DNA of 64,000 nt, from contig MGPC01000013.1 of the NCBI GenBank assembly GCA_001797315.1, forward strand, positions 1-64,000, given 5' to 3'. Numbering within the stretch: the stretch's first letter is position 1; each line of letters starts with the position of its first letter. Shown here one piece after another: positions 1-64,000 of the stretch. Made by a program: the position numbers and the translations under genes. This stretch comes from Curvibacter sp. GWA2_64_110. Lineage in GTDB: Bacteria > Pseudomonadota > Gammaproteobacteria > Burkholderiales > Burkholderiaceae_C. The notes beneath the pieces are model-generated. The model had not been told where the DNA came from. It made no database searches and saw only the letters and a program-made list of their open reading frames with translations.

Positions 1-1
1 G

Positions 2-382
2 CGCTGGCTGCTGCTCACCGGCCTGTTCATTGCCCTGTTCCTGGGCTTTTCCAAGCGCAAGGCCGAGACCTTCCACAACCCCGAGCAGCAGCGTGCCGTG
101 CTGGAGCACTACCCGGCCGCCCTGCTCGACACCCTGATGGCCGTCACCATGACCGCCACCATCACCATGTACAGCCTGTATGCCACCAGTGCGGAAGCGC
201 AGGCGCAGCACGGCGAGCGCCTGGTCTACACCGTGCCGGTGGTGATCTTCGGCCTGCTGCGCTACGCCTACCAGGTTCACCGCGGCCGCGGCGAAGACGT
301 GGCACGCGATCTGCTGCGCGACCCCTGGATCCTCTTGGCCGGGGCCGCCTGGCTGCTGCTGTTTCTGGGTTCGCGGCTTTGA
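2..382 (+). CDS. UbiA-family prenyltransferase, C-terminal part (probable decaprenyl-phosphate phosphoribosyltransferase)
   Basis: The gene enters from the left edge; about 126 C-terminal residues are visible. They contain the stretch FSKRKAETF, then HNPEQQRAVLEHY followed by hydrophobic helices (LLDTLMAVTMTATITMYSLYA, VYTVPVVIFGLLRYAY, WILLAGAAWLLLFLG). In the family, UbiA-type membrane enzymes with this C-terminus move 5-phosphoribose from PRPP onto a polyprenyl phosphate at the inner membrane. The stop overlaps the next gene by 4 bp (TTGA), so the two are probably translated together. The catalytic N-terminal Asp-rich motifs lie outside the window, so the substrate is inferred from the C-terminal pattern and the neighbours. 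A quinone or heme prenyltransferase is less likely in this context. Confidence 0.7.
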   Translation, partial: RWLLLTGLFIALFLGFSKRKAETFHNPEQQRAVLEHYPAALLDTLMAVTMTATITMYSLYATSAEAQAQHGERLVYTVPVVIFGLLRYAYQVHRGRGEDVARDLLRDPWILLAGAAWLLLFLGSRL

Positions 383-1290
383 AGCTGCCGCTCAAGCAAC
401 TGCTGCTGGCGCTCGGCGCTGCTGCCACCGCCTATGCCCTGGTGCTGCTGCTGACTGGCAACGCAACATCAGCGACCCGGCTCACCGCACTGTGGTCGCC
501 GGCCGGCGCGCTGGCCGCCGCGCTGTGCGTGCTGAACTACCTGCTGCGCGGCCAGCGCTGGCGCCTGTGGATGGCGCACTACGGTCGCCCACTCGCCCCG
601 CTGCAGGGGCTGCGCCTGTACCTGGCCGGCTACACCTTCACGCCCACCCCCGGCAATGTGGGCGAAGCCGCGCGCGGCCTGCTGCTTCGCCAGCCGCTGG
701 GCGCTGCCGACAGCCTGGCCATCTTTGGGGCCGAACGCCTGGCCGACCTGCTGGGCCTGCTGCTGCTCACGCTGCCGGGGCTGTGGTGGTTGCTGCAATT
801 GCCGGACGTTGCGGCCTGGCAGCTGCACCTCGGTACTGCCGCCGCGGCCGCAGCGCTGCTGGTGCTGGGTTTGTTGTTCACATTCAGGCAACGGCTGTTC
901 AGCCGCTTGTCTTGGCTGCACGCCGCCTGGCACTGCCTGGCCACACGCCCCTGGCGCTGGCTTGCTCTGACGTTGCTGGCCTGGGCCGCTCAAGGCCTGG
1001 CCACCTGGCTGGTCTGTCAGGCACTGTTCGACTGGCCGATTGATCCCTGGCTGGCCACCGGCTTCTACGCCCTGGCCATGGTCGGCGGCGCCCTGTCCAT
1101 GCTGCCCGCGGGCCTGGGCGGCACCGAAGCCTTGCTGACCGGCCTGCTCGTCGCCCATGGCGCCACCCTGGCCACGGCGGTGGGCATCACCGTGCTGGTA
1201 CGCCTGCTGACGCTCTGGCTGGCGGTGGCCATCGGCGTGCTGGCCCTGCTTTATAGTGCGGCGTTCCGCCAAGACATCAGCCTGCGCTAG
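379..1290 (+). CDS. flippase-like integral membrane protein (LPG synthase TM-region / AglD family)
   Basis: A 303-residue membrane protein with about eight hydrophobic segments. It starts at a TTG that overlaps the upstream stop. Landmarks of the lysylphosphatidylglycerol-synthase transmembrane / AglD family are visible: NYLLRGQRWRLWM near residues 52-64, TPTPGNVGEAARGLLL near 87-102, a FGAERLADL segment, and GLGGTEALLTGLL near residue 249. Family members are often called flippase-like and occur beside lipid-linked sugar genes. Its position between a prenyl-phosphate sugar-forming enzyme and a GT39 transferase suggests that it helps present a polyprenyl-linked sugar to the periplasm. That role is inferred. 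Confidence 0.75.
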   Translation: MKLPLKQLLLALGAAATAYALVLLLTGNATSATRLTALWSPAGALAAALCVLNYLLRGQRWRLWMAHYGRPLAPLQGLRLYLAGYTFTPTPGNVGEAARGLLLRQPLGAADSLAIFGAERLADLLGLLLLTLPGLWWLLQLPDVAAWQLHLGTAAAAAALLVLGLLFTFRQRLFSRLSWLHAAWHCLATRPWRWLALTLLAWAAQGLATWLVCQALFDWPIDPWLATGFYALAMVGGALSMLPAGLGGTEALLTGLLVAHGATLATAVGITVLVRLLTLWLAVAIGVLALLYSAAFRQDISLR

Positions 1291-1296
1291 CCTTCC

Positions 1297-2844
1297 ATGC
1301 CTCCTGCTATTGATACCGACGCTGCCTCCGGCCGCCTGACGCGCTGGCTGCTTTTCACCGCCATCGCCTCGCTGGCCCTGCGTTTCTGGATCGCCTACGC
1401 CTTGCCCATCACCGGCGACGAGGCCTTCTTCTACTGGTGGGGCGTCTACCCCGACTGGGGTTATTACGACCACCCGCCCATGGTGGGCTGGCTGATCTGG
1501 CTCATGCGCACCCTGTTCGGCGAGGCCAGCTGGGCCATCCGCCTGCCGGTGGTGTTGCTGCCGCTGGCCACGGGCGCCACACTCTGGTGGGCCCTCAAGC
1601 CGCTGAGCCGCGAACGGGCCGCCTGGGCGGTGCTGCTGTTCTGGCTGGCACCGGTCAACTGGCTCAACAGCCTCATCACCACCGACACGCCGCTGATCTT
1701 CTGGTCGCTGCTGTCGGCCGGTGCGCTCTTGCGCGCCGAACGGCGCGAAACGCTGGACGGCCGCGCCTGGCGCCTGTACGCCCTCTCCGGCATCTTCATC
1801 GGCTGCGCCTTTTTGTCCAAGTATTTCTCGGTGGTGCTGGGCCTGGCCTATCTGCTGTACTTCGCGCTGTACCGGCGTGAACGCTGGTTGGGGCTGGCCC
1901 TGATCGTGCTGTGCGCCCTGCCCGGGCCACTGATCAACCTGTGGTGGAACATGGGCCACGGCTGGGCCAACATCATGTTCAACGCCATCAACCGCAACCA
2001 GGACGCCTCCTTTGCCTGGAGCCACCCGCTGAGCTACCTGGGCATGTTGGCCTATCTGCTGACGCCGGCCGTGCTGTGGCTGGGCTTCAAGCACCGTGCG
2101 GCGCTGGGCGACACCGTGCGCCAGCAGCGCCTGGTGGCCATGCTGATCGTGGTGCCGCTGCTGTTTTTTGCCGTGCTGTCGCTGAAGAAAACCGTGGGCC
2201 TGCACTGGGTGCTGGCCTTCTACCCCTTTGTCTTCGTGCTGCTGGCCTTTGCGCTGCCGCAGGCGGCCCTCAAAACTTGCGCGAAAGGCATGGCCTGGTT
2301 CACCGCCCTGCACGTGCTGGCGGTGGTCGCCATCGGCTTCACCCATGTGGAGCAATGGCAGGGCAAGCCGCGCTACTACAGCATGGTGCGCAGCTTCAAG
2401 ACGGCTGAACTGCTGGCCCAGGTGCGCACGCCCGACTCGGTGCTGATGGCCGACGCCTATGCCCCCGCCGCTGCCTACGGCTATACCCTCGGCCAGTACG
2501 TGCCGGTGTTCGGCCCGGGCAAGTTCCACGCCCGGCAGGACGACCTGCTGGTGGACTACTCCGTCTATGACGGCAAGACCATCCGCATCATCGTCTCGGA
2601 CGGCGAACCGCCGCCGCTGGATGGCTACCGGCCGTATTTCGACAGCGTGCAGCCGCTGAGCTTTGTGCAGAACGGCGTCACCTTCCATGCCGTGGAGGGC
2701 CGCAACTTCCACTTCGAGGCCTACCGCCAGGGCGTGCTGGGCGAGATCTTCCAGCGCTACTACGCCATTCCGAAGTGGCTGCCCATGACCGGCTGCCCGT
2801 TCTGCGTGCGTTACTGCGGGCAGGTGCAATGTCCGAGGCCGTGA
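1297..2844 (+). CDS. glycosyltransferase family 39 (ArnT/PMT-like) membrane protein
   Basis: A 515-residue protein with a typical GT39/PMT_2 layout: an N-terminal membrane helix, a first periplasmic loop with the acidic catalytic pair TGDEAFFYWW and WGYYDHPPMVGWLIW, then about ten more membrane helices and a soluble C-terminal tail. Known members use polyprenyl-phosphate-linked sugars as donors and act on the periplasmic face (ArnT transfers L-Ara4N to lipid A; PMTs mannosylate proteins). It starts 6 bp after the flippase-like gene and overlaps the next gene by 16 bp, so it is in the same operon. The C-terminus holds a cluster of Cys residues (GCPFCVRYCGQVQCP), unusual for the family. The acceptor is unknown. 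Confidence 0.8.
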   Translation: MPPAIDTDAASGRLTRWLLFTAIASLALRFWIAYALPITGDEAFFYWWGVYPDWGYYDHPPMVGWLIWLMRTLFGEASWAIRLPVVLLPLATGATLWWALKPLSRERAAWAVLLFWLAPVNWLNSLITTDTPLIFWSLLSAGALLRAERRETLDGRAWRLYALSGIFIGCAFLSKYFSVVLGLAYLLYFALYRRERWLGLALIVLCALPGPLINLWWNMGHGWANIMFNAINRNQDASFAWSHPLSYLGMLAYLLTPAVLWLGFKHRAALGDTVRQQRLVAMLIVVPLLFFAVLSLKKTVGLHWVLAFYPFVFVLLAFALPQAALKTCAKGMAWFTALHVLAVVAIGFTHVEQWQGKPRYYSMVRSFKTAELLAQVRTPDSVLMADAYAPAAAYGYTLGQYVPVFGPGKFHARQDDLLVDYSVYDGKTIRIIVSDGEPPPLDGYRPYFDSVQPLSFVQNGVTFHAVEGRNFHFEAYRQGVLGEIFQRYYAIPKWLPMTGCPFCVRYCGQVQCPRP

Positions 2845-3497
2845 ACCCCATAGCCGATAAAGGTAAGGCCACCCAGTCAGTGGTGGCCGCCTTCGACTTC
2901 GACGGCACCCTCACCCGGCGCGACACCCTGCTGCCTTTCCTGCGCCGCCTGCTGGGCGGGCCCACGCTGCTGTGGGTGCTGTTCATCTGCAGCCCCTGGC
3001 TGGCGGCTTATGTGCTGCGCCTCATCAGCAACCACCGCGCCAAGGCCGTGCTGCTACAAGCCGCCCTGGCCGGCCGGCGCGTGGCCGAGGTGGAGCGCTA
3101 CGCCCAGGCCTTTGTGCGCGAATACCTGCCGCAGCAATGGCGCCCCTGGGGCCTGCAGCAGCTGGTGCAGCACCAGCAAGCCGGCCACCGCTGCGTGCTC
3201 GTCACCGCATCCACCAGCCCTTACATGCACCTGGTCGGCGCCAGCCTGGGCGTGGACGCGGTGCTGTGCACCGAGATGGAAGTGGTGGACGGCCGCTACA
3301 CCGGCCGCATGGCCACGGCCAACTGCCATGGGGAAGAGAAGGTGGAGCGGCTCAAGGCCTGGCTGACGCAGATCTACGGCCCGGCCCCGGATCATCAACC
3401 GACGCTGCACGCCTATGGTGATACCAAGGGGGATTGGCCGATGCTACGTATGGCGCAGCAGGCCTGGTACCGCGAAAAACCGTGGAAGGCCAACTAA
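2829..3497 (+). CDS. HAD-IB family phosphatase (SerB-like)
   Basis: A 222-residue hydrolase. Motif I is FDFDGTLTRRDT (nucleophile and acid/base Asp, about residues 18-29). The motif II region is VLVTASTSPYMHLVG, and motif IV is GDTKGDWPML near the C-terminus. The cap segment contains a hydrophobic stretch (LLWVLFICSPWLAAYVL) seen in membrane-associated HAD-IB enzymes. I chose the ATG at 2829, inside the end of the GT39 gene, because it leaves a normal N-terminus; an in-frame start at 2775 would add 18 residues read from inside the GT39 C-terminus. A possible substrate in this operon is polyprenylphosphoryl-5-phosphoribose or a related lipid phosphate. That is inference only. Confidence 0.85.
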   Translation: MSEAVNPIADKGKATQSVVAAFDFDGTLTRRDTLLPFLRRLLGGPTLLWVLFICSPWLAAYVLRLISNHRAKAVLLQAALAGRRVAEVERYAQAFVREYLPQQWRPWGLQQLVQHQQAGHRCVLVTASTSPYMHLVGASLGVDAVLCTEMEVVDGRYTGRMATANCHGEEKVERLKAWLTQIYGPAPDHQPTLHAYGDTKGDWPMLRMAQQAWYREKPWKAN

Positions 3498-3511
3498 GCC
3501 TGTCGCAGGCT
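3497..3511 (+). terminator. short hairpin at the end of the HAD gene
   Basis: AGCCTG-tcg-CAGGCT forms a perfect 6-bp stem beginning in the stop codon of the HAD gene. No T-run follows, so it is at best a weak terminator. Its distal arm overlaps the last core box of the attC site described next, so it may also mark the cassette boundary. Confidence 0.35.
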
Positions 3512-3565
3512 GACGTTTGAATTTAGCGGATCGCCAACGGCGGCCGCTGAACCAATGAGTTCGGC
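3508..3565 (-). mobile_element. attC site (59-base element) of an integron gene cassette
   Basis: Read on the minus strand, this 58-bp segment has the full attC order. R'' is GCCGAAC, followed by a short spacer, then L'' TTCAGCGG, a variable stem-loop (CGCC-gtt-GGCG), L' CCGCTAA, the typical ATTCAAAC spacer, and R' GTCAGCC. L' is the reverse complement of L'' except for one extra base in L''; this is the extrahelical base used for strand choice in known attC sites. The layout matches the attC of classical aadA cassettes almost position by position. R' has changed from the expected GTT-start (GTTRRRY) to GTC, so the site may no longer recombine. It begins 1 nt after the stop codon of the small membrane-protein gene, as usual in cassettes. 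Confidence 0.7.
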
Positions 3566-3566
3566 A

Positions 3567-3977
3567 TCATAGGGATTCCTCCCGTTGCGCGGAGGAACGC
3601 CTTACACGTTTCCGCTGTAATGAGGTGAAGTGGATAACGGCTGCCGCAGCCAAGAACGCGACAACGCTCATTGGCGGAAGTATTACGATCAGAAAAACAG
3701 TTAATGCCAGAGCGCAAGCCGCCGCAACGTAGTAGCCGATACCGAATCGATAGCGCCGCCCGGTACACGTCGCGATAGCGAGCCACCAGTAGTGCGACAA
3801 AGCAAAGAGACTGGCAACAAAGAGAGCTCCGTTCAGCCCGGCAAATCCAGGCAAAATCTGAAACTCCTTCACAGTGACTATGGCTGCCAATGGAAGATAA
3901 ACCACGGCCAAGAAGGTTGCAGGCAAGCCGAAAATGAAGGCCTCAAGCAGAAGAACGCCGGAAAGCGTGTACTTCAT
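3567..3977 (-). CDS. gene-cassette membrane protein of unknown function
   Basis: A predicted 136-residue protein with about four membrane helices (GVLLLEAFIFGLPATFLAVV; GLNGALFVASLFALSHYWW; YYVAAACALALTVFLIVILP; SVVAFLAAAAVIHFTSL) and a basic C-terminal tail (LQRKRVRRSSAQREE). I do not recognise the family. I chose the ATG at 3977 because it lies 3 nt after a GTTAGAC core box, the normal place for a cassette start; an ATG at 3992 would add five residues. Ribosome-binding signals are poor for both starts. Base composition is visibly more AT-rich than the neighbours, consistent with acquisition as a cassette. The stop codon abuts the attC site. Confidence 0.6.
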   Translation of the reverse strand: MKYTLSGVLLLEAFIFGLPATFLAVVYLPLAAIVTVKEFQILPGFAGLNGALFVASLFALSHYWWLAIATCTGRRYRFGIGYYVAAACALALTVFLIVILPPMSVVAFLAAAAVIHFTSLQRKRVRRSSAQREESL

Positions 3978-4268
3978 GTTGTCTAACGCCATAGGCAAGA
4001 CCTAACTTGTTTTAGAGCGCAAAGGTGCGAATAGCATGCCTGAATGTCCATGGCATATGCCTCCCTGTTGCGAATAAGACCTTGTTTTATCAAGGCATTC
4101 TGTCAGATTACGGGCCCGATCCGAGCTATTAACAATAGCGTAAAGACCCGGCAAAGGCGTCGCCCCCATCTTCGACATTGCCCTGAAAACGCGCCTGAAT
4201 GCGCTTGTTTTGCAAACCTTGTTAGATCCTCAAGGCATAATAAACACCAGTTTTAGCTGGAATTCACC
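3978..4268. mobile_element. attI-like cassette junction (3981-4015), then cysB upstream region
   Basis: On the minus strand, 4015 to 4000 reads CTAAAACAAGTTAGGT, close to the class 1 integron attI end as I remember it (CTAAAACAAAGTTAGGC). A second core box, GTTAGAC, follows at 3987-3981, just before the cassette start codon. The order attI-like, gene, attC is consistent in orientation. No integrase gene or fragment is seen upstream; 4020-4268 is an AT-rich non-coding stretch that must hold the promoter of the CysB-type gene (a possible -35 TTGCAA at 4210 and a CATAAT at 4236, with poor spacing). The 19-nt gap between the two core boxes may be the scar of a lost cassette. Confidence 0.45.
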
Positions 4269-5222
4269 ATGAACCTGCACCAGTTCCGCTTTGTTCAGGA
4301 GGCGGCGCGCCACAACCTGAACCTGACCGAGGCGGCCAAGGCGCTGCACACCTCGCAGCCGGGCGTGTCCAAGGCCATCATCGAGCTGGAAGAAGAACTC
4401 GGCATCGACATCTTTGCCCGCCACGGCAAGCGCCTCAAGCGCATCACCGAGCCGGGGCAGCACGTGCTCAAGAGCATCGAACTCATCATGCGCGAGATCG
4501 GCAACCTCAAGCGCATCGGCGAGCAGTACAGCGCGCAAGACAGCGGCACGCTCTCCATTGCCACTACCCACACCCAGGCGCGTTACGTGCTGCCCGAGCC
4601 GGTGGCCAAGCTGCGCGCAGCCTACCCCAAGGTCAACCTCAGCCTGCACCAGGGCACGCCCGACCAGGTGGCGCGCATGCTGATTGACGAGGTGGCCGAG
4701 ATCGGCATTGCGACCGAATCGCTGTCCAACTACGACGAGCTTGTCACCCTGCCCTGCTACGAGTGGCAGCACATGCTGGTGCTGCCGGCCAGCCACCCGC
4801 TGGCGACCAAGGAACGCCTGACGCTGGAAGACATCGCGGCCGAGCCGCTGGTGACCTACCACCCCACCTTCACCGGCCGCACCCGCATCGACCATGCCTT
4901 CGCCCAGCGCAAGCTGGAACCGCGCATCGCGCTGGAAGCCATCGATTCGGACGTGATCACCACTTACGTCAAGCTTGGCATGGGCATCGGCATCGTGGCC
5001 GAGATGGCGGTGCGCGGCATGCCGGCGCAGGCGGCGGACGGCGAACTGGTGATCCGCCCGCTGGGCCACCTGTTCGGCCAGAACGTGACGCGCGTGGCCT
5101 TCAAGCGCGGCGCCTACCTGCGCAATTTCGTCTTCGAGTTCGCCGAGTTGCTGAGCGAGCGCCTCAAGCGCGACCTGGTGGCGCGCGCCATGACCGGCCA
5201 CGTCAATGATTATGAGCTGTAA
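4269..5222 (+). CDS. cysB: LysR-type regulator of the CysB/Cbl subfamily
   Basis: A 317-residue protein, the usual LysR length. The winged helix-turn-helix occupies residues 1-60 (NLTEAAKALHTSQPGVSKAI as the helix-turn-helix core). The effector domain follows from about residue 92 with CysB-type landmarks: TTHTQARYVLP, LHQGTPDQVARML and YHPTFTGRTRID. CysB proteins bind O- or N-acetylserine and activate sulfate assimilation genes. The assimilation operon lies 24 kb away at 28.4-34.5 kb, so control would be in trans. The ATG at 4269 follows an AT-rich upstream region. Subfamily is clear; whether it behaves as CysB or as a Cbl-like paralogue cannot be told from sequence. Confidence 0.85.
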   Translation: MNLHQFRFVQEAARHNLNLTEAAKALHTSQPGVSKAIIELEEELGIDIFARHGKRLKRITEPGQHVLKSIELIMREIGNLKRIGEQYSAQDSGTLSIATTHTQARYVLPEPVAKLRAAYPKVNLSLHQGTPDQVARMLIDEVAEIGIATESLSNYDELVTLPCYEWQHMLVLPASHPLATKERLTLEDIAAEPLVTYHPTFTGRTRIDHAFAQRKLEPRIALEAIDSDVITTYVKLGMGIGIVAEMAVRGMPAQAADGELVIRPLGHLFGQNVTRVAFKRGAYLRNFVFEFAELLSERLKRDLVARAMTGHVNDYEL

Positions 5223-5320
5223 GCCCCCCTGAGGCGCTATGCGCCTTCCCCCCGCTCATCCTGCGGTGGCGGGGGGACGCACCCGGTGGCCCGGCGAAGC
5301 CGGTTCCACGGGTGCCCCGG
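5223..5320. repeat. dispersed palindromic intergenic repeat, copy 1
   Basis: GC-rich element of about 96 bp between cysB and the aminotransferase gene. It has internal inverted repeats (CCCCCC...GGGGGG around 5246-5276) and ends in GGCCCGGCGAAGCCGGTTCCACGG-type sequence. It belongs to the same family as 33025-33121, 37182-37280, 39434-39511 and 60589-60683 but is the most diverged in its left half. Confidence 0.7.
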
Positions 5321-5354
5321 AAACGCAGCATTATTTGGTCTACATATCCTCTTC

Positions 5355-6512
5355 ATGAATCCGAAAACACCTGTACTCAAGAGCCGCCTGCCCAACGTCG
5401 GCACCACCATCTTCACCGTCATGTCGGCGCTGGCGGCCGAAAAAGGCGCCGTCAACCTCGGCCAGGGCTTCCCCGACTTCGATTGCGACCCGCGCCTGGT
5501 CGACGCCGTGACCGATGCCATGAAAAAGGGGCTGAACCAGTACCCGCCCATGACCGGCGTGCCGGTGCTGCGCGAAGCGGTGGCGGCCAAGGTCCAGGCC
5601 CTCTACGGCCACGCCTATGACGCCACCAGCGAGATCACCATCACCGCCGGTGCCACCCAGGCCATCCTGACCGCCATCCTGGCCATCGTGCACCCGGGCG
5701 ACGAGGTGATCGTGCTGGAGCCCTGTTACGACAGCTATGTGCCCAACATCGAACTGGCCGGTGGTGTGGTGGTGCGCGTGCCGCTCACCCCGGGCACCTT
5801 CCGCCCCGACTTCGACAAGATTGCCGCCGCCATCACGCCGAAAACGCGCGCCATCATCACCAATACGCCGCACAACCCGAGCGGCACGGTGTGGACGCGC
5901 GCGGAAATGCTGAAGCTGCAGGAGCTGCTGGCGCCAACCGAAATTCTGTTGATCTCCGATGAGGTCTACGAGCACATGGTGTTCGACGGCCAGCAGCACG
6001 AAAGCGCTGCGCGCTTTCCCGGCCTGGCGGCGCGCGCCTTCATCGTCTCCAGCTTCGGCAAGACCTACCACGTGACGGGCTGGAAGGTCGGCTTTGTCGC
6101 CGCGCCCGCGTCTCTCACAGCTGAGTTCCGCAAGGTGCACCAGTTCAACGTGTTCACCGTCAACACGCCGGTGCAGTACGGCCTGGCCAGCTACATGGCC
6201 GACCCCAAGCCCTACCTGGAGCTGCCGGCCTTCTACCAGCGCAAGCGCGACCTGTTCCGCGAAGGCCTCAAGCGCACCAAGTTCCGCATGCTGCCGGGCG
6301 AAGGCACCTACTTCCAGTGCGTCGACATCTCGGCGGTGAGCGATCTGGGCGAGGCCGAGTTCTGCAAATGGCTCACCAGCGAGATCGGCGTGGCCGCCAT
6401 TCCGCTCTCGGCCTTCTACGGCAACGGCTTCGACCAGCGCGTGGTGCGTTTCTGCTTTGCCAAGAAGGACGAGACGCTCCACCGCGCGCTCGATCGCCTC
6501 GCCAGCTTATGA
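5355..6512 (+). CDS. PLP-dependent aminotransferase (methionine aminotransferase YbdL-like, class I/II)
   Basis: A 385-residue fold-type I aminotransferase. Visible landmarks: NLGQGFPDFDCDP near the N-terminus, TITAGATQAILTAILAI, NTPHNPSGTVW (the Asn-Pro-x-Gly motif), LISDEVYEHMVFDG, and the PLP lysine in SSFGKTYHVTGWKVG (about K236). Enzymes with the GxGFPDF start and this lysine context include YbdL (methionine to its 2-oxo acid) and kynurenine aminotransferases. The ATG at 5355 fits the family start; an in-frame upstream start at 5286 lies inside the palindromic repeat and is rejected. It probably has its own promoter because the repeat separates it from cysB. Substrate is not certain. Confidence 0.85.
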   Translation: MNPKTPVLKSRLPNVGTTIFTVMSALAAEKGAVNLGQGFPDFDCDPRLVDAVTDAMKKGLNQYPPMTGVPVLREAVAAKVQALYGHAYDATSEITITAGATQAILTAILAIVHPGDEVIVLEPCYDSYVPNIELAGGVVVRVPLTPGTFRPDFDKIAAAITPKTRAIITNTPHNPSGTVWTRAEMLKLQELLAPTEILLISDEVYEHMVFDGQQHESAARFPGLAARAFIVSSFGKTYHVTGWKVGFVAAPASLTAEFRKVHQFNVFTVNTPVQYGLASYMADPKPYLELPAFYQRKRDLFREGLKRTKFRMLPGEGTYFQCVDISAVSDLGEAEFCKWLTSEIGVAAIPLSAFYGNGFDQRVVRFCFAKKDETLHRALDRLASL

Positions 6513-6599
6513 AACCGGTTGACCGCCCACGTCCCGCTCTGGGGCGCGGTGACCGTCGCTCGACGTGATGCCGGCGGTGAAGCTACCGCCCGGACATGC

Positions 6600-7319
6600 T
6601 CAACGCCATAGCTTGCCGCAAAGCCCACGGTACACAAACGGCTGCGCGGGTACGCTGGGTTGATCCCCCAAAGGCTCCAGCGAAACAGCAAGTTCCACGG
6701 CCGGGAAAAACACCTGCTCCGCGGTTTCGTTCAGCGCCAGATGGGTCCATTTTCCATTGGGCAGGGGCCCCACCGCCTCGACCGCGCCCGCCTTGTTGAT
6801 GCGCCACAGGTACAAGGTCTGCCCAGCCGGCACGGCTACCGGCGTGATCTGCTTGATGTCGACCACCTTGCCCCGCCGCAAGCTGGAGATGATCAGGCCC
6901 GGCTGCCCCTGAGCGGTGGCCAGCACGCCCACATAACTGTCTGGCAACGCCATGTCGCTTTGCCTCGCCACGTGGGCTTGCCACACGGCCGGTACCACGA
7001 CGCCCATCAACAGTCCCACGACCAACGCCCCCGCCGGTGCCGGTGCCAGCAAGCGACGCCACCACGAAGCGGCCCCCGCCGCAGGCGCGGTGTTTGTCGC
7101 CCTCGCAATCCGGCCCCACAGCTCGGTGCTGGGCGCCTGGGCCGGCAACACGCTGTGCAGCGGCGCCAAGCGATCGGTCCAATCGTTCACCGCGGCAACC
7201 AATTCAGGTCGGTGCCGCATGACGGCCTCAAAGCGGTTGCGCGCCCTGCCCCGCAACGAGCCCGCCACATAGGCCGTGGCCAGCTGTTCAATGGCTGCTG
7301 GATGTTGGTACCAGTTCAT
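6600..7319 (-). CDS. anti-sigma factor (RskA/ChrR-like membrane protein)
   Basis: A 239-residue protein. The N-terminal cytoplasmic part (residues 1-90, with an AIEQLATAYVAGSLRGRARNR segment typical of zinc-free anti-sigma domains) would hold the sigma factor. One membrane helix follows (GALVVGLLMGVVVPAVW, about residues 95-112). A periplasmic anti-sigma-K-type domain comes next (YVGVLATAQGQPGLIISSL ... LYLWRINKAG ... FFPAVELAVSLEP). The start ATG at 7319 overlaps the sigma-factor stop by 4 bp, as expected for a coupled pair. No HxxxCxxC zinc motif is seen, so the signal is probably not sensed through zinc/thiols. Confidence 0.8.
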   Translation of the reverse strand: MNWYQHPAAIEQLATAYVAGSLRGRARNRFEAVMRHRPELVAAVNDWTDRLAPLHSVLPAQAPSTELWGRIARATNTAPAAGAASWWRRLLAPAPAGALVVGLLMGVVVPAVWQAHVARQSDMALPDSYVGVLATAQGQPGLIISSLRRGKVVDIKQITPVAVPAGQTLYLWRINKAGAVEAVGPLPNGKWTHLALNETAEQVFFPAVELAVSLEPLGDQPSVPAQPFVYRGLCGKLWR

Positions 7320-7885
7320 GCCAGTGCCTCCATGCAGCCTTTGAGTCGCATCAGACTGCGCCGCGTCCAGGCCTTGACGGTCCCAAGGGGGCGTTGCATG
7401 CGCAGGGCGATCTCCGGATGGGTCAGACCATCGTAGAAGACCAGCAGCAGCGCCCGCCTGGGCTCGGGCTCCAGCGTGTCCATGCAATGCGCCAATTGCG
7501 CGCCGTCTTCATGCGCAAGCAGCTGCTCCATGGGTGAACCACTTTCATCCTGAATGTCGTGCGATTGCTCTTCGCCGTTTTCGTCCTGCCAGTACAGGGG
7601 CTGCTCAGGTTTGCGCTTGCGCAGCAGATCGATCGCCCGGTTGCGGGTGACCACGCACAGCCACGCCAGCGTCAGGTGCTGCCCGGATGCCGCCGCGGCG
7701 GACTGATTCCAGACCTTGACAAACACCTCTTGCAGCACATCTTCAGCCATGGCGCGGTCTTGCGTCACGCGCAAGGCCACCGCCATCAGCCGGCTGGCGA
7801 CCAGACGGTAGAAGGCTTCAAACGCCCGGGCATCGCGCAGGGCAATACGCGACAGCAATTGGCTTACTTCATCACGGTCGTCCAT
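7316..7885 (-). CDS. ECF-type RNA polymerase sigma factor
   Basis: A 189-residue sigma factor. Region 2 is residues 20-90 (FEAFYRLVASRLMAVALRV, then AEDVLQEVFVKVWN, and LCVVTRNRAIDLLRKRK for the -10 binding part). Region 4 is residues 130-185 (LEPEPRRALLLVFYDGLTH, PEIALRMQRPLGTVKAWTRR as the -35 helix-turn-helix). It is coupled to the anti-sigma gene by a 4-bp overlap. The gene just upstream encodes a small secreted protein (7959-8354), often found with such pairs and a likely member of the regulon. The inducing signal cannot be read from the sequence. Confidence 0.9.
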   Translation of the reverse strand: MDDRDEVSQLLSRIALRDARAFEAFYRLVASRLMAVALRVTQDRAMAEDVLQEVFVKVWNQSAAAASGQHLTLAWLCVVTRNRAIDLLRKRKPEQPLYWQDENGEEQSHDIQDESGSPMEQLLAHEDGAQLAHCMDTLEPEPRRALLLVFYDGLTHPEIALRMQRPLGTVKAWTRRSLMRLKGCMEALA

Positions 7886-7912
7886 CAGGGGCCATCTCCA
7901 GGGTGACGCGAT

Positions 7913-7943
7913 GCTGGAGCATACCCGACCCGCATGCTCCAGC
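7913..7943. promoter_or_regulatory. perfect 10-bp inverted repeat upstream of the sigma-factor gene
   Basis: GCTGGAGCAT (7913-7922), an 11-nt loop, and ATGCTCCAGC (7934-7943). It sits between the end of the small secreted-protein gene and the sigma-factor start, about 28 nt from the start codon. No T-run follows, so it could be an operator, an mRNA stem that tunes read-through between the two genes, or a weak terminator. Confidence 0.5.
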
Positions 7944-7958
7944 CACGCCCCCGCCTTC

Positions 7959-8354
7959 TCAATACGACGGCTGGGGAACGGCTTGGGCCACAGGTTTTTC
8001 GGAAATCACGTGCCACACGCCGCCCATGCCGTTGCCATTGCGGTCGCCGGCCTTGGTGTCCCCCACAAAGTAGTAGAGCGGCTTGCCGTTCACCGTCCAT
8101 TGGCGCGCGCCTTGGACGTCGATCAGGCCAAACTCACCCTTGGCAACAGCATCGGGCTTGGCGACGAATGCCGGCCACTGGGCCAGACAGCCGCCGCTGC
8201 AATTGCTCTTGCCCACTGCGTCTTTGTCAAAGATGTAGACCGTGCGGCCTGCCGCGTCTGTCAGCACACCGTCGCGCATGACCGGCTGCGCCTGAACAGC
8301 ACCGGCGACCAAAGCGGAAAACGCAAAAACTGCAAAAAAGAAGTTCTTCTTCAT
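7959..8354 (-). CDS. secreted Yx(FWY)xxD-motif protein (COG4315 type)
   Basis: A 131-residue protein with a clear signal peptide (basic MKKN start, hydrophobic FFFAVFAFSALVAGAV, cleavage at VQA-QP). The mature part carries two copies of the family signature, YIFDKD (about residue 41) and YYFVGD (about residue 94), plus a CSGGC pair and the CLAQWPAF segment typical of the family. These periplasmic or exported proteins have no established biochemical role but commonly accompany ECF sigma/anti-sigma genes, as here. Transcription from the AT-rich stretch at 8380-8450 is likely. Confidence 0.8.
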   Translation of the reverse strand: MKKNFFFAVFAFSALVAGAVQAQPVMRDGVLTDAAGRTVYIFDKDAVGKSNCSGGCLAQWPAFVAKPDAVAKGEFGLIDVQGARQWTVNGKPLYYFVGDTKAGDRNGNGMGGVWHVISEKPVAQAVPQPSY

Positions 8355-8567
8355 GATGTCCTCGTCCTAAGTTGGTTTTGGGCCGCGCCATTGCGTCCCA
8401 CCTTCAGAACGTTGGGATTTAGCGTATGGATGCAGGGGTTGCAAAAAAATTATGCAGCGTGCATCCCATAGGACGATGACGTCATTCGATGGCGTGCTTC
8501 TGTTATGCCGAGAAGAATGCGACACTGCGCACTGCACTGGAACGACGAACCAAACGGTGAATAGAAG

Positions 8568-9038
8568 ATGAAGATGGATGAACGACAACGACGCGTGTGG
8601 CTCGGCTCAGGGCTGGTGGTCCTGCAGTTCGGCTTGCTTGCCATGCTGGCTCTGCTCGCTTGGCCCGCCGTGAAGCACTGGACCATTCCGCTGGCCGCCT
8701 GGCCCACGGCCATAGGAGCCGTGCTGTTGGCAGTCTGGGCGCTGGGCAGTAACCGCTTGGGCAACTTCAACATCCGCCCCATCCCGAAGACCGGCGGCGT
8801 GCTCGTCACGCAGGGCCCCTACCACTGGATCCGCCACCCGATGTACACCGCCTTCCTGCTCGGCGCCTGGGCCCTGGCCCGCACGGCTGCGCGCGACGAG
8901 GCCTGGCTGGCCTGGTACGTGCTGACGCTGGTGCTGTGGCTCAAGTCGCGGTACGAGGAGCGCTGGATGCTGGCGCAACATCCGGGCTACGCAGCCTACC
9001 GGCAGCAGACCAAGCGCTTCTTGCCCTGGCTGTTCTGA
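8568..9038 (+). CDS. isoprenylcysteine carboxyl methyltransferase-like membrane protein
   Basis: A 156-residue protein with four or five hydrophobic segments and the ICMT/PEMT-type C-terminal motif GPYHWIRHPMYTAFLL, followed by SRYEERWMLAQHPGYAAYRQQTKRFLPWLF, where the RHPxY and EE residues bind SAM in this family. Bacterial members methylate unknown small or lipid substrates. It is divergent from the secreted Yx(FWY)xxD gene, so the 213-bp gap between them holds both promoters. Confidence 0.75.
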   Translation: MKMDERQRRVWLGSGLVVLQFGLLAMLALLAWPAVKHWTIPLAAWPTAIGAVLLAVWALGSNRLGNFNIRPIPKTGGVLVTQGPYHWIRHPMYTAFLLGAWALARTAARDEAWLAWYVLTLVLWLKSRYEERWMLAQHPGYAAYRQQTKRFLPWLF

Positions 9039-9056
9039 GCGTCAGACCCCTACCGT

Positions 9057-9926
9057 TCAGAGGCCCTTGCGCGGAGGACACATGGCGCCCCCCCGAAAGC
9101 CCTGCAGACGCAATGCTTCGGCAATGCCTGCGCTGTGACTCGCGCGTGCCGATTCCAGCGCAGCAAGCCACGCTTGCTCCAGTTCCAGCAGGGAGTGGCC
9201 ATAGACCTCGGCCCAGGGCCGGGTGCGGTTTTCCTGGTTCACTTTGTAGAAGCGCTTCATGCGCGGTATGCCGTAGTGCCTGAGCAAGTAGGCACCGAAC
9301 GAACCGGCTTCGGCGTAGCTGATGTGCTGCAGCCGCTCGTCGGTCAGGATCAGCATGCCCGAGGGCCCCATGGCTTGCCCCCAGGGTTCGTTCTCGGGGG
9401 ACAGCTCAGTCAACGGCCGATAGGCGCCAGCATCCCGCAAGGCCAGCACCCAGTCATCGACATGCAGGCCGCACATGGGAAAACTGTCCCGATTGCCGAA
9501 ACGCATTTCGGCCGGAATGCCCATCATGTTCCGAATCAGTTTGTCGCTACTGGGGAAGATGGCATGCGTCAGTTTGTGCGCCAACTCCTGCGCTTCGCGG
9601 TGTGTACCGAAAACGCTGACCACCCGCACGCGGCCGCTCGGCCCTTGCTCCCAATGGAACTGCGCACCGTAGTACCCCCCCGAGGGCGGCAAGAACTTGA
9701 CATGAATCTTGCCCAGCTCGGCAGAACGGTCATCCGCAGACCAGAACTCGAACAGTTGGCTGGTCACCCGGATGGTCTGGTCGGCCAGTTCGGCAAAACG
9801 CGGCGCGCTGGTCTGGCCGCGACTCTCGTCGACGATGAGAAGTGTGTCGATCTCGACCCGCCCGGGCGCTGCAAGGGCCATGGTGCATGACAGCAGCAAG
9901 CAGATCAAAGCAAACAATCTCTGCAT
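9057..9926 (-). CDS. secreted protein with degenerate gluzincin-like motif, unknown function
   Basis: A 289-residue protein with a signal peptide (MQRLFALICLLLSCTMALAA). The middle contains EAQELAHKLTHAIFP, which looks like the HExxH helix of MA-type metallopeptidases with the catalytic Glu replaced by Lys (HKLTH). Near the C-terminus, ISYAEAGSFGAYLLRHYGI and FYKVNQEN resemble the helix that supplies the third ligand in such peptidases. I do not recognise a named family. It is convergent with the methyltransferase gene (18-bp gap). A non-catalytic peptidase fold is the best guess; direct evidence is limited to this motif. Confidence 0.65.
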   Translation of the reverse strand: MQRLFALICLLLSCTMALAAPGRVEIDTLLIVDESRGQTSAPRFAELADQTIRVTSQLFEFWSADDRSAELGKIHVKFLPPSGGYYGAQFHWEQGPSGRVRVVSVFGTHREAQELAHKLTHAIFPSSDKLIRNMMGIPAEMRFGNRDSFPMCGLHVDDWVLALRDAGAYRPLTELSPENEPWGQAMGPSGMLILTDERLQHISYAEAGSFGAYLLRHYGIPRMKRFYKVNQENRTRPWAEVYGHSLLELEQAWLAALESARASHSAGIAEALRLQGFRGGAMCPPRKGL

Positions 9927-10007
9927 GGGCCTGGCCTCTCACGGGATGAGTGGGTGAATCCGGCGCCTGCACTTGACGTGCAAGGCGCTTGCCCCATTCT
10001 AGTGAGT

Positions 10008-10958
10008 TCAGGCCCGCGCCGTAGCGCGACGCGACTCGCGCCGCGCAATCCACAGCGTGGACGCCGAGATCAGCAAGCCCCCCATCAGGGTGTAGTGGCT
10101 GGGCTGGTCGGAGAACACCAGCCAGCCCATCAAGGTGGCCCAGACCAGGTCGAGAAACTTCAACGATTGGGTCGCCGAAATATCAGCGACACCGTACGAG
10201 CGTGTCAGGCAATAGTGCGCGCTGCTGCCGAGCAGTCCGCACGCCAGGTAGCCGACCCACTGTGCCAGCGTCGGTGCCTGCCAGTGCAACAGCGCCAGCG
10301 GCAGGCTGAGCAAGGTGACGGTGATCGATTGCCACAGCACGATGACACCGGCCTTCTCGTAGCGCGTCAGCGCCTTGGTGATGAGGAAGGACGCCGCGAA
10401 CACCGGCGAGGAAGCCAGCATCACGAGGCTGTAATAGCCGCCACTGCCCGAGAGCTGGGGGCCGACCACGATCAGCACGCCGCTGAAGCCCACCAGCGCC
10501 GCCAGCCAGCGCTCCCAGCGCATCGGCTCGCGCAGGAACAGCCAGGCGCCGATCATGATGAAGATCGGCGTGGTGAAACCGAGGGCCGTCATGTCGGCTA
10601 GCGAGATATGGGGTAGCGCCACAAACCACAGGCCCAGGGCCGCCGTGTGCACCAGGCCACGCAGAAACTGCCCGCCGATGTGCCGCGGCTTGTAGGCCGC
10701 CAGGCCGGAACGCCAGAGCAATGGCAGCATGACCAGCAGGCCGCAGAAATAACGCAGGAACTGTGACTGCATGGGGTCGATCTGCGTCGTCAGGTAGCGC
10801 GAGAGGGTATTGAGCAGCACGAAGCAGATACCGGCCACCAGCGTCCAGAGCAGCCCCTGGACGGCCGGGTCCAGTCGGCCGGCGCGATGCCGGGTCAGCG
10901 CGACACGCCGCGCCCAGGGGCTGCGGTGCGATCTGGCCTTGGCCACCTTGTCATGCAT
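10008..10958 (-). CDS. EamA/DMT-superfamily permease
   Basis: A 316-residue membrane protein with ten hydrophobic segments arranged as two EamA repeats (from about residue 33 and from about residue 178). Landmarks: LSRYLTTQIDPMQSQFLRY, FLRGLVHTAALGLWFVALPHISLADM, and LREPMRWERWLAALVGFSGVLIVVGP closing the first repeat. Members export amino acids, nucleotides or other metabolites across the inner membrane; the substrate here is unknown. A basic tail precedes the first helix (RSHRSPWARR). It is divergent from the TetR gene, whose operator lies 49 bp away. Confidence 0.8.
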   Translation of the reverse strand: MHDKVAKARSHRSPWARRVALTRHRAGRLDPAVQGLLWTLVAGICFVLLNTLSRYLTTQIDPMQSQFLRYFCGLLVMLPLLWRSGLAAYKPRHIGGQFLRGLVHTAALGLWFVALPHISLADMTALGFTTPIFIMIGAWLFLREPMRWERWLAALVGFSGVLIVVGPQLSGSGGYYSLVMLASSPVFAASFLITKALTRYEKAGVIVLWQSITVTLLSLPLALLHWQAPTLAQWVGYLACGLLGSSAHYCLTRSYGVADISATQSLKFLDLVWATLMGWLVFSDQPSHYTLMGGLLISASTLWIARRESRRATARA

Positions 10959-10978
10959 GTTTCCAGTTTAGTCCCCGC

Positions 10979-11008
10979 TTGCGTGCGGACGTGTCGCCTA
11001 TGTATACT
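10979..11008 (+). promoter_or_regulatory. sigma70-type promoter of the TetR-exporter operon
   Basis: TTGCGT (10979-10984), 18 nt, TATACT (11003-11008). The -10 box overlaps the first bases of the palindromic operator, so a bound repressor would block it. Confidence 0.55.
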
Positions 11009-11034
11009 TGGTAAGTGCTTTATTACTTACCAAG
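11007..11034. promoter_or_regulatory. TetR-type operator, perfect inverted repeat
   Basis: CTTGGTAAGT (11007-11016), 8 nt, ACTTACCAAG (11025-11034): a perfect 10-bp inverted repeat ending 7 nt before the TetR start codon. The size, symmetry and position over the -10 box are those of an autoregulatory operator. Confidence 0.75.
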
Positions 11035-11041
11035 CGATCTC

Positions 11042-11650
11042 ATGGCCTCTCCCACTCCACGACTGGCAACGGCAACGCGACAGGCTGAAATCGTCGCGGC
11101 CGCCTTGCAACTAGCCCAGGAGCGCAGCCCGGCCCTGATCACCACCACAGACATTGCACAGTCGGTCGGTGTCACCCAGGGGGCCTTGTTCAAGCATTTT
11201 GAGAACAAGGAGGCGATCTGGCTGGCCGCCATGGAATGGGTGCGAGAGAATCTGTTGCGCGAAATCCAGACCGCCGCGGCCGCAAGCCCGGAGCCGCTAC
11301 TGGCCCTGCGCAAGGTGTTCGACGCGCATGTAGGTTTTGTGGCGCACCATCCGGGCGTGCCACGCATGATCTTTCATGAACTGCAGCAGCCGGCCGACTC
11401 CCCGCTCAAAGAGAGCGTGCGCGGTCTGATGAAAAGCTACCGCCAGCTGCTGCTGAACCTCATCAAGCAGTCGATCCAGGCGGGGCAGTCTGATCCCGAT
11501 CTGGATGCCCCTGCGGCAGCAACCCTGTTCGTCGGCATCATGCAGGGCCTGGTCATGCAGTCCATGCTCAGCGGCCATATCGCCACCCTGCGCTCCGAGG
11601 CGCCCCGCGTGTTCGATCTCTACCTGCGCAGCCTGCGCACGCCCCTATGA
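11042..11650 (+). CDS. TetR/AcrR-family repressor
   Basis: A 202-residue regulator. The DNA-binding domain is residues 1-60 (ITTTDIAQSVGVTQGALFKHF as the helix-turn-helix, then ENKEAIWLAAM). The remaining helical part would bind the ligand. The ATG at 11042 is chosen because an in-frame start at 11015 would lie inside the operator. The stop overlaps the adaptor-protein start by 4 bp, so regulator and exporter form one operon. It probably represses its own operon through the 11007-11034 palindrome and is released by a compound the exporter handles. Confidence 0.85.
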   Translation: MASPTPRLATATRQAEIVAAALQLAQERSPALITTTDIAQSVGVTQGALFKHFENKEAIWLAAMEWVRENLLREIQTAAAASPEPLLALRKVFDAHVGFVAHHPGVPRMIFHELQQPADSPLKESVRGLMKSYRQLLLNLIKQSIQAGQSDPDLDAPAAATLFVGIMQGLVMQSMLSGHIATLRSEAPRVFDLYLRSLRTPL

Positions 11651-12840
11651 AAAAACTCAAGTCACTCCCGCCCCGGCTGCTGGTGCTGGTCGTCCTGGGC
11701 CTGCTGCTCCTGGCCGCACTGGTTTTCATCATCCGCCGCTCCGGGCCGCTGGCCCCGGTACGCGTGACCGTGGTCACGGCGGCCGAAGCGTCCATCACCC
11801 CAGCACTGTATGGCATCGGCACAGTGGAGGCCCGGCGCAGCTACCTCATCGGCCCCACCAGCGCCGGCCGCGTGCTGAGCGTGCTGGTCGATGCTGGCGA
11901 CAGCGTGAAGGCAGGGCAGTTGCTGGCCGAGATGGACCCGGTGGACCTGCAGCAGCGCATCGAGGCGCTCGATGCCTCCCTGGCACGCGCGGCCAGCATG
12001 CGTGAGGCGGCACAAGCCCAAGTCGCCGACGCCACCGCCCGGCGCGCACTCGCCCTGGCCAATGCGCGGCGCTACCAGGAGCTTGGACAGCAGAACTTCG
12101 TCAGCCCCGGCGTGGTGGAGGCCCGGCAGCAGGAGTTGCTCTCGGCCGAGGCCCAGGTGCGGGCCGCCCAGGCCAACCTGTCGGCTGCCGCACAAGACCA
12201 GACCCGTCTGCAAGCCGAACGTTCCGCCCTGCAGCAGCAGCGCCGCAACACGCGCCTGCTGGCCACGCAGGACGGTGTGGTGCTCTCGCGCGATGCCGAG
12301 CCAGGCTCCACGGTCGTGGCCGGGCAAGCCGTTCTCAAACTGATCGACCCGGCCAGTCTATGGATCAAGGCGCGTTTCGACCAGGGTCGTTCGGCCGGTC
12401 TGGTGCCAGGTCTGGCAGCCGAGATCGTGCTGCGTTCGCAGCCGCATAGCCCGCTGGCGGGCAAGGTCGGCCGAGTGGAACTGCAGGGCGACAGTGTGAC
12501 GGAAGAACGCATTGCGCAGATCAGCTTCGACCAGCAGTCCCCCGGGCTGTCAGTCGGCGAACTGGCCGAGGTTACCTTGCGCCTGCCCGCCACGTCGCGC
12601 GCACTGGTGCTGCCCAATGCCGCCATTCGCCGCCATCAGGGTCAGGCCGGCGCCTGGCTGATCGACGACAACGCCCTACGCTTCGCTCCGCTGCGCCTGG
12701 GTGAGACCAGCCTCGATGGGCAGGTGCGTGTGCTCGACGGTCTGCCGCCCGGCGCGACGGTCGTCGTGTACAGCGAGAAGGAGATCGGTGCCGACAGCCG
12801 CGTCAAGGTCGTGCCCACGCTGACGGAGTCGGCACGATGA
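11647..12840 (+). CDS. periplasmic adaptor (HlyD/DevB-like) of an ABC exporter
   Basis: A 397-residue membrane fusion protein: N-terminal membrane anchor (LLVLVVLGLLLLAALVFII, about residues 11-29), a lipoyl-like segment (GRVLSVLVDAGDSVKAGQLLAEMD), a long alpha-helical hairpin (about residues 100-200, rich in Ala, Gln and Arg, coiled coil), the return lipoyl half (LLATQDGVVLSRDAEPGSTV), then beta-barrel and membrane-proximal parts. Such adaptors link an inner-membrane transporter to an outer-membrane channel. Its partners are the two genes that follow. No outer-membrane factor gene is seen nearby, so a TolC-type channel elsewhere is presumed. Confidence 0.85.
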   Translation: MKKLKSLPPRLLVLVVLGLLLLAALVFIIRRSGPLAPVRVTVVTAAEASITPALYGIGTVEARRSYLIGPTSAGRVLSVLVDAGDSVKAGQLLAEMDPVDLQQRIEALDASLARAASMREAAQAQVADATARRALALANARRYQELGQQNFVSPGVVEARQQELLSAEAQVRAAQANLSAAAQDQTRLQAERSALQQQRRNTRLLATQDGVVLSRDAEPGSTVVAGQAVLKLIDPASLWIKARFDQGRSAGLVPGLAAEIVLRSQPHSPLAGKVGRVELQGDSVTEERIAQISFDQQSPGLSVGELAEVTLRLPATSRALVLPNAAIRRHQGQAGAWLIDDNALRFAPLRLGETSLDGQVRVLDGLPPGATVVVYSEKEIGADSRVKVVPTLTESAR

Positions 12841-14027
12841 TCAGCCTGGCCAGCCGGGATGTGCTGCACTCCTGGGCCAAGTTCGTCTTCACCGGCATCG
12901 GCCTGGGCCTGCTGATCGGCGTCACGCTGACCATGGCCGGGGTCTACCGCGGCATGGTCGACGACGCCCGATCCCTGCTCAACAACAGCGGGGCCGAACT
13001 CTGGGTGGTGCAGCGAGATACTCAGGGGCCGTACGCCGAATCCTCCAGCCTGCGCGATGACGTCTACCGCTCGCTGCGGGGCCTGCCCGGCGTGGCCCGC
13101 GCGGCCAACGTCACCTACTTCACCATGCAGGTGCGACGCGACGGCAACGATGTGCGCGCCATGGTGGTGGGCATCGTCCCCGGCCAGCCGGGCGAGCCTG
13201 GCTATCTGGTGGCAGGCCGACACCTCACGCGCAACCACTACGAGGCCGTGGCCGATGTGAAGACGGGTTTTCGCCTGGGCGACCAGATACGCATCCGCCG
13301 CCACGACTACCGCGTGGTCGGGCTGACGCAGCGCATGGTCTCCTCCGGCGGCGACCCCATGGTCTTCATCCCGCTGGCCGACGCCCAGGAAGCCCAGTTT
13401 CTGAAAGACAACGAGGCCATCCTGAACGAACGCGCCCGCACCGCCGCCAACCCGGCGCTGAACCGACCGGCCGTGCCAGGCCTGCTGGAAGCCGTGCAGG
13501 CCGCGCAAAGCAGCAACCACAACGTCAACGCCGTTCTGGTGCAGATCCAGCCGGAGTTCCACCCGGAGCAGGTGGCTGAGCCGATCCGCCGCTGGAAGCA
13601 CCTGGAGGCTTACACGCGCGAGCAGATGGAAGAGATCCTGGTGGCCAAGCTGATCGCCACCTCGGCGCGGCAGATCGGCATGTTCCTTGTGATCCTGGCC
13701 GTGGTGAGCGCGGCCATCGTGGCCTTCATCATCTACACCATGACGCTGGGCAAGCTGCGTGAGATCGCCGTGCTCAAGCTCATCGGCACGCGCAACCGCA
13801 CCATCGCCGGCATGATCCTGCAGCAGGCCCTGGGGCTGGGGCTGATCGGCTTCATCGTCGGCAAGACCTCGGCCACCGTCTGGGCGCCCTTCTTTCCCAA
13901 GTACGTACTGCTGGAAACCGGCGACGCCGTGCGCGGCCTGATCGCCGTGATGATCATCTGCGCCCTGGCCAGCACGCTGGCCATCCGCGTGGCGCTGCGG
14001 GTCGACCCCGGCGCTGCCATTGGATAA
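12837..14027 (+). CDS. ABC exporter permease (DevC/FtsX-MacB type)
   Basis: A 396-residue permease with the FtsX/MacB layout: one N-terminal helix (FVFTGIGLGLLIGVTLTMAG), a periplasmic domain of about 220 residues, then three C-terminal helices (MFLVILAVVSAAIVAFIIYT; ILQQALGLGLIGFIVG; GLIAVMIICALASTLAI). The family motif GKLREIAVLKLIGTRNRTI precedes the third helix. It overlaps the adaptor gene by 4 bp. With the adaptor before it and the ATPase after it, the order matches DevBCA-type exporters, which push lipophilic or peptide substrates out of the periplasm. Confidence 0.85.
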   Translation: MISLASRDVLHSWAKFVFTGIGLGLLIGVTLTMAGVYRGMVDDARSLLNNSGAELWVVQRDTQGPYAESSSLRDDVYRSLRGLPGVARAANVTYFTMQVRRDGNDVRAMVVGIVPGQPGEPGYLVAGRHLTRNHYEAVADVKTGFRLGDQIRIRRHDYRVVGLTQRMVSSGGDPMVFIPLADAQEAQFLKDNEAILNERARTAANPALNRPAVPGLLEAVQAAQSSNHNVNAVLVQIQPEFHPEQVAEPIRRWKHLEAYTREQMEEILVAKLIATSARQIGMFLVILAVVSAAIVAFIIYTMTLGKLREIAVLKLIGTRNRTIAGMILQQALGLGLIGFIVGKTSATVWAPFFPKYVLLETGDAVRGLIAVMIICALASTLAIRVALRVDPGAAIG

Positions 14028-14036
14028 GGACAGACC

Positions 14037-14744
14037 ATGAGTGAAATGGGCATCCGCATCGAAGGCCTGAGCAAGCGCTATGGCGAAGGCGATGCCGCCG
14101 TGCATGCGCTCAAGGACGTCAACATGAGCGTGGCGCCGGGTGAGGTCGTGGGCCTGATCGGTCCCTCGGGCTCGGGCAAGAGCACCTTGCTCAAATGCCT
14201 GGGCGCCATCATCGAGCCCACGACCGGACGCATGACGCTGGGCCGCCAGACCATCTACGACAATGGCTGGACTCTGCGCGACCTGCGCGCACTGCGGCGA
14301 GACAGCATCGGCTTCGTGTTCCAGGCGCCCTACCTGATTCCCTTCCTGGACGTGACCGACAACGTGGCCCTGCTGCCCATGCTGGCCGGCCAGCCCAATG
14401 GCAAAGCCCGTGCGCGTGCCCGCGAACTGCTGCAGGCGCTGGACGTGGGCCACCGCACCTCGGCCGAGCCCTCACAACTCTCGGGCGGTGAACAGCAGCG
14501 CGTGGCGATTGCGCGCGCCCTGGCCAACCAGCCGCCGGTAATACTGGCTGACGAGCCCACGGCACCACTGGACAGCGAACGCGCGCTGGGCGTCATGCGC
14601 ATCCTGAACCAGATGGCCCAGCAGTACCGCACCGCCATCATCGTGGTCACGCACGACGAGAAGATCATCCCGACCTTCAAGCGGATTTATCACATCCGCG
14701 ATGGGCGCACCTATGAGGAGGCCGGTGAGGGCCTGGCTTTGTGA
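14037..14744 (+). CDS. ABC exporter ATP-binding protein (DevA/LolD type)
   Basis: A 235-residue ATPase with Walker A GPSGSGKSTLLK (about residue 42), Q-loop GFVFQAPYLIPF, signature LSGGEQQRVAIARAL, and Walker B VILADEPTAPLDSE with H-loop VVTHDEKII. The size and the LolD/MacB-like Q-loop fit a mechanotransmission-type exporter. It is 9 bp downstream of the permease. The variant APLDS after the Walker B Glu, where AALDS or GNLDS is usual, is a small oddity. Confidence 0.9.
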   Translation: MSEMGIRIEGLSKRYGEGDAAVHALKDVNMSVAPGEVVGLIGPSGSGKSTLLKCLGAIIEPTTGRMTLGRQTIYDNGWTLRDLRALRRDSIGFVFQAPYLIPFLDVTDNVALLPMLAGQPNGKARARARELLQALDVGHRTSAEPSQLSGGEQQRVAIARALANQPPVILADEPTAPLDSERALGVMRILNQMAQQYRTAIIVVTHDEKIIPTFKRIYHIRDGRTYEEAGEGLAL

Positions 14745-14788
14745 GGGGACTCTGTTCATCAGCTGCGGCCGGGTCGACGCCCGGTTCC

Positions 14789-14817
14789 GGCTCACATGGC
14801 CGGTGGCCATATGAGCC
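14789..14817. repeat. 12/13-bp inverted repeat after the exporter operon
   Basis: GGCTCACATGGCC, a 3-nt loop, GGCCATATGAGCC: a 13-bp stem with one mismatch in the gap between the convergent ATPase and hrpA genes. It lacks a T-run; it may form a transcript end together with the hairpin that follows. Confidence 0.5.
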
Positions 14818-14824
14818 TCGCTGA

Positions 14825-14862
14825 AAAGCTTGGATTCAGCTATTCAGCTGAGTCCAAGCTTT
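14825..14862. terminator. hairpin spanning the hrpA stop codon, candidate bidirectional terminator
   Basis: AAAGCTTGGA (14825-14834) and TCCAAGCTTT (14853-14862) form a perfect 10-bp stem with a nested CAGCT/AGCTG pair in the loop. On the minus strand it encodes the last residues of HrpA (AWTQLNS) and its stop codon. The ATPase gene converges on it from the other side. Confidence 0.5.
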
Positions 14863-17800
14863 GTCCAGCCGCTTGACGCTGACCGGCTGCGGCGTGCGCA
14901 GTTCCTGGGCGAAGAAACTCACGCGCAACTCCTCCAGCAGCCAGCGGAACTCCTGCAGGCGTTCGTCCATCACGCCCTTGCGCTCGGCCACCAAACGCCA
15001 GTAGCGCTGCTCCTGCGGCTTGAGTTCGGCTAGGCGGCTGGCGTCGCGCGCCGGGTCGGCGCGGTACTTGTCCAGCCGCAAGGTGATGGCCTTCAGGTAA
15101 CGGGCGAAGTGCTGCAGCTGCGGCCAGGGCGTCTGGGCAATGAAGCGCTTGGGCGTCAGGCGCTGCAGCTGCTGGGTGCAGTCAGCCGTCGCCTCCGGGG
15201 CGTTCTTCGTGTCCTTGATCTTGCGCACCGCCACCGCGTACTCGGCCAGGATGGTAGCGGCCAGGCGCGCCACCTCGTTGGCGATCAGCGTCAGGCGGCC
15301 GCGGCCTTCGTCCAGCCGGCGCTTGAAGTCGAACTCGTCGGCTGGCAAGGGGTCGAGCAGGAAAGCACGGTCGAGCGCCACATCGAGGATCTGCAGCCTT
15401 AGTTCCTCCATGGTCCCCAGCGGCATATAGGCCACGGCCATCTTCTGAAGATCGGGCAGGTTCTTTTCCAGGTACTTGAGCGCGTCCTTGATCTGCAACG
15501 CAAAGAGGCGGCGCAGGCCGGCACGGTGTTTGGCGGCGGCCACTTCGGGCTCGTCGAACACTTCGATGCTGACCGCATCGCCCTGGTCGATCAGGGCCGG
15601 GAAGCCGATCAGCGTCTGGCCGCCCTTGCGGATCTCCATCAGCTCCGGCAGTTCGCCGAAAGTCCAGGCGGTGTAGCGCTGCTCGGCCGGTGCGGCGGGT
15701 TTGGCGGCCGCGGTTTTTGCTCCTTTTTCAGGAGCGTGTTGCGCAATATTCACCTGGGCTGGAGCCTGATTTGATCCTGATCCCTGGGGTGCAGGGCTGG
15801 CCAGCTTCAAGCCCGCCAGGGCCTGGAAGGCGCCGCGCGCCTGGGCGCCGAGTTCGGCCTTCAAGGCCCCCAGGTTGCGCCCGGTGCCGAGCTGGCGACC
15901 GTGTTCGTCCACCACACGGAAGTTCATGAACAGGTGCGGCGCCAGCATGTCGAGCTTGAAGTCGGCGCGCTTCACGTCGAGGCTGGTGATGTCGCGCACC
16001 TGCTTCAGCAGCGCGTCGGTCAGGCCGCCGTGGCCGAAGGCTTCGGGCGTGCCCATGGTTTCGCTCAGCCGGGTCGCCGACTCCGGCAGCGGCACGAAGC
16101 GGCTGCGCGGCTTTTGCGGCAAGCTCTTGAGCAAGGCTTGGATCTTGTCCTTCAGCATGCCGGGCACCAGCCACTCGCAGCGTTCCTCGTTGACCTGGTT
16201 CAGCACGAACAGCGGCACGGTCACCGTCAGCCCGTCCTTGGGGTCACCCGGTTCGTGCAGGTAGGTGGCGGCGCAGTCGACGCCGCCCAGGCGGATGGTC
16301 TTGGGAAAGGCGCTGGTGGTGATGCCGGCCGCCTCGTGGCGCATCAGCTCCTCGCGCGTGAGCAGCAGGAGCTGCGGGTTCTTCTTGCTTTCCTCGCGGT
16401 ACCAGCGTTCGCATTCGTAACCGCTGCAGACCGTGGCCGGCAGCTGCTGGTCGTAAAAGGCGTAGATCAGCTCGTCGTCCACCAGCACGTCCTGCCGGCG
16501 TGACTTGTGTTCCAGCTCCTCCACCTGCCGCACCAGTTTCTGGTTGGCGGCCAGGAAGGGCAGCTTGGTCTCCCACTCGCCGTCCACCAGTGCGTCACGG
16601 ATGAAGATCTCGCGCGCCGAGCGCGGGTCGACGCGGCCATAGTTGGTGCGCCGGCCACTGTAGACCACGATGCCGTAGAGCGTGGCGCGCTCCAGCGCCA
16701 CCACTTCGGCGGCCTTCTTTTCCCAGTGCGGGTCGAGCAACTGTTTCTTGAGAATGTGGCCGGCCACCTGCTCGATCCACTGCGGCTCGATGGCCGCAAT
16801 GCCGCGGCCGAACAGGCGGGTGGTCTCCACCAGTTCGGCCACCACGATCCAGCGCCCGGGTTTCTTGCTCAGGTGCGCGCCAGGGTGGCGATGGAACTTG
16901 ATGCCGCGCGCCCCCAGGTATTCGCCCGAAGCGGCCTCTTCCTCCAGCTTGCAGCCGACGTTGCCCAGCAGGCCGGCCAGCATGGACAGGTGCAACTGCT
17001 CGTAGCTGGCCGGCGGATGTGGCCCCCACGCTCCGCGCTGCGCGTCGTCGCTGCCCCCCGAGGGGGCAGCGCCCAGCTTGGGGCGGCCCGGCGCCGGCCG
17101 GTTGATCAGCCATCCGTGCTCGGTCACCACGGTCAGCAACTGGCTGTGGATGTCGCGCCATTCGCGCACGCGGCGGATGTTGACGAAATTCTGCCGCAGC
17201 AGCTGCTCGTACTGGCGGTTGCTCAGCTTGTGCGTGCCGGCCGTACCGGCCGGGTGGGCGTGCTTGTCGCCTCGGGCGTCGTGGATCCATTTCCACAGCT
17301 TGAGGTAGCCGGTGAACTCGCTCTTCTCGTCGTCGAACTTGGCGTGCGCCTGGTCGGCCTGGGCCTGCGCCTCCATGGGGCGATCGCGCACGTCCTGCAC
17401 CGACAGGGCCGAGGCAATCACCAGCACCTCGTCCAGCGCCTGGCGGCTTCTGGCCTCCAGGATCATGCGGCCGACGCGCGGGTCCAGCGGCAGCTTGGCC
17501 AGTTCGCGGCCGATCGGCGTCAGCTCGTTGCTCTCGTCCACCGCACCGAGTTCGGCCAGCAGCTGGTAGCCGTCGGCAATCGCGCGGCCGGACGGTGCTT
17601 CCAGAAACGGGAAGTCCTCCACCACACCGAGGTGCAGCGACTTCATGCGCAGGATGACGCCGGCCAGCGAACTGCGCAGGATCTCGGGATCGGTGAAACG
17701 CGGCCGGCCATTGAAATCCTTCTCGTCGTAGAGGCGGATGCAGATGCCGTTGGCCACGCGGCCGCAGCGGCCGGCGCGCTGGTTGGCGGCGGCCTGGCTG

Positions 17801-18846
17801 ATCGGCTCGACCAGCAGCTGCTCCACCTTGCTACGAAAACTGTAGCGCTTCACGCGCGCCGTACCTGCGTCGATGACGTAGCGGATGCCCGGCACCGTGA
17901 GCGAGGTTTCGGCCACGTTGGTGGCCAGCACGATGCGCCGGCCACTGTGGCTGTCAAAAATCCGGTCCTGCTCGGCCTGGCTCAGGCGGGCGAACAGCGG
18001 CAGCACCTCGGCGTTGCGTGTCACCGCCTGGTGGCTCAGGTGGCGGCGCAGGTGGTCGGCCGCCTCGCGGATTTCACGCTCGCCGGGCAGGAAGACCAGG
18101 ATGTCGCCCGCGGCATGTCCCGTCCAGAGTTCGTCCACCGCACTGGCGATGGCGTCGTTCAGATCGAATTCGCGGCTCTCCTCGAACGGCCGCCAGCGCT
18201 GTTCCACCGGAAAGGTACGGCCCGAGACCATGATCACTGGTGCTGGGCCCTTGCTCGAGGCGAAGTGCTGGGCGAAGCGGTCGGCGTCAATGGTGGCCGA
18301 GGTGACGACGATCTTCAGATCCGGCCGGCGCGGCAGGATCTGGCGCAGGTAGCCGAGCAGGAAGTCGATGTTGAGGCTGCGCTCGTGCGCCTCGTCGATG
18401 ATGAGGGTGTCGTAGGCCTGCAGCAGCGGGTCGGTCTGCGTCTCGGCCAGCAGGATGCCGTCGGTCATCAGCTTGACGGAGGCGTCCTTGGACAGACGGT
18501 CCTGGAAGCGCACCTTGTAGCCCACCACCTCGCCCAGTGGCGTCTGCAGCTCTTCGGCGATGCGCTTGGCCACCGAGCTGGCGGCAATACGGCGCGGCTG
18601 GGTGTGGCCGATCAGGCGGGGGCGCTGGCCGGCGGGGTAGTTGAGTTTCCCGCGGCCCATGGCGAGCGCGATCTTGGGCAGCTGGGTGGTCTTGCCCGAA
18701 CCGGTTTCGCCGCAGACGATGATGACCTGGTGCTTTTCCAGCGCGGCCGTGATCTCGTCGCGTTTAGCCGACACCGGCAGCGATTCGGGGAACTCGATTT
18801 TCAGGGGAACGGGACTCAAGGCGCTAACTTCATGGAGAATCGGCAA
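14836..18846 (-). CDS. hrpA: ATP-dependent RNA helicase HrpA (DEAH box)
   Basis: A 1336-residue protein, close to the usual HrpA length of about 1300. Helicase motifs near the N-terminus: GETGSGKTTQLPK (Walker A), TQPRRIAA, IIDEAHERSLN (DEAH), VTSATIDADRFA, and NQRAGRCGRVANGICIRLY (motif VI). The helicase-associated HA2 and OB parts follow, then the long C-terminal domain typical of HrpA. E. coli HrpA acts on mRNA and stalled ribosomes. The first codon is TTG at 18846; no better in-frame start is seen. Two dispersed repeats lie inside the coding sequence, at 17020-17096 (adds a Gly/Pro/Ala-rich insert with PKLGAAPSGGSDDAQRGAW) and 15714-15775 (adds the NIAQHAPEKGAKT region). Confidence 0.92.
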   Translation of the reverse strand: MPILHEVSALSPVPLKIEFPESLPVSAKRDEITAALEKHQVIIVCGETGSGKTTQLPKIALAMGRGKLNYPAGQRPRLIGHTQPRRIAASSVAKRIAEELQTPLGEVVGYKVRFQDRLSKDASVKLMTDGILLAETQTDPLLQAYDTLIIDEAHERSLNIDFLLGYLRQILPRRPDLKIVVTSATIDADRFAQHFASSKGPAPVIMVSGRTFPVEQRWRPFEESREFDLNDAIASAVDELWTGHAAGDILVFLPGEREIREAADHLRRHLSHQAVTRNAEVLPLFARLSQAEQDRIFDSHSGRRIVLATNVAETSLTVPGIRYVIDAGTARVKRYSFRSKVEQLLVEPISQAAANQRAGRCGRVANGICIRLYDEKDFNGRPRFTDPEILRSSLAGVILRMKSLHLGVVEDFPFLEAPSGRAIADGYQLLAELGAVDESNELTPIGRELAKLPLDPRVGRMILEARSRQALDEVLVIASALSVQDVRDRPMEAQAQADQAHAKFDDEKSEFTGYLKLWKWIHDARGDKHAHPAGTAGTHKLSNRQYEQLLRQNFVNIRRVREWRDIHSQLLTVVTEHGWLINRPAPGRPKLGAAPSGGSDDAQRGAWGPHPPASYEQLHLSMLAGLLGNVGCKLEEEAASGEYLGARGIKFHRHPGAHLSKKPGRWIVVAELVETTRLFGRGIAAIEPQWIEQVAGHILKKQLLDPHWEKKAAEVVALERATLYGIVVYSGRRTNYGRVDPRSAREIFIRDALVDGEWETKLPFLAANQKLVRQVEELEHKSRRQDVLVDDELIYAFYDQQLPATVCSGYECERWYREESKKNPQLLLLTREELMRHEAAGITTSAFPKTIRLGGVDCAATYLHEPGDPKDGLTVTVPLFVLNQVNEERCEWLVPGMLKDKIQALLKSLPQKPRSRFVPLPESATRLSETMGTPEAFGHGGLTDALLKQVRDITSLDVKRADFKLDMLAPHLFMNFRVVDEHGRQLGTGRNLGALKAELGAQARGAFQALAGLKLASPAPQGSGSNQAPAQVNIAQHAPEKGAKTAAAKPAAPAEQRYTAWTFGELPELMEIRKGGQTLIGFPALIDQGDAVSIEVFDEPEVAAAKHRAGLRRLFALQIKDALKYLEKNLPDLQKMAVAYMPLGTMEELRLQILDVALDRAFLLDPLPADEFDFKRRLDEGRGRLTLIANEVARLAATILAEYAVAVRKIKDTKNAPEATADCTQQLQRLTPKRFIAQTPWPQLQHFARYLKAITLRLDKYRADPARDASRLAELKPQEQRYWRLVAERKGVMDERLQEFRWLLEELRVSFFAQELRTPQPVSVKRLDKAWTQLNS
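15714..15775 (+). repeat. about 50-bp dispersed intragenic repeat, copy inside hrpA
   Basis: Reads on the plus strand as an AGGAGCGTG-TTGCGCAATATTCACCTGGGC-TGGAGCCTGATTTGA pattern. It aligns with the copies at 27190-27246, 31037-31085 and 33166-33217 (order: TAGCTGCT, GCGC, a variable spacer, GG(C/G)-rich, GGCCaaaTTGA). On the HrpA strand it codes for a low-complexity linker. Confidence 0.55.
17020..17096. repeat. palindromic repeat inserted in frame in hrpA
   Basis: A GC-rich element with CTGCCCCC-cgag-GGGGGCAG as central hairpin and a GCTCCGCGCTGCGCG flank. It resembles the intergenic palindromic repeats of this window in plan but is a different variant. It is read through in frame by hrpA, adding about 25 residues rich in Gly, Pro and Ala between two conserved blocks. 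Confidence 0.6.
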
Positions 18847-18895
18847 TTATCCCTGTCTGAACGCCCTGCCCGCCCCTTTTTTGCCCCTGCCGCGC

Positions 18896-20245
18896 ATGTC
18901 CACTGTCTTTAATTTCACCTTCGTGCCCTGGTTCCGCTCGGTCGCGCCCTACATCCACATGCACCGCGGCAAGACCTTTGTCGTCGGCATCGCGGGTGAG
19001 GCCATTGCCGCCGGCAAGCTGCACCACCTGGCGCAGGACCTGGCGCTGATCCAGAGCATGGGCGTGAAGATCGTGCTGGTGCATGGTTTCCGGCCACAGG
19101 TGAACGAGCAGCTCCGGGCCAAGGGCCACGAGCCCAAGTACTCGCACGGCATGCGCATCACCGACGAGATTGCGCTCGACTGTGCGCAGGAGGCCGCCGG
19201 CCAGCTGCGCTACGAAATCGAGGCCGCCTTCAGCCAGGGCCTGCCGAATACGCCGATGGCCGGCGCCACCGTGCGCGTGATCTCGGGCAACTTCATCACC
19301 GCGCGCCCGGTGGGCATCGTCGACGGTGTGGACTTCCAACATTCGGGCCTGGTGCGCAAGGTCGACGTGGCCGGCATCACCCGCACCCTGGACATGGGCG
19401 CCATGGTGCTGCTCTCGCCCTTCGGCTTCTCGCCCACCGGCGAAGCCTTCAACCTGACCATGGAAGAGGTAGCCACCAGCGTGGCCACCGCGCTGCAGGC
19501 CGACAAACTGATCTTCGTCTCCGAAATCCCGGGCATCCGCATCGACCCGCACGCGCCCGAGAGCGATGACAACCCCATCGACACCGAGCTGCCGCTGGCC
19601 GCCGCCGAAAAGCTGCTGACCGCGCTGCCCAACGCCACCCTGCCCACCGACACGGCTTTCTACCTGCAGCACTGCGTCAAAGCCTGCAAGGCCGGCGTGG
19701 AACGCAGCCACATCATCCCCTTTGCGGTGGACGGCTCGCTGCTGCTGGAAGTCTATGTGCACGACGGCATCGGCACCATGGTGGTTGATGAGAAGCTGGA
19801 AGAACTGCGCGAAGCCACGTCCGATGACGTCGGCGGCATCCTGCAGCTGATCGAGCCGTTCGAGAAGGACGGTACCCTGGTCAAGCGCAGCCGAACCGAG
19901 ATCGAGCGCGACATCGGCAACTACACCATCATCGAGCACGACGGCGTGATCTTCGCCTGCGCCGCGCTCTACCCTTACCCGGAAGCCAAGACCGCCGAGA
20001 TGGCGGCGCTCACGGTCTCACCCGACTCCCAGGGCCAGGGCGACGGGGAAAAAATCCTCAAGCGCATCGAGCAGCGCGCCCGCGCCATGGGGGTGGACAG
20101 CATCTTCGTGCTGACCACCCGCACCATGCACTGGTTTCTCAAGCGCGGCTTCCAGAGCGTCGACCCCGACTGGCTGCCCGAAGCGCGCAAGCGCAAGTAC
20201 AACTGGGACCGCAAGTCCCAGGTGCTGGTGAAGAAGCTGGCCTAG
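18896..20245 (+). CDS. argA: amino-acid N-acetyltransferase (N-acetylglutamate synthase)
   Basis: A 449-residue ArgA. The N-terminal amino-acid-kinase-like domain covers about residues 1-290 (KTFVVGIAGEAIAAGKL, KIVLVHGFRPQVNEQL). The C-terminal GNAT domain runs from about residue 300 (EIERDIGNYTIIEHDGVIFACAAL, AALTVSPDSQGQGDGEKIL with the acetyl-CoA loop). It makes N-acetylglutamate from glutamate and acetyl-CoA, the first step of arginine synthesis, and is usually inhibited by arginine through the kinase-like domain. The ATG at 18896 gives the family N-terminus (STVFNFTFVPWFRSVAPYI). It diverges from hrpA with a 49-bp gap. Confidence 0.92.
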   Translation: MSTVFNFTFVPWFRSVAPYIHMHRGKTFVVGIAGEAIAAGKLHHLAQDLALIQSMGVKIVLVHGFRPQVNEQLRAKGHEPKYSHGMRITDEIALDCAQEAAGQLRYEIEAAFSQGLPNTPMAGATVRVISGNFITARPVGIVDGVDFQHSGLVRKVDVAGITRTLDMGAMVLLSPFGFSPTGEAFNLTMEEVATSVATALQADKLIFVSEIPGIRIDPHAPESDDNPIDTELPLAAAEKLLTALPNATLPTDTAFYLQHCVKACKAGVERSHIIPFAVDGSLLLEVYVHDGIGTMVVDEKLEELREATSDDVGGILQLIEPFEKDGTLVKRSRTEIERDIGNYTIIEHDGVIFACAALYPYPEAKTAEMAALTVSPDSQGQGDGEKILKRIEQRARAMGVDSIFVLTTRTMHWFLKRGFQSVDPDWLPEARKRKYNWDRKSQVLVKKLA

Positions 20246-20252
20246 ACCTGGT

Positions 20253-21191
20253 TCAAGCCAGTTCGGCCAGCCGCTTTTCCTGCCGCGCCGTCAGCCGCGC
20301 AATATCCGCCACGTCCTGGGCCGACAACTTCGGCCCCGGCTTGCGTACCGCCGCCGAAGCAATGACACCGCGTTCGGCCAGGATGTGCTTGCGCACCGCC
20401 AGCCCGATGCCGGCCTGCTGCTCGTAGCGTGCCAACGGCAGGTAGGCGTCGAACAGGTCGTGGGCGCGTTCGATGTTTCCTGTGGCATGCGCCGCGCAGA
20501 CGTCCACCATCATCTCCGGGTAGGCAAAGCCGGTCATGGCGCCGTCGGCGCCGCGCGTCAGCTCTTCCGGCAGGAACAGGCCGCCGCCATTGCCGGTGAG
20601 GATGGAAATTCGTTTCAACTCGCCCTTGTCACTGGCGGCGCGAATGGCCGACAGCTTGGCCAGGCCCGGGCAATCCTCGTGCTTGAGCATGACGCAGGTG
20701 GGCGAGTTCTTCAGGATCTTCAGGATGACGCCGGTGGACATCTGCACGCCGGTCGAGACCGGGTGGTCTTGCAGCACCCAGGGCACCTTGGGTCCCAGCG
20801 TCTCATTCACCATGTCGAAATAGGCGACGATCTGGTCGTCGGTGCGCACGGTGGACGGCGGCGCCACCATCACGCCGGCGGCGCCCAGGTCCATCACACT
20901 TTGCGTCAGCTCGCGCATGGGCGCGAAGCCGGGGGCCGAGGCTCCCACCACCACCGGCACGCGGCCGGCCACGCGCGCCAGCACCCGCTGCACAAAGGTG
21001 CGCGACTCCTCCATGGTGAGCTTGGTTGCCTCACCCATGATGCCCAGCACGGTCAGGCCGGTGACGCCTTTTTCCAGGCAGAAGTCGACCATGCGGTCGG
21101 TACTGGCCAGGTCCAGCGCGCCGCTGTCGGTGAAGGGCGTCACGGCAATCAGGTACACACCCTTGGTCGAGGTATCGAGTTGGTTGCCCAC
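20253..21191 (-). CDS. dihydrodipicolinate synthase/N-acetylneuraminate lyase family aldolase, not a canonical DapA
   Basis: A 312-residue TIM-barrel aldolase. The Schiff-base lysine is in TCVMLKHEDCPG, and the pyruvate-binding segment is LGIMGEATKLTMEE (DapA proper has GTTGE). The Tyr that acts as proton relay in DapA and NanA (YNxPxR or similar) is absent; the segment reads WVLQDHPVSTGV. So dihydrodipicolinate synthesis is unlikely; a 2-keto sugar acid aldolase or dehydratase is more plausible. I chose the GTG at 21191 because AGGAG lies 6 nt upstream; an in-frame start at 21233 has no such signal. It is convergent with argA (7-bp gap). Confidence 0.8.
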   Translation of the reverse strand: MGNQLDTSTKGVYLIAVTPFTDSGALDLASTDRMVDFCLEKGVTGLTVLGIMGEATKLTMEESRTFVQRVLARVAGRVPVVVGASAPGFAPMRELTQSVMDLGAAGVMVAPPSTVRTDDQIVAYFDMVNETLGPKVPWVLQDHPVSTGVQMSTGVILKILKNSPTCVMLKHEDCPGLAKLSAIRAASDKGELKRISILTGNGGGLFLPEELTRGADGAMTGFAYPEMMVDVCAAHATGNIERAHDLFDAYLPLARYEQQAGIGLAVRKHILAERGVIASAAVRKPGPKLSAQDVADIARLTARQEKRLAELA

Positions 21192-21247
21192 TTGCAGCTC
21201 CTGTTTTTGGTTCGGGCGTGAGCATACCCGCAAGCGTGCCGCGCTCC

Positions 21248-21274
21248 CATGAAAAACGGCACCCGCAGGTGCCG
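21248..21274 (-). terminator. Rho-independent terminator of the chemoreceptor gene
   Basis: On the minus strand AACGGCACC-tgcg-GGTGCCGTT is a perfect 9-bp stem followed directly by TTTTTC. It lies 27 bp past the receptor stop codon. Confidence 0.85.
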
Positions 21275-21300
21275 TTGATCAAGTGCCGCTGTTCCAGCGC

Positions 21301-23052
21301 TTAGAAGGTTTCCCAGTCGCCGGCATCATCCGCGGCACTGGCCTTGGGGGCCGGTTTCGGTGCCGGTGCACCGAGCCTGGCTGCCGGCGTCTTGGTGCTC
21401 ACCGCCGGTCGACTGGCTGTGCTTACCTGCTTGGGGGCGGTGGCATATGCGGCCGGGGCTGCCGGCGCGGCATGGGAGGCCGTCTGGCTGTCCTGCGCAC
21501 TGAGCTTGAACACCGCCACGGTCTGCACCAGATCCTGCGCCTGGGCCCTGAGGCTGGAGGCGGCTGCGGCCATCTCCTCCACCAGCGCCGCATTCTGCTG
21601 CGTCGCCTGGTCCATCTGCGTCACCGCCTCGCCCACCTGAGCCACGCCAGCGCTTTGCTCGGAGCTGGCAGCGCTGATCTCGCCCATGATGTCGGTCACA
21701 CGGCGGATCGAGGTCACTACCTCGGTCATGGTTGCACCGGCTTGGTCCACCAGCGCCGTGCCCTGCTCGACGCGCTGCACGCTGTCGGTGATCAGGGTCT
21801 TGATTTCCTTCGCCGCTTCGGCTGAACGGCCGGCCAAGGAGCGGACCTCACTGGCCACCACGGCAAAGCCGCGGCCCTGTTCACCGGCACGGGCGGCTTC
21901 CACCGCCGCGTTCAGGGCCAGGATGTTGGTCTGGAAGGCGATGCCGTCGATGACGCTGATGATGTCGTTGATCTTGCGGCTGGCGTCGTTGATGCCCTTC
22001 ATGGTGTCGACCACCTGGGCCACCACCTCGCCGCCCTGCACGGCCACGGTGGAGGCGCTTTGCGCCAGCTGGTTGGCCTGGCGGGCGTTGTCGGCGTTCT
22101 GCTTGACGGTGGAGCTGAGTTCTTCCATCGAGGCCGCGGTTTCTTCCAGCGCGCTGGCCTGGGACTCGGTGCGAGCCGACAGGTCCTGGTTGCCCTGGGC
22201 AATCTCGGCGCTGGCGGTCGCCACGGACTCGCTGCCTTCGCGCACGTGGGCCACGATCCTGGCCACGTTGTCGCGCATGGTCTTGATGCCGTGCATGATG
22301 CTGGCGTCGTCGCCCGGCTTGAGCATGATATTGACGCTCAGGTCACCTTGCGCCATGCGGTGTGTGATGGCGTTGGCGGAGGCAGGCTCGCCACCCAGTT
22401 GCTTGACGATGCTGCGCGCGATCAGCAGGCCAATGCCCAGCAGCAGCAGCGCCACCACCAGCGCGCCGACGCCTGATTGAACGGCTCGCTCAATGATGGC
22501 GGCATCGACCGTGTCGACGTAGACGCCGGAGCCGATGATCCAGCCCCAGGGTGCGAAGCCCTTGACGTAGGACACCTTCTGTACCGGCTTGTCGCTCCCC
22601 GGTTTCGGCCACATATAGGCCACGTCGCCAGCCCCCTGGGCCTGGACTGTCTTGACGAACTCCATGAACAGATGCTTGCCCGTCGGGTCCTTGTTCTCGC
22701 GCAAGTCTTTGCCTTCAAGCTCCGGACGGATCGGGTGCATCACCATCTTGGGCTGCATGTCGTTGATCCAGAAATACTCGGCACCGCTATAGCGCAGCCC
22801 CTTGATGGCCTCCAGCGCGCGCTGCTTGGCCTCGTCCTCGGACAGCTTGCCCTTGGTGGCCTGATCATGGAAATGCGCCAGCAGGCCGTGGGCCACCTCC
22901 ACGGTCTGCCGGACCGCAGACTGCCGCTCTTTCATGAGCAGGCTGCGTTCGGACACCATGAAGAAGATCAGCAACAAGATCAGGCCGAGGATGGCACTGG
23001 CAATCAACAGGCCCAGCCGCTTGGCAATGCTGAGAGAAGCGAGACGAAACAT
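21301..23052 (-). CDS. methyl-accepting chemotaxis protein with Cache sensor and CheR-docking tail
   Basis: A 583-residue receptor. TM1 is about residues 10-32 ([20 protein letters not shown]). A periplasmic single-Cache domain covers about 35-185 ([15 protein letters not shown], and [18 protein letters not shown] at its end). TM2 is about 190-210, then HAMP. The signalling domain covers about 270-530 with the hairpin tip [20 protein letters not shown] and [15 protein letters not shown]. The C-terminus is Pro/Ala-rich and ends in DWETF, a variant of the NWETF pentapeptide that tethers CheR and CheB, so this is a high-abundance-type receptor. Small-molecule ligands such as carboxylates are common for this Cache type; the ligand here is unknown. 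Confidence 0.92.
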
Positions 23053-23081
23053 ACAGTTTCTCCTAGAGGTCGGCCGAGGAT

Positions 23082-23107
23082 CGCTCGGCTATCAAGCACT
23101 TGATTTA
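23082..23107 (-). promoter_or_regulatory. candidate sigma28 (FliA) promoter of the chemoreceptor gene
   Basis: On the minus strand: TAAA, 14 nt, GCCGAGCG, 30 nt before the start codon. The FliA consensus is TAAA-N15-GCCGATAA, so the match is good in the -35 part and the first five bases of the -10 part, with spacing one short. A partly overlapping inverted repeat (GCCGAG/CTCGGC) is also present. Confidence 0.45.
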
Positions 23108-23457
23108 TGGGTATTGGCCTGTTTCCGCCTCCCTGAACCCTCTGATGCCAAGTAGCCCCAATCCGGGGGCAGACATATTTTGTGTCGCGCTTGCCTGGAC
23201 TTGGCAAGATACCGTGGCCACAGAGCCGGGCAGATCAATGCACGATGGGCCAGGCCGACGCGCCCGGTCCATGGACGCGAGCAGGGGGTTCACTTCGGAA
23301 CAGGTACGATTTATTGCTGGATTGACTTATGGTCATTCCAAACAAATTGCGATTCTAAGAACCCCTACGGGGTAAGACAAGGCTGTGAAGCAGCTTTACC
23401 CAAAATAGATGCAATCAAGTGCAAAAAATAATTAATTTGACACTTTATGCAATTAAA
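23108..23457. other. 350-bp non-coding stretch
   Basis: No convincing gene. Short open frames here lack family features and ribosome-binding sites. The right end (23340-23457) becomes AT-rich and holds two possible stem-loops: CCCC-tac-GGGG near 23363, and a longer pairing of GGGTAA near 23369 with TTTACCC near 23395 that encloses GCTG/CAGC. I could not match them to a known riboswitch or small RNA. Confidence 0.4.
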
Positions 23458-23477
23458 TGACGGCAAAAGAGCCGTCA
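23458..23477 (-). terminator. terminator of dsbB
   Basis: TGACGGC-tctttt-GCCGTCA on the minus strand, 18 bp past the dsbB stop. The following tract (TTTAATTG) is only moderately T-rich. Confidence 0.6.
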
Positions 23478-23494
23478 AATCAGGCGTTCCGGCG

Positions 23495-23998
23495 TCAGTT
23501 GCGACGGAACCCGCGTGCCGCCAGCAGCAGGGCCAGCAAGCCGATGGCCGCGAAACACAGGAAAGACCAGTTGGCAATCGAACCGCCGAGGAAGGTCCAG
23601 TCAACTTTCGTGCAGTCGCCGCTGCCCTTGAAGATCATGGGAATGGCGCGCTGCAAGGGGAAGGTTTCAATCATGCCGTAGAAGTCACGGCCGCAGCTCA
23701 CCACCTCGGGCGGGTACCACTGCAGCCAGCTCTGGCGTGCGGCGACAAAGCCGCCGAAACCGGCCAGCATGACAAGCAGCGTCGCCCCGCCAATCTGGAT
23801 GCCTTTTTTAGCTGAAGCCGCCGTCACTGCTGCGAGAATCGCTATCAAAACAAGAGCATAACGTTGCACGATGCACATCGGGCACGGCTCCAGGCCCACC
23901 ACGTGCTGCAGGTACAGGCCGAAAGCCAGCAAAGCCGCACAGACGGCAGCGATGAGCGCAAAGATGCGCCGGGGATGAGTGTCAAGCAGCGTGAGCAA
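23495..23998 (-). CDS. dsbB: disulfide bond formation protein B
   Basis: A 167-residue inner-membrane protein with four helices and the two DsbB cysteine pairs: C39-P-M-C42 in LEPCPMCIVQRYAL, and the second pair in VVSCGRDFYGM and KGSGDC. It re-oxidises periplasmic DsbA and passes electrons to quinones. Helix 2 (ALVLIAILAAVTAASAKKG) is encoded by a degenerate copy of the dispersed 50-bp repeat (23801-23852). It overlaps the 3' end of the decayed cysA by 17 bp; a small overlap like this may be a by-product of that gene's decay. Confidence 0.92.
   Translation of the reverse strand: MLTLLDTHPRRIFALIAAVCAALLAFGLYLQHVVGLEPCPMCIVQRYALVLIAILAAVTAASAKKGIQIGGATLLVMLAGFGGFVAARQSWLQWYPPEVVSCGRDFYGMIETFPLQRAIPMIFKGSGDCTKVDWTFLGGSIANWSFLCFAAIGLLALLLAARGFRRN
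23801..23852 (-). repeat. about 50-bp dispersed intragenic repeat, copy inside dsbB
   Basis: Minus strand TTTTGATAGC-gatt-CTCGCAGC-agtGACGGCGGC... aligns with the copy at 31037-31085 over TTGATAGC, CTC(G/A)CGC and GACGGCG. It encodes part of DsbB helix 2 and the following cytoplasmic loop (AKKG). Diverged, so listed with moderate confidence. Confidence 0.45.
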
Positions 23999-24727
23999 AA
24001 TTCTGGTTTCCTTCCACGAAGACGCGGGCCTTGCGCGGTGTCAGCACCAGCACGTCGCCCTCCGCCAAACCGAGCTTTCGGTATTGTGACGCAGGAATCT
24101 GCGCCTCGATCACCGTTTGTTCCCCGGCTTGGGGCGCATCTTCGGGAATAAGTTCCAGCCGGGCGATCGGCCCGACCACGATGGCACGGCTGAGGCGGGC
24201 CACGATGCCCCGTGGCCGTGCGGCGTCATTTGCTTGCGTACCAGGCGTGTAGCGCTCGACATCCAAGTCGTGCGGCCGCACATAGGCCAAGACCTTGGCA
24301 TCCTCGGCGTCGTGGTGTTCCGGCGAATCCAGCCGCACGCCCTGCGGGCCGGAGCCGATCACCACCTCGCCCTGCTCCACCCGGCCGTGGAACACGGTTG
24401 ACGTCGCCCAGGAAGCCGTAGACGAAAGGACTGGCCGGCTGGTCCCACACCTGCTGCGGCGAGCCGATCTGCTCGACTTGGCCGCCGTTCATCAGCACCA
24501 CGCGGTCGGCCACTTCCAGCGCTTCCTCCTGGTCGTGCGTGACGAAGATGCTGGTCACGTGCAGCTCGTCGTGCAGGCGGCGCAGTTCCTTGCGCGCCTT
24601 GGCATCCAGTGCGCCGAAGGGTTCGTCCAGCAGCAACACCTTGGGTTCCACCGCCAGCGCGCGCGCCAAGGCGATGCGCTGGCGCTGCCCGCCCGACAGT
24701 TGCGAGGGGTAACGATCGGCCAGCATC
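23982..24727 (-). pseudogene. cysA: cysA remnant: C-terminal two-thirds of the sulfate/thiosulfate ABC transporter ATPase, frameshifted
   Basis: From the deletion junction the frame gives [20 protein letters not shown] (ABC signature), [19 protein letters not shown] (Walker B) and FVTHDEEAL-like [16 protein letters not shown] +1 base near 24397 then shifts the frame (FLGDVN into [10 protein letters not shown]). The regulatory C-terminal domain continues to a normal end ([14 protein letters not shown] ... RKARVFVEGNQNFAHAA). The Walker A half is missing entirely, so no ATPase can be made. What remains matches CysA of sulfate importers. It is joined at its 5' side to the start of sbp. Confidence 0.85.
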
Positions 24728-24972
24728 CAGGCCGTCGATCACCGCACGTGCCTGCTTGCCCGAGCCGCCGTGCGACTGTTTGATCGTCACGTCCTGGCCG
24801 GTCTTGGCTTTCCAGTGTTTGGTGAAGGCGGCGTTGACCTCCACATACAGTTCACGCGTCGGTCGTAAGACACGTTGAGCAGGGTCTGCGCCGGCTGGGC
24901 CTGGCCAGCCAGGGCTGCCCCTGCCAGGGCGAAGGCCAATGAAAGCTTGATAAAGTTGCGGCGTTGCGTCAT
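24728..24972 (-). pseudogene. sbp: sbp remnant: N-terminal about 80 residues of the periplasmic sulfate-binding protein
   Basis: A signal peptide ([23 protein letters not shown]) and the Sbp start QTLLNVSYD are intact. One base is then missing near 24869, after which the family sequence goes on in another frame ([39 protein letters not shown]). At about 24728 it runs directly into cysA (IDGLDA joined to LADRYPSQ). The rest of sbp, the permease genes cysT and cysW, and the first third of cysA are therefore deleted. The Arg/Ser-rich sulfate-contact regions further on are lost. Confidence 0.85.
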
Positions 24973-25102
24973 GTTTGTTCCTTTTCAAATCCGTGAATTG
25001 ATCGCGATGAAAAGGATTCTGTTGAAACATGCTCAAAACTGGAACGAATAAGATTTCAGTAACTTATTTCATAAACATCTGAGAACTTGAAAGAGGCTGC
25101 AT

Positions 25103-25375
25103 ATGGCACGCATGGTGAACTGCATCAAGCTGGGCAAAGAGGCTGAAGGCCTGGATTTCCCGCCCTACCCCGGCGAGCTGGGCAAGCGCATCTGGGAAAG
25201 CGTGAGCAAGGAAGCCTGGGCGGCCTGGCTCAAGCACCAGACCATGCTGGTGAACGAAAACCGCCTGAACTTGGCCGATGCCCGCGCCCGCCAGTACCTG
25301 GCACGCCAGATGGAGAATCACTTTTTTGGCTCCGGCGCCGATGCTGCCCAGGGTTACGTGCCGCCGAGCGCCTGA
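25103..25375 (+). CDS. yggX: Fe-S/iron-trafficking oxidative damage protection protein YggX
   Basis: A 90-residue protein of the YggX family at its usual length. It has the N-terminal [20 protein letters not shown] with the single conserved Cys, then [20 protein letters not shown] and [16 protein letters not shown]. YggX limits oxidative damage of labile Fe-S clusters in enterics. It diverges from the sbp remnant and sits 33 bp before mnmC, so the two may be cotranscribed. Confidence 0.93.
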
Positions 25376-25408
25376 GCGCCCTCTTCTCCACATTTCACGC
25401 AAGCTCCC

Positions 25409-27190
25409 GTGACTGAACCGGCGCACGGAACAGTCCCGGCCCTGTTGCATCGCGGCGGCCTGCCGCAGGCTTGGGCCTCACAGCCCGTCTGGCGCATTCT
25501 CGACACCCACTTCGACCTGCTGCGCTTCCTCGCCATCTGGCAGGCGTGGCGAGCCGATGCGCAACGGCCGCACCTGCTGCACGTCGTGGCGCTGACCCCG
25601 CAGCCGCCTGGCCTGTCCGAGCTACACACAGCCCAAGCCACGTCTGGACAGCCTCAGCTTGTGCAGGAACTGGCCCGCCAATGGCGCGGCCTGCTGCCGG
25701 GTTTTCACCGCCTGCTGCTGGCGCAGGGGCAACTCGAACTGACCCTGTGCGTGGGCGAGTTGCAGCCGCTGCTGCGCGAGCAACAGTTTCAGGCCGACAC
25801 CGTCTTGCTCGATGCTGCGGCCCCGTGGGACCGCTGGAGCGTCAAGGCCCTGGCACGCTGCTGCCGGCGCGGTACGCTGCTGGCCAGCACGGCACCAAGC
25901 CCGGCCCTGGCCGAACTGCTGGGGCAGAGCGGCTTTGATGTCCAGGGCGAACGCGCGCAATTCGCGCCGCGTTGGGAGATCAAGACCCAGCGCGAGACAT
26001 GGCGCACCCAAGCCGCCACCCCATCGAGCTGCGCCGTCATCGGCGCCGGACTGGCTGGCGCCAGCGTGGCCGCCGCCCTGGCGCGGCGCGGCTGGCAGGT
26101 GCAGGTCTTCGATGCCGCACCGCTGCCGGCCGCTGGTGCCTCCAGCCTGCCGGCCGGCCTGGTGGTGCCACATGTCTCCAGCGATGACAGCCCGCGCTCG
26201 CGCCTGTCGCGCGCTGGCGTGCGGCTGATGCTGCAGGAAGCCAGCCGACTGCTTTCCGAGGGACAGGACTGGGCGCCCAGCGGTGTGCTTGAACAGCGTC
26301 TCGATGGCTACGCCGGCTTGCCAGAACACTGGCCCGCAGAAGCTTGCGAGATCTCGCGCCCCGCCCCGCCCTTGGATGAAGCCCCCTGGCATCAAGGCGC
26401 CGCCGCCGTGCCCGCACTCTGGCACGCGCAAGCGGCCTGGATCAAACCGGCGCGCCTGGTGCAGGCCTGGCTGGCGCAGCCGGGGGTGCAGTTCTGCGGC
26501 AACGCCAAAGTGGCCACCCTGCGGAAATCCGGGGTGCAATGGCAGTTGCTGGACCGCGACGGCAAGGTCTTCGCCCGTGTCGAGCAAGTCGTTCTGGCCA
26601 ATGCCAGTGATGCCCCGCGCCTGCTGGACAGCCTGCGCGCCGAGCTGCCGCAACTCGCGCAGTTGCCGCCACTGCATGACATGCGCGGCGTGCTGTCCGC
26701 CGGCCTGCGCCAGGCGGGTGATGAAGCCGCCCTGCCGCCGTTCCCGGTCAATGGCCTGGGCGGCCTGATCCCGGCCGTGCCGACCGAGGCCGGGCTGGCC
26801 TGGTACGCCGGCGCCACCTACGAAGCCGCCAACCAGCCGCCCGCCACCGGGGCAGAACACCACCACCGCAACCTGACGAAGCTGCGCACCCTGCTGCCGG
26901 CGGCGGCGCGCGCACTGGCGCCGGCCTTCGAGCCCGGCGCCGCGCAGGGCTGGGGCGGCACGCGCTGCGTCAGCGCCGACCGGCTGCCGCTGGTGGGGCC
27001 GCTGGAAGACGGCCCCCGGCCGACCCTGTGGATCAGCGCCGCCATGGGCTCGCGCGGCCTGAGCTTCTCGCTGCTGTGCGCTGAGCTGCTGGCGGCGCGC
27101 CTGGGGGCCGAACCCTGGCCGGTGGAGGCCGGCCTGGCGCGCTTTCTCCACGCGCGGCGCCGGCCCACCGTGCAAGGCCGGGATTCCTAG
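25409..27190 (+). CDS. mnmC: MnmC: tRNA cmnm5s2U34 oxidoreductase with degenerate methyltransferase half
   Basis: A 593-residue protein that starts at GTG. The C-terminal oxidase half is intact: FAD fold CAVIGAGLAGASVAAALARR (about residue 207), and near the end GGTRCVSADRLPLVGPL and SAAMGSRGLSFSLLCAELLA. It removes the carboxymethyl group from cmnm5s2U34 of tRNA. The N-terminal half should be the SAM-dependent methyltransferase, but the glycine-rich motif (ETGFGTGLNFL in E. coli, from memory) reads LDTHFDLLRFL here, and DAFAP reads DAAAP. The methyl-transfer step is thus probably lost or done by another enzyme. It follows yggX. Confidence 0.85.
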   Translation: MTEPAHGTVPALLHRGGLPQAWASQPVWRILDTHFDLLRFLAIWQAWRADAQRPHLLHVVALTPQPPGLSELHTAQATSGQPQLVQELARQWRGLLPGFHRLLLAQGQLELTLCVGELQPLLREQQFQADTVLLDAAAPWDRWSVKALARCCRRGTLLASTAPSPALAELLGQSGFDVQGERAQFAPRWEIKTQRETWRTQAATPSSCAVIGAGLAGASVAAALARRGWQVQVFDAAPLPAAGASSLPAGLVVPHVSSDDSPRSRLSRAGVRLMLQEASRLLSEGQDWAPSGVLEQRLDGYAGLPEHWPAEACEISRPAPPLDEAPWHQGAAAVPALWHAQAAWIKPARLVQAWLAQPGVQFCGNAKVATLRKSGVQWQLLDRDGKVFARVEQVVLANASDAPRLLDSLRAELPQLAQLPPLHDMRGVLSAGLRQAGDEAALPPFPVNGLGGLIPAVPTEAGLAWYAGATYEAANQPPATGAEHHHRNLTKLRTLLPAAARALAPAFEPGAAQGWGGTRCVSADRLPLVGPLEDGPRPTLWISAAMGSRGLSFSLLCAELLAARLGAEPWPVEAGLARFLHARRRPTVQGRDS

Positions 27191-27246
27191 TCAAAATGGC
27201 ATCCTGCCCTTGCCAGAACAGCGCAAGCAGCTATCTATTTTGAAGC
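27190..27246 (-). repeat. about 50-bp dispersed repeat, intergenic copy
   Basis: On the minus strand: TTCAAAATAGATAGCTGCTTGCGC followed by a GGCAAGGGCAGGATGCC block and ATTTTGA. This is the least disturbed copy in the window and can serve as the reference for the others (15714, 23801, 31037, 33166, 42666). It starts at the mnmC stop codon. Confidence 0.65.
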
Positions 27247-27309
27247 AGAATAATGCAAGCCAAAGGCTGACATGCTTCTCTTGGCCGCAGCGGGAATAAT
27301 GGAAGGCTC

Positions 27310-28305
27310 ATGAGCCCGCGCCACAAAATCATCCTCGACGGCAATCCCGGCATCGACGACGCGATGGCGCTGTACTTCGCCCTGGCGCAGCCGGCCATCG
27401 AACTGCTGGGCATCACCGCCACCTTCGGCAATGTGTCGGCGGCCCAAGCGGCACGCAACGCCATTTACCTGTGCGTGCTGGCGAGGTGGCGCATTCCGGT
27501 GTGCGAGGGCGTCAACACCCCCACGCGCAAGACGCAAGTGCTGCCCGATCCGGAGGTCCATGGAGCCGACGGCCTGGGCAACCTGCCCGAGCGCCGGCGC
27601 GACAGCTACGAGCCGGACGAACGCTCCGCCGCACGCTTCATCGTCGAGCAGGCCCATGCCCATCCGAGCCAGGTCACGTTGCTGGCCGTCGGCCCGCTGA
27701 CCAACCTGACCCAGGCCCTGCGGCTGGAGCCCAAACTGCCCGAGTTGCTGAAGCAGGTCATCGTGGTGGGCGGCAGCATTGCCGCGCCGGGCAATGTCTC
27801 GCCGGTGGCCGAGTCCAACATCTGGCACGACCCGCATGCGGCCGACCAGATCTTCACCGCCGGCTTTCGGCTCACGCTGCTCGGGCTGGACGTGACACAG
27901 CGCCTGGCCCTGCCGCTGGCACTGTTCGAGCGCCTTGCCGCCAGGCACCAGCACCCGGCCACCGACACGCTGCTGCACGCAGCCCGCTTCAGCGTCGCTT
28001 ATCACGCCGGGCTGGAACCGGAACTCGCGCGGGCGCAAGCCTGCTACGGCCACGACGTGCTGGCGGTGATGTTCCTGCTGCATCCGGAACTGTTCCAGCT
28101 TGAAACCGGCCGCGTACGCGTGGCCACCGAAGGCCTGGCCGAGGGCCAGACCATCATGGACCGGCGCGAGCACATTCCCTACCCGCATCCTGGTTGGGAG
28201 GAACACATCCCGCGCATCCAGGTCGGCCTGCAGGTCGATGCAGCGGCCTGTCTGGCACTGTTTGAAGCCACGCTGATGGAGCACTGGCTGCCGGGCTTGA
28301 ACTGA
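27310..28305 (+). CDS. nucleoside hydrolase (IunH/YeiK family) with altered metal motif
   Basis: A 331-residue protein of the inosine-uridine nucleoside hydrolase family: VTLLAVGPLTNLTQAL, VVGGSIAAPGNVSPVAESNIWHDP and HDVLAVMF are the typical blocks. The N-terminal signature is normally DxDPGxDD; here it is DGNPGIDD, so the second Asp, a calcium ligand and proposed general base in the protozoan enzyme, is Asn. Other ligands (the DD pair, and the Thr and Asn regions) appear kept. It may hydrolyse a different ribosyl bond or have low activity. It stands alone between repeat and sulfur operon. Confidence 0.85.
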   Translation: MSPRHKIILDGNPGIDDAMALYFALAQPAIELLGITATFGNVSAAQAARNAIYLCVLARWRIPVCEGVNTPTRKTQVLPDPEVHGADGLGNLPERRRDSYEPDERSAARFIVEQAHAHPSQVTLLAVGPLTNLTQALRLEPKLPELLKQVIVVGGSIAAPGNVSPVAESNIWHDPHAADQIFTAGFRLTLLGLDVTQRLALPLALFERLAARHQHPATDTLLHAARFSVAYHAGLEPELARAQACYGHDVLAVMFLLHPELFQLETGRVRVATEGLAEGQTIMDRREHIPYPHPGWEEHIPRIQVGLQVDAAACLALFEATLMEHWLPGLN

Positions 28306-28330
28306 GCCGCCCTATATTCCCAATTCGCAT

Positions 28331-28360
28331 ATATCTACAAGAAAAATGTAGTTTGGAATC
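28331..28360 (+). promoter_or_regulatory. AT-rich control region of the sulfur assimilation operon
   Basis: CTACA (28335-28339), 7 nt, TGTAG (28347-28351) within an AT-rich stretch, about 40 bp before the tauE start. CysB sites are AT-rich and loosely symmetric, so this is a reasonable place for activator binding, but no strict consensus can be checked. Confidence 0.35.
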
Positions 28361-28387
28361 TGAGGAGCCCCGCATAAAGTCGCGTCC

Positions 28388-29179
28388 ATGCATGACGTGG
28401 CGTTTGTTTTTGCGGGCTTTTTTGTCGGACTGGTCGTTGGCCTGACCGGCGTCGGGGGCGGCTCGCTCATGACGCCGATCCTGATCTTTTTCTTCGGCGT
28501 CAAGCCCTACCTGGCGGTCGGCACCGACCTGCTGTTCGCCGCCTTCACCAAGTTCGGTGGCACGGTCCGCCTGGCCCGCGCCCGCGTGATCGACTGGCGC
28601 ATCGTGCTCAATCTGTCGGCCGGCAGCATTCCGGCCGCCCTGATCACCCTCGCCGTCCTGCACTACATCGGCCCGACCAATCCGGCGCTGCAAAGCCTGA
28701 TGACCAGCACGCTGGGCGCTGCCCTGCTGCTGACAGCTGCCGCCACCTTCTACAAGGCGGTGCGCGGCAAGGCGCTGCCAGCCACCCTGGCCCAAGGCCA
28801 GGAAACACGCGCCGCCACGCCGCGCCACTGGGGCCTGCCGCTGGCGCTGGGCGCTGTGGTTGGCACACTGGTCACGCTGACCTCGGTCGGCGCCGGCGCC
28901 ATCGGCGTGAGCGTGCTGCTGATCGTCTACCCGCTGCTGCCGCTGCCGCGCATCGTGGCCGCCGACATCGCCTACGCCGTGCCGCTGACGCTGGTGGCCG
29001 GTCTCGGGCACGCCTCGCTCGGCTCGGTCGACTGGCCCCTGCTGACCAAGCTGCTGGCCGGCTCGCTGCCCGGCATCTGGCTCGGCTCGCACCTGATGCA
29101 CCGCATCAACGAGCGCGTCATCCGCTCTGCCCTTTCCGTTTTGCTGGCCTGGGCCGGCCTCAAGCTCATCGCAATCTGA
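28388..29179 (+). CDS. TauE/SafE-family sulfite or organosulfur anion exporter
   Basis: A 263-residue membrane protein with eight hydrophobic segments. Both family repeats are present: FFVGLVVGLTGVGGGSLMTP near the N-terminus, and LALGAVVGTLVTLTSVGAGAIGVS in the second half. TauE/SafE proteins move sulfite, sulfoacetate or related anions. Placed 5 bp before the sulfite reductase gene, it probably relieves sulfite build-up during sulfate assimilation, which is an inference from context. Confidence 0.88.
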   Translation: MHDVAFVFAGFFVGLVVGLTGVGGGSLMTPILIFFFGVKPYLAVGTDLLFAAFTKFGGTVRLARARVIDWRIVLNLSAGSIPAALITLAVLHYIGPTNPALQSLMTSTLGAALLLTAAATFYKAVRGKALPATLAQGQETRAATPRHWGLPLALGAVVGTLVTLTSVGAGAIGVSVLLIVYPLLPLPRIVAADIAYAVPLTLVAGLGHASLGSVDWPLLTKLLAGSLPGIWLGSHLMHRINERVIRSALSVLLAWAGLKLIAI

Positions 29180-29184
29180 CACTT

Positions 29185-31023
29185 ATGTACCAGTACACCG
29201 AATTCGACCGCCAGTTCGTGCACACGCGTGCCGCGCAATACCGTGACCAGCTCGAACGCCATCTGTCCGGCCAGTTGAGCGGCGACGATTTCAAGCCGCT
29301 GCGGCTGCAAAACGGCTGGTACATCCAGCGCCATGCGCCGATGCTGCGCGTGGCCGTGCCCTATGGCGAACTCTCCAGCGCGCAAGTGCGCGTGCTGGCG
29401 CGCATTGCGCGCGAATACGACCAGCCGTCGAACGAGGTGTTCCAGGGTGCGGTGGCGGCGCAGAACCGGCTGGGCGAGATCCAGTTGCGCGACGGCAAAG
29501 CCATCGGCAGCCGCCTGGCCACCGGCTACGCCCACTTCACCACGCGCCAGAACGTGCAATACAACTGGATTCCGCTGGACAAGAGCGCCGACGTGATGGA
29601 CCTGCTGGCCAGCGTGGGCATGCACGGCATCCAGACCAGCGGCAACTGCATCCGCAACATCACCACCGACGAACTGGCCGGCATTGCCGTGGACGAAGTG
29701 GCCGACCCGCGCCCCTTTGCCGAGATCCTGCGCCAGTGGAGCACGCTCCACCCCGAGTTCGCTTTCCTGCCGCGCAAGTTCAAGGTCGCCATCACCGGCG
29801 CCCGGGAAGACCGTGCCGCCATCGGCTGGCACGACGTCGGCCTGCAACTGGTGCGCAATACTGAAGGGACGCTGGGCTTCAAGGTGCTGGTAGGCGGCGG
29901 CATGGGCCGCACGCCGGTGATTGCCAGCACCATCCGCGAGTTCCTGCCCTGCGACCAGATCCTCAACTACCTGGAAGCCGTGGTGCGGGTCTACAACCGC
30001 TGGGGCCGGCGCGACAACGCCTACAAGGCGCGCATCAAGATCCTGGTCAAGGCCGAAGGCCAGCGCTTCATCGACGAGGTGGAAGCCGAGTACCGCGACA
30101 TCATCGAGAAGGACGGCGCGCCGCACACCCTCAGCGCCGCCGAGTTCGAGCGCGTCAGCGCCTCGTTCGTGCCGCCGGCCCTCAGCTGCGACCGCAAGAG
30201 CGCCGACGCCAAGATTGCCCACATCCTGCGCGCCGCGGCCGAGGACGACGTGGAATTCGGTCGCTGGCTGCATCGCAACGTGGCGCCGCACAAGAACCCC
30301 GACCTGCGCGCCGTCACGCTGTCCTTCAAGCGCCTGGACCAGGCACCGGGCGACGCCACCGCCGACCAGCTCGACGCCGTGGCCGAGCTGAGCGAGCGCT
30401 TCAGCGCCGGCGAAGTGCGCGTGACGCACAGCCAGAACCTGGTGCTGCCCTGGGTGCGCTGCGACCAGTTGCCCGAACTGTGGCGCGAAGCGCGCCGCCT
30501 CGGCCTGGCCAAGCCCAACATCGGCCTGCTGACCGACATGATCGCCTGCCCCGGCGGCGACTTCTGCGACCTGGCCAATGCGCGCTCCATTCCGGTGGCC
30601 GCCGCCATCACCGAGCGCTACCAGGACCTGGACGAACTGCACGACCTGGGCGAGATCGACCTGCACATCAGCGGCTGCATGAACTCCTGCGGCCACCATC
30701 ACAGCGGCCACATCGGCATCCTGGGCGTCGACAAGGACGGCCGGGAGTGGTACCAGGTCACCCTGGGCGGCTCCGATGGCACCACGCTGTCCGGCCCGGC
30801 CGGCGCCGGCAAGGTGGTCGGCCCCTCGTTTTCCAGCGCCGAAGTGCCGGACGTGATCGAGGCCGTGCTGGAAACCTACCGCGAACAGCGCACCACGGGT
30901 GAGCGCTTTATCGAGACGCTGCGCCGCGTCGGTGCCGAACCGTTCAAGCAGGCCGCCCACCGGATGCGCCACGACCTCGAACGCCGCGCCGAAGCGCTGG
31001 CCGAGCACCCGCACGCCGCCTGA
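29185..31023 (+). CDS. cysI: sulfite reductase hemoprotein (nitrite/sulfite reductase family)
   Basis: A 612-residue siroheme protein with two ferredoxin-like half domains and the siroheme/4Fe-4S cysteines in IACPGGDFCDLA (C-x5-C) and ISGCMNSCGHHHSG (C-x3-C) near residues 455-505. It reduces sulfite to sulfide with six electrons. No cysJ flavoprotein is nearby; a ferredoxin partner such as the fdxA/FNR pair 3.5 kb downstream is possible. It lies in an operon between the exporter and DUF934 genes. Assignment as sulfite rather than nitrite reductase rests on the cys neighbours. Confidence 0.9.
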   Translation: MYQYTEFDRQFVHTRAAQYRDQLERHLSGQLSGDDFKPLRLQNGWYIQRHAPMLRVAVPYGELSSAQVRVLARIAREYDQPSNEVFQGAVAAQNRLGEIQLRDGKAIGSRLATGYAHFTTRQNVQYNWIPLDKSADVMDLLASVGMHGIQTSGNCIRNITTDELAGIAVDEVADPRPFAEILRQWSTLHPEFAFLPRKFKVAITGAREDRAAIGWHDVGLQLVRNTEGTLGFKVLVGGGMGRTPVIASTIREFLPCDQILNYLEAVVRVYNRWGRRDNAYKARIKILVKAEGQRFIDEVEAEYRDIIEKDGAPHTLSAAEFERVSASFVPPALSCDRKSADAKIAHILRAAAEDDVEFGRWLHRNVAPHKNPDLRAVTLSFKRLDQAPGDATADQLDAVAELSERFSAGEVRVTHSQNLVLPWVRCDQLPELWREARRLGLAKPNIGLLTDMIACPGGDFCDLANARSIPVAAAITERYQDLDELHDLGEIDLHISGCMNSCGHHHSGHIGILGVDKDGREWYQVTLGGSDGTTLSGPAGAGKVVGPSFSSAEVPDVIEAVLETYREQRTTGERFIETLRRVGAEPFKQAAHRMRHDLERRAEALAEHPHAA

Positions 31024-31036
31024 AGGAATGAATACT

Positions 31037-31085
31037 ATGAAATTGATAGCTGCTCACGCCCATTCGACGGCGCCCGAAGGCCAAA
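31037..31085 (+). repeat. about 50-bp dispersed repeat supplying the DUF934 gene start
   Basis: ATGAAATTGATAGCTGCTC, then ACGCCCATTCGACGGCGCCC and GAAGGCCAAAAC. It aligns base for base, with one gap, to 33166-33217 at the start of cysN. The repeat carries the start codon and encodes the non-conserved N-terminus of the DUF934 protein. Confidence 0.65.
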
Positions 31086-31420
31086 ACGTGCTTGAACTCG
31101 CGAACGATGCCGATCCGCGCGACGTCTCGCTGGCCGGCATTGACCGCATCGACCTGCACTTCCCCAAGTTCACCGACGGCCGCGCCTTCAGCCAGGCCTT
31201 CCTGCTGCGCCGCCGTCTCGGCTTTGCGGGCGAGATTCGTGCCACCGGCGATGTGCTGGTGGATCAGCTGCAGCAGATGGCCCGCAGCGGCTTCACGGCG
31301 GCCGTGCTGCGCGACGACCAGGACCTGGCCATCGCCGAGCGCCAACTGGCACGGTATGCCGCCTTCTACCAGGGCGACGCCGTGCAGCCGCGGCCCTATT
31401 TCACGCGGGGTGCGGCATGA
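31037..31420 (+). CDS. DUF934 protein, sulfite reductase accessory
   Basis: A 127-residue protein. The conserved part begins after the first 20 residues (IDRIDLHFPKFTDGRAFSQA, LLRRRLGFAGEIRATGDVL, RSGFTAAVLRDDQDL). DUF934 genes regularly follow cysI in proteobacteria, and no activity has been shown that I know of. AAGGA at 31023-31027 fits the ATG at 31037 (9 nt) better than the ATG at 31028, which it touches. The N-terminal MKLIAAHAHSTAPEGQ is encoded by a dispersed repeat. It overlaps cysH by 4 bp. Confidence 0.85.
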   Translation: MKLIAAHAHSTAPEGQNVLELANDADPRDVSLAGIDRIDLHFPKFTDGRAFSQAFLLRRRLGFAGEIRATGDVLVDQLQQMARSGFTAAVLRDDQDLAIAERQLARYAAFYQGDAVQPRPYFTRGAA

Positions 31421-32061
31421 GCAGTCTCCTGAACGCCAGCAGCGCCATCGATCTCGCGCAGATCAACGCCCGACACGGCCACGACGCCCCCGCCTTGGTG
31501 GCATGGGCGCTCGGCCTGGGCCAGAAGGCCATCGTCACCACCAATTTCCGCCCGTTTGAGGCCGTCATCCTGCACCTGGTCACACGCGTGCAGCCCGACG
31601 TGCCCGTGGTCTGGATGGACAACGGCTACAACACCGAAGCCACCTACCGCTACGCCGACGAGGTAACCCGGCAACTCGGGCTGAACCTGCGCATCTACCT
31701 GCCGCGCCGCTCGCGCGCGCACCGCGAGGCAGCGGATGGCCCGGTGCCCGCGCTCGACGACCCGCGCCACGCCGCCTTCACAGAAGAGGTGAAGCTGGAG
31801 CCCTTCGCCCGCGCGCTGCGTGAGACCGCGCCCCAGGTCTGGTTCACCGCGCTGCGCGCCACTGACAGCGCCGTACGGGCCCAGATGGACCCCGTGAGCA
31901 TCAACCCCGATGGCCTGATCAAGGTCGCGCCGCTGCTGCACTGGTCGTCCAAGGACCTGTACCAGTACTGCGAGATCCACGGCCTGCCCAACAACTTCGA
32001 CTACATGGACCCGACCAAGGGCGAAGAGCAACGCGAGTGCGGCCTGCATCTGGCCCACTGA
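31417..32061 (+). CDS. cysH: phosphoadenylyl-sulfate / adenylyl-sulfate reductase CysH
   Basis: A 214-residue protein of the PAPS reductase family with the PP-loop-like fold (VVWMDNGYNTEATYRYADEV; ALRATDSAVRAQMDPVSI) and the catalytic C-terminal cysteine motif RECGLHLAH. Only two cysteines occur in the whole protein, so the CC...CxxC cysteines that bind 4Fe-4S in APS reductases are absent. This points to the cluster-free, PAPS-using type, which needs an APS kinase (CysC), not seen in the window. It overlaps the DUF934 gene by 4 bp and precedes cysD by 18 bp. Confidence 0.88.
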   Translation: MSSLLNASSAIDLAQINARHGHDAPALVAWALGLGQKAIVTTNFRPFEAVILHLVTRVQPDVPVVWMDNGYNTEATYRYADEVTRQLGLNLRIYLPRRSRAHREAADGPVPALDDPRHAAFTEEVKLEPFARALRETAPQVWFTALRATDSAVRAQMDPVSINPDGLIKVAPLLHWSSKDLYQYCEIHGLPNNFDYMDPTKGEEQRECGLHLAH

Positions 32062-32079
32062 ATTCATAAGAAGTCTGTC

Positions 32080-33024
32080 ATGAACGCCCGCACACAACAC
32101 GAACTACTGGACGCCCCTGTGCACCATCTGAGCAACGCGCACCTGAATGCGCTCGAAGAAGAAACCATCTTCATCCTGCGCGAAGTCGCCGCCGCCTTCG
32201 AACGCCCGACCCTGCTGTTCTCCGGCGGCAAGGATTCGCTGGTGCTGCTCAAGTGTGCCGAAAAGGCCTTCGGTGCCGGCCGCATTCCCTACCCGCTGCT
32301 GATGATCGACACCGGCCACAACTTCCCCGAAGTCACGGCCTTCCGCGACCAGCGCGCCCAGGAACTGCAGGCCGAGCTGATCGTGCGCAGCGTGGAAGAT
32401 TCCATGGCGCGCGGCACTGTGCGCCTGGCCCACCCGGGCGAGAGCCGCAACGTGCACCAGTCGGTCACGCTGCTGGAAGCGATCGAGGAATTCCGCTTCG
32501 ACGCCCTGATCGGCGGCGCCCGGCGCGACGAGGAAAAGGCCCGCGCCAAGGAGCGCATCTTCAGCCACCGCGACAGCTTCGGTCAGTGGAACCCGAAGGC
32601 CCAGCGCCCCGAGCTGTGGACCCTGTTCAACACGCGACTGGCCCCGGGCGAGCACTTCCGCGTGTTCCCGATCTCCAACTGGACCGAACTCGACGTCTGG
32701 CAGTACATCGAACGCGAGCAGATCGCCCTGCCCTCGATCTACTACACCCACCCCCGCAAGGTGGTGGAACGCCGCGGCCTGCTGGTGCCGGTGACCGAGA
32801 TCACGCCGCCGCGCGACGGCGAAGAAGTGGTGGTGCGCGACGTGCGTTTCCGCACCGTGGGCGACATCACCTGCACCTGCCCGGTGCCAAGCCTGGCGGC
32901 CACCGCCGGCGACATCGTGATCGAGACCCTGGGGGCCGAGGTGAGCGAACGCGGCGCCACGCGCATGGACGACAAGACCTCGGATGCCTCGATGGAGAAA
33001 CGCAAGAAAGACGGGTATTTTTGA
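32080..33024 (+). CDS. cysD: sulfate adenylyltransferase small subunit
   Basis: A 314-residue CysD at the usual length. The PP-loop SGGKDSLVLLKCAEK is near residue 48. Family landmarks GGARRDEEKARAKERIFSHR and FPISNWTELDVWQYIEREQ are present, and the C-terminus is KRKKDGYF. With CysN it makes adenosine 5'-phosphosulfate from sulfate and ATP. Confidence 0.95.
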   Translation: MNARTQHELLDAPVHHLSNAHLNALEEETIFILREVAAAFERPTLLFSGGKDSLVLLKCAEKAFGAGRIPYPLLMIDTGHNFPEVTAFRDQRAQELQAELIVRSVEDSMARGTVRLAHPGESRNVHQSVTLLEAIEEFRFDALIGGARRDEEKARAKERIFSHRDSFGQWNPKAQRPELWTLFNTRLAPGEHFRVFPISNWTELDVWQYIEREQIALPSIYYTHPRKVVERRGLLVPVTEITPPRDGEEVVVRDVRFRTVGDITCTCPVPSLAATAGDIVIETLGAEVSERGATRMDDKTSDASMEKRKKDGYF

Positions 33025-33121
33025 AACACCCCCAGGCTTGCCCACTTCGTGTGGCCGCCACCCCCCTTGCAGGGGGCGACACCAGCGGCCCGGCGGAGCC
33101 GGTTCCGCGGTGTCCTTGGGT
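33025..33121. repeat. dispersed palindromic intergenic repeat, copy 2
   Basis: ACACCCCCAGGCTTG... with CCCCCCTTGCAGGGGG as central hairpin, CCGGCGGAGCCGG as second hairpin, and GGTGT at the right end pairing with the ACACC at the left end. It lies between cysD and cysN, splitting a normally tight pair by 128 bp. Confidence 0.8.
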
Positions 33122-33152
33122 TGAAGGCACTTGATTTCTGAAAGATTTTCAT

Positions 33153-34490
33153 ATGACAAACGCTACTGAAACCATAGCTGGCAGCGCCCAATTGACGGGG
33201 GCCAAAGGCCAAATTGATACCCAATCCGCACTGAAGTTCATCACCTGCGGCTCGGTCGATGACGGCAAGAGCACCTTGATCGGCCGGCTGCTGGTAGACA
33301 CCCGGGCCGTACTGCAGGACCACCTGGCCGGCATGCAGCGCCAGGGTGAGACGGATCTCGCGCTGCTGACCGACGGCCTGTCCGCCGAGCGCGAACAGGG
33401 CATCACCATCGACGTGGCCTACCGCTACTTCAGCACCGAGAACCGCAAATTCATCATCGGCGACGCCCCGGGCCATGAGCAGTACACGCGCAACATGGTG
33501 ACGGCCGCCTCCAGCGCTGACGCCGCCGTGGTGCTGGTGGACGCCACCAAGCTCGACTGGGCCGATGCCGGCCTGAACCTGCTGCCGCAGACGCGGCGTC
33601 ATTCGCTGCTGCTGAAACTGCTGCGCGTGCCCTCCATCATCTTCGCCGTCAACAAGCTGGATGCCGTGGCCGATGCGGCCCTCGCTTTTGCCCACATCCG
33701 CAGCGCCTTGCTGGCCTTTGCCGAAAGCGCCGGCCTGACGGTGACGGCCACCGTACCGGTCTCCGCCCTCAAGGGCTGGAATGTGGTCGATGCCGCGACG
33801 CAAGCCAACTGGTGCGGCTACGGCGGCCCGACGCTGCTGGACATTCTGGAGCAGCTGCCCGTCACCGCCGCCGACACCGGCCTGCCACTGGCCTTTCCGG
33901 TGCAGTGGGTGGAAAAATTCTCATCCTCCAGCGACACCAGCCAGGGTCGGCGCGTGTTCTGGGGCCGTGTGGCCGCTGGTGGTGTGCAGGCCGGCGCTAC
34001 AGTGCGCGTCTTCCCCAGCGGGCAGAGCGCCACCGTGGCCCAGGTGCTGGACCACGTGCGCCAGCCCGGTGCCGTGGCAGCCGGCCACAGTGCCGGCATC
34101 GTGCTGGACCGCGAGGTGGATGTGTCACGTGGTGACTGGCTGCTGGCTGAAGAAGCCAGCGGCGCCAACCAGCTGACGCCCAGCCGCGAACTGCTGGCCA
34201 CCGTGGCCTGGCTTGATGATGAATCCCTGGTGGCCGGCCGCGTCTACTGGGCCTTGCACGGCCACCGCTGGGTCAAGGCCAAGGTCAAGCGCATCGTGCA
34301 TCGCCTGGACATCAACACCCTGGCCAAGGAAGACGCCAGCCAGCTGGAACCCAATGCCATCGGCCATATCGAGCTGGCGCTGCAGGAGCCGATTGCAGTC
34401 CTGCCCTTCGCCCGTTCGCGCGTTCTGGGTTCGCTGATCCTGGTGGATACCGCCACCCACAAGACCTCCGGAGCCCTCCTTTTGCATTGA
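33153..34490 (+). CDS. cysN: sulfate adenylyltransferase large subunit (GTPase)
   Basis: A 445-residue EF-Tu-like GTPase: G1 GSVDDGKSTLIGRLL (about residue 31), switch II region GDAPGHEQYTRNM, and NKLDA (G4). It couples GTP hydrolysis to APS synthesis by CysD. No C-terminal APS kinase (CysC) domain is fused; the protein ends after the third beta-barrel domain (SLILVDTATHKTSGALLLH). Its first 20 or so residues (ATETIAGSAQLTGAKGQID) are non-conserved and encoded by the dispersed repeat at 33166-33217. Confidence 0.93.
   Translation: MTNATETIAGSAQLTGAKGQIDTQSALKFITCGSVDDGKSTLIGRLLVDTRAVLQDHLAGMQRQGETDLALLTDGLSAEREQGITIDVAYRYFSTENRKFIIGDAPGHEQYTRNMVTAASSADAAVVLVDATKLDWADAGLNLLPQTRRHSLLLKLLRVPSIIFAVNKLDAVADAALAFAHIRSALLAFAESAGLTVTATVPVSALKGWNVVDAATQANWCGYGGPTLLDILEQLPVTAADTGLPLAFPVQWVEKFSSSSDTSQGRRVFWGRVAAGGVQAGATVRVFPSGQSATVAQVLDHVRQPGAVAAGHSAGIVLDREVDVSRGDWLLAEEASGANQLTPSRELLATVAWLDDESLVAGRVYWALHGHRWVKAKVKRIVHRLDINTLAKEDASQLEPNAIGHIELALQEPIAVLPFARSRVLGSLILVDTATHKTSGALLLH
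33166..33217 (+). repeat. about 50-bp dispersed repeat at the cysN 5' end
   Basis: TGAAACCATAGCTGGCAGCG, then CCCAATTGACGGGGGCCAAA and GGCCAAATTGA. It matches the copy at 31037-31085 with one gap. It is read in frame in both genes as an N-terminal extension of the conserved domain. Confidence 0.65.
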
Positions 34491-34592
34491 CTTATCTCAA
34501 CAACCCTCCCCTGGACAAGGACGACAATCGCAAGACTTCCCAAAACCCAATAAAATCAAGGGCTTCTTCCCTTTTTTCTCCAGAACTACAGC

Positions 34593-34922
34593 ATGACCCA
34601 CGTCGTCACCGAATCCTGCATCCGCTGCAAATACACCGATTGCGTTGATGTCTGCCCCGTCGACTGCTTCCGCGAAGGTCCGAACTTTCTGACCATCGAC
34701 CCCGACGAGTGCATCGACTGCGCCGTCTGCATTCCCGAATGCCCGGTCAACGCGATCTACGCCGAGGAAGACGTGCCGTCCGACCAGCAGCACATGACCA
34801 AGCTCAATGCCGAACTGGCCCAACTGCCGACCTGGAAGAGCATTACCAAACGCAAAGCCGCCCTCCCCGACGCGGAGGAGTGGAAAGACAAGACCGGCAA
34901 GCTCAACGAGCTGCTGCGCTAA
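34593..34922 (+). CDS. fdxA: 7Fe ferredoxin (3Fe-4S and 4Fe-4S)
   Basis: A 109-residue FdxA-type ferredoxin. Cluster ligands are in [20 protein letters not shown] (3Fe-4S site plus the last ligand of the other cluster) and [14 protein letters not shown] (4Fe-4S site). The C-terminal helical extension ([20 protein letters not shown]) is typical of this group. It is 4 bp upstream of the ferredoxin-NADP reductase, its likely partner. Confidence 0.94.
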
Positions 34923-34926
34923 GCCC

Positions 34927-36027
34927 ATGGAACCGAAACTCAGTCAAGAAGTGATCAAAACCGCCCAGGCCCACGAAGGCCCCATTGAAACCGATGCCGT
35001 CATCGTCGGTGCTGGCCCGGTGGGCCTGTTCCAGGTGTTCGAACTCGGCCTGCTCGAGATCAAGGCCCATGTGATCGACTCGCTCGCCTATCCCGGCGGC
35101 CAGCCGATGGAGCTCTATCCCGACAAGCCGATCTACGACATTCCGGCCGTGCCCGTGTGCACCGGCAAGGAGCTCACGGACTCCCTGCTCAAGCAGATCG
35201 AGCCCTTCGGCGCGACCTTCCACCTGGGCCAGGAAGTGACCGTGGTGCAGAAGCAGGACGATGGCCGCTTCTTCGTCGAGACGAGCAAGGGCACCCAGTT
35301 CCTGACCAAGACCATCTTCATCGCGGCCGGCGTGGGCGCCTTCCAGCCACGCACGCTGAAAGTCGACGGCATCGACAAGTTCGAAGGCAGCCAGCTGTTC
35401 TACCGTGTCAGGAACCCGGCCGACTTTGCCGGCAAGAACCTGATCATCGTCGGTGGCGGCGACTCGGCACTCGACTGGACGCTGAACTTCACCAACGAAG
35501 GCCCGAACAAGGCCGAGAGCGTCATCCTGGTGCACCGCCGCGACGGCTTCAAGGCCGCACCGGCCAGCGTGGCCAAGATGAAGGAACTGTGCGACGCCTA
35601 CGAGATGCAGTTCATGGTCGGCCAGATCACCGGTATCGACGAGAAGGACGGCAAGCTCACGGCGGTGAAGGTCACTGGCGGCGACGGCGTGACCCGCGTG
35701 GTGCCGCTGGACGTGCTGCTGGTGTTCTTCGGCCTGAGCCCCAAGCTGGGCCCGATCGCCGACTGGGGCCTGGAGATCGAGCGCAAGCAGCTCGTGGTGG
35801 ACACCGAAAAGTTCTCCACCAGCGTACCCGGCATCTTCGCCGTGGGCGACATCAACACCTACCCGGGCAAGAAAAAGCTCATCCTCTCGGGCTTCCACGA
35901 ATGCGCCTTGGCCGCCTTCGGCGCCATGCCTTTCATCTTCCCGGAGAAGAAGGTCCACCTGCAATACACCACCACCAGCCCCAAGCTGCACAAGGTGCTG
36001 GGCGTGGAAACACCGGTGTTCGACTGA
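34927..36027 (+). CDS. thioredoxin-reductase-like ferredoxin-NADP(+) reductase
   Basis: A 366-residue flavoprotein. The FAD motif [19 protein letters not shown] is near residue 22, the NADP motif [16 protein letters not shown] near residue 167, and the second FAD segment [16 protein letters not shown] near residue 300. It lacks the CxxC redox pair of true thioredoxin reductases, which is what marks this FNR type. The start at 34927 follows the fdxA stop by 4 nt, so the pair is cotranscribed. It moves electrons between NADPH and the ferredoxin. Confidence 0.92.
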
Positions 36028-36058
36028 CCCAGGTCAACATTCGCCGAAACAAGTTAAG

Positions 36059-36082
36059 GCCCGCCTCAGAGCGGGCTTTTTC
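36059..36082 (+). terminator. Rho-independent terminator of fdxA-fnr
   Basis: GCCCGC-ctcaga-GCGGGC followed by TTTTTC, 32 bp past the reductase stop. Confidence 0.88.
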
Positions 36083-36119
36083 TTGGCTCTAAAATTCGTC
36101 TGTGCTCACGAAAGCACAT

Positions 36120-36212
36120 TCGCTAGGGGTGTTGCGGTCTGGCTATTCAGACCGCGACTGAGACAGTCCCTTTGAACCTGATTGAGGTAATGCTCACGCA
36201 GGGAAGCAGGCC
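36120..36212 (+). ncRNA. TPP riboswitch (THI element)
   Basis: Hallmarks in order on the plus strand: TAGGGGTGTTG, a long P3 stem (GCGGTCTG-gctatt-CAGACCGC), CTGAGA, CCTTTGAACCTGAT, GAGGTAATGC and CACGCAGGGAAGC. These are the conserved core elements of the thiamin-pyrophosphate aptamer. The next gene on this strand is thiO, 1.1 kb away; the gene directly downstream, thiD, is on the opposite strand. The switch is thus detached from any start codon in its immediate neighbourhood. Confidence 0.93.
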
Positions 36213-36216
36213 CGAC

Positions 36217-36269
36217 AGGCAGGTCAGCCACTGCGATTGACCCGCCGCCCGCCAGCCCCCCTGCCTTTG
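36217..36269 (+). terminator. possible expression-platform stem after the TPP aptamer
   Basis: AGGCAGG (36217-36223) can pair with CCTGCCT (36260-36266), followed by TTGA. The stem encloses a C-rich loop of 36 nt. It may be what is left of a ligand-controlled terminator or sequestering stem. Weak evidence. Confidence 0.3.
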
Positions 36270-36298
36270 AAACGATTGTTATGACGCGTGTGATGAAG

Positions 36299-37156
<858 letters not shown>

Positions 37157-37181
37157 GATGAAAATTATCAGGCCAAACTGA

Positions 37182-37280
37182 ACACCCCCAGGCTTCGCGC
37201 ACTGCGTGTCGCTCCGCCACCCCCCTTGCAGGGGGCAACGCCAGTGGGCCGGCGAAGCCGGTTCCACGGCGTTCCTGGTT
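37182..37280. repeat. dispersed palindromic intergenic repeat, copy 3
   Basis: ACACCCCCAGGCTTCGCGC..., central CCCCCCTTGCAGGGGG hairpin, second hairpin CCGGCGAAGCCGG, right end GGCGTTCCTGG. It sits in the divergent thiD-thiO spacer. Copies 2, 3 and 5 look about 85-90% identical by eye. Confidence 0.8.
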
Positions 37281-37331
37281 CAGGTCACTTCATGCGTGCT
37301 GAGTCGCGCCAATCATTGTGGAAACACTGAA

Positions 37332-38426
37332 ATGAATCTTTCTCGTCCCTCCTCCGTCGTACTCGGCGCCGGCCTCATGGGCCGGCTGCTGGCCTGGCAA
37401 CTCGCACGTGCCGGCCATGCCGTCACGGTGTATGAAGCCGGCAGCGCCGATGCACAGGGCTCGCCGGCCCGCATTGCTGCCGCCATGCTGGCCCCCTTGG
37501 CCGAATCCGCCGTCACCGAGCCCAGCGTGGTGGAGATGGGGCGCTACTCGCTGCAGCGCTGGCCCGCGCTGCTGGCCCAGCTGTCGCAGCCGGTGTTCTT
37601 CCAGCAGGACGGCACCCTCATCCTGTGGCACCGGCAGGACGCCGCCGAGGCCCAGCGTTTCGCCCGCCAACTGCAGACCACGCAGGAAAAGCTGCCGGCC
37701 TTGCCGAAGCCGCAGGCACTCGATGCCGCCGGCGTGACGCAGCTGGAGCCATCCCTGGGTCACCGCTTCACGCAAGGGCTGTACCTGCCGGGCGAGGGCC
37801 AGCTGGATAACCGCCAGTTGCTGGCCGCGCTGCTGCATGAGCTGCAGACGCTCCAGGTCGACCTGCACTGGAACAGCCCGCGTGCGCCACAGGACTTCCA
37901 GCCCGGCACCGCAGGCCAGCCCGACTGGGTATTCGACTGCCGCGGCCTGGGTGCCCAGGCGCAGTGGCCCCAATTGCGCGGTATCCGCGGCGAGGTGGCG
38001 CGCCTGCATGCGCCGGAGGTCACCTTGAGCCGCCCGACGCGCCTGATCCACCCGCGTTACGCCGTCTACATTGCGCCGAAACAGGACCACGTGTTCGTCA
38101 TTGGCGCCACCGAGATCGAGAGTGACGATCTGTCGCCGCCGAGCGTGCGCTCTACACTGGAGCTACTCAGCGCCGCTTACACCGTGCACCCGGGTTTTGC
38201 CGAGGCGCGTATCCTGGAGATCGCCACCCAGTGTCGCCCCACCCTGCCGGACAACCTGCCGGCCATTCGCCAGTTGGGCGCGCGCACACTGCAGGTCAAC
38301 GGTCTGTACCGGCATGGCTTCATGATCTCGCCGGCCGTGCTCGATGCCGTACTGGAACTGGTGCGCGAACAGACCACTACACTGGCAACCTCACTCGATC
38401 TGCACGTGGAAACCGTGCCGGCCTGA
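37332..38426 (+). CDS. thiO: FAD-dependent glycine oxidase ThiO
   Basis: A 364-residue D-amino-acid-oxidase-type flavoprotein. The FAD motif SVVLGAGLMGRLLAWQLARAG is at the N-terminus; LIHPRYAVYIAPKQDHVFVIGATE and NGLYRHGFMISPAVLDAVLEL come towards the C-terminus. ThiO oxidises glycine to the imine used by ThiG for thiazole synthesis. The ATG at 37332 opens the thiO-thiS-thiG-thiE operon; thiS begins 4 bp after its stop. Confidence 0.92.
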   Translation: MNLSRPSSVVLGAGLMGRLLAWQLARAGHAVTVYEAGSADAQGSPARIAAAMLAPLAESAVTEPSVVEMGRYSLQRWPALLAQLSQPVFFQQDGTLILWHRQDAAEAQRFARQLQTTQEKLPALPKPQALDAAGVTQLEPSLGHRFTQGLYLPGEGQLDNRQLLAALLHELQTLQVDLHWNSPRAPQDFQPGTAGQPDWVFDCRGLGAQAQWPQLRGIRGEVARLHAPEVTLSRPTRLIHPRYAVYIAPKQDHVFVIGATEIESDDLSPPSVRSTLELLSAAYTVHPGFAEARILEIATQCRPTLPDNLPAIRQLGARTLQVNGLYRHGFMISPAVLDAVLELVREQTTTLATSLDLHVETVPA

Positions 38427-38430
38427 ACCC

Positions 38431-38628
38431 ATGAAAGTCTTTATCAACAAGAACGAACACGAACTCGCCGACGGTGCGACGCTGCTCGATGCCATTGCCG
38501 CCATCGGGGCCAAGCCACCGTTTGCGGCGGCCGTCAACACGCAGTTTGTGTCAAAAACGCAATACGGCGAACACCGGCTCCAAAGCGGCGACCGCATCGA
38601 CATCATTTTCCCCGTCACTGGCGGATGA
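38431..38628 (+). CDS. thiS: sulfur-carrier protein ThiS
   Basis: A 65-residue ubiquitin-like protein (MKVFINKNEHELADGATLL start) ending in the required Gly-Gly (IIFPVTGG), which is adenylated and turned into a thiocarboxylate. The ATG at 38431 gives the standard length. It overlaps thiG by 4 bp (ATGA). Confidence 0.95.
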   Translation: MKVFINKNEHELADGATLLDAIAAIGAKPPFAAAVNTQFVSKTQYGEHRLQSGDRIDIIFPVTGG

Positions 38629-39434
38629 CCATGCAAACCGAAACGACCCACGACCCGCTCGTCCTCTACGGCGAAACCTTCCACAGCCGCCTGCTGCTGG
38701 GCACCTCGCGTTACCCCTCGCCGGCCGTGCTTGAAGCCGCGGTGCGCACTGCCCGTCCGGCCATGCTGACCGCTTCGCTGCGCCGGCAGACCGCCGCCCC
38801 GCAAGAAAGCGGCAACCGTTTCTGGGAGTTGCTGAAAGCGCTGAACGTACCGGTGCTGCCCAACACGGCCGGTTGCCACAGCATCCAGGAGGCCATCACC
38901 ACGGCGCAAATGGCGCGCGAGGTGTTCGAGACGCCCTGGATCAAACTCGAGCTGATCGGCGACGACTACACCCTGCAGCCCGATACGCTGAATCTGGTGG
39001 AGGCGGCCAGTTGGCTGATCAAGAACGGCTTCAAGGTCCTGCCCTACACCACCGAAGATCTGGTGCTGTGCCAGCGTCTGGTGGACGTGGGCTGCCAGGC
39101 CGTCATGCCTTGGGCCGCACCCATCGGCACCGGCAAGGGCCCGATCAACCCCTACGCCATGCGCGTGCTGCGCGAACGGCTCGACGTTCCCATGATTGTG
39201 GATGCCGGCCTGGGACGTCCTTCGCATGCCTGCCAGGTCATGGAGTGGGGCTTTGATGGCGTACTGCTCAACACCGCCGTGGCGCTGGCGCAAGAACCGG
39301 TGGTCATGGCCGCTGCCTTCGCCGCGGCCACCCAGGCCGGACGCGATGCCTGGCGCTCCGGCACCATGGCCGAGCAGGATGCGGCCCAGCCCAGCACACC
39401 GGTGCTGGGCACCCCCTTCTGGCATGCCAAGTGA
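38625..39434 (+). CDS. thiG: thiazole synthase
   Basis: A 269-residue ThiG. The N-terminal FHSRLLLGTSRYPSPAVLEA, the central TAGCHSIQEAI, the lysine segment WIKLELIGDDYTL, and AAPIGTGKGPINPY and DAGLGRPSHACQVMEWGFDG are the family blocks. It joins deoxyxylulose 5-phosphate, the glycine imine from ThiO and ThiS sulfur into the thiazole. The overlap with thiS suggests coupled translation. Confidence 0.95.
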   Translation: MTMQTETTHDPLVLYGETFHSRLLLGTSRYPSPAVLEAAVRTARPAMLTASLRRQTAAPQESGNRFWELLKALNVPVLPNTAGCHSIQEAITTAQMAREVFETPWIKLELIGDDYTLQPDTLNLVEAASWLIKNGFKVLPYTTEDLVLCQRLVDVGCQAVMPWAAPIGTGKGPINPYAMRVLRERLDVPMIVDAGLGRPSHACQVMEWGFDGVLLNTAVALAQEPVVMAAAFAAATQAGRDAWRSGTMAEQDAAQPSTPVLGTPFWHAK

Positions 39435-39511
39435 CCCCCCCAGGCTGCGCGACACTTCATGTTGCCCCCCAACGCAAGTGGCCCGGCAAAGCCGGTTCCA
39501 CGGCGTTCCCC
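39434..39511. repeat. dispersed palindromic intergenic repeat, shortened copy 4
   Basis: ACCCCCCCAGGCTGCGCG... then GTTGCCCCCCAACGCAAGTGGCCCGG with the central hairpin partly lost, and CCGGCAAAGCCGG, GGCGTTCCCC at the right. It begins at the thiG stop and separates thiG from thiE. Confidence 0.7.
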
Positions 39512-39565
39512 GATTCAACCCATTCATGCGTCGCGGCTTGTGCGTGACGCCGTAGAGCGATAGAC

Positions 39566-40471
39566 ATGGCACCTCTGACTCCCGACGCACAGGCCATCGT
39601 GGCGGCGCATCAAGACCTCGCCCTGCCCCTCGCGGGCCAGCCCGCGCTGCACTACACGCGCGACGACGCGGTCTACCGTGCAGCCAAGCAGGCCTGTCTG
39701 GCCCTGGGCTTTGTCGAAATCGATGCCGAATGCCTCGGACTCGCCTGGCAGGCCATGGTGCAGCGTACCGGCCGTTTCGACCCGCAAGCCTGGCCCGACG
39801 AGCCGGCCGACTTCGGCATGCGGCCCTGGCCACGCAACGATGCCTTTGCCCCCTGCCCCAAGGCACTGGGCCTGTACGCCGTGCTGCCCGATGCCGCCTG
39901 GGTTGGCCGCATGGCACGCGCCGGCGTTCCCACGGTGCAGCTGCGCTTCAAGTCCGACGATGCCGATGCCATCCGACACGAAGTACAGGCGGCGGTCGAG
40001 GCCGTGAGCGGCACGCCGTCCCTGCTCTTCATCAACGACCACTGGCAGGCGGCCATCGAAGCCGGCGCCTACGGCGTGCACCTGGGCCAGGAAGACATGG
40101 ACGTGGCCGACCTCGCCGCCATCCGCGCGGCCGGCCAGCGCCTGGGGCTTTCCAGCCACGGCTATGCCGAGATGCTGCGCGCTGACCGCGTCAGCCCCAG
40201 CTACATTGCCATGGGCGCGGTGTTTCCCACCACGCTCAAGCGCATGGCCACGGCGCCACAAGGCACCGGCCGGCTGCATGCCTATGCCCGCCTGATGCGA
40301 GACTACCCGCTGGTCGCCATCGGCGGCATTGACGGCAAAAAAATGCCACAAGTGCTTTCCAGTGGCGTCGGTTCAGTGGCCGTGGTGCGCGCCATCACCG
40401 GCGTCGACAATCCCGAAGCCGCTGTGGCTCAACTGCAGTCGCAGATGACGGCACCGCATACGCCTTCATGA
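39566..40471 (+). CDS. thiE: thiamine-phosphate synthase with N-terminal extension
   Basis: A 301-residue protein. The ThiE barrel occupies about residues 95-295: VPTVQLRFKSDDADA, LLFINDHWQAAIEAGAYGVHLGQEDMD, YIAMGAVFPTTLKRM, and PLVAIGGIDGKKM near the end. It joins HMP-PP and thiazole phosphate. The first 95 residues are extra compared with the usual 210-residue enzyme (QAIVAAHQDLALPLAG ... FGMRPWPRNDAFAPCPKALG), and I do not recognise them as a domain. It is the last gene of the thi set and is followed by a tRNA. Confidence 0.9.
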   Translation: MAPLTPDAQAIVAAHQDLALPLAGQPALHYTRDDAVYRAAKQACLALGFVEIDAECLGLAWQAMVQRTGRFDPQAWPDEPADFGMRPWPRNDAFAPCPKALGLYAVLPDAAWVGRMARAGVPTVQLRFKSDDADAIRHEVQAAVEAVSGTPSLLFINDHWQAAIEAGAYGVHLGQEDMDVADLAAIRAAGQRLGLSSHGYAEMLRADRVSPSYIAMGAVFPTTLKRMATAPQGTGRLHAYARLMRDYPLVAIGGIDGKKMPQVLSSGVGSVAVVRAITGVDNPEAAVAQLQSQMTAPHTPS

Positions 40472-40492
40472 GTTCAAAAAAATTTGGCACGC

Positions 40493-40522
40493 TTGCGAAG
40501 CATCAAAAAATCACGCTATAAT
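40493..40522 (+). promoter_or_regulatory. sigma70 promoter of tRNA-Asn
   Basis: TTGCGA (40493-40498), 18 nt, TATAAT (40517-40522), a perfect -10 box 12 bp before the mature tRNA 5' end. Confidence 0.75.
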
Positions 40523-40533
40523 TTAAGTCTTGT

Positions 40534-40609
40534 TCCTCGATAGCTCAGTCGGTAGAGCGCCGGACTGTTAATCCGTAGGTCCCTGGTTCGAGCCCAGGTC
40601 GAGGAGCCA
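40534..40609 (+). tRNA. tRNA-Asn (GTT)
   Basis: A 76-nt cloverleaf: acceptor TCCTCGA/TCGAGGA, D arm GCTC-AGTCGGTA-GAGC, anticodon stem CGGAC-TGTTAAT-CCG with GTT at the loop centre, T arm CCTGG-TTCGAGC-CCAGG, and encoded CCA (40607-40609). Confidence 0.97.
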
Positions 40610-40618
40610 AATTTGATG

Positions 40619-40650
40619 GGCCCTAGCACGCAAGTGCTGGGGCTTTTTCA
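40619..40650 (+). terminator. terminator of tRNA-Asn
   Basis: CCCTAGCAC-gcaa-GTGCTGGGG followed by CTTTTTC: a 9-bp stem with one G-T pair. Confidence 0.88.
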
Positions 40651-40815
40651 TTTCTGATTGCGGCTAAAACGTGACAAAGGTTTCTCCACGTTCCAATTGC
40701 CCTGCGCCTTGCCGCCATCGCAAGATGTAACGGCACTTACAGTAAATCTTGCCTGCGGCGTTGAAATTCAGCGGCCCAATCAGTAGAATTCCTAGCCCAA
40801 CTTGCTGGAGGTTCT

Positions 40816-41403
40816 ATGAGAAAACTCTTTGCATTAACAGCCGTTGTCGCGGCGTTTTCTTCTTCCCAGGCATTCGCACAAGCCAAGAGTCACGAAGGAT
40901 TCAGTCTCGGCGCCAATGCGGAATTTGATAGATCATCAGTCGACGCGACCGGCACTGGCGCTGTATCTGACAGCGCAAACAGCACCGGACTTGGATTGCA
41001 GGCCCAGTACTCGTGGGCTCTAGGCAGCAACTTTCTGCTGGGTTTGGGGGCGACGGCCAACACCGGCAATCGCAAAGCCGGCACCTACGCCAACGGCAAC
41101 GACGCGTACACCAAAGACCGCTATTCCATTGACCTCATCCCCAGCATCGCCGTCACCAACAAGGTCCTGGTTTTTGCCAGGATTTCATCCGTGGCGGGCA
41201 ATGCCACATCGAGCAACGGCACCAGTACAGCCTCGATTCAAGGCCTCGGGTACGGCCTGGGCTTTCGCGCAATGATCGACAACAACCTGTTCTGGCAAGC
41301 TGGTTACGACTACGTCAAATTCAATGACGTGACCTTCGGCAATGGTACGGTTTCCAGCTTCAAGGGCAACATTCTTTCCCTTGGTATCGGGTACAAGTTC
41401 TGA
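40816..41403 (+). CDS. small outer-membrane beta-barrel protein
   Basis: A 195-residue protein with a signal peptide (MRKLFALTAVVAAFSSSQAFA-QA). The mature part is built of alternating hydrophobic strands (STGLGLQAQYSWALGSNFLL, DLIPSIAVTNKVLVFARISS, GLGYGLGFRAMIDNNLFWQA) and ends in a C-terminal Phe (LSLGIGYKF), the signal for barrel insertion. Eight strands are likely (OmpA/OmpX/opacity type). Function unknown. GGAGG lies 7 nt before the ATG. It is monocistronic, with its own terminator, between two tRNA genes. Confidence 0.85.
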   Translation: MRKLFALTAVVAAFSSSQAFAQAKSHEGFSLGANAEFDRSSVDATGTGAVSDSANSTGLGLQAQYSWALGSNFLLGLGATANTGNRKAGTYANGNDAYTKDRYSIDLIPSIAVTNKVLVFARISSVAGNATSSNGTSTASIQGLGYGLGFRAMIDNNLFWQAGYDYVKFNDVTFGNGTVSSFKGNILSLGIGYKF

Positions 41404-41421
41404 AAGAAATCCACGCCAATA

Positions 41422-41450
41422 AAAAGCCATCCTCCGAGGTGGCTTTTTTA
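41422..41450 (+). terminator. terminator of the outer-membrane protein gene
   Basis: AAAAGCCA-tcctccgagg-TGGCTTTT followed by TTA; the stem and T-run are clear. Confidence 0.85.
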
Positions 41451-41685
41451 TTTCCGCCCCTTCCGGTTCATCGTCGATATCTGAGGATGTTCACCTATCG
41501 CGCCGCATCAGACCGGCAAAAAAAGGCCGGGCAGCACTTCCCTGCTCACCATCTGCCTGCGTTTTGAGCAACACTTGGCAAGCCAAGGCTGGTGCGGTTC
41601 GCGCGACTTGTTAAGCGAGATATCCACAACGTTAACCACGCTCCGCAGGGACAACTGGCCGTTTGATCGCGTGATTTACAGACAA
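41451..41685. other. non-coding stretch between the outer-membrane protein gene and tRNA-Lys
   Basis: No gene is convincing here. A short palindrome CTTGGC-aa-GCCAAG near 41575 is the only visible structure. A minus-strand open frame running through it also runs through tRNA-Lys and is rejected. Confidence 0.5.
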
Positions 41686-41719
41686 TAAAAAAGGACTTGG
41701 TCGCGAAACCAAGCCCTTT
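41686..41719 (-). terminator. terminator of tRNA-Lys
   Basis: On the minus strand AGGGCTTGG-tttcgcga-CCAAGTCCT is followed by TTTTTATTG, 6 nt past the tRNA CCA end. Confidence 0.85.
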
Positions 41720-41724
41720 GAATT

Positions 41725-41800
41725 TGGTGGGACGTGCGTGACTCGAACACGCGACCAACGGATTAAAAGTCCGCTGCTCTACCGACTGAGCTAACGTCCC
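41725..41800 (-). tRNA. tRNA-Lys (TTT)
   Basis: A 76-nt cloverleaf on the minus strand: acceptor GGGACGT/ACGTCCC, D arm GCTC-AGTCGGTA-GAGC, anticodon loop CTTTTAA (TTT), T arm GCGTG-TTCGAGT-CACGC, encoded CCA at 41727-41725. Confidence 0.97.
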
Positions 41801-41846
41801 ATCAGGGTCATAGCAAAACATTTTTTACTGCTTTGCCAAGCCTTAG

Positions 41847-41876
41847 ATTATAGCGTTTTTTTAGCCCTCTCCTCAA
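41847..41876 (-). promoter_or_regulatory. sigma70 promoter of tRNA-Lys
   Basis: On the minus strand: TTGAGG (41876-41871), 18 nt, TATAAT (41852-41847). The -35 box overlaps the last codons of tcdA. The start would give a leader of about 40 nt before the tRNA. Confidence 0.6.
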
Positions 41877-42622
41877 GAGCGCGTTGAAATTTCATTCATC
41901 ACCCAGCCTGCTGCGCACTGACCAAAGGTGGCCGTGACGGACACCTGCGAGCCATATCCACTACAGTTGAGCGTGCCATCGCCTTCGACGGCACAGGAGG
42001 CATCGGGCTGGCTGACCGACTCGCGGCTGAAGACACAGGCAATACCTATTTTCTTGCCATCACGCGCAGCGCCATGCTCACGGCGCAGGCGATAGCGTAA
42101 TTGTGCCAACAGCGGATCGTGCGTGGTCTTGCTCAGGTCCTCGATATCGACCTTGTGCGCCAGGCGCTTGCCACCGGCGGCACCGACCGTAATGAAGAGG
42201 GTCTTGTTGCGCAGGGCCCAGGCCGCCATCGCGGTTTTGGCGCGAACCTGATCGCAGGCATCGATGACAGCGTCCACGCCTGCTGGCAGCAAGCCTGGCC
42301 AGTTACCAGGCTCGACAAACTCTTCAATGCATTGAACCTCACAGTCCGGGTTGATCTGGGCAATGCGTTCGCGCATGGCCTGCACTTTAGCCTGGCCCAG
42401 TGTGGATTCGAGCGCGTGGATCTGGCGATTGATGTTCGATTCGGCCACATGATCGAGGTCGATCAGCGTCAGCCTGCCGACGCCACTGCGCACCAGGGCC
42501 TCCACCGCCCAGGAGCCGACACCACCGATGCCGATAACCGCGACATGAGCCGCGCGGATGCGCTGCGCGCCCGCTGTGCCGTACAGGCGTTCCAGACCAC
42601 CGAAGCGTCGGCCAGCATCCAT
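41873..42622 (-). CDS. tcdA: tRNA threonylcarbamoyladenosine dehydratase TcdA
   Basis: A 249-residue E1-like enzyme (CsdL/YgdL). The ATP-binding loop is VAVIGIGGVGSWAVEALVRSG (about residue 27), then DLDHVAESNINRQIHA and DACDQVRAKTAMAAWA. The C-terminal part (ACVFSRESVSQPD, LNCSGYGSQVSVTATFG) is characteristic. It cyclises t6A37 to ct6A in ANN-decoding tRNAs; two such tRNAs (Asn and Lys) happen to be encoded right next to it. It follows the YeeE gene by 9 bp. Confidence 0.92.
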   Translation of the reverse strand: MDAGRRFGGLERLYGTAGAQRIRAAHVAVIGIGGVGSWAVEALVRSGVGRLTLIDLDHVAESNINRQIHALESTLGQAKVQAMRERIAQINPDCEVQCIEEFVEPGNWPGLLPAGVDAVIDACDQVRAKTAMAAWALRNKTLFITVGAAGGKRLAHKVDIEDLSKTTHDPLLAQLRYRLRREHGAARDGKKIGIACVFSRESVSQPDASCAVEGDGTLNCSGYGSQVSVTATFGQCAAGWVMNEISTRS

Positions 42623-42631
42623 GCCCGACTC

Positions 42632-43747
42632 TCAGGCCATGCGCTCAAGTCGCCACATCTGGTACTTGAATGCTGCGACAGCTCCCGCCATGATTGCGGC
42701 AATCGCTACAAAACTTGTAGCGCCCAGGGTGGAGAGGCCGGTCAGACCCTGGCCGATGGTGCAGCCCATGGCGGTGACGCCGCCGATGCCCATGAGCACG
42801 GCACCGACCAGGTGGTTGGCCAGGTCTTCCGTGCCGCCGAAACCTTCCCAACGGAAGCTGCGACCGGACAGGGCCATGAGGGCCGCGCCGACGATGACGC
42901 CAAGAACCGAAACGATGCCCACAGTCAGCACCTTGCTCTTGTCGCTGAAGAACAGCAACCAGTCAAGTGTGTAGGCGATCGGCGCAACAAAACTCAGGGC
43001 CTCGGAGCGACCGGAATTGGTGGCCAGAAAGACTTCATTCAGAGTCTCCGGGTGCTCGGCGACGAAGCCCAGATGCCCGCTGACCCACCACATGGCAACG
43101 ATGATGGCACCGATGCCGAAACCACCCAGGAGATTGTCGAAACGGCAGAATTCACGCCCGGCCAAAGCCCAGGCAATCAGGCTTCCCCCAATGAGCAGGC
43201 CCAGTGTCAAGGTCATCAGCGCAGGCTGAACGCCGAAGGCCGAAGCTGCCAGGTGTGGCAAGTTGGCGATGGTGGAAAACTCGATGGCGACCTGGTCAAC
43301 ACTGGCAACGCGCACAACGGCAGCAACGCCTTTCATGGTGGCGAATGCAGCCAGCCCCATGACGAGCATGACCACCAGCGATTTCAAGCTACCGCCGCCG
43401 ACCCGTACCAGCGTCTTGCTGCCGCAACCGGATGCCAGCACCATGCCGAAACCGAACAACGCGCCACCAACGGCCGCCGAGAGCCAGAGCCACCGGTTGG
43501 AAGCATGCAGGGTCTTGCTCGGATCGATGATGCCGGCATAGGCCAGCAGGGCGAACCCGGCCATGGCAACGCCTATGGCCAGCCCCCACTGGCGCATCCG
43601 GGTCCAGTCGCCCATGTTGACGACATCGCTGATGGCCCCCATGGTGCAGAAGTGGGTACGCTGCGTGATGGCGCCGAAGAGGACGGAAAGAATAAAGGCG
43701 GCGCTCAACACTTGCGCGTTGAGCGCGGACAATTCAGAGACTTGCAT
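42632..43747 (-). CDS. YeeE/YedE-family transporter (putative thiosulfate uptake)
   Basis: A 371-residue membrane protein with about nine to ten helices and the conserved Cys motifs of the family: QRTHFCTMGAISD, VLASGCGSKTLVRVGGGSLKS and TAMGCTIGQGLTGLS. In TsuA/YeeE these cysteines relay thiosulfate through the membrane. Part of the last segment (FVAIAAIMAGAVAAFKYQ) is encoded by a diverged copy of the dispersed repeat (42666-42716). It is upstream of tcdA in the same direction. Substrate is inferred from the family; it is relevant because the sulfate ABC importer in this window is broken. Confidence 0.85.
   Translation of the reverse strand: MQVSELSALNAQVLSAAFILSVLFGAITQRTHFCTMGAISDVVNMGDWTRMRQWGLAIGVAMAGFALLAYAGIIDPSKTLHASNRWLWLSAAVGGALFGFGMVLASGCGSKTLVRVGGGSLKSLVVMLVMGLAAFATMKGVAAVVRVASVDQVAIEFSTIANLPHLAASAFGVQPALMTLTLGLLIGGSLIAWALAGREFCRFDNLLGGFGIGAIIVAMWWVSGHLGFVAEHPETLNEVFLATNSGRSEALSFVAPIAYTLDWLLFFSDKSKVLTVGIVSVLGVIVGAALMALSGRSFRWEGFGGTEDLANHLVGAVLMGIGGVTAMGCTIGQGLTGLSTLGATSFVAIAAIMAGAVAAFKYQMWRLERMA
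42666..42716 (-). repeat. about 50-bp dispersed intragenic repeat, diverged copy inside the YeeE gene
   Basis: Minus strand: AAGTTTTGTAGCGATTGCCG, then CAATCATGGCGGGAGCTG. It resembles the dsbB copy (TTTTGATAGCGATT...GCA...TGACGGCGGCT). Both encode an Ala-rich helix. Assignment is tentative. Confidence 0.35.
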
Positions 43748-43770
43748 CCCTGGATTTTAGGCGATCCTGC

Positions 43771-44514
43771 TTATTTGAGCCGAGCCAGACGGTCCTTGGC
43801 AGCAGCGGCAGCCTCCGACTGCGGATAGGCCTTGACCAGCTCTTCCAGCGTCTTGCGCGCACCGCGCAGATCCTTGAGTTCAACCTGGCAGTTGGCAATC
43901 GAGAGCACGGCCTCGGGTGCACGCAAATGGTCCGGCGCCTGCGCCAGCAGCGTGCGGAAGTTCTGCACCGCATCCTTGTAGTCGCGCGTCGCATAACGGG
44001 CATTGCCAAGCCAGAAGTTGGCCGATGGCGCGTATCCGCTTTGCGGATTGCGCTTGAGAAAATCCAGGAAAGCCGTCTGAGAGGCAGCGAAATCCCCTTT
44101 GCGGAAGATACCGAGCGCGGCCTCGAAATCGCGCTTCTCAGCCGGTTCAGCCATGAATTCACGGCCATCGACCGAAACTTTGCTGGGCTCGAACTTGCTC
44201 AGACGATCCTCCACGCCCTGCATGGCATCCTTCTGTTGGCGCTGCAACTCGGACACGCTACGAGCCAGCTGTTCGTTCTGTCCGTGAATCCGGGCCAGAT
44301 CGGCGCGCAAGGCTTCGATCTGATTTTGCAGATCCAGCAAACTGCGCCGCATCTCATCACTGGTTCGGCGCGCTTCCTCCTGGCTACTGTCCTGACGCTG
44401 GCGCAGGTCGAGTATGGCCCGTCGTGCTTCATCGTCCTCAAACAAGGCAGCTTGGGCCGTGCAGGCGGCCCAGCCGAACAGCAGCGCAGCTGCCAGTCGC
44501 AAATAAGGAGTCAC
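43771..44514 (-). CDS. cpoB: Tol-Pal cell division coordinator CpoB (YbgF)
   Basis: A 247-residue periplasmic protein: signal peptide (YLRLAAALLFGWAACTAQA), a coiled-coil part of about 70 residues (RAILDLRQRQDSSQEEARRT ... LQRQQKDAMQGVEDRLSKF), then TPR-like repeats (DFEAALGIFRKGDFAASQTA; NFWLGNARYATRDYKDAVQN; VLSIANCQVELKDLRGARKT). I chose the GTG at 44514 because AGGAGGT sits at 44521-44527, 6 nt upstream. In E. coli it links peptidoglycan synthesis to Tol-Pal constriction. It is the last gene of tolB-pal-cpoB. Confidence 0.9.
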   Translation of the reverse strand: MTPYLRLAAALLFGWAACTAQAALFEDDEARRAILDLRQRQDSSQEEARRTSDEMRRSLLDLQNQIEALRADLARIHGQNEQLARSVSELQRQQKDAMQGVEDRLSKFEPSKVSVDGREFMAEPAEKRDFEAALGIFRKGDFAASQTAFLDFLKRNPQSGYAPSANFWLGNARYATRDYKDAVQNFRTLLAQAPDHLRAPEAVLSIANCQVELKDLRGARKTLEELVKAYPQSEAAAAAKDRLARLK

Positions 44515-44534
44515 GGCCGAACCTCCTGCGGATT

Positions 44535-45059
44535 TCAACGGTAGCTGATTTCAGCGCGACGGTTCTTGGACCAAGCAGCTTCGTCACCGCCCTGGACTGC
44601 CGGCTTTTCCTTGCCAAAGCTCACCGCCTCGACCTGACTGTCAGCCACGCCGAGCAGCCCCAGTGCACGGCGCACGGCCTCGGCACGCTTCTGCCCCAGT
44701 GCCAGGTTGTATTCGCGGCCGCCGCGTTCGTCGGTGTGGCCTTCGATCGCCACCTTGCGATTCTTGTCCGCCTTGATATAACGAGCATGGGCTTCGATCA
44801 CGGACTGGAATTCAGGCTTGACGACATAGCTGTCATAGTCGAAATAGACAATACGCGGGCCCACCGGGGCCGTACCCAGCTTGCTCTTGTCGAGATCAAC
44901 CGAAGTCACGCCGTTTTTTCCTGCGGCATTGCTGTCCGCCCCAGCGACGGAGGCGCCCGAACGATCCTCCACCGGCACATCGTCCAGCTTGACGGAAGAA
45001 CCGCAACCGGCCATCAGCAGTGCGGCACCCAAAATCAGTACGTATTTTTTCATCGACAT
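44535..45059 (-). CDS. pal: peptidoglycan-associated lipoprotein Pal
   Basis: A 174-residue lipoprotein with a lipobox LLMAGCGSS (lipidated Cys near residue 19) and an OmpA-like peptidoglycan-binding domain (IVYFDYDSYVVKPEFQSVIE, VAIEGHTDERGGREYNLALGQKRA, RRAEISYR at the end). It anchors the outer membrane to peptidoglycan and is moved by the Tol complex at the septum. It lies 37 bp after tolB. Confidence 0.95.
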   Translation of the reverse strand: MSMKKYVLILGAALLMAGCGSSVKLDDVPVEDRSGASVAGADSNAAGKNGVTSVDLDKSKLGTAPVGPRIVYFDYDSYVVKPEFQSVIEAHARYIKADKNRKVAIEGHTDERGGREYNLALGQKRAEAVRRALGLLGVADSQVEAVSFGKEKPAVQGGDEAAWSKNRRAEISYR

Positions 45060-45096
45060 CTAAAAACTCCTATGGGTATATTGGATTCTGAATTAA

Positions 45097-46371
45097 TTAA
45101 TTTTGTTTCTGGAACGGGCCCCAGTCTGGCTCACGGATATCACCGCCCTGCCCGGCCAATCGCGCCTTAAGTTTGCCATCCAGCGTCGTTGTCATCAGCG
45201 CTTCCCGGTCCTGTTGCTTGGTCGCATAGACGATCAGGCGGCTGTTGGGCGCAAAACTCGGGTTTTCATCGGCGCTGGTCTCAGTGATCGGAACCGTGTT
45301 GCCGCTGGCAAGCTCCATCACATGCAGCTTGAAGGCGCCGCTCACGCGGGAAATATAAGCGAGCCAACGCCCATCCTGGCTGATGGAGGGGGAAATGTTG
45401 TAAGTGCCGGTAAAGGTCACACGCTCGGCCGCGCCACCGGAAGCCGGCATACGGTAGATCTGCGGACTGCCGCCACGATCGCTCACAAAGTAAATGCTTT
45501 TGCCATCGGGAGCATAGGCCGGCTCGGTATCGATACTGGACGACTGAGACAGACGGCGCGGTTCACCACCGGCGGCTGCATCCAGGCCATAAATCTGCGA
45601 AACACCGTCACGGCTGAGAGTCACGGCCAGCGTGCGGCCATCGGGCGACCAGGCGGGCGCGCTATTGGAGCCCCGGAAGTTGGCCACCAGGCGGCGCCGG
45701 CCGCTGGCAATGTCGTGGACGTAGACCACCGGCTTACGCGACTCGAAAGACACATAGGCCAACTGCGCACCATTGGGCGACCAGGCCGGTGAGATGATGG
45801 GCTCGGGGCTGGTCAGCGCAGCCTGGGCATTTTCGCCATCAGCATCGGCCACCCACAGGCTGTAGCGCTGTGCGGCCTTGGTGACGTAGGCAATGCGGGT
45901 GGAGAAGGCGCCTTTGTCGCCGGTCAACTTCTCATAAATGAAGTCAGCAATGCGGTGCGCAGCCAAGCGCAGGTCCCCCACCGTGACGGCATAACTCTGT
46001 CCCCCCAGGTCCTGGCCGCGCACCACGTCCCAGAGACGGAAGCGCACGTCGTAGCGACCATCGGCCAGCCGGGTCACGCTGCCAGCGACCAGCGAATCGG
46101 CACCCTTCTGGCGCCACGGCGACATGTCGGGCCGGGCATTTTCGTCCAACCCGCTGCCGGAAGCATCGATCAGGCGGAACTGGCCGCTGCGCTCAAGATC
46201 GGCCTGGACGATCGCGCCCATCTTCTGCGGTGAGACGTCGTCGCCGCGGAACGGCGCAATGGCAATCGGCAACTGGGTCAACCCGATACCGGAGACCTCG
46301 ACACGGAACTGGGCCCAAGCGGGCAAGACGGCCAGACCTGCGATCAAACACAACAAAGAGCGTTTCAACAT
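45097..46371 (-). CDS. tolB: Tol-Pal system protein TolB
   Basis: A 424-residue periplasmic protein: signal peptide (LLCLIAGLAVLPAWA), an N-terminal domain (PIAIAPFRGDDVSPQKMGAI), then WD40-like beta-propeller repeats (PAWSPNGAQLAYVSFESRKP, APAWSPDGRTLAVTLSRDG, EPAYAPDGKSIYFVSDRGG, SISQDGRWLAYIS). It links Pal to TolA. It is preceded by a glycosyltransferase gene only 7 bp away, not by tolQRA as in the classical operon. Confidence 0.95.
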   Translation of the reverse strand: MLKRSLLCLIAGLAVLPAWAQFRVEVSGIGLTQLPIAIAPFRGDDVSPQKMGAIVQADLERSGQFRLIDASGSGLDENARPDMSPWRQKGADSLVAGSVTRLADGRYDVRFRLWDVVRGQDLGGQSYAVTVGDLRLAAHRIADFIYEKLTGDKGAFSTRIAYVTKAAQRYSLWVADADGENAQAALTSPEPIISPAWSPNGAQLAYVSFESRKPVVYVHDIASGRRRLVANFRGSNSAPAWSPDGRTLAVTLSRDGVSQIYGLDAAAGGEPRRLSQSSSIDTEPAYAPDGKSIYFVSDRGGSPQIYRMPASGGAAERVTFTGTYNISPSISQDGRWLAYISRVSGAFKLHVMELASGNTVPITETSADENPSFAPNSRLIVYATKQQDREALMTTTLDGKLKARLAGQGGDIREPDWGPFQKQN

Positions 46372-46378
46372 TTCTCTA

Positions 46379-47233
46379 TTATCCCAATCTTGTGATCACG
46401 GCATCGTCATTGATGCGCGGTTGCGAATAACCCAAGGTCGCCCGCACCACATTAGACTTCTCCCGCTCCCGCACGGTTTGGGCATTCTGCGACTCGCGGT
46501 CGCGCGCCGCCTCACGGTGCCAGAGATGGTAGACCTCGGTGGCGCAAAACCCGTTCTTGCGGGCCAGGCCGCTGTGGTGCAGGCGCAGCACGAAGTCGGC
46601 ATCTTCGTGGCCCCAGCCGACAAACGACTCGTCGAAGCCATCCACACGTTCAAAATCCGTACGCCATACGCCCATGTTGCAGCTACGGATGCCTTTCCAG
46701 GAAAAATCCTGTTGCACCCGGCCGGGCCAATCCGGCAGGCGCAACAAGCCCGTGAGCTTGCTGGCGTGCCTCCGCAGGCGCTGCCTGAGCCAATACCCCC
46801 GGGAGCGCCCGCAAATCTGCTCACGACCGCTCACCACCTGCTGGGTGAACTCGGGCGACAGCAACACACGGCTGCCGTTGACGAAAAAACCAGGCTGAGC
46901 CAGCCATTTGTGCCGGGCAATGAAATCGACCTCTGGGACGCAGTCGCCATCGAGAAAAACAATGTATTGGCCGCTGGCGGCAGCGACACCCCGGTTTCGC
47001 ACGCGTGACGCCGTAAAACCGACATCCGGATGCCAGACATGCACGACGCGCAGAGCCTGGGCCACCGCAGACTCAAGGACGGCCCTCCGATGCTCCTCGC
47101 GCGAGCCGTCGTCAGCCACGATGACTTCGAAATGGCGGTCCGTCTGGCGCGACAAGCCGTGAAGCACCGCCAGCAGTGCATCGCTGCGGTTGTAGGTCGT
47201 GATCACCACGGAAAGCAGGTCGAAAGTATCCAT
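46379..47233 (-). CDS. glycosyltransferase family 2 (galactosyltransferase-like C-terminal domain)
   Basis: A 284-residue GT-A enzyme: SVVITTYNRSDALLAVLHGL at the start, nucleotide-sugar contacts VIVADDGSREEH and YIVFLDGDCVPEVDF (DxD), and GWGHEDADFVLRLHHSG, the ED motif of the C-terminal galactosyltransferase-type domain. It ends 7 bp before tolB and is probably cotranscribed with it. Likely adds a sugar to lipopolysaccharide or another surface glycan; donor and acceptor unknown. A 4-bp ATGA-type coupling is absent here. Confidence 0.82.
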   Translation of the reverse strand: MDTFDLLSVVITTYNRSDALLAVLHGLSRQTDRHFEVIVADDGSREEHRRAVLESAVAQALRVVHVWHPDVGFTASRVRNRGVAAASGQYIVFLDGDCVPEVDFIARHKWLAQPGFFVNGSRVLLSPEFTQQVVSGREQICGRSRGYWLRQRLRRHASKLTGLLRLPDWPGRVQQDFSWKGIRSCNMGVWRTDFERVDGFDESFVGWGHEDADFVLRLHHSGLARKNGFCATEVYHLWHREAARDRESQNAQTVREREKSNVVRATLGYSQPRINDDAVITRLG

Positions 47234-47314
47234 TTTGAACTAGACTACGAGGTTGGCAACCCGCTCGCAGCGCCCTGCACCATCGGTACAGGCCGCCGAA
47301 TACTACCATCCCCG

Positions 47315-48112
47315 ATGCGCAAAATTTCCGTCTACATCATCGCCTACAACGAGGCCGAGAAAGTCGCGGCCACCATTGAGAGCGCCCGCTGGGCCGATGA
47401 GGTGATCGTGGTGGATTCCTGGAGCACGGACGGCACGCCGGAGATCGCCACCAAGCTGGGGGCCCGGGTGGTTCAGGTTGAATTCAAAGGGTTTGGCGAC
47501 CTGCGTAACCAAGCGATTGCCGCCTGCACGCATGACTGGATCTTCAGCCTCGACGCCGACGAGCGTTGCACCCCGGAGGCGGCCCAGGAGATACGATCCA
47601 TCATCAACGACCCCGCCGCGGCGGATGCCTACTGGATGCCGCGTCGCAATTACTTCATGGGCCGCTGGATCAGGCACTCCGGCTGGTACCCCAACTACCG
47701 CCAGCCGCAGCTGTTTCGCAAGGGCTGCATGAGCTATGACCTCAAACCGGTGCATGAAGGCTACATCCTCAACTCCACCAAACCCATTGGCCACCTGAAA
47801 AATGCCATCTGGCAGTTCCCGTTCAAGAACATGAGCGAGGTGATGCACAAGGCCAACCGCTACTCCACCCTCGGCGCCGAGAAAATCAAGCACAAGAAGC
47901 TCTCGATGTGGTCAGCCTTGGGGCACGGACTGTGGTCCTTCATGAAGCATTACGTCTTCAAGCTCGGCTTTCTCGACGGCTGGGCAGGCTTTGTCATCGC
48001 AGTAGGCAACTTCGAGGGCACGTTCTACCGCTATGTGAAGGCGCTGGAAATCCAGAAGGGTGATGCCTGGAAGTCGCCGTCATCGGCGCCGAAGGCATGG
48101 GAACAACCATGA
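47315..48112 (+). CDS. WaaE/KdtX-like family 2 glycosyltransferase (LPS core)
   Basis: A 265-residue enzyme. The start at 47315 gives the family N-terminus ISVYIIAYNEAEKVAATIES. VIVVDSWSTDGTPEIA, WIFSLDADERCTPEAAQEI (catalytic Asp-x-Asp) and LFRKGCMSYDLKPVHEGYI follow, as in LPS core beta-1,4-glucosyltransferases (WaaE). It shares a divergent 81-bp promoter region with the preceding GT2 gene and overlaps msbA by 4 bp, which fits a core-oligosaccharide role. Confidence 0.85.
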   Translation: MRKISVYIIAYNEAEKVAATIESARWADEVIVVDSWSTDGTPEIATKLGARVVQVEFKGFGDLRNQAIAACTHDWIFSLDADERCTPEAAQEIRSIINDPAAADAYWMPRRNYFMGRWIRHSGWYPNYRQPQLFRKGCMSYDLKPVHEGYILNSTKPIGHLKNAIWQFPFKNMSEVMHKANRYSTLGAEKIKHKKLSMWSALGHGLWSFMKHYVFKLGFLDGWAGFVIAVGNFEGTFYRYVKALEIQKGDAWKSPSSAPKAWEQP

Positions 48113-49860
48113 CCCAGAAGCATCTTGTTGAAGTCAGCAGCCGCGTACTTTACGCTCGCCTGCTCGGCTATCTCCGACCCTATTGGCGGGTATTTGCCCT
48201 GGCCGTCCTGGGCATGGTGTGCACTGCCGCGACGGAACCGGTGTTCCCCGCCATCATGAAGTATTTGCTGGACAACGGTTTCAAAACCGGGGACAGCAGG
48301 CTGGTGTGGCTGATTCCGCTGGGCATCGTGGCGCTTTTCAGCATTCGCGGCATTCTGTCGTTCTGCACGAACTACCTGATGACCTGGATTTCAACCCGGC
48401 TCGTCATCGACCTGCGCCGCCAGCTGTTCGGCAAGATTCTCACCATGCCGACCCAGACCTTTCATGAGCAGTCAGCCGGCAAGCTGATCTCGCGCTTGAT
48501 CTACGACACTGACAATGTGAACCATGCAGCAACCAATGTGCTGGTAACCGCAGTTCGCGAGTCGCTTACTGCCATCGCCCTGCTGTTGTATCTGCTCTAC
48601 CTTGACTGGAAACTGACCCTGATCACGCTGACCATCGGTCCGCTGATTGCCTTCATCTTGAAGGGCATGAGCCGACGCATTCGCGCCGCAAGCAGATCCA
48701 GCTTCGAGGCTCTGCGTGCCATGTCGCATACAATTGAGGAAACGACTGACGCGCACAAAGTCATCCGAATTTTCGGTGGCCAGCAACAGCAGCGCGAGCG
48801 TTTCTTCAGAAACACGGACAGCTTTCGTCGCTCCATGATGCGCGAAGCGGTTCCGGCCTCCGCCCTCACCCCCATCACGCACTTGGTGGCATCCGTTGCG
48901 GTCGCCAGCATCACGTTCCTCGCGCTGAGTCAAACAACCGGGCAGGCCAGCGCGTCCGCAGGCGGGTTCGTCTCGTTCATCGCCGCCATGCTGCTGCTGA
49001 TTTCACCGATCAAGCAGCTGACCGCCATCAACCCCATCATGCAACGCGGCCTGTCGGCTTGCGAGAGCGTGTTTCATCTGCTCGACGAACCCGATGAGGC
49101 CGATGACGGCCGGCGCGAGTTGCCGCACGCGCGCGGCGACATCCGGTTCGAGCACGTCAGCTTCAGCTACCCTGGCTCGGAACGGCTGGCCTTGAACGAC
49201 GTCAGTTTCCAGGCGCACGCGGGACAGACGGTCGCCCTGGTTGGTGCATCCGGCGGCGGCAAGACGACCATCAGCACGCTGATCCCGCGCTTTTACAGTC
49301 CAACGGGGGGACGAATCCTGATTGATGACATCGATCTGCAGGAACTGACCCTGGCCAGCCTGCGACACAACATTGCGTTGGTCAGCCAGGACATCGTGCT
49401 GTTCAATGACACGGTCGCAGCCAACATCGCATTCGGCGCCCGGTGGGAGCATACGCGCGAAGATGTGATCGCGGCTGCCAAGGCGGCCCATGCATGGGAC
49501 TTCATCCTGCAGCTTCCCGAAGGCCTGGACACACTCATCGGCGAAGATGGCGCCAAACTATCGGGCGGCCAGCGCCAGCGCATTGCCATTGCCCGCGCCC
49601 TGCTGAAAAACGCCCCCATCCTGATCCTTGACGAGGCCACGTCGGCGCTGGACACAGAATCCGAGCGGCAGGTTCAAGTCGCGCTGGCCACGCTGATGAA
49701 GAACCGCACCACATTGGTCATTGCCCATCGGCTGAGCACGATCGAGCACGCTGACAATATCCTCGTACTTGATCAAGGGCGCATCGTGGAGAACGGTACG
49801 CATGCCGAATTGCTGGCCCGGGGCGGCTACTACGCCAATCTGAACCGGATGCAGTCATGA
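48109..49860 (+). CDS. msbA: lipid A export ABC transporter MsbA
   Basis: A 583-residue half-transporter. Six membrane helices occupy about residues 1-310 (VFALAVLGMVCTAATEPVFP and others). The ATPase domain has Walker A GASGGGKTTISTLIPRF, signature [20 protein letters not shown], Walker B ILILDEATSALDTESE and the H-loop VIAHRLST. It flips lipid A-core to the periplasmic face. The ATG at 48109 overlaps the previous stop (ATGA); an in-frame ATG lies four codons earlier. The deacetylase gene overlaps its end by 4 bp. Confidence 0.92.
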   Translation: MTQKHLVEVSSRVLYARLLGYLRPYWRVFALAVLGMVCTAATEPVFPAIMKYLLDNGFKTGDSRLVWLIPLGIVALFSIRGILSFCTNYLMTWISTRLVIDLRRQLFGKILTMPTQTFHEQSAGKLISRLIYDTDNVNHAATNVLVTAVRESLTAIALLLYLLYLDWKLTLITLTIGPLIAFILKGMSRRIRAASRSSFEALRAMSHTIEETTDAHKVIRIFGGQQQQRERFFRNTDSFRRSMMREAVPASALTPITHLVASVAVASITFLALSQTTGQASASAGGFVSFIAAMLLLISPIKQLTAINPIMQRGLSACESVFHLLDEPDEADDGRRELPHARGDIRFEHVSFSYPGSERLALNDVSFQAHAGQTVALVGASGGGKTTISTLIPRFYSPTGGRILIDDIDLQELTLASLRHNIALVSQDIVLFNDTVAANIAFGARWEHTREDVIAAAKAAHAWDFILQLPEGLDTLIGEDGAKLSGGQRQRIAIARALLKNAPILILDEATSALDTESERQVQVALATLMKNRTTLVIAHRLSTIEHADNILVLDQGRIVENGTHAELLARGGYYANLNRMQS

Positions 49861-50576
49861 ACCACATCCCCATCCTCATGTACCACCAGATCGACGCACC
49901 GCCGCCGCGTGGTACGCCGCTGCGGGGTCTGATCGTGTCACCATCCTCCTTTGCCTGGCAGATGCGTATGTTGCGCCTGCTGGGATACCGGGGCCTGTCC
50001 ATGCGGGATCTTGAGCCCTACCTGAAGGGTGAGAAACGCGGCAAGGTTGTCGGCCTGACCTTTGACGATGGCTACCAAAACAATGTGCGACATGCACTGC
50101 CCGTCCTGAAAAAACACGGTTTTACCGCCACATGCTACGGCGTGAGCGGCTTGATAGGCGGCACCAACCGTTGGGACTATGGCAAAGTCGCGGAAAAACC
50201 GCTGATGACGCAGGAGGACTGGCGAATCTGGCGTGATGCCGGCATGGACGTCGGTTCACATACCCGCACGCATGCCAAGCTCACCGAGTTGCCCGCCGCC
50301 GAAGCCCGCGAACAAATCGTCCAATCCAAACATGAACTGGAGCAGGCCGTGGGTTGCGAAGTTCGCCATTTTTGCTATCCCTATGGCTGGTACGGCGCGG
50401 AGCATGCACAAATGGTGAGAGAGGCGGGATACACGAGCGCCACCACTACCCACCGCGGCCGCGTGAGCCCCGGAAGCGACCCCTATACTTTGCAGCGCAT
50501 CATGGTGGCGCGGGCCACAAATCCACTGCAGTTTTTGATGAAGATCGCCACCTCCTACGAAGACCGTCGCGGGTGA
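49857..50576 (+). CDS. polysaccharide deacetylase family protein (NodB homology)
   Basis: A 239-residue CE4-type enzyme: IPILMYHQI at the start, the metal/base motif VGLTFDDGYQNN (about residue 65), the zinc-binding DVGSHTRTHAKLTEL (HxxxH) and the later RHFCYPYGWYG motif. No signal peptide is seen, so it likely acts in the cytoplasm or at the inner face on a nucleotide- or lipid-linked sugar. Coupled to msbA by a 4-bp overlap. Probably trims an N-acetyl group during core or O-chain synthesis. Confidence 0.85.
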   Translation: MNHIPILMYHQIDAPPPRGTPLRGLIVSPSSFAWQMRMLRLLGYRGLSMRDLEPYLKGEKRGKVVGLTFDDGYQNNVRHALPVLKKHGFTATCYGVSGLIGGTNRWDYGKVAEKPLMTQEDWRIWRDAGMDVGSHTRTHAKLTELPAAEAREQIVQSKHELEQAVGCEVRHFCYPYGWYGAEHAQMVREAGYTSATTTHRGRVSPGSDPYTLQRIMVARATNPLQFLMKIATSYEDRRG

Positions 50577-50627
50577 ACGAATATGCAGGCCAGCGCACCA
50601 CCTCTACAGAAGAAGTGAAAGAACGTT

Positions 50628-51491
50628 ATGGGAATTCGTGACAAGATATCCAAACTACTGAGACGCAGGCGCGAACATCGCCACGCCCCGCTCATCGCCG
50701 CCGGCGCAGCGGAAATGATGCAGACGCTGGCCACGCAACAGCGACTAGACGAAGTGAGGGCGTTACGCGCCAAGACGAATCCGCTGCTGGCGCATGGCTA
50801 CAAGGTATTCTCCCAGAACGACGAGGACGGGATCATTCACGAGATCTGCCGCCGCCTGAACATTGGTGAAGCAGGCGCCTTCCTTGAGATCGGCGTCGGC
50901 GACGGCTCGGAAAACAATACCCTGAACCTGCTGGTCAAAGGCTGGAAGGGCATTTGGCTCGGCGGGGAGCCTCTGGCGTATGCCAATCTGATGGATCGCC
51001 TTGCCTTTGAGCAGCGCTGGATTACCCGGGACAATGTCGCCGGCATCATGCACAACGCCCTGCCTCGACTCGACATCCGCTCCTTGGACCTCATGTCAAT
51101 CGATATCGATGGTAATGATTGGCATATTGCACAGAGTGTTCTGGAGAACGGCATTCGACCTTCCGTCATGGTCGTCGAATACAACGGCACGTTCGACCCC
51201 CATACCGAATGGGTCATGCCCTACGACGACGATCACCGCTGGGACAAGTCAGCGTATTTCGGCGCCTCGCTGGCATCCTTCCACCGTCTTCTCAAAACCT
51301 ACGGCTATTTCCTTGCAGCATGCAACTCGACGGGTGTCAATGCTTTCTTCGTCAAAGAGGAGTTCCGGGCCCTGTTCCCGGAACTGCCCGATGACTGGCA
51401 CTCGATCTTCATGCCAGCCAACTACCATCCCTACCCGTATCTTGGCCATCCGGTGACACAGCGGCTGATCGGCGCGCTGATCGGCAAATAG
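50628..51491 (+). CDS. predicted SAM-dependent methyltransferase-like protein (FkbM-like)
   Basis: A 287-residue protein. The central part has a Rossmann-type start, GAFLEIGVGDGSENNTLNLL (about residue 83), and the FkbM-like strand SLDLMSIDIDGNDWHIAQSVL followed by RPSVMVVEYNGTF. A basic, helical N-terminus (KLLRRRREHRHAP) precedes it. In glycan clusters such proteins methylate sugars. It is 51 bp after the deacetylase gene. The match is by motif pattern only; no specific family is certain. Confidence 0.65.
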   Translation: MGIRDKISKLLRRRREHRHAPLIAAGAAEMMQTLATQQRLDEVRALRAKTNPLLAHGYKVFSQNDEDGIIHEICRRLNIGEAGAFLEIGVGDGSENNTLNLLVKGWKGIWLGGEPLAYANLMDRLAFEQRWITRDNVAGIMHNALPRLDIRSLDLMSIDIDGNDWHIAQSVLENGIRPSVMVVEYNGTFDPHTEWVMPYDDDHRWDKSAYFGASLASFHRLLKTYGYFLAACNSTGVNAFFVKEEFRALFPELPDDWHSIFMPANYHPYPYLGHPVTQRLIGALIGK

Positions 51492-51547
51492 AAGCCGGAC
51501 GTCTTCGGACCGCGATTCCAACCCTCTCGCCTCGCATCACAACAGAA

Positions 51548-52435
51548 ATGCCACCGATCAGCCTGTACTGCAAGAGCTTCAGCACGGACCTGAAACGGGT
51601 CATTCGGCTGGCCGAGTCGGTCCGCCGCTTCAACGCAGACCGGCTGCCCTTCTACGTATCTGTGCCACAGCAGGATCGCGCCCTGTTCCATGAGCACCTG
51701 CAGGGGCTCGATGTCGCGCTGTTAGCGGACGAGGAAATTCTTCAGGCCAGTCCCAGAATCGACTCCGATTCGGTTGCCCGCATGCCGGGCAACGTCAGCC
51801 AACAGATCGTCAAATCGGAGTTCTGGCGCTTGGCGCCCTCCGATACCTATCTGTGCCTCGATTCCGATTCGGTGTTCATCCGCCCTTTCAAGGCGAACGA
51901 ATTCATCACCCCCGATGGCACGCCTTATACCGTTATGACGGAAGCCCATGACTTGCAGTTCGATGCTTTGGCACGAAAGAAAACCGGCGTCATCGAGAAC
52001 TTCCAGCGCGAGGCTCAAACCGTGCAGGCCTTCTTCGAACGAAGCGGAAAAGCGTACAGCTTCGGCCCCATGCCCATGGTGTGGCACCGTGCTGTGTGGG
52101 AGAGCTTGGAGCGCGAATACCTTGCACCTCAAGGCATGTCTTTCGCCGACGCCATCGGGCTCGCCCCGCTTGAATCGCGTTGGTACGGTGAAGCCCTGCT
52201 GAAGTACAAGGCTGTGCCACTCCTGCCGAGTGAGCCTTTTTTCAAGGTCTACCACTATGCCTGGCAACTGGATCAAGATCGTCGCCGCCAGATCGACCTG
52301 CCACAGTTGGCTCGCCTGTACAGCGGCGTCATCTACCAGTCGTCCTGGGAACGTGAAATGGACTGGCCCCAGGAGGGGGGCTCGCTCCTTTCCTGGCTGG
52401 CACGACGTCTTCGCCGTAAGTTGGGCCGCGTTTGA
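51548..52435 (+). CDS. probable glycosyltransferase-like protein of a glycan cluster (DUF6492-like)
   Basis: A 295-residue protein. It starts ISLYCKSFSTDLKRVIRLAE, and the middle has SDTYLCLDSDSVFIRPFKA, where DSD looks like the metal-binding DxD of GT-A folds; PMPMVWHRAVWESLE and FFKVYHYAWQLDQDR follow. This pattern fits uncharacterised glycosyltransferase-like families. The C-terminus is basic (RRLRRKLGRV). It lies between two other genes of the same direction with gaps of 56 and 27 bp. Confidence 0.6.
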   Translation: MPPISLYCKSFSTDLKRVIRLAESVRRFNADRLPFYVSVPQQDRALFHEHLQGLDVALLADEEILQASPRIDSDSVARMPGNVSQQIVKSEFWRLAPSDTYLCLDSDSVFIRPFKANEFITPDGTPYTVMTEAHDLQFDALARKKTGVIENFQREAQTVQAFFERSGKAYSFGPMPMVWHRAVWESLEREYLAPQGMSFADAIGLAPLESRWYGEALLKYKAVPLLPSEPFFKVYHYAWQLDQDRRRQIDLPQLARLYSGVIYQSSWEREMDWPQEGGSLLSWLARRLRRKLGRV

Positions 52436-52462
52436 GAGTGACCTCCACCGAATTACCAACGC

Positions 52463-53239
52463 ATGTTTCCCGTCGAAACTCATTCACCTGCAGCCATTCC
52501 ACTGCTGTTGACCTCCAGTGTGGTCGCCCATGACATCGCCGTGAAGCTCAAGGACACCGAGGCACGCCTGCATCACGTTCTCGAGTCCATTGCCCAATGG
52601 CTCAGAATCAACCCCCGGCAGCCCATCGTGCTTTGCGATGGTTCGAACTTCGACTTCCGTCCTGTCGTTCAGAAAGCGCATCCACACGCGCAGATCGAGT
52701 CGCTTTTTTTCGAAAATGATCAGCAGAAGGTCAGAGAATTCGGGCGCGGCTATGGCGAAGGGGAAATCGTCAAATACGCCATCCAGCACTCGAAATTGAT
52801 TCAACAGGCCGGCTGCTTTGCCAAATGCACGTCAAAGCTCTGGGTTGAGAACTTCGAGGCTTGCAAGAAACACTGGAATGGACAACTTCTCTTCTCCGGT
52901 GTCTTCCTGAATGTGTTCTCCCCCTTGCAGCCAACGGTGCTCCAGCAGATCGACACCCGCTTCTACTTCGCCAGTCTGAGCATGTACGAGCGGTATTTCA
53001 TGAACGCGCACCTCACCATGGACTCCCGTGCGGGGCACGGTTTGGAAGACAGCTTCTTCGACATTCTGGTCCGAGAGAACATCTCGCACTGCCTGCTCCC
53101 AACGCCTCCTGTTATCGCAGGCGTAGGCGGCGGCACAGGGGCCTACTACAGGAACACGCTCAAGCGCGCCCTCAAAGAAAAACTTCGACTCTATCTGGTC
53201 CGGCACGACCGGAAATTTGCCCGACTGTTCAGCGCCTGA
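52463..53239 (+). CDS. conserved-type protein of unknown function in the glycan cluster
   Basis: A 258-residue soluble protein. It begins PAAIPLLLTSSVVAHDIAVKL, has PIVLCDGSNFDFRPVV and KVREFGRGYGEGEIVKYAIQ, and a GHGLEDSFFDIL segment reminiscent of the acidic ED motif in glycosyltransferases. The C-terminus is basic (LKEKLRLYLVRHDRKFAR). I do not recognise the family. Context (glycosyltransferases on both sides) suggests a sugar-transfer or sugar-modification role. It is convergent with the next gene, 9 bp apart. Confidence 0.6.
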   Translation: MFPVETHSPAAIPLLLTSSVVAHDIAVKLKDTEARLHHVLESIAQWLRINPRQPIVLCDGSNFDFRPVVQKAHPHAQIESLFFENDQQKVREFGRGYGEGEIVKYAIQHSKLIQQAGCFAKCTSKLWVENFEACKKHWNGQLLFSGVFLNVFSPLQPTVLQQIDTRFYFASLSMYERYFMNAHLTMDSRAGHGLEDSFFDILVRENISHCLLPTPPVIAGVGGGTGAYYRNTLKRALKEKLRLYLVRHDRKFARLFSA

Positions 53240-53248
53240 AGTGCGACA

Positions 53249-54178
53249 CTAGCCACCGCGCCGCTTCTTCAGCCAGCGCTTGAACTGCTCTTTCAAGGGC
53301 CGGCGATAACCGTCTTGTGGCTTGATGCTGTCACAGTATTCCCCGGGCAAGTCGGGGCCAGTGTCGATGCTGACACCGAGGACTTCGGACAAGAACCTTC
53401 CCAGCGCACCCGTCTGCGTGTACTCGAAGCAGACCCCACCGACGGGGCTTGCCACCGGCACCGGCTCGAAGGCCTCCAAGGCTCGCGGCACTTTCATGCC
53501 ATCCGCAATGGCAAAGTTGGCCGATTGGTTCCCGACATAAACTCTGCAATCGTGCATCTTGCGCGCCAGCTCCAGCGCATTCTGCACTGGAACGTGTTGG
53601 ACAGCGGAGAGGCCATAGCGCTCGCAAAAATCCTCATACTCGTACCGCAGACCGATGAAGCCGACTTGCTCAATCGCATCCAGAAAGCTGTAATTGATGG
53701 ACGTGTTACAGAAGCGCGTGGTGCGCCCGATCAGCAGATTGAACGCTGGTGAATGGCCGGCCTCCTGCCCCGCTCCCTCGGGCAGAAACAACCAAGGCGC
53801 CTCCAGCGGGAAAGCCACACCGAAGGCCTTGCGATACCAGCCCTGGATCAAACCGGCCTTGAGATTGAGGCCACTGGTCTTGAATGCATCGAGATCGATG
53901 TATTCCGCCGGCAATTCACTGCTCTTCACGAAGTGGACGTTTTTGAGGTACGGCTGAACCGCCAGCAACGGCTCGATGAATCCGAACAATGCCGGCCCCA
54001 CCATCAGTTCGCCGCCGGGATGATAGACATCGCTCCCCAAACGTGAAGGCACATCCGAAGGGATATAGATCTCGGCGAGGCCCCCTTGCATCTCGGCCAT
54101 TCTTTTTACCAATGGCAACGCGTAAACAATATCGCCCAAGCGTCCTGAATGTTTGAAGATCAAGTTCACGGAAGTCAT
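53249..54178 (-). CDS. GT9/heptosyltransferase-like protein
   Basis: A 309-residue protein. The start NLIFKHSGRLGDIVYALPLVKRM resembles the GxLGDxxxxxP segment of ADP-heptose transferases, and CRVYVGNQSANFAIADGMKVPRALE resembles the SxxxH-A-A-x-G-x-P part near the C-terminus, with Asn/Ser in place of the usual His/Asp. It is the last gene of a minus-strand operon and overlaps the O-antigen-ligase-like gene by 4 bp. GT9 membership is likely but diverged; an alternative is a related nucleotide-sugar-binding orphan. Confidence 0.6.
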   Translation of the reverse strand: MTSVNLIFKHSGRLGDIVYALPLVKRMAEMQGGLAEIYIPSDVPSRLGSDVYHPGGELMVGPALFGFIEPLLAVQPYLKNVHFVKSSELPAEYIDLDAFKTSGLNLKAGLIQGWYRKAFGVAFPLEAPWLFLPEGAGQEAGHSPAFNLLIGRTTRFCNTSINYSFLDAIEQVGFIGLRYEYEDFCERYGLSAVQHVPVQNALELARKMHDCRVYVGNQSANFAIADGMKVPRALEAFEPVPVASPVGGVCFEYTQTGALGRFLSEVLGVSIDTGPDLPGEYCDSIKPQDGYRRPLKEQFKRWLKKRRGG

Positions 54179-55698
54179 GGATAAAGATTAATTGACGGGG
54201 ACACACTGAAGGTTTTGTCGCCTTTTGCAAGCTGGATTCGCCAGTAGGCATAAGCCAGCAGTACCGCCTGCATTTGCAGATAGTGCTCCCTGTAAACGGA
54301 GTCCACCATTCCTCTCGTGATCCAGAAGGCACTGAGCAGGAACAAGGCCGTACCAAAAGCCAGGAAATTTGAATTTTCCATGCTACGCCATCCTTGCCGC
54401 ATGAAATAAAACATCACGCCGGCAAATAGCAGCACCCCCACCCAGCCAAGCGCAAGCGACAAATCAATCCACGATTGGTGTGAATGGGCAAAATGCAATC
54501 GAGGCGTATGGCCGCATTTGTTCTCCATCAGCTTCTGATACGACTGTCTGGAGCCATCCAAGCCATTTGGATGCTCAAACACCAAACCCAGTCCGGCTCG
54601 CATCAGCAATAAGCGTCCGCCATCTTGCCCCTTCAGTCCGCCGAGTACGTCATCAATGTAGTCCGGACTATGGTCAGCAAGCTGATCACGTATTCTGGAT
54701 TCAACCTCCAATGGCAGTCCCTCGCACAGAATATCCAAGGGATTTTCGAGAAACAGGCCCAGTTGGACCTTATCCATCATCGAATGCCATCTCGCGTCGT
54801 GCCTCACGGATTGATAGGCGACGAGGATGAGCATGCACAACGCGCCAATTACCCCGATTGACCATTTGATAGACAGGGGGCCTGTTTTCTTCATCCCCGA
54901 ATCCATCATGGACACCGGACTCCACCTGAAACGATAGACAGCGCCAGTCACCAGCAACACCAGAAGGGCAAACAGCACGGCACCTCTGGAACGCGCGATC
55001 AAAATGCTTGAAAAGCATATGGCGATGGCCAGCGTGGCGAGATACAGTCTTCTCTGATTTCTTTCCCGCCACGCCAGAAAAAAACAAATGCCGAACAACG
55101 CAATCGCTTGACAGGCTGCATACCCAAGATTGCCATGCATTGGCTCAATTCCCCTGAACCCCAAAGGAAAGTCACGCCATTTTCCGACAGCCTCAAAACC
55201 GGTGTGAAGTTGGCGCGAGAAGGCATGCCAGATGCCACCCAGAGTATCAAGCGATTGATAGTCCTCACCAAGCAAGCCGACCCAGCCGAAGAGGCACAGC
55301 GACAAATGGATAGCAAGAGGGAACGCACTGGCAAGAGCCAAAGCCCACAAACTCGGCCCCTGCCGCCCCAAAAGCATCACAGCGCCAAAGCCGACAAGCC
55401 ATGCAAGCAAGGATTCAATCCACTGCCCTTTCAGGTTCTGCCAAGCCACATCGGCTTGCACCGCAAACAGCGGAAAGACAAACAAGTACAGCGCCCATAG
55501 CGCCAAAATCCAAGGAACAAGCCGGAATCCATTGGACAGGGGGAGCTTCGAACGCTTCGGCGCCAGCACCAAGCAGGCAAGGACAATGCAAACAAGAACA
55601 AGCAGCAACAGGTTGCGTAAAGCTATCGTGTCAGACATCGGCAAGATGGCCAGATAGCCCAAGAAACACCACTTGAACAGTGTCGACACTTTCTCCAT
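54175..55698 (-). CDS. O-antigen ligase/polymerase-like membrane protein (Wzy/WaaL)
   Basis: A 507-residue membrane protein with about eleven to twelve helices and a large periplasmic loop (about residues 320-420). The Wzy_C-type features are LLIAR-like SSILIARSRGAVLFALLVLL (catalytic Arg region) and HFAHSHQSWIDLSLALGWVGV (the conserved His of the ligase loop). It joins O-chain or oligosaccharide to lipid A-core. The ATG at 55698 overlaps the stop of the upstream GT2 gene (ATGA); a longer reading from 55821 is rejected. GC content is lower than in the neighbouring housekeeping genes. Confidence 0.82.
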   Translation of the reverse strand: MEKVSTLFKWCFLGYLAILPMSDTIALRNLLLLVLVCIVLACLVLAPKRSKLPLSNGFRLVPWILALWALYLFVFPLFAVQADVAWQNLKGQWIESLLAWLVGFGAVMLLGRQGPSLWALALASAFPLAIHLSLCLFGWVGLLGEDYQSLDTLGGIWHAFSRQLHTGFEAVGKWRDFPLGFRGIEPMHGNLGYAACQAIALFGICFFLAWRERNQRRLYLATLAIAICFSSILIARSRGAVLFALLVLLVTGAVYRFRWSPVSMMDSGMKKTGPLSIKWSIGVIGALCMLILVAYQSVRHDARWHSMMDKVQLGLFLENPLDILCEGLPLEVESRIRDQLADHSPDYIDDVLGGLKGQDGGRLLLMRAGLGLVFEHPNGLDGSRQSYQKLMENKCGHTPRLHFAHSHQSWIDLSLALGWVGVLLFAGVMFYFMRQGWRSMENSNFLAFGTALFLLSAFWITRGMVDSVYREHYLQMQAVLLAYAYWRIQLAKGDKTFSVSPSINLYP

Positions 55699-56633
55699 CA
55701 GTCCCCCATACACAATCGAACTTTTCGTTTCCACAGCCACCGCTTTGCCATACCTCTCGGAGCGTCCCCCTCCAGAGCGCCGACGCGCAGTTGATAACGT
55801 GCGTCCAATGCCGGGGACCACGCCCCTGCACTCTTCAGTTCACGGTAGCGCTGCAATACCGCCAGATTTCCTAGCCGCGTATGCTCGAAACGGGCGCCAG
55901 GGTGTTTGGACTGCAGCAATTTCTTGTTGCGTTTGATCAGCGCCCGTGCTGCGGCAGTACCCTGGAAAGTGGCGCTACCGACATGCAGGATGAAGACATC
56001 TTCGGTGATCATCTGCCGATAACCGGCTTTGGCCAGTCGCAGGCTGAAATCGAAATCCTCGTAGTAGCCGAGACCAAACTCGAGATCGAGTCCGCCAAGT
56101 TCACGCCAGACATCATGCCGGATCGCAATGCAGAAGAAATCGCAGCGGTAAGCCGGCATCAACTGATGTGTCGGGTGTTCGTTGAGCCAACGTCCGATCT
56201 GCAACCACTCCTCATGACTGGCACCCGGCTTCCACAAACGCTGGCCATTGCCAGCCGCGTTGGTTACCGGCCCCAGCATGGCCACATCTGACGGGGCCTG
56301 CCGGATCACAGCCTTAAGGGCATCCAGGGTTTGGGCCGGGAAAATGGTGTCGTTATTGACCAGCAACAGCCATTGGCCGGCCGCCTGCTCAGCCCCCCAG
56401 TTCATGCCGCCGGCATAACCACGGTTGGTCTCGCTCAGCAAACATTTGACTCGTGGATGCGACGCGCACCATTGCGCCGTTTTCTGTGCCGAATCGTCGG
56501 GGGAGCCGTTGTCGACCAGCAGCACCTCGACTTCGGGATCGTTCAGCCACGGCAGCAGCGACTCCATGCAGACCCGTGTCGTCACATCGAAATTGCGGAA
56601 ACCGAGAACCACGAGGGAAAGCAATGGCGTCAT
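55698..56633 (-). CDS. glycosyltransferase family 2 (rhamnosyltransferase-like)
   Basis: A 311-residue GT-A enzyme: LSLVVLGFRNFDVTTRVCME, then VEVLLVDNGSPDDSAQ and WLLLVNNDTIFPAQTLDAL (the NND metal-binding stretch seen in rhamnosyltransferase-like GT2), and GLDLEFGLGYYEDFDFSLRL with the ED base motif. The stop overlaps the ligase start and its own start overlaps the upstream gene by 4 bp. It likely adds a rhamnose or similar sugar. Confidence 0.85.
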   Translation of the reverse strand: MTPLLSLVVLGFRNFDVTTRVCMESLLPWLNDPEVEVLLVDNGSPDDSAQKTAQWCASHPRVKCLLSETNRGYAGGMNWGAEQAAGQWLLLVNNDTIFPAQTLDALKAVIRQAPSDVAMLGPVTNAAGNGQRLWKPGASHEEWLQIGRWLNEHPTHQLMPAYRCDFFCIAIRHDVWRELGGLDLEFGLGYYEDFDFSLRLAKAGYRQMITEDVFILHVGSATFQGTAAARALIKRNKKLLQSKHPGARFEHTRLGNLAVLQRYRELKSAGAWSPALDARYQLRVGALEGDAPRGMAKRWLWKRKVRLCMGD

Positions 56634-57970
56634 CCAGCCACCTCTGCATCAATTTGCCGCGCCCAGCCCAGTAGCTTGGCAACCGCCGCCTGCGTCGTGT
56701 AGGGGCTGGCCTGGCCGCTGTCGGGCAGCCCCTGCATTCGCCATCGATCAAACAACTGTTCCAGGGCGGCGGCAAGTTCGCCGTTCACCACGGCTACGCC
56801 CTGCCCTTGCCCCCCGGGGGCTACCGCCACATGCCCTTGAGAGTGCAGAATCCCAGCCATCTGCGGATTGTCATGCACGATGCCCAGGATCGGTCGCTCC
56901 ATCCAGAGGTACTCGTAAAGCTTGGAGGGGATGTACTCGGAGCAGATCGGCTCTTCCCCATGCAGCAGCAGCAACACGTCGGCTGTACGCATGAGGCGAA
57001 GAATCTGCTCGCGTCCGCTCACGCCGCTGTGCGGATCAACCTCGATGCGGCCGAAATGGCGCACGCAGTCGCGCACCGGCGAACGAAGTAGCTTCTCGCG
57101 GGACACTGGATCAAGCGGCCCGCCGTAGACATGCAGTTCGGTCTTCGCAATCAGGTCGGGACGGCGGTCTTTCAGGAACTCCAGCGCCGCGATGATCGGC
57201 CCCAGATGCCTCGTCGCAGAGAGCGATCCAAAATGGCTGATGATGAATTTGGGGCCTGGATGGTACGGTGGCAACATCTGAAACGGCTGATCAATGCCCG
57301 GCAGCAGCATCTTGCCGCGTTCACCCAGTTGCGGGTGACGCTGGCGTGCGCTGGCCAAAGCCTGTTCGGTGAACCAGATGGCGACGTCGGCATCAGTGCA
57401 GATGAGTCTCTCGACCTCGGCCTGCATTTTCTGCTGTGCCGTCACGGGCGACGAACCGGGCATCACCATGGGGTCGTGCACCTCGGCCAGCCAGGGTATG
57501 CCGGTAGCCTTTTTAAGGGCCCGGCCGGCCAGATGGGCGGCAAACGCGCCGCCGGTGGAATAGATCAGGTCGAAGGGCTGGCGCCGCGCCAGCGCCCGCC
57601 CTTTCAGGTAGGCACTGAGCCACCAGGACCAGGAACTCTCCACCGGGCGCAGCAGTTTCTCGACCAGCATGCCCGGCAACAGGACCAGCGAAGCCAGGAC
57701 CATCAGACTGCGATACAGCGCACCGCTACCGACACGCCGACGCAGCACATGTCGCAGTTCGAAGCGCAAGCCGGCTGGCCCGGCCGGCCAGAGCTGGTGG
57801 TGTTCGATCACGGCATCCCGCGTGCCGGAGACACCGCTGAGCACCACCACCTCGATGCCGGCGCGCCGCAGATGTGGCAGTTTGTCGGTGATGGTCTGGC
57901 TGGCTGCCCGGCCGTCCATGTTGAATGCATGGGCAAGAATCAGCCAGCGTTGCCGGGAAGGTGCGGTCAT
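56630..57970 (-). CDS. glycosyltransferase (GT4-like)
   Basis: A 446-residue GT-B protein: WLILAHAFNMDGRAASQTIT at the start, PFDLIYSTGGAFAAHLAGRAL, GIPWLAEVHDPMVM in the middle, and ISHFGSLSATRHLGPIIAALEFL with SEYIPSKLYEYLWMERPIL, the C-terminal GT4 motif with the Glu that binds donor ribose. A hydrophobic segment (LMVLASLVLLPGMLVEKLL) suggests membrane attachment. Both ends overlap neighbouring genes by 4 bp. Confidence 0.82.
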   Translation of the reverse strand: MTAPSRQRWLILAHAFNMDGRAASQTITDKLPHLRRAGIEVVVLSGVSGTRDAVIEHHQLWPAGPAGLRFELRHVLRRRVGSGALYRSLMVLASLVLLPGMLVEKLLRPVESSWSWWLSAYLKGRALARRQPFDLIYSTGGAFAAHLAGRALKKATGIPWLAEVHDPMVMPGSSPVTAQQKMQAEVERLICTDADVAIWFTEQALASARQRHPQLGERGKMLLPGIDQPFQMLPPYHPGPKFIISHFGSLSATRHLGPIIAALEFLKDRRPDLIAKTELHVYGGPLDPVSREKLLRSPVRDCVRHFGRIEVDPHSGVSGREQILRLMRTADVLLLLHGEEPICSEYIPSKLYEYLWMERPILGIVHDNPQMAGILHSQGHVAVAPGGQGQGVAVVNGELAAALEQLFDRWRMQGLPDSGQASPYTTQAAVAKLLGWARQIDAEVAG

Positions 57971-59103
57971 GAAGAAACGGAAGAAACCACCTGTTGATAC
58001 AGGTGCTCGTATTGTAGGGCGGCACTTTCCCAGGAATGCGTCTGTGCAAACGCCAGTCCATGCCGACGCAACTGCTGCGTCAATGCCGGCTGTGCCAACA
58101 AGGTATGGAGCCGACTGGCCAGATCGCTGGCATCACGCGGGTCGTGCAGCAACAGGGCCTGCACGCCGTCTTCAAGCTGACGCGAGATGCCGCAATGCGC
58201 CGGGCCGCTGACCACCACCGGCAGCCCGTGCGCCATGGCTTCGAGCACCACCATGGCAAAGCTGTCTTCCAGCGTGGGGTGGACCAGGCAGTCGGCAGCC
58301 AGATAGACCGGCGTCAGATCGTTGCGTGAGCCGAGGAAATGCACCCGCCCCGACAGCCCCAGTTGCGCTGCCAGCTGCCGGTAGCGCGGAATGGGTGCTG
58401 GATTGCCTGCCACGGCCAGCTGCACCTCGGGGGCCAATTTCGCCAAGGCCCGCAACAAGGTATCAAGCCCTTTGCGCGCATAGTCGTTGGCCACGAAGAG
58501 CAACAGCGGAGCTTCCGGCGGCAGATCGAGCTGGCGGCGCGCTGCAGCACGCGTCAGCGTGTCCTGCGGCAGATGGGTGCCAGGCGTGACGATCGACAGC
58601 ACTTGACGGCTGGCCGGATAGGCCTGTTCACACTCGCCTTTAAGGGTCTCGGAAGTGGCCACCACGCGACGCGTCGGCGCTGGGCTGAAACGTGCACCCT
58701 CCAGCCAGACGTAGGTGATCAGGCGCGGACTCAGCAGCACCTTGGCCCACCGCAGCCATAAGCGTATACCGCGGCGGTCGTGGAACAGGTTGTAGCGTGT
58801 CGGCCGCACATGGATGGTCTGAATCTGGCCATGCCAAGTGTTCTCGTGCGAGTGCACCACATCGAAACCTGTGCGCGTGCGCCACCAGGTGGCAATGGCA
58901 AACAAAAGCTGGTTGATCCAGCGCGGCTTGCGACTCAGGCAAAACACCTGGTGATAGGTCACGCCCGGCACCGGCTGATTCGACTCCTGCGCGAATACAT
59001 GGATCTCGTGTCGCGTTGCGAGTTGCTGCACCAGCGCGACGGAATAGCTCTCGGCCCCGCCGCCTGCTTTAGAAAACACACGACTGATGACGGCAATGCG
59101 CAT
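57967..59103 (-). CDS. glycosyltransferase family 4 (WaaG-like)
   Basis: A 378-residue GT4: FSKAGGGAESYSVALVQQLA (acceptor side), FDVVHSHENTW, LLLFVANDYARKGLDTLLRA, HFLGSRNDLTPVYLAADCLVHPTLEDSFAMVVLEAMAHGLPVV (the EX7E region). This resembles the LPS core alpha-1,3-glucosyltransferase WaaG. It is the first gene of the minus-strand glycan operon, with its start 3 bp after the rng stop, so it may be cotranscribed with rng. Confidence 0.85.
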   Translation of the reverse strand: MRIAVISRVFSKAGGGAESYSVALVQQLATRHEIHVFAQESNQPVPGVTYHQVFCLSRKPRWINQLLFAIATWWRTRTGFDVVHSHENTWHGQIQTIHVRPTRYNLFHDRRGIRLWLRWAKVLLSPRLITYVWLEGARFSPAPTRRVVATSETLKGECEQAYPASRQVLSIVTPGTHLPQDTLTRAAARRQLDLPPEAPLLLFVANDYARKGLDTLLRALAKLAPEVQLAVAGNPAPIPRYRQLAAQLGLSGRVHFLGSRNDLTPVYLAADCLVHPTLEDSFAMVVLEAMAHGLPVVVSGPAHCGISRQLEDGVQALLLHDPRDASDLASRLHTLLAQPALTQQLRRHGLAFAQTHSWESAALQYEHLYQQVVSSVSS

Positions 59104-59106
59104 GAC

Positions 59107-60582
59107 TCAAAGAAGCACGATGTCGTACTGTTCCTGCCCCATCGCCGTCTCGCTCTGCAACGAAACCGGCTTGCCGATGAATTCGCTCAGGCCCGCCAGA
59201 TGCTGGCTCTCTTCGTCCAGCAGCAATTCGATCACCTTGGGCGCCGCCACGACGCGGAACTCGCGCGGATTGAACTGCCGCGCCTCCCGCAGGATCTCGC
59301 GCAGGATGTCATAGGCGACGCTGCGTGCGGTCTTGACGATGCCCTTGCCTTCGCAGGTCGGACAGGGTTCGCACAGCATGTGCGCCAGCGACTCGCGCGT
59401 ACGTTTGCGCGTCATCTCCAGCAACCCGAGCTGGGAAAAGCCGCCAACCATGATCTTGACGCGGTCGCGTGCCAGTTGCTTGCGGAACTCTGCCAGCACC
59501 GCCTCGCGATGGTCTTCGCGCGCCATGTCGATGAAATCGACAATGATGATGCCTCCCAGGTTGCGCAGACGCAGTTGCCGCGCAATGGCCTGCGCCGCCT
59601 CCAGGTTGGTCTTGAAGATCGTGTCGTCGAAGTTGCGTGCCCCGACAAAGCCGCCGGTATTGACGTCGATGGTCGTCAGCGCTTCGGTCTGGTCCACGAT
59701 CAGGTAACCGCCGGACTTGAGATCGACGCGCCGTCCCAGGGCCTTGGCAATCTCCTCGTCGATCGAGAACAGGTCGAAGATCGGACGCTCACCCTTGTAG
59801 TGCTGCAGCTTCTCGGCAGCCGTCGGCATGAACTCGCGGCCGAAGGCGCGCAGCGCTTCGAACTGTTCACGCGAATCGACCCGGATCGACTGCGTTGATT
59901 CGCTCACCAAGTCGCGCAACACGCGCTGCAGCAGATTCAAATCGAGATGCAATAGCGATTTAGGGGCGAGGCGCAGAGACGCTTCCTTGATACGTGCCCA
60001 GGTCTTGCGCAGATAGGCGATGTCGTCGGCCAGCTCGGCATCCGACGCATCCTCGCCGTTCGTGCGCAGAATGAAGCCACCGCCCTGCTCGCCCACCAGC
60101 GCCTGCAGCCGCCCGCGCAGTTCATCACGCTGGTCCGCAGGAATCTTCTGCGACACCCCGACGTGCTCGTCCTGCGGCAAGAACACCAGCAGGCGGCCGG
60201 CAATGCTGACCTGAGTCGACAGGCGTGCGCCCTTGGTGCCGATCGGATCCTTGATTACCTGCACCATCAGTGCCTGGCCCTCGAACACCTGTTTCTCGAT
60301 CGGAATCTGTGGCTGTGCCGCGCGCGAGGCACTGAGCGATTCACCTTCCGCTGGCGGATGCCAGACATCGGCCACGTGCAGGAAGGCGGCGCGTTCCAGA
60401 CCGATGTCAATGAAGGCCGACTGCATGCCCGGCAGCACCCGAGCCACTTTGCCGAGATAGATATTGCCTACCAAACCGCGCTCGTAGGTGCGTTCGACGT
60501 GCAACTCTTGCACGGCACCGTTTTCCACCACGGCAACACGCGTTTCCTGCGGCGACCAGTTGATCAGGATGTCTTCTTGCAT
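59107..60582 (-). CDS. rng: ribonuclease G
   Basis: A 491-residue RNase G: N-terminal EDILINWSPQETRVAVVENG, S1 domain (GNIYLGKVARVLPGMQSAFIDIGLERAAFLHVAD), DNase-I-like catalytic part (LIVDQTEALTTIDVNTGGF with the metal-binding Asp, and GGIIIVDFIDMAREDHR), the zinc-link cysteines in CEPCPTCEGKG, and the small domain. It matures 16S rRNA and degrades mRNA. The ATG at 60582 is chosen; an in-frame start at 60687 is inside the palindromic repeat. Confidence 0.93.
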   Translation of the reverse strand: MQEDILINWSPQETRVAVVENGAVQELHVERTYERGLVGNIYLGKVARVLPGMQSAFIDIGLERAAFLHVADVWHPPAEGESLSASRAAQPQIPIEKQVFEGQALMVQVIKDPIGTKGARLSTQVSIAGRLLVFLPQDEHVGVSQKIPADQRDELRGRLQALVGEQGGGFILRTNGEDASDAELADDIAYLRKTWARIKEASLRLAPKSLLHLDLNLLQRVLRDLVSESTQSIRVDSREQFEALRAFGREFMPTAAEKLQHYKGERPIFDLFSIDEEIAKALGRRVDLKSGGYLIVDQTEALTTIDVNTGGFVGARNFDDTIFKTNLEAAQAIARQLRLRNLGGIIIVDFIDMAREDHREAVLAEFRKQLARDRVKIMVGGFSQLGLLEMTRKRTRESLAHMLCEPCPTCEGKGIVKTARSVAYDILREILREARQFNPREFRVVAAPKVIELLLDEESQHLAGLSEFIGKPVSLQSETAMGQEQYDIVLL

Positions 60583-60588
60583 ACTAGG

Positions 60589-60683
60589 AACACCCCCAGG
60601 CTGCGCGCACTTCGTGTCGCTTCGCCACCCCCCTTGCAGGGGGCGACACCAGCGGCCCGGCTGCGCCGGTTCCGTGGTGTCCT
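60589..60683. repeat. dispersed palindromic intergenic repeat, copy 5
   Basis: ACACCCCCAGGCTGCGCGC..., CCACCCCCCTTGCAGGGGGCG hairpin, CCGGCTGCGCCGG hairpin, GTGGTGTCC at the right pairing with the left ACACC. It lies in the rng-maf spacer, just upstream of the rng start. Confidence 0.8.
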
Positions 60684-60743
60684 GCAATTGGCGAAGCTGT
60701 CATCCAGAAGTCGGAGCTGATGGGCCACATGGTTGAAGCTGAA

Positions 60744-61346
60744 TTAGATTTTGAATCCGAAAGAACTTAACAATTGTGCCGTCTCGTAGACAGGCAAGCC
60801 CATGATGCCAGAGTAGCTGCCTGAAATATGCGAAATGAAGGCTGCTGCCCGGCCCTGTACCGCATAGGCGCCGGCCTTGCCCATGGGTTCGCCACCGGCC
60901 ACGTAGGCGGCAATCTGCCGTCGGTTCATGTCGGCAAAGGTCACGCGCGACACGCTCAGCGCCTGCTCTCGGCGCCGTGCCGTGCCCAGCGCCACGGCGG
61001 TCAGCACGCGGTGGGTACGCCCGGCCAGTTCGCCCAGCATGCGTGCGGCATCCTTGGCATCGACTGGTTTGCCATAGATCCGGCGCCCCAGCGCCACCGT
61101 AGTGTCTGAACACAAGATAGGCGCAACCGGCAGTCCGCGCCTCTTCAAGCGCTTCAGGGCGGCATCGAGCTTGAGCGGGGTTACGCGCTGTACATAGGCC
61201 ATGGGGGTCTCGCCGGGCATCACGGCTTCCAGGCTTTCTGCATCCTCTTGCGCATCGGGCAGCAGCAGCTCGTGACGCACGCCCAACTGTTCCAGCAACT
61301 GGCGCCGGCGCGGACTTTGAGAAGCAAGGTAGATGAAATCAGGCAT
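60744..61346 (-). CDS. maf: Maf-like nucleotide pyrophosphatase
   Basis: A 200-residue Maf protein: [18 protein letters not shown] at the start, the phosphate-binding and base motifs [20 protein letters not shown] and [14 protein letters not shown], and [28 protein letters not shown] at the end. Maf enzymes hydrolyse nucleoside triphosphates such as dTTP, UTP or modified bases to the monophosphate. It precedes rng and follows rlmH by 14 bp. Confidence 0.93.
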
Positions 61347-61360
61347 GCATCAAACCGTAT

Positions 61361-61828
61361 TCACTCGCGGTGGTAAGGATGGTTGGCGTTGATCGACCAG
61401 GCGCGGTAGAGCTGCTCGACCAGCAGCACACGCACCATGGCATGCGGCAACGTCAGGTCGGACAAGCGGATGCGCTCGTGCGCGGACTGGCGAAATGCCG
61501 GATCGAGGCCGTCCGGCCCGCCGATCACCAGCGCTACATCATCACCTCCAAGCTGCCAGGCCTTGAGCTTGGACGCCAGCGCAACCGTCGTCAGCGCCGT
61601 GCCGCGCTCGTCCAACGCCACGATGCGGGTTCCCCTGGGGATGGCAGCCTCGATGCGGGTGCGCTCGGCAGCATAGAGCTGCTCAAGCGTTTTCGAGCCG
61701 CGTGGCTCGGTCTTGACCGCCTTGAGCTCGACCCGCAGCTCTGGCGGGAAACGCTTGGCATAGTCATCCCAGGCGGTCTGGGCCCAGTCCGGCACCCGCT
61801 GGCCGACGGCCACGATCAGCAGCCTCAT
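61361..61828 (-). CDS. rlmH: 23S rRNA (pseudouridine1915-N3)-methyltransferase RlmH
   Basis: A 155-residue SPOUT methyltransferase of standard length: [61 protein letters not shown] (the knot's SAM site) and [25 protein letters not shown]. The ATG at 61828 gives the family start; a longer reading to 61900 adds residues that do not belong. It modifies the ribosome just after subunit joining. Confidence 0.95.
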
Positions 61829-61856
61829 GCAGGCCTTTCCGTCCTCGTATCCGGTA

Positions 61857-62510
61857 TCAGGCCTTGCGTGCAGCGGTCTTCTTCGCCGAAGCCTTGGCAC
61901 TCGTCTTGGCCGGCGCTTTGGCTACCGCCTTGGTAACGCCGGTCGACTTGCCGGCAACGACCTTCTTCGCCGGGGCTTTCGCTGCCGGTTTGGCGGCCGC
62001 CTTCTTGGCAGCAGCCTTCTTTTCCTGCGCCTTGGACGGGAAAACCTCGGTCACGCCCTTCTTGGCAGCGCTCGACCGCTTGAGCGTGGTCGGTTTGGCT
62101 TCGGCGCTGGTCTTGGCCGGCGTTTTGGCGGCCGGCTTGTCGGCACCGAATTTCAGGCGCACCGGCTTCTCGCCCCACAGATCTTCCAGGTGGTAGTACT
62201 GGCGGATGTTGGGCTGCATGATGTGCACCACGGCCTGGCCGCAGTCCACGATGATCCACTCGCCGTTGTCCTCGCCTTCCATGCGCGGCTTGGCAAAACC
62301 GGCGCCACGCACGGCATCACGCACACTGGCCGCCAGTGCCTTGGTCTGGCGGTTGGATGTGCCGGAAGCGATCATCACGCGCTCGAACAGCGGCGAGAGG
62401 TGCTCGGTATTGAACACCTGGATGTCCTGCGCCTTCACGTCCTCCAGACCATCGACGATGGCGCGCTGGAGTTTTTGGATGTCTTTTTTGGCAGCGGTTT
62501 CTGTAGTCAT
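61857..62510 (-). CDS. rsfS: ribosomal silencing factor RsfS with long Ala/Lys-rich tail
   Basis: A 217-residue protein. Residues 1-120 are the RsfS domain ([70 protein letters not shown]), which binds uL14 and blocks subunit joining in starvation. The remaining 95 residues are low-complexity, made of repeated AKK, PAAK and APAK units like bacterial histone H1-like proteins. Such a tail is not part of the usual 105-120-residue factor. It overlaps nadD by 4 bp (ATGA). Confidence 0.92.
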
Positions 62511-63112
62511 CAAGAGGTCGTGTAAAGGTGATGGTCTTCAATATAGCGCGCAACGGGCTCGCAGACCAGAGGGGCGATGCCTTGCTGGCTCGCCACCCGG
62601 GTGCGGATGCCGGTGGCGCTGATGTCCATGGCAGGCATGTGCAGCTTGCGAAAGCGCGCCGCCATCTCGGGCGGGGGTACAAATCGGGTCTCTCGGCCCG
62701 TCAATCCATCGCGATCAGCTACACAAATTATAGCAAGATGAACAATCTCCTGCCAGTCGCGCCAACTCGGCAGTACATCGGCCTGATCCTTGCCCATGAC
62801 CAGGAACAACTCGGCTTCAGGCTGCTCGGCGTGCAGTTCGCGCAAGGTATCGAGCGTGTAGGATGGCCCCTCGCGTCGAATCTCACGGTCGTCAAGCACC
62901 AGCCCGGGTAGCCCGGCAAAGGTCATTTCGGCCATCGCCAGGCGGTGCTCCGCCGGCGTGAGTTGCCGGCGCTTGTGCCAGGCGTACCCGGTCGGCAGCA
63001 CGCGCAACTCATCGAGCTGCAACTGCTGCAACGCCACCTCAGCCAGCGCCCGATGCGCCAGATGCGGCGGGTCGAAAGCGCCGCCAAAGATACCGAGTCG
63101 CTTGTGCGTCAC
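62510..63112 (-). CDS. nadD: nicotinate-nucleotide adenylyltransferase
   Basis: A 200-residue NadD: GIFGGAFDPPHLAHRALAEVAL (nucleotidyltransferase GxFDPxHxxH motif), EGPSYTLDTLRELHAEQPEA, LFLVMGKDQADVLPSWRDW and the ISATGIRTRVASQ motif close to the end. It makes deamido-NAD from NaMN and ATP. I chose the GTG at 63112, 3 nt after the hemF stop, because it gives the family start; longer readings run through hemF. Confidence 0.92.
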   Translation of the reverse strand: MTHKRLGIFGGAFDPPHLAHRALAEVALQQLQLDELRVLPTGYAWHKRRQLTPAEHRLAMAEMTFAGLPGLVLDDREIRREGPSYTLDTLRELHAEQPEAELFLVMGKDQADVLPSWRDWQEIVHLAIICVADRDGLTGRETRFVPPPEMAARFRKLHMPAMDISATGIRTRVASQQGIAPLVCEPVARYIEDHHLYTTS

Positions 63113-63114
63113 GC

Positions 63115-64000
63115 TCAAACCCAGTCCCGCCGCGGCAGAAACTTCGTATACAGCGCCTCTTCCGGCGAGCCCGGTTCGGGTCGCTGCTGGTAGGCCCAGC
63201 TCACCAGCGGCGGCATGGACAGCAGGATGGATTCGGTACGGCCGCCCGACTGCAGGCCGAAGTGGGTGCCACGGTCCCAGACCAGATTGAACTCGACATA
63301 ACGGCCGCGCCGGTAGAGCTGGAAATCGCGCTCGCGCTCGCCCCAGGTCAGGTGCTGACGCCGCTCGACGATCGGCAGATAGGCGCCCAGGAAAGCATCG
63401 CCGACGGCCCGCAGCATGGCGAAACTGCCGTCGAAACCAAGCTCGGAAAAGTCGTCGAAGAATACCCCGCCAATACCGCGCTGCTCGTTGCGGTGTTTGA
63501 GGAAGAAGTATTCGTCGCACCAGGTCTTGAAGCGCGGGTACTTGTCATCGCCAAAAGGCTGGAGCGCATCACGGCAGACCGTGTGGAAATGCACCGCGTC
63601 TTCCTCGAAACCATAGTACGGCGTCAAATCCATGCCACCGCCGAACCAGCACGCGTCCTGTCCGTCTTTGCCCTTGGCCGCCAGCATGCGCACATTCATG
63701 TGCACCGTCGGCACATATGGATTGCGCGGATGGAACACCAGCGACACGCCCATGGCTTCGAACGGGGCACCGGCCAGTTCCGGCCGGTGCTGGGTGGCCG
63801 ACGGCGGCAGCCTGGGGCCGCGCACATGCGAAAACCCGCAGCCGGCACGCTCAAACACGCGCCCGCCTTCCAGGATCTTGGTCAGACCGTTGCCCTGCAG
63901 CAGTTCGCCCGGCTCTTTTTCCCAGGCGTCGGCTAAAAACTCGTTGCCGTCGAGCTGGGCGATGGCGCCCGTGATACGCAACTGCAGATCCTGCAGGTAC
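63115..64000 (-). CDS. hemF: oxygen-dependent coproporphyrinogen III oxidase, 5' end cut by the window
   Basis: About 295 residues are visible; the reading frame continues past the right edge ([18 protein letters not shown]). Family signatures: [79 protein letters not shown] and [31 protein letters not shown]. It converts coproporphyrinogen III to protoporphyrinogen IX with oxygen. Only about ten N-terminal residues should be missing. Confidence 0.95.

Follow-up and report, generated by a model that had tools for sequence, protein, structure and literature searches.

The window analysed here is the stretch of 64,000 nt at positions 1 to 64,000 of contig MGPC01000013.1 of Curvibacter sp. GWA2_64_110. 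Between two native genes, one for a HAD-family hydrolase and one for a CysB-like LysR regulator, it carries on the opposite strand an attI module, the core of the attI site, a second core-like box, a gene and an attC site, in this order when read from 4136 to 3508 (Table 1). The left edge of the module lies at about position 4166, and the attC site begins 1 nt past the stop codon of the gene. The preliminary description, which had been made from the letters alone, had seen here a captured gene cassette with an attI-like site, an attC and no integrase, and all of these elements were upheld by our sequence analysis. It had also likened positions 4015 to 4000 to the end of a class 1-type attI. 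The assignment as an attI end stands, but "class 1-like" says too little, as these positions form the 3′ end of an attI module that is specific to the genus.

Table 1. Features of the cassette locus and of its flanks (positions in the window)
Feature	Position	Strand	Basis
HAD-family hydrolase gene, native left flank	2775–3497	+	PF12710
attC site, decayed; R″ GCCGAAC (3559–3565), R′ GTCAGCC (3508–3514)	3508–3565	−	attC score
Cassette gene, hydrophobic protein of 136 aa	3567–3977	−	relative in the integron of G213
Second core-like box GTTAGAC, 3 nt 5′ of the cassette ATG	3981–3987	−	sequence
Leader ORF, MDIQACYSHLCALKQVRSCLWR followed by the stop	3983–4051	−	translation
attI core GTTAGGT, crossover G(4006)^TT	4000–4006	−	sequence and aligned core of the module family
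attI module, presumed docking platform (promoter-like region, Shine-Dalgarno, leader ORF, repeat, crossover core)	4002–4136	−	model R1, 85.4 bits (window copy among the 14 training rows)
Putative Pc-like promoter, TTGTTA (4130–4135) N17 CGTAAT (4107–4112)	4107–4135	−	by eye
CysB-like LysR regulator gene, native right flank	4269–5222	+	PF03466/PF00126

For the detection of attC sites, we used a profile-plus-stem scorer, the training set of which comprised 18 attC sites from elsewhere and did not include the window site. A symmetric scanner was dropped in its favour because that scanner is blind to the strand, attC being quasi-palindromic. Applied to 9.5 kb of an integron from another genus of the family (genome G213), the scorer found 14 attC sites, all of them on the strand of the cassettes. 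In the window, the top score of both strands was 27.9 and fell on exactly the 58 nt that had been proposed, with the anatomy that had been claimed for them. The runner-up scored 20.3, and the best value in three mononucleotide-shuffled 64-kb strands was 25.5. The window attC is weak when compared with the training seeds, the scores of which range from 23.7 to 51.1. Its predicted lowest-energy fold differs from the canonical hairpin (z −1.46 and −1.64 for the two strands); by eye, the canonical hairpin was recognised in six of seven folded relatives, the exception being L061 (z +0.87). The consensus fold of an attC alignment contained zero pairs. At gathering thresholds, Rfam gave no match at the cassette/attC locus. 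A TPP riboswitch at positions 36115 to 36221 of the plus strand of the window is unrelated to this locus.

The R′ box of the window attC has GTC in place of GTT, and this change had been put forward as the reason why the cassette is frozen. We regard this explanation as doubtful. The TTRRRY half of the R′ box that closes an array comes from the target site and not from the cassette, and Curvibacter delicatus (G002) likewise ends in ACGTC beside the HAD gene, after a different cassette. This end is presumably the same locus as that of the window, divided between two contigs. Altered last R′ boxes were seen by eye at several platforms, i.e. GTC at 3508–3514 of the window, GTC at about 837–842 of L068, GCT at the end of the first cassette of L170, and ATT at about 8200 of L062. 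Such alterations are expected from the loss of the integrase, or they could be inherited with the target half-site.

The cassette protein matched no Pfam family, and no relative was found among the plasmids searched. Matches were obtained in two of 299 genomes of the family, namely in the window genome itself and in G213. The G213 relative (49% identity over 130 aa, E = 1.4e-33) sits 3.4 kb from an integron integrase that scores over the cut-off, between two of the 14 attC sites, and the attC that follows it starts with GCCGAAC, the same as that of the window. This relative is itself a cassette of a genuine integron. Four membrane helices had been predicted for the window protein; the hydropathy plot, which was the only check, is compatible with four, but the hydrophobic stretches overlap.

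The 135-nt module of the window is homologous to the attI that lies beside the intact integrase gene (intI) of Curvibacter sp. PAE-UM (G016). A first DNA search for the block of the module gave matches in 15 of 399 genomes of the family, further copies in the window genome included. Three matches, one in each of three genomes (L085 to L087), were rejected as due to chance, since they had only a Shine-Dalgarno-like stretch in common with the module, leaving 12 of 399 genomes. An alignment of 14 modules (A1), including the window copy and the cis-attI of G016, was the basis of a sequence-only model (R1). This model has 110 matches in 19 of the 26 genomes of the genus and none in the other seven, with, e.g., 17 matches in G016 (3.63-Mb contig), 11 in G019 (single contig), and 10 each in G021 and G009. 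Six matches are located on five contigs of the window genome, i.e. C31:155291, C11:60649, C13 (the window), C31:40574, C6:101049 and C19:29858, so that the earlier term "lone" for the cassette is wrong at the level of the genome. The C19 match reaches only 21.2 bits, and its upstream flank is 86% identical to that of L160 in G016 over 818 nt. With stricter filters, the module was found family-wide in 10 of 399 genomes and in 4 of 141 genera.

Of the 110 matches, 103 were mapped to DNA (7 remained unmapped), and 97 of these cover the model through to its end (6 are short); up to 15 complete modules are present in one genome. The GTT core is present in 76 of these 97 modules and absent from 21. 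For 75 modules with a GTT core, the mean pairwise column identity is 0.70–0.73 over the 20 nt that lead up to the core, compared with 0.25–0.28 from 10 nt past the core, and the similarity between copies is at background within about 6–10 nt past it. The left edge is also similar across the copies, by eye about TTGCGGGGTTTCACGGTTTG.

We searched the DNA downstream of the 97 modules for attC sites (score of at least 26) within 2.5 kb, i.e. 213.7 kb in total. There were 81 matches on the strand of the module, 15 of which are training seeds of the scorer and 66 are not, and one match on the opposite strand. The corresponding values for 145.3 kb of upstream DNA are one and zero. For 90 modules, the available downstream sequence is 700 nt or longer; 49 of these are followed by an attC (45 by a non-seed attC) and 41 are not. 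Many of these 41 sites, as well as of the 21 modules without a GTT core, are decayed or are weak matches.

The internal organisation was compared for 65 modules, for which the consensuses GTTRRRY and RYYYAAC and the −35/−10 and LexA box motifs were taken as established. In 42 of them, the TRR codon of the core is the stop of a leader ORF with a Shine-Dalgarno, and in the other 23 the leader stops elsewhere, continues, or was not found. By a lenient test, an ORF with 40 codons or more begins within 60 nt in 62 of the 65 modules. The leader ORF of the window is frame-shifted, so that it crosses the first core and has its stop in the second one, at the TAG; the latter box is a possible scar of an earlier cassette. 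The motif TTGT[TC]A-N17-TATA[TG]T was found as an exact match in 19 of the 65 modules by a scripted search, and the hexamers are predicted to function as promoters. In the window, the candidate −10 hexamer is weak, and the scripted search did not choose the TTGTTA/CGTAAT pair. Behind the first cassette of L158 (G016) lies a gene for an IS110-family transposase (PF01548), and similar proteins are encoded behind the first cassettes of L161 (G016) and L075 (G256); we take these genes to belong, possibly, to the attC-targeting IS1111-attC group.

The window genome has no match to the integron integrase model TIGR02249 over the cut-off, and the contig of the window has no match whatever. Matches over the cut-off are restricted to two of the 26 genomes of the genus, G016 and G024, and 17 of the 19 module-bearing genomes have none, several of the genomes compared being drafts. 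The window genome contains matches of the Xer type and a broken intI fragment on C36, which shares 44% identity with the integrase of G016 over 91 aa. This fragment was dropped as a candidate for the cognate integrase because, at this level of identity, it probably represents another lineage. A DUF3800-VI RNA (Rfam, 38.5 bits) was matched at L037 (8427–8479, minus strand), near this broken intI fragment of the window genome.

LexA-type boxes (strict pattern, 400 nt upstream) are found near two of the 103 modules, at the cis locus of G016 and on C24 of G010, and a tblastn search with the G016 integrase detected intI sequence at the same two loci only. The G016 locus comprises a LexA-type box, an intact IntI, the attI and cassettes. 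At the G010 locus (C24:5844, L126), the LexA-type box and the attI are retained, but of intI just a C-terminal scrap is left; judged from its sequence, this locus appears to be partway through losing its integrase. Among the module loci at the level of the family, pieces of intI lie beside L081 (G263) only. In G256, which is a single contig, the module (C1:1391083) and the IntI (C1:3393928) are 2 Mb apart.

According to the preliminary description, close relatives might have the HAD and cysB genes directly adjacent, and this is the case in eight genomes of the genus. The distance from the end of the HAD alignment to the start of the cysB-like gene is 26–81 nt in these eight genomes, and none of these loci contains a relative of the cassette protein. 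When the site is filled, the distance is 774 nt in the window genome (G000), 792 nt in G004, and about 1.37 kb in G041. In G002, the contig with the cysB-like gene extends for just 331 nt upstream of this gene, and the HAD gene is found on a different contig. The remaining cysB-like loci compared have no HAD match alongside. The block on the cysB side is common to G000, G002, G004 and G041, with flanks that are 95–97% identical. The cargoes of G000, G004 and G041 are three different ones, with no DNA similarity over 500 nt; the first cassette of G002 was outside this comparison, its contig stopping 60 nt past the core.

For a comparison across the whole genus, orthologous sites were defined as pairs from different genomes with a direct match of the upstream flanks of at least 400 nt at no less than 75% identity. 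Pairs with at least 300 nt of downstream DNA on both sides were regarded as testable, and the first cassette was counted as shared when at least 150 nt of its DNA matched. The orthologous sites form 16 groups, the largest of which spans eight genomes. Among 73 pairs, 70 were testable, and the first cassette is shared in only one of these 70, in a comparison at the level of DNA that misses distant protein relatives of the cassettes. In this pair, L142 (G010) and L176 (G019), the cassettes are 99.8% identical over 500 nt and the flanks 90%. A looser count of 121 pairs in single-linkage groups, also with one case of sharing, was superseded by this recount because it included pairs short of downstream DNA, as well as a group to which one genome contributed two modules. 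The platforms thus keep their positions, and the captured genes vary between species.

Another genus (g115) shows the same pattern on a smaller scale. Ten related sites are present in 5 of its 41 genomes, and nine of them have an attC downstream. None of the ten loci contains intI within flanks of 1.5 kb, and a search of the five genomes at E ≤ 1e-25 gave no IntI match. One of the sites, L269, has two attC upstream as well, which we assign to the neighbouring array, that of L274, at a distance of 2.9 kb on the same contig.

Taken together, we consider it very probable that the window contains an outpost of a decentralised integron, which consists of many fixed attI platforms that are served in trans and the integrase of which has mostly been lost. 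An attI-platform module of about 140–165 nt would have been copied to many places in the chromosome without intI. Each copy would be a fixed landing site for circular cassettes, which would enter by attI x attC recombination, the integron integrase acting in trans from elsewhere. The cassette would be transcribed from the promoter of the module, and the leader peptide may aid its expression by termination-reinitiation. The site between the HAD and cysB-like genes would have taken up a cassette that encodes a small membrane protein, while the sister species hold other cargo. The integrase would later have been lost from most genomes of the genus, including that of the window, so that the window site has probably become static and is in decay. 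Because IntI is now missing from the 17 module-bearing genomes mentioned above, action in trans would be either historical or due to a visiting integrase.

An alternative is that each site is the relic of an integron of its own, once complete, from which intI was lost by the decay known from CALINs and SALINs, and that no platforms were ever served in trans. Loss of intI is real, as the scrap at the G010 cis locus shows, and an attI of a similar kind in another genus, at L081 of G263, adjoins intI pieces. However, with a LexA-type box and intI sequence at only 2 of 103 modules of the genus, and with up to 15 complete modules per genome that would need as many independent integrons, all cut to a similar left edge, we regard this explanation as improbable. 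A small but appreciable probability has to be granted to homologous recombination between the flanks, which would import whole platforms and would generate the cassette differences without any integrase at the sites. The flanks are similar enough for this, most genomes are now devoid of intI, and the comparison is one between genomes rather than within species. Yet the differences start at the core and their far end is marked by an attC, the one shared cassette is 99.8% identical inside flanks of just 90%, and the first entry of the cassettes would be left unexplained.

Two further readings concern the module itself. A single cassette could have been put by IntI into an ordinary attG site, the resemblance to attI being accidental, and single cassettes outside of integrons are indeed known (SALIN and attG; excerpts of PMC9229058 and PMC12444791). 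Three observations make this reading highly implausible: the 135-nt target matches the module family with 85.4 bits, the window copy being among the 14 training rows; a plain DNA search recovers the same block in G002, in G041 and elsewhere in the window genome; and three sister genomes have the module at the same site. The module could also be an unrelated repeat, a MITE-like promoter or an RNA leader, that precedes mobile genes by chance. It is multicopy and intergenic, it has promoter-like and leader-like parts, and its spread is unexplained. Nevertheless, we give this idea hardly any credence, as the attI of a locus with an intact intI is among the copies, the conservation halts at G^TTRRRY, and the downstream enrichment of attC is confined to one strand.

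The decentralised integron shares features with several known systems. As in a sedentary chromosomal integron, there is an attI with a GTTRRRY core, a promoter-like sequence and cassettes with attC. In contrast to such an integron, the platform is multiplied and scattered, intI lies beside only 2 of 103 modules, and the number of attC per site is low (81 over 97 modules within 2.5 kb). Insertion of a cassette into an ordinary genomic site (attG) was reportedly observed experimentally in E. coli by Loot et al. in 2024. Such an insertion also places a cassette outside the main integron, but an attG target is by definition neither attI nor attC, whereas the target in the window is a conserved attI homologue and not a generic genomic site.

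With one attC match of at least 26 within 2.5 kb and without intI, the window site is a SALIN by definition. A CALIN has at least two attC and no integrase; the window site has one attC, and CALINs occur elsewhere in the window genome, e.g. on C6 with three attC matches. As described in excerpts of PMC9024848 and PMC9229058, and for Xanthomonas loci in an excerpt of PMC12444791, CALINs and SALINs share with our sites that cassettes lie far from intI and in recurrent places. They differ in that a recognisable attI-promoter-leader module precedes each of our sites, and no such attI copies are reported in these excerpts. The excerpt of PMC9024848 also states that IntegronFinder detects attI for class 1 only and that, by default, it reports CALINs from two attC sites up.

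ORF-11 of the class 1 attI1 is, according to an excerpt of PMC8876359, an ORF with a Shine-Dalgarno that runs across attI, has its stop on positions 3–5 of the inserted core, and is translationally coupled to the first cassette. The short leader ORFs with a Shine-Dalgarno that end in the core of 42 of 65 modules resemble ORF-11 as presented there. They differ from it in sequence and length and by their dispersed copies; coupling would be a prediction for them, and the window ORF is frame-shifted to the second core. Cassettes of the Delta-attI type also have attI sequence away from its normal place, but in the excerpt of PMC12901181 fragments of attI form part of the cassettes themselves, whereas here whole attI modules are fixed upstream of the cassettes.

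No description of dispersed attI platforms was found in the literature searched, the scope of which leaves out most subscription journals. Integrons are described with one attI each (PMC3607928, in excerpt), and only the first cassettes, beside the one promoter, are well expressed (PMC11023631, in excerpt). This picture of one attI per integron breaks down in a genus that has attI in many dispersed copies. The dispersed modules offer an origin for scattered cassettes without an integrase, and they reveal a blind spot of tools such as IntegronFinder. If our reading is true, captured genes could be expressed simultaneously at many places, each from the first position, without a queue in one array, and each platform would have its own promoter and leader peptide, inherited by position. 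Many CALINs and SALINs of other bacteria may then be unrecognised platforms of this type. The general form of the proposal, that one integrase, either own or transferred, serves a dozen or more attI platforms at which the cassettes turn over, and that many CALINs and SALINs elsewhere have the same background, could equally well hold or fail.

Two points have become testable by these results, i.e. the service of many genomic platforms by one integrase and the way in which attI is copied. Partial second copies of the module lie directly upstream of complete ones at L076, L075, L078, L155, L131 and L133. Together with the similar left edge of the modules, these partial tandem copies may be a clue to how the modules multiply.
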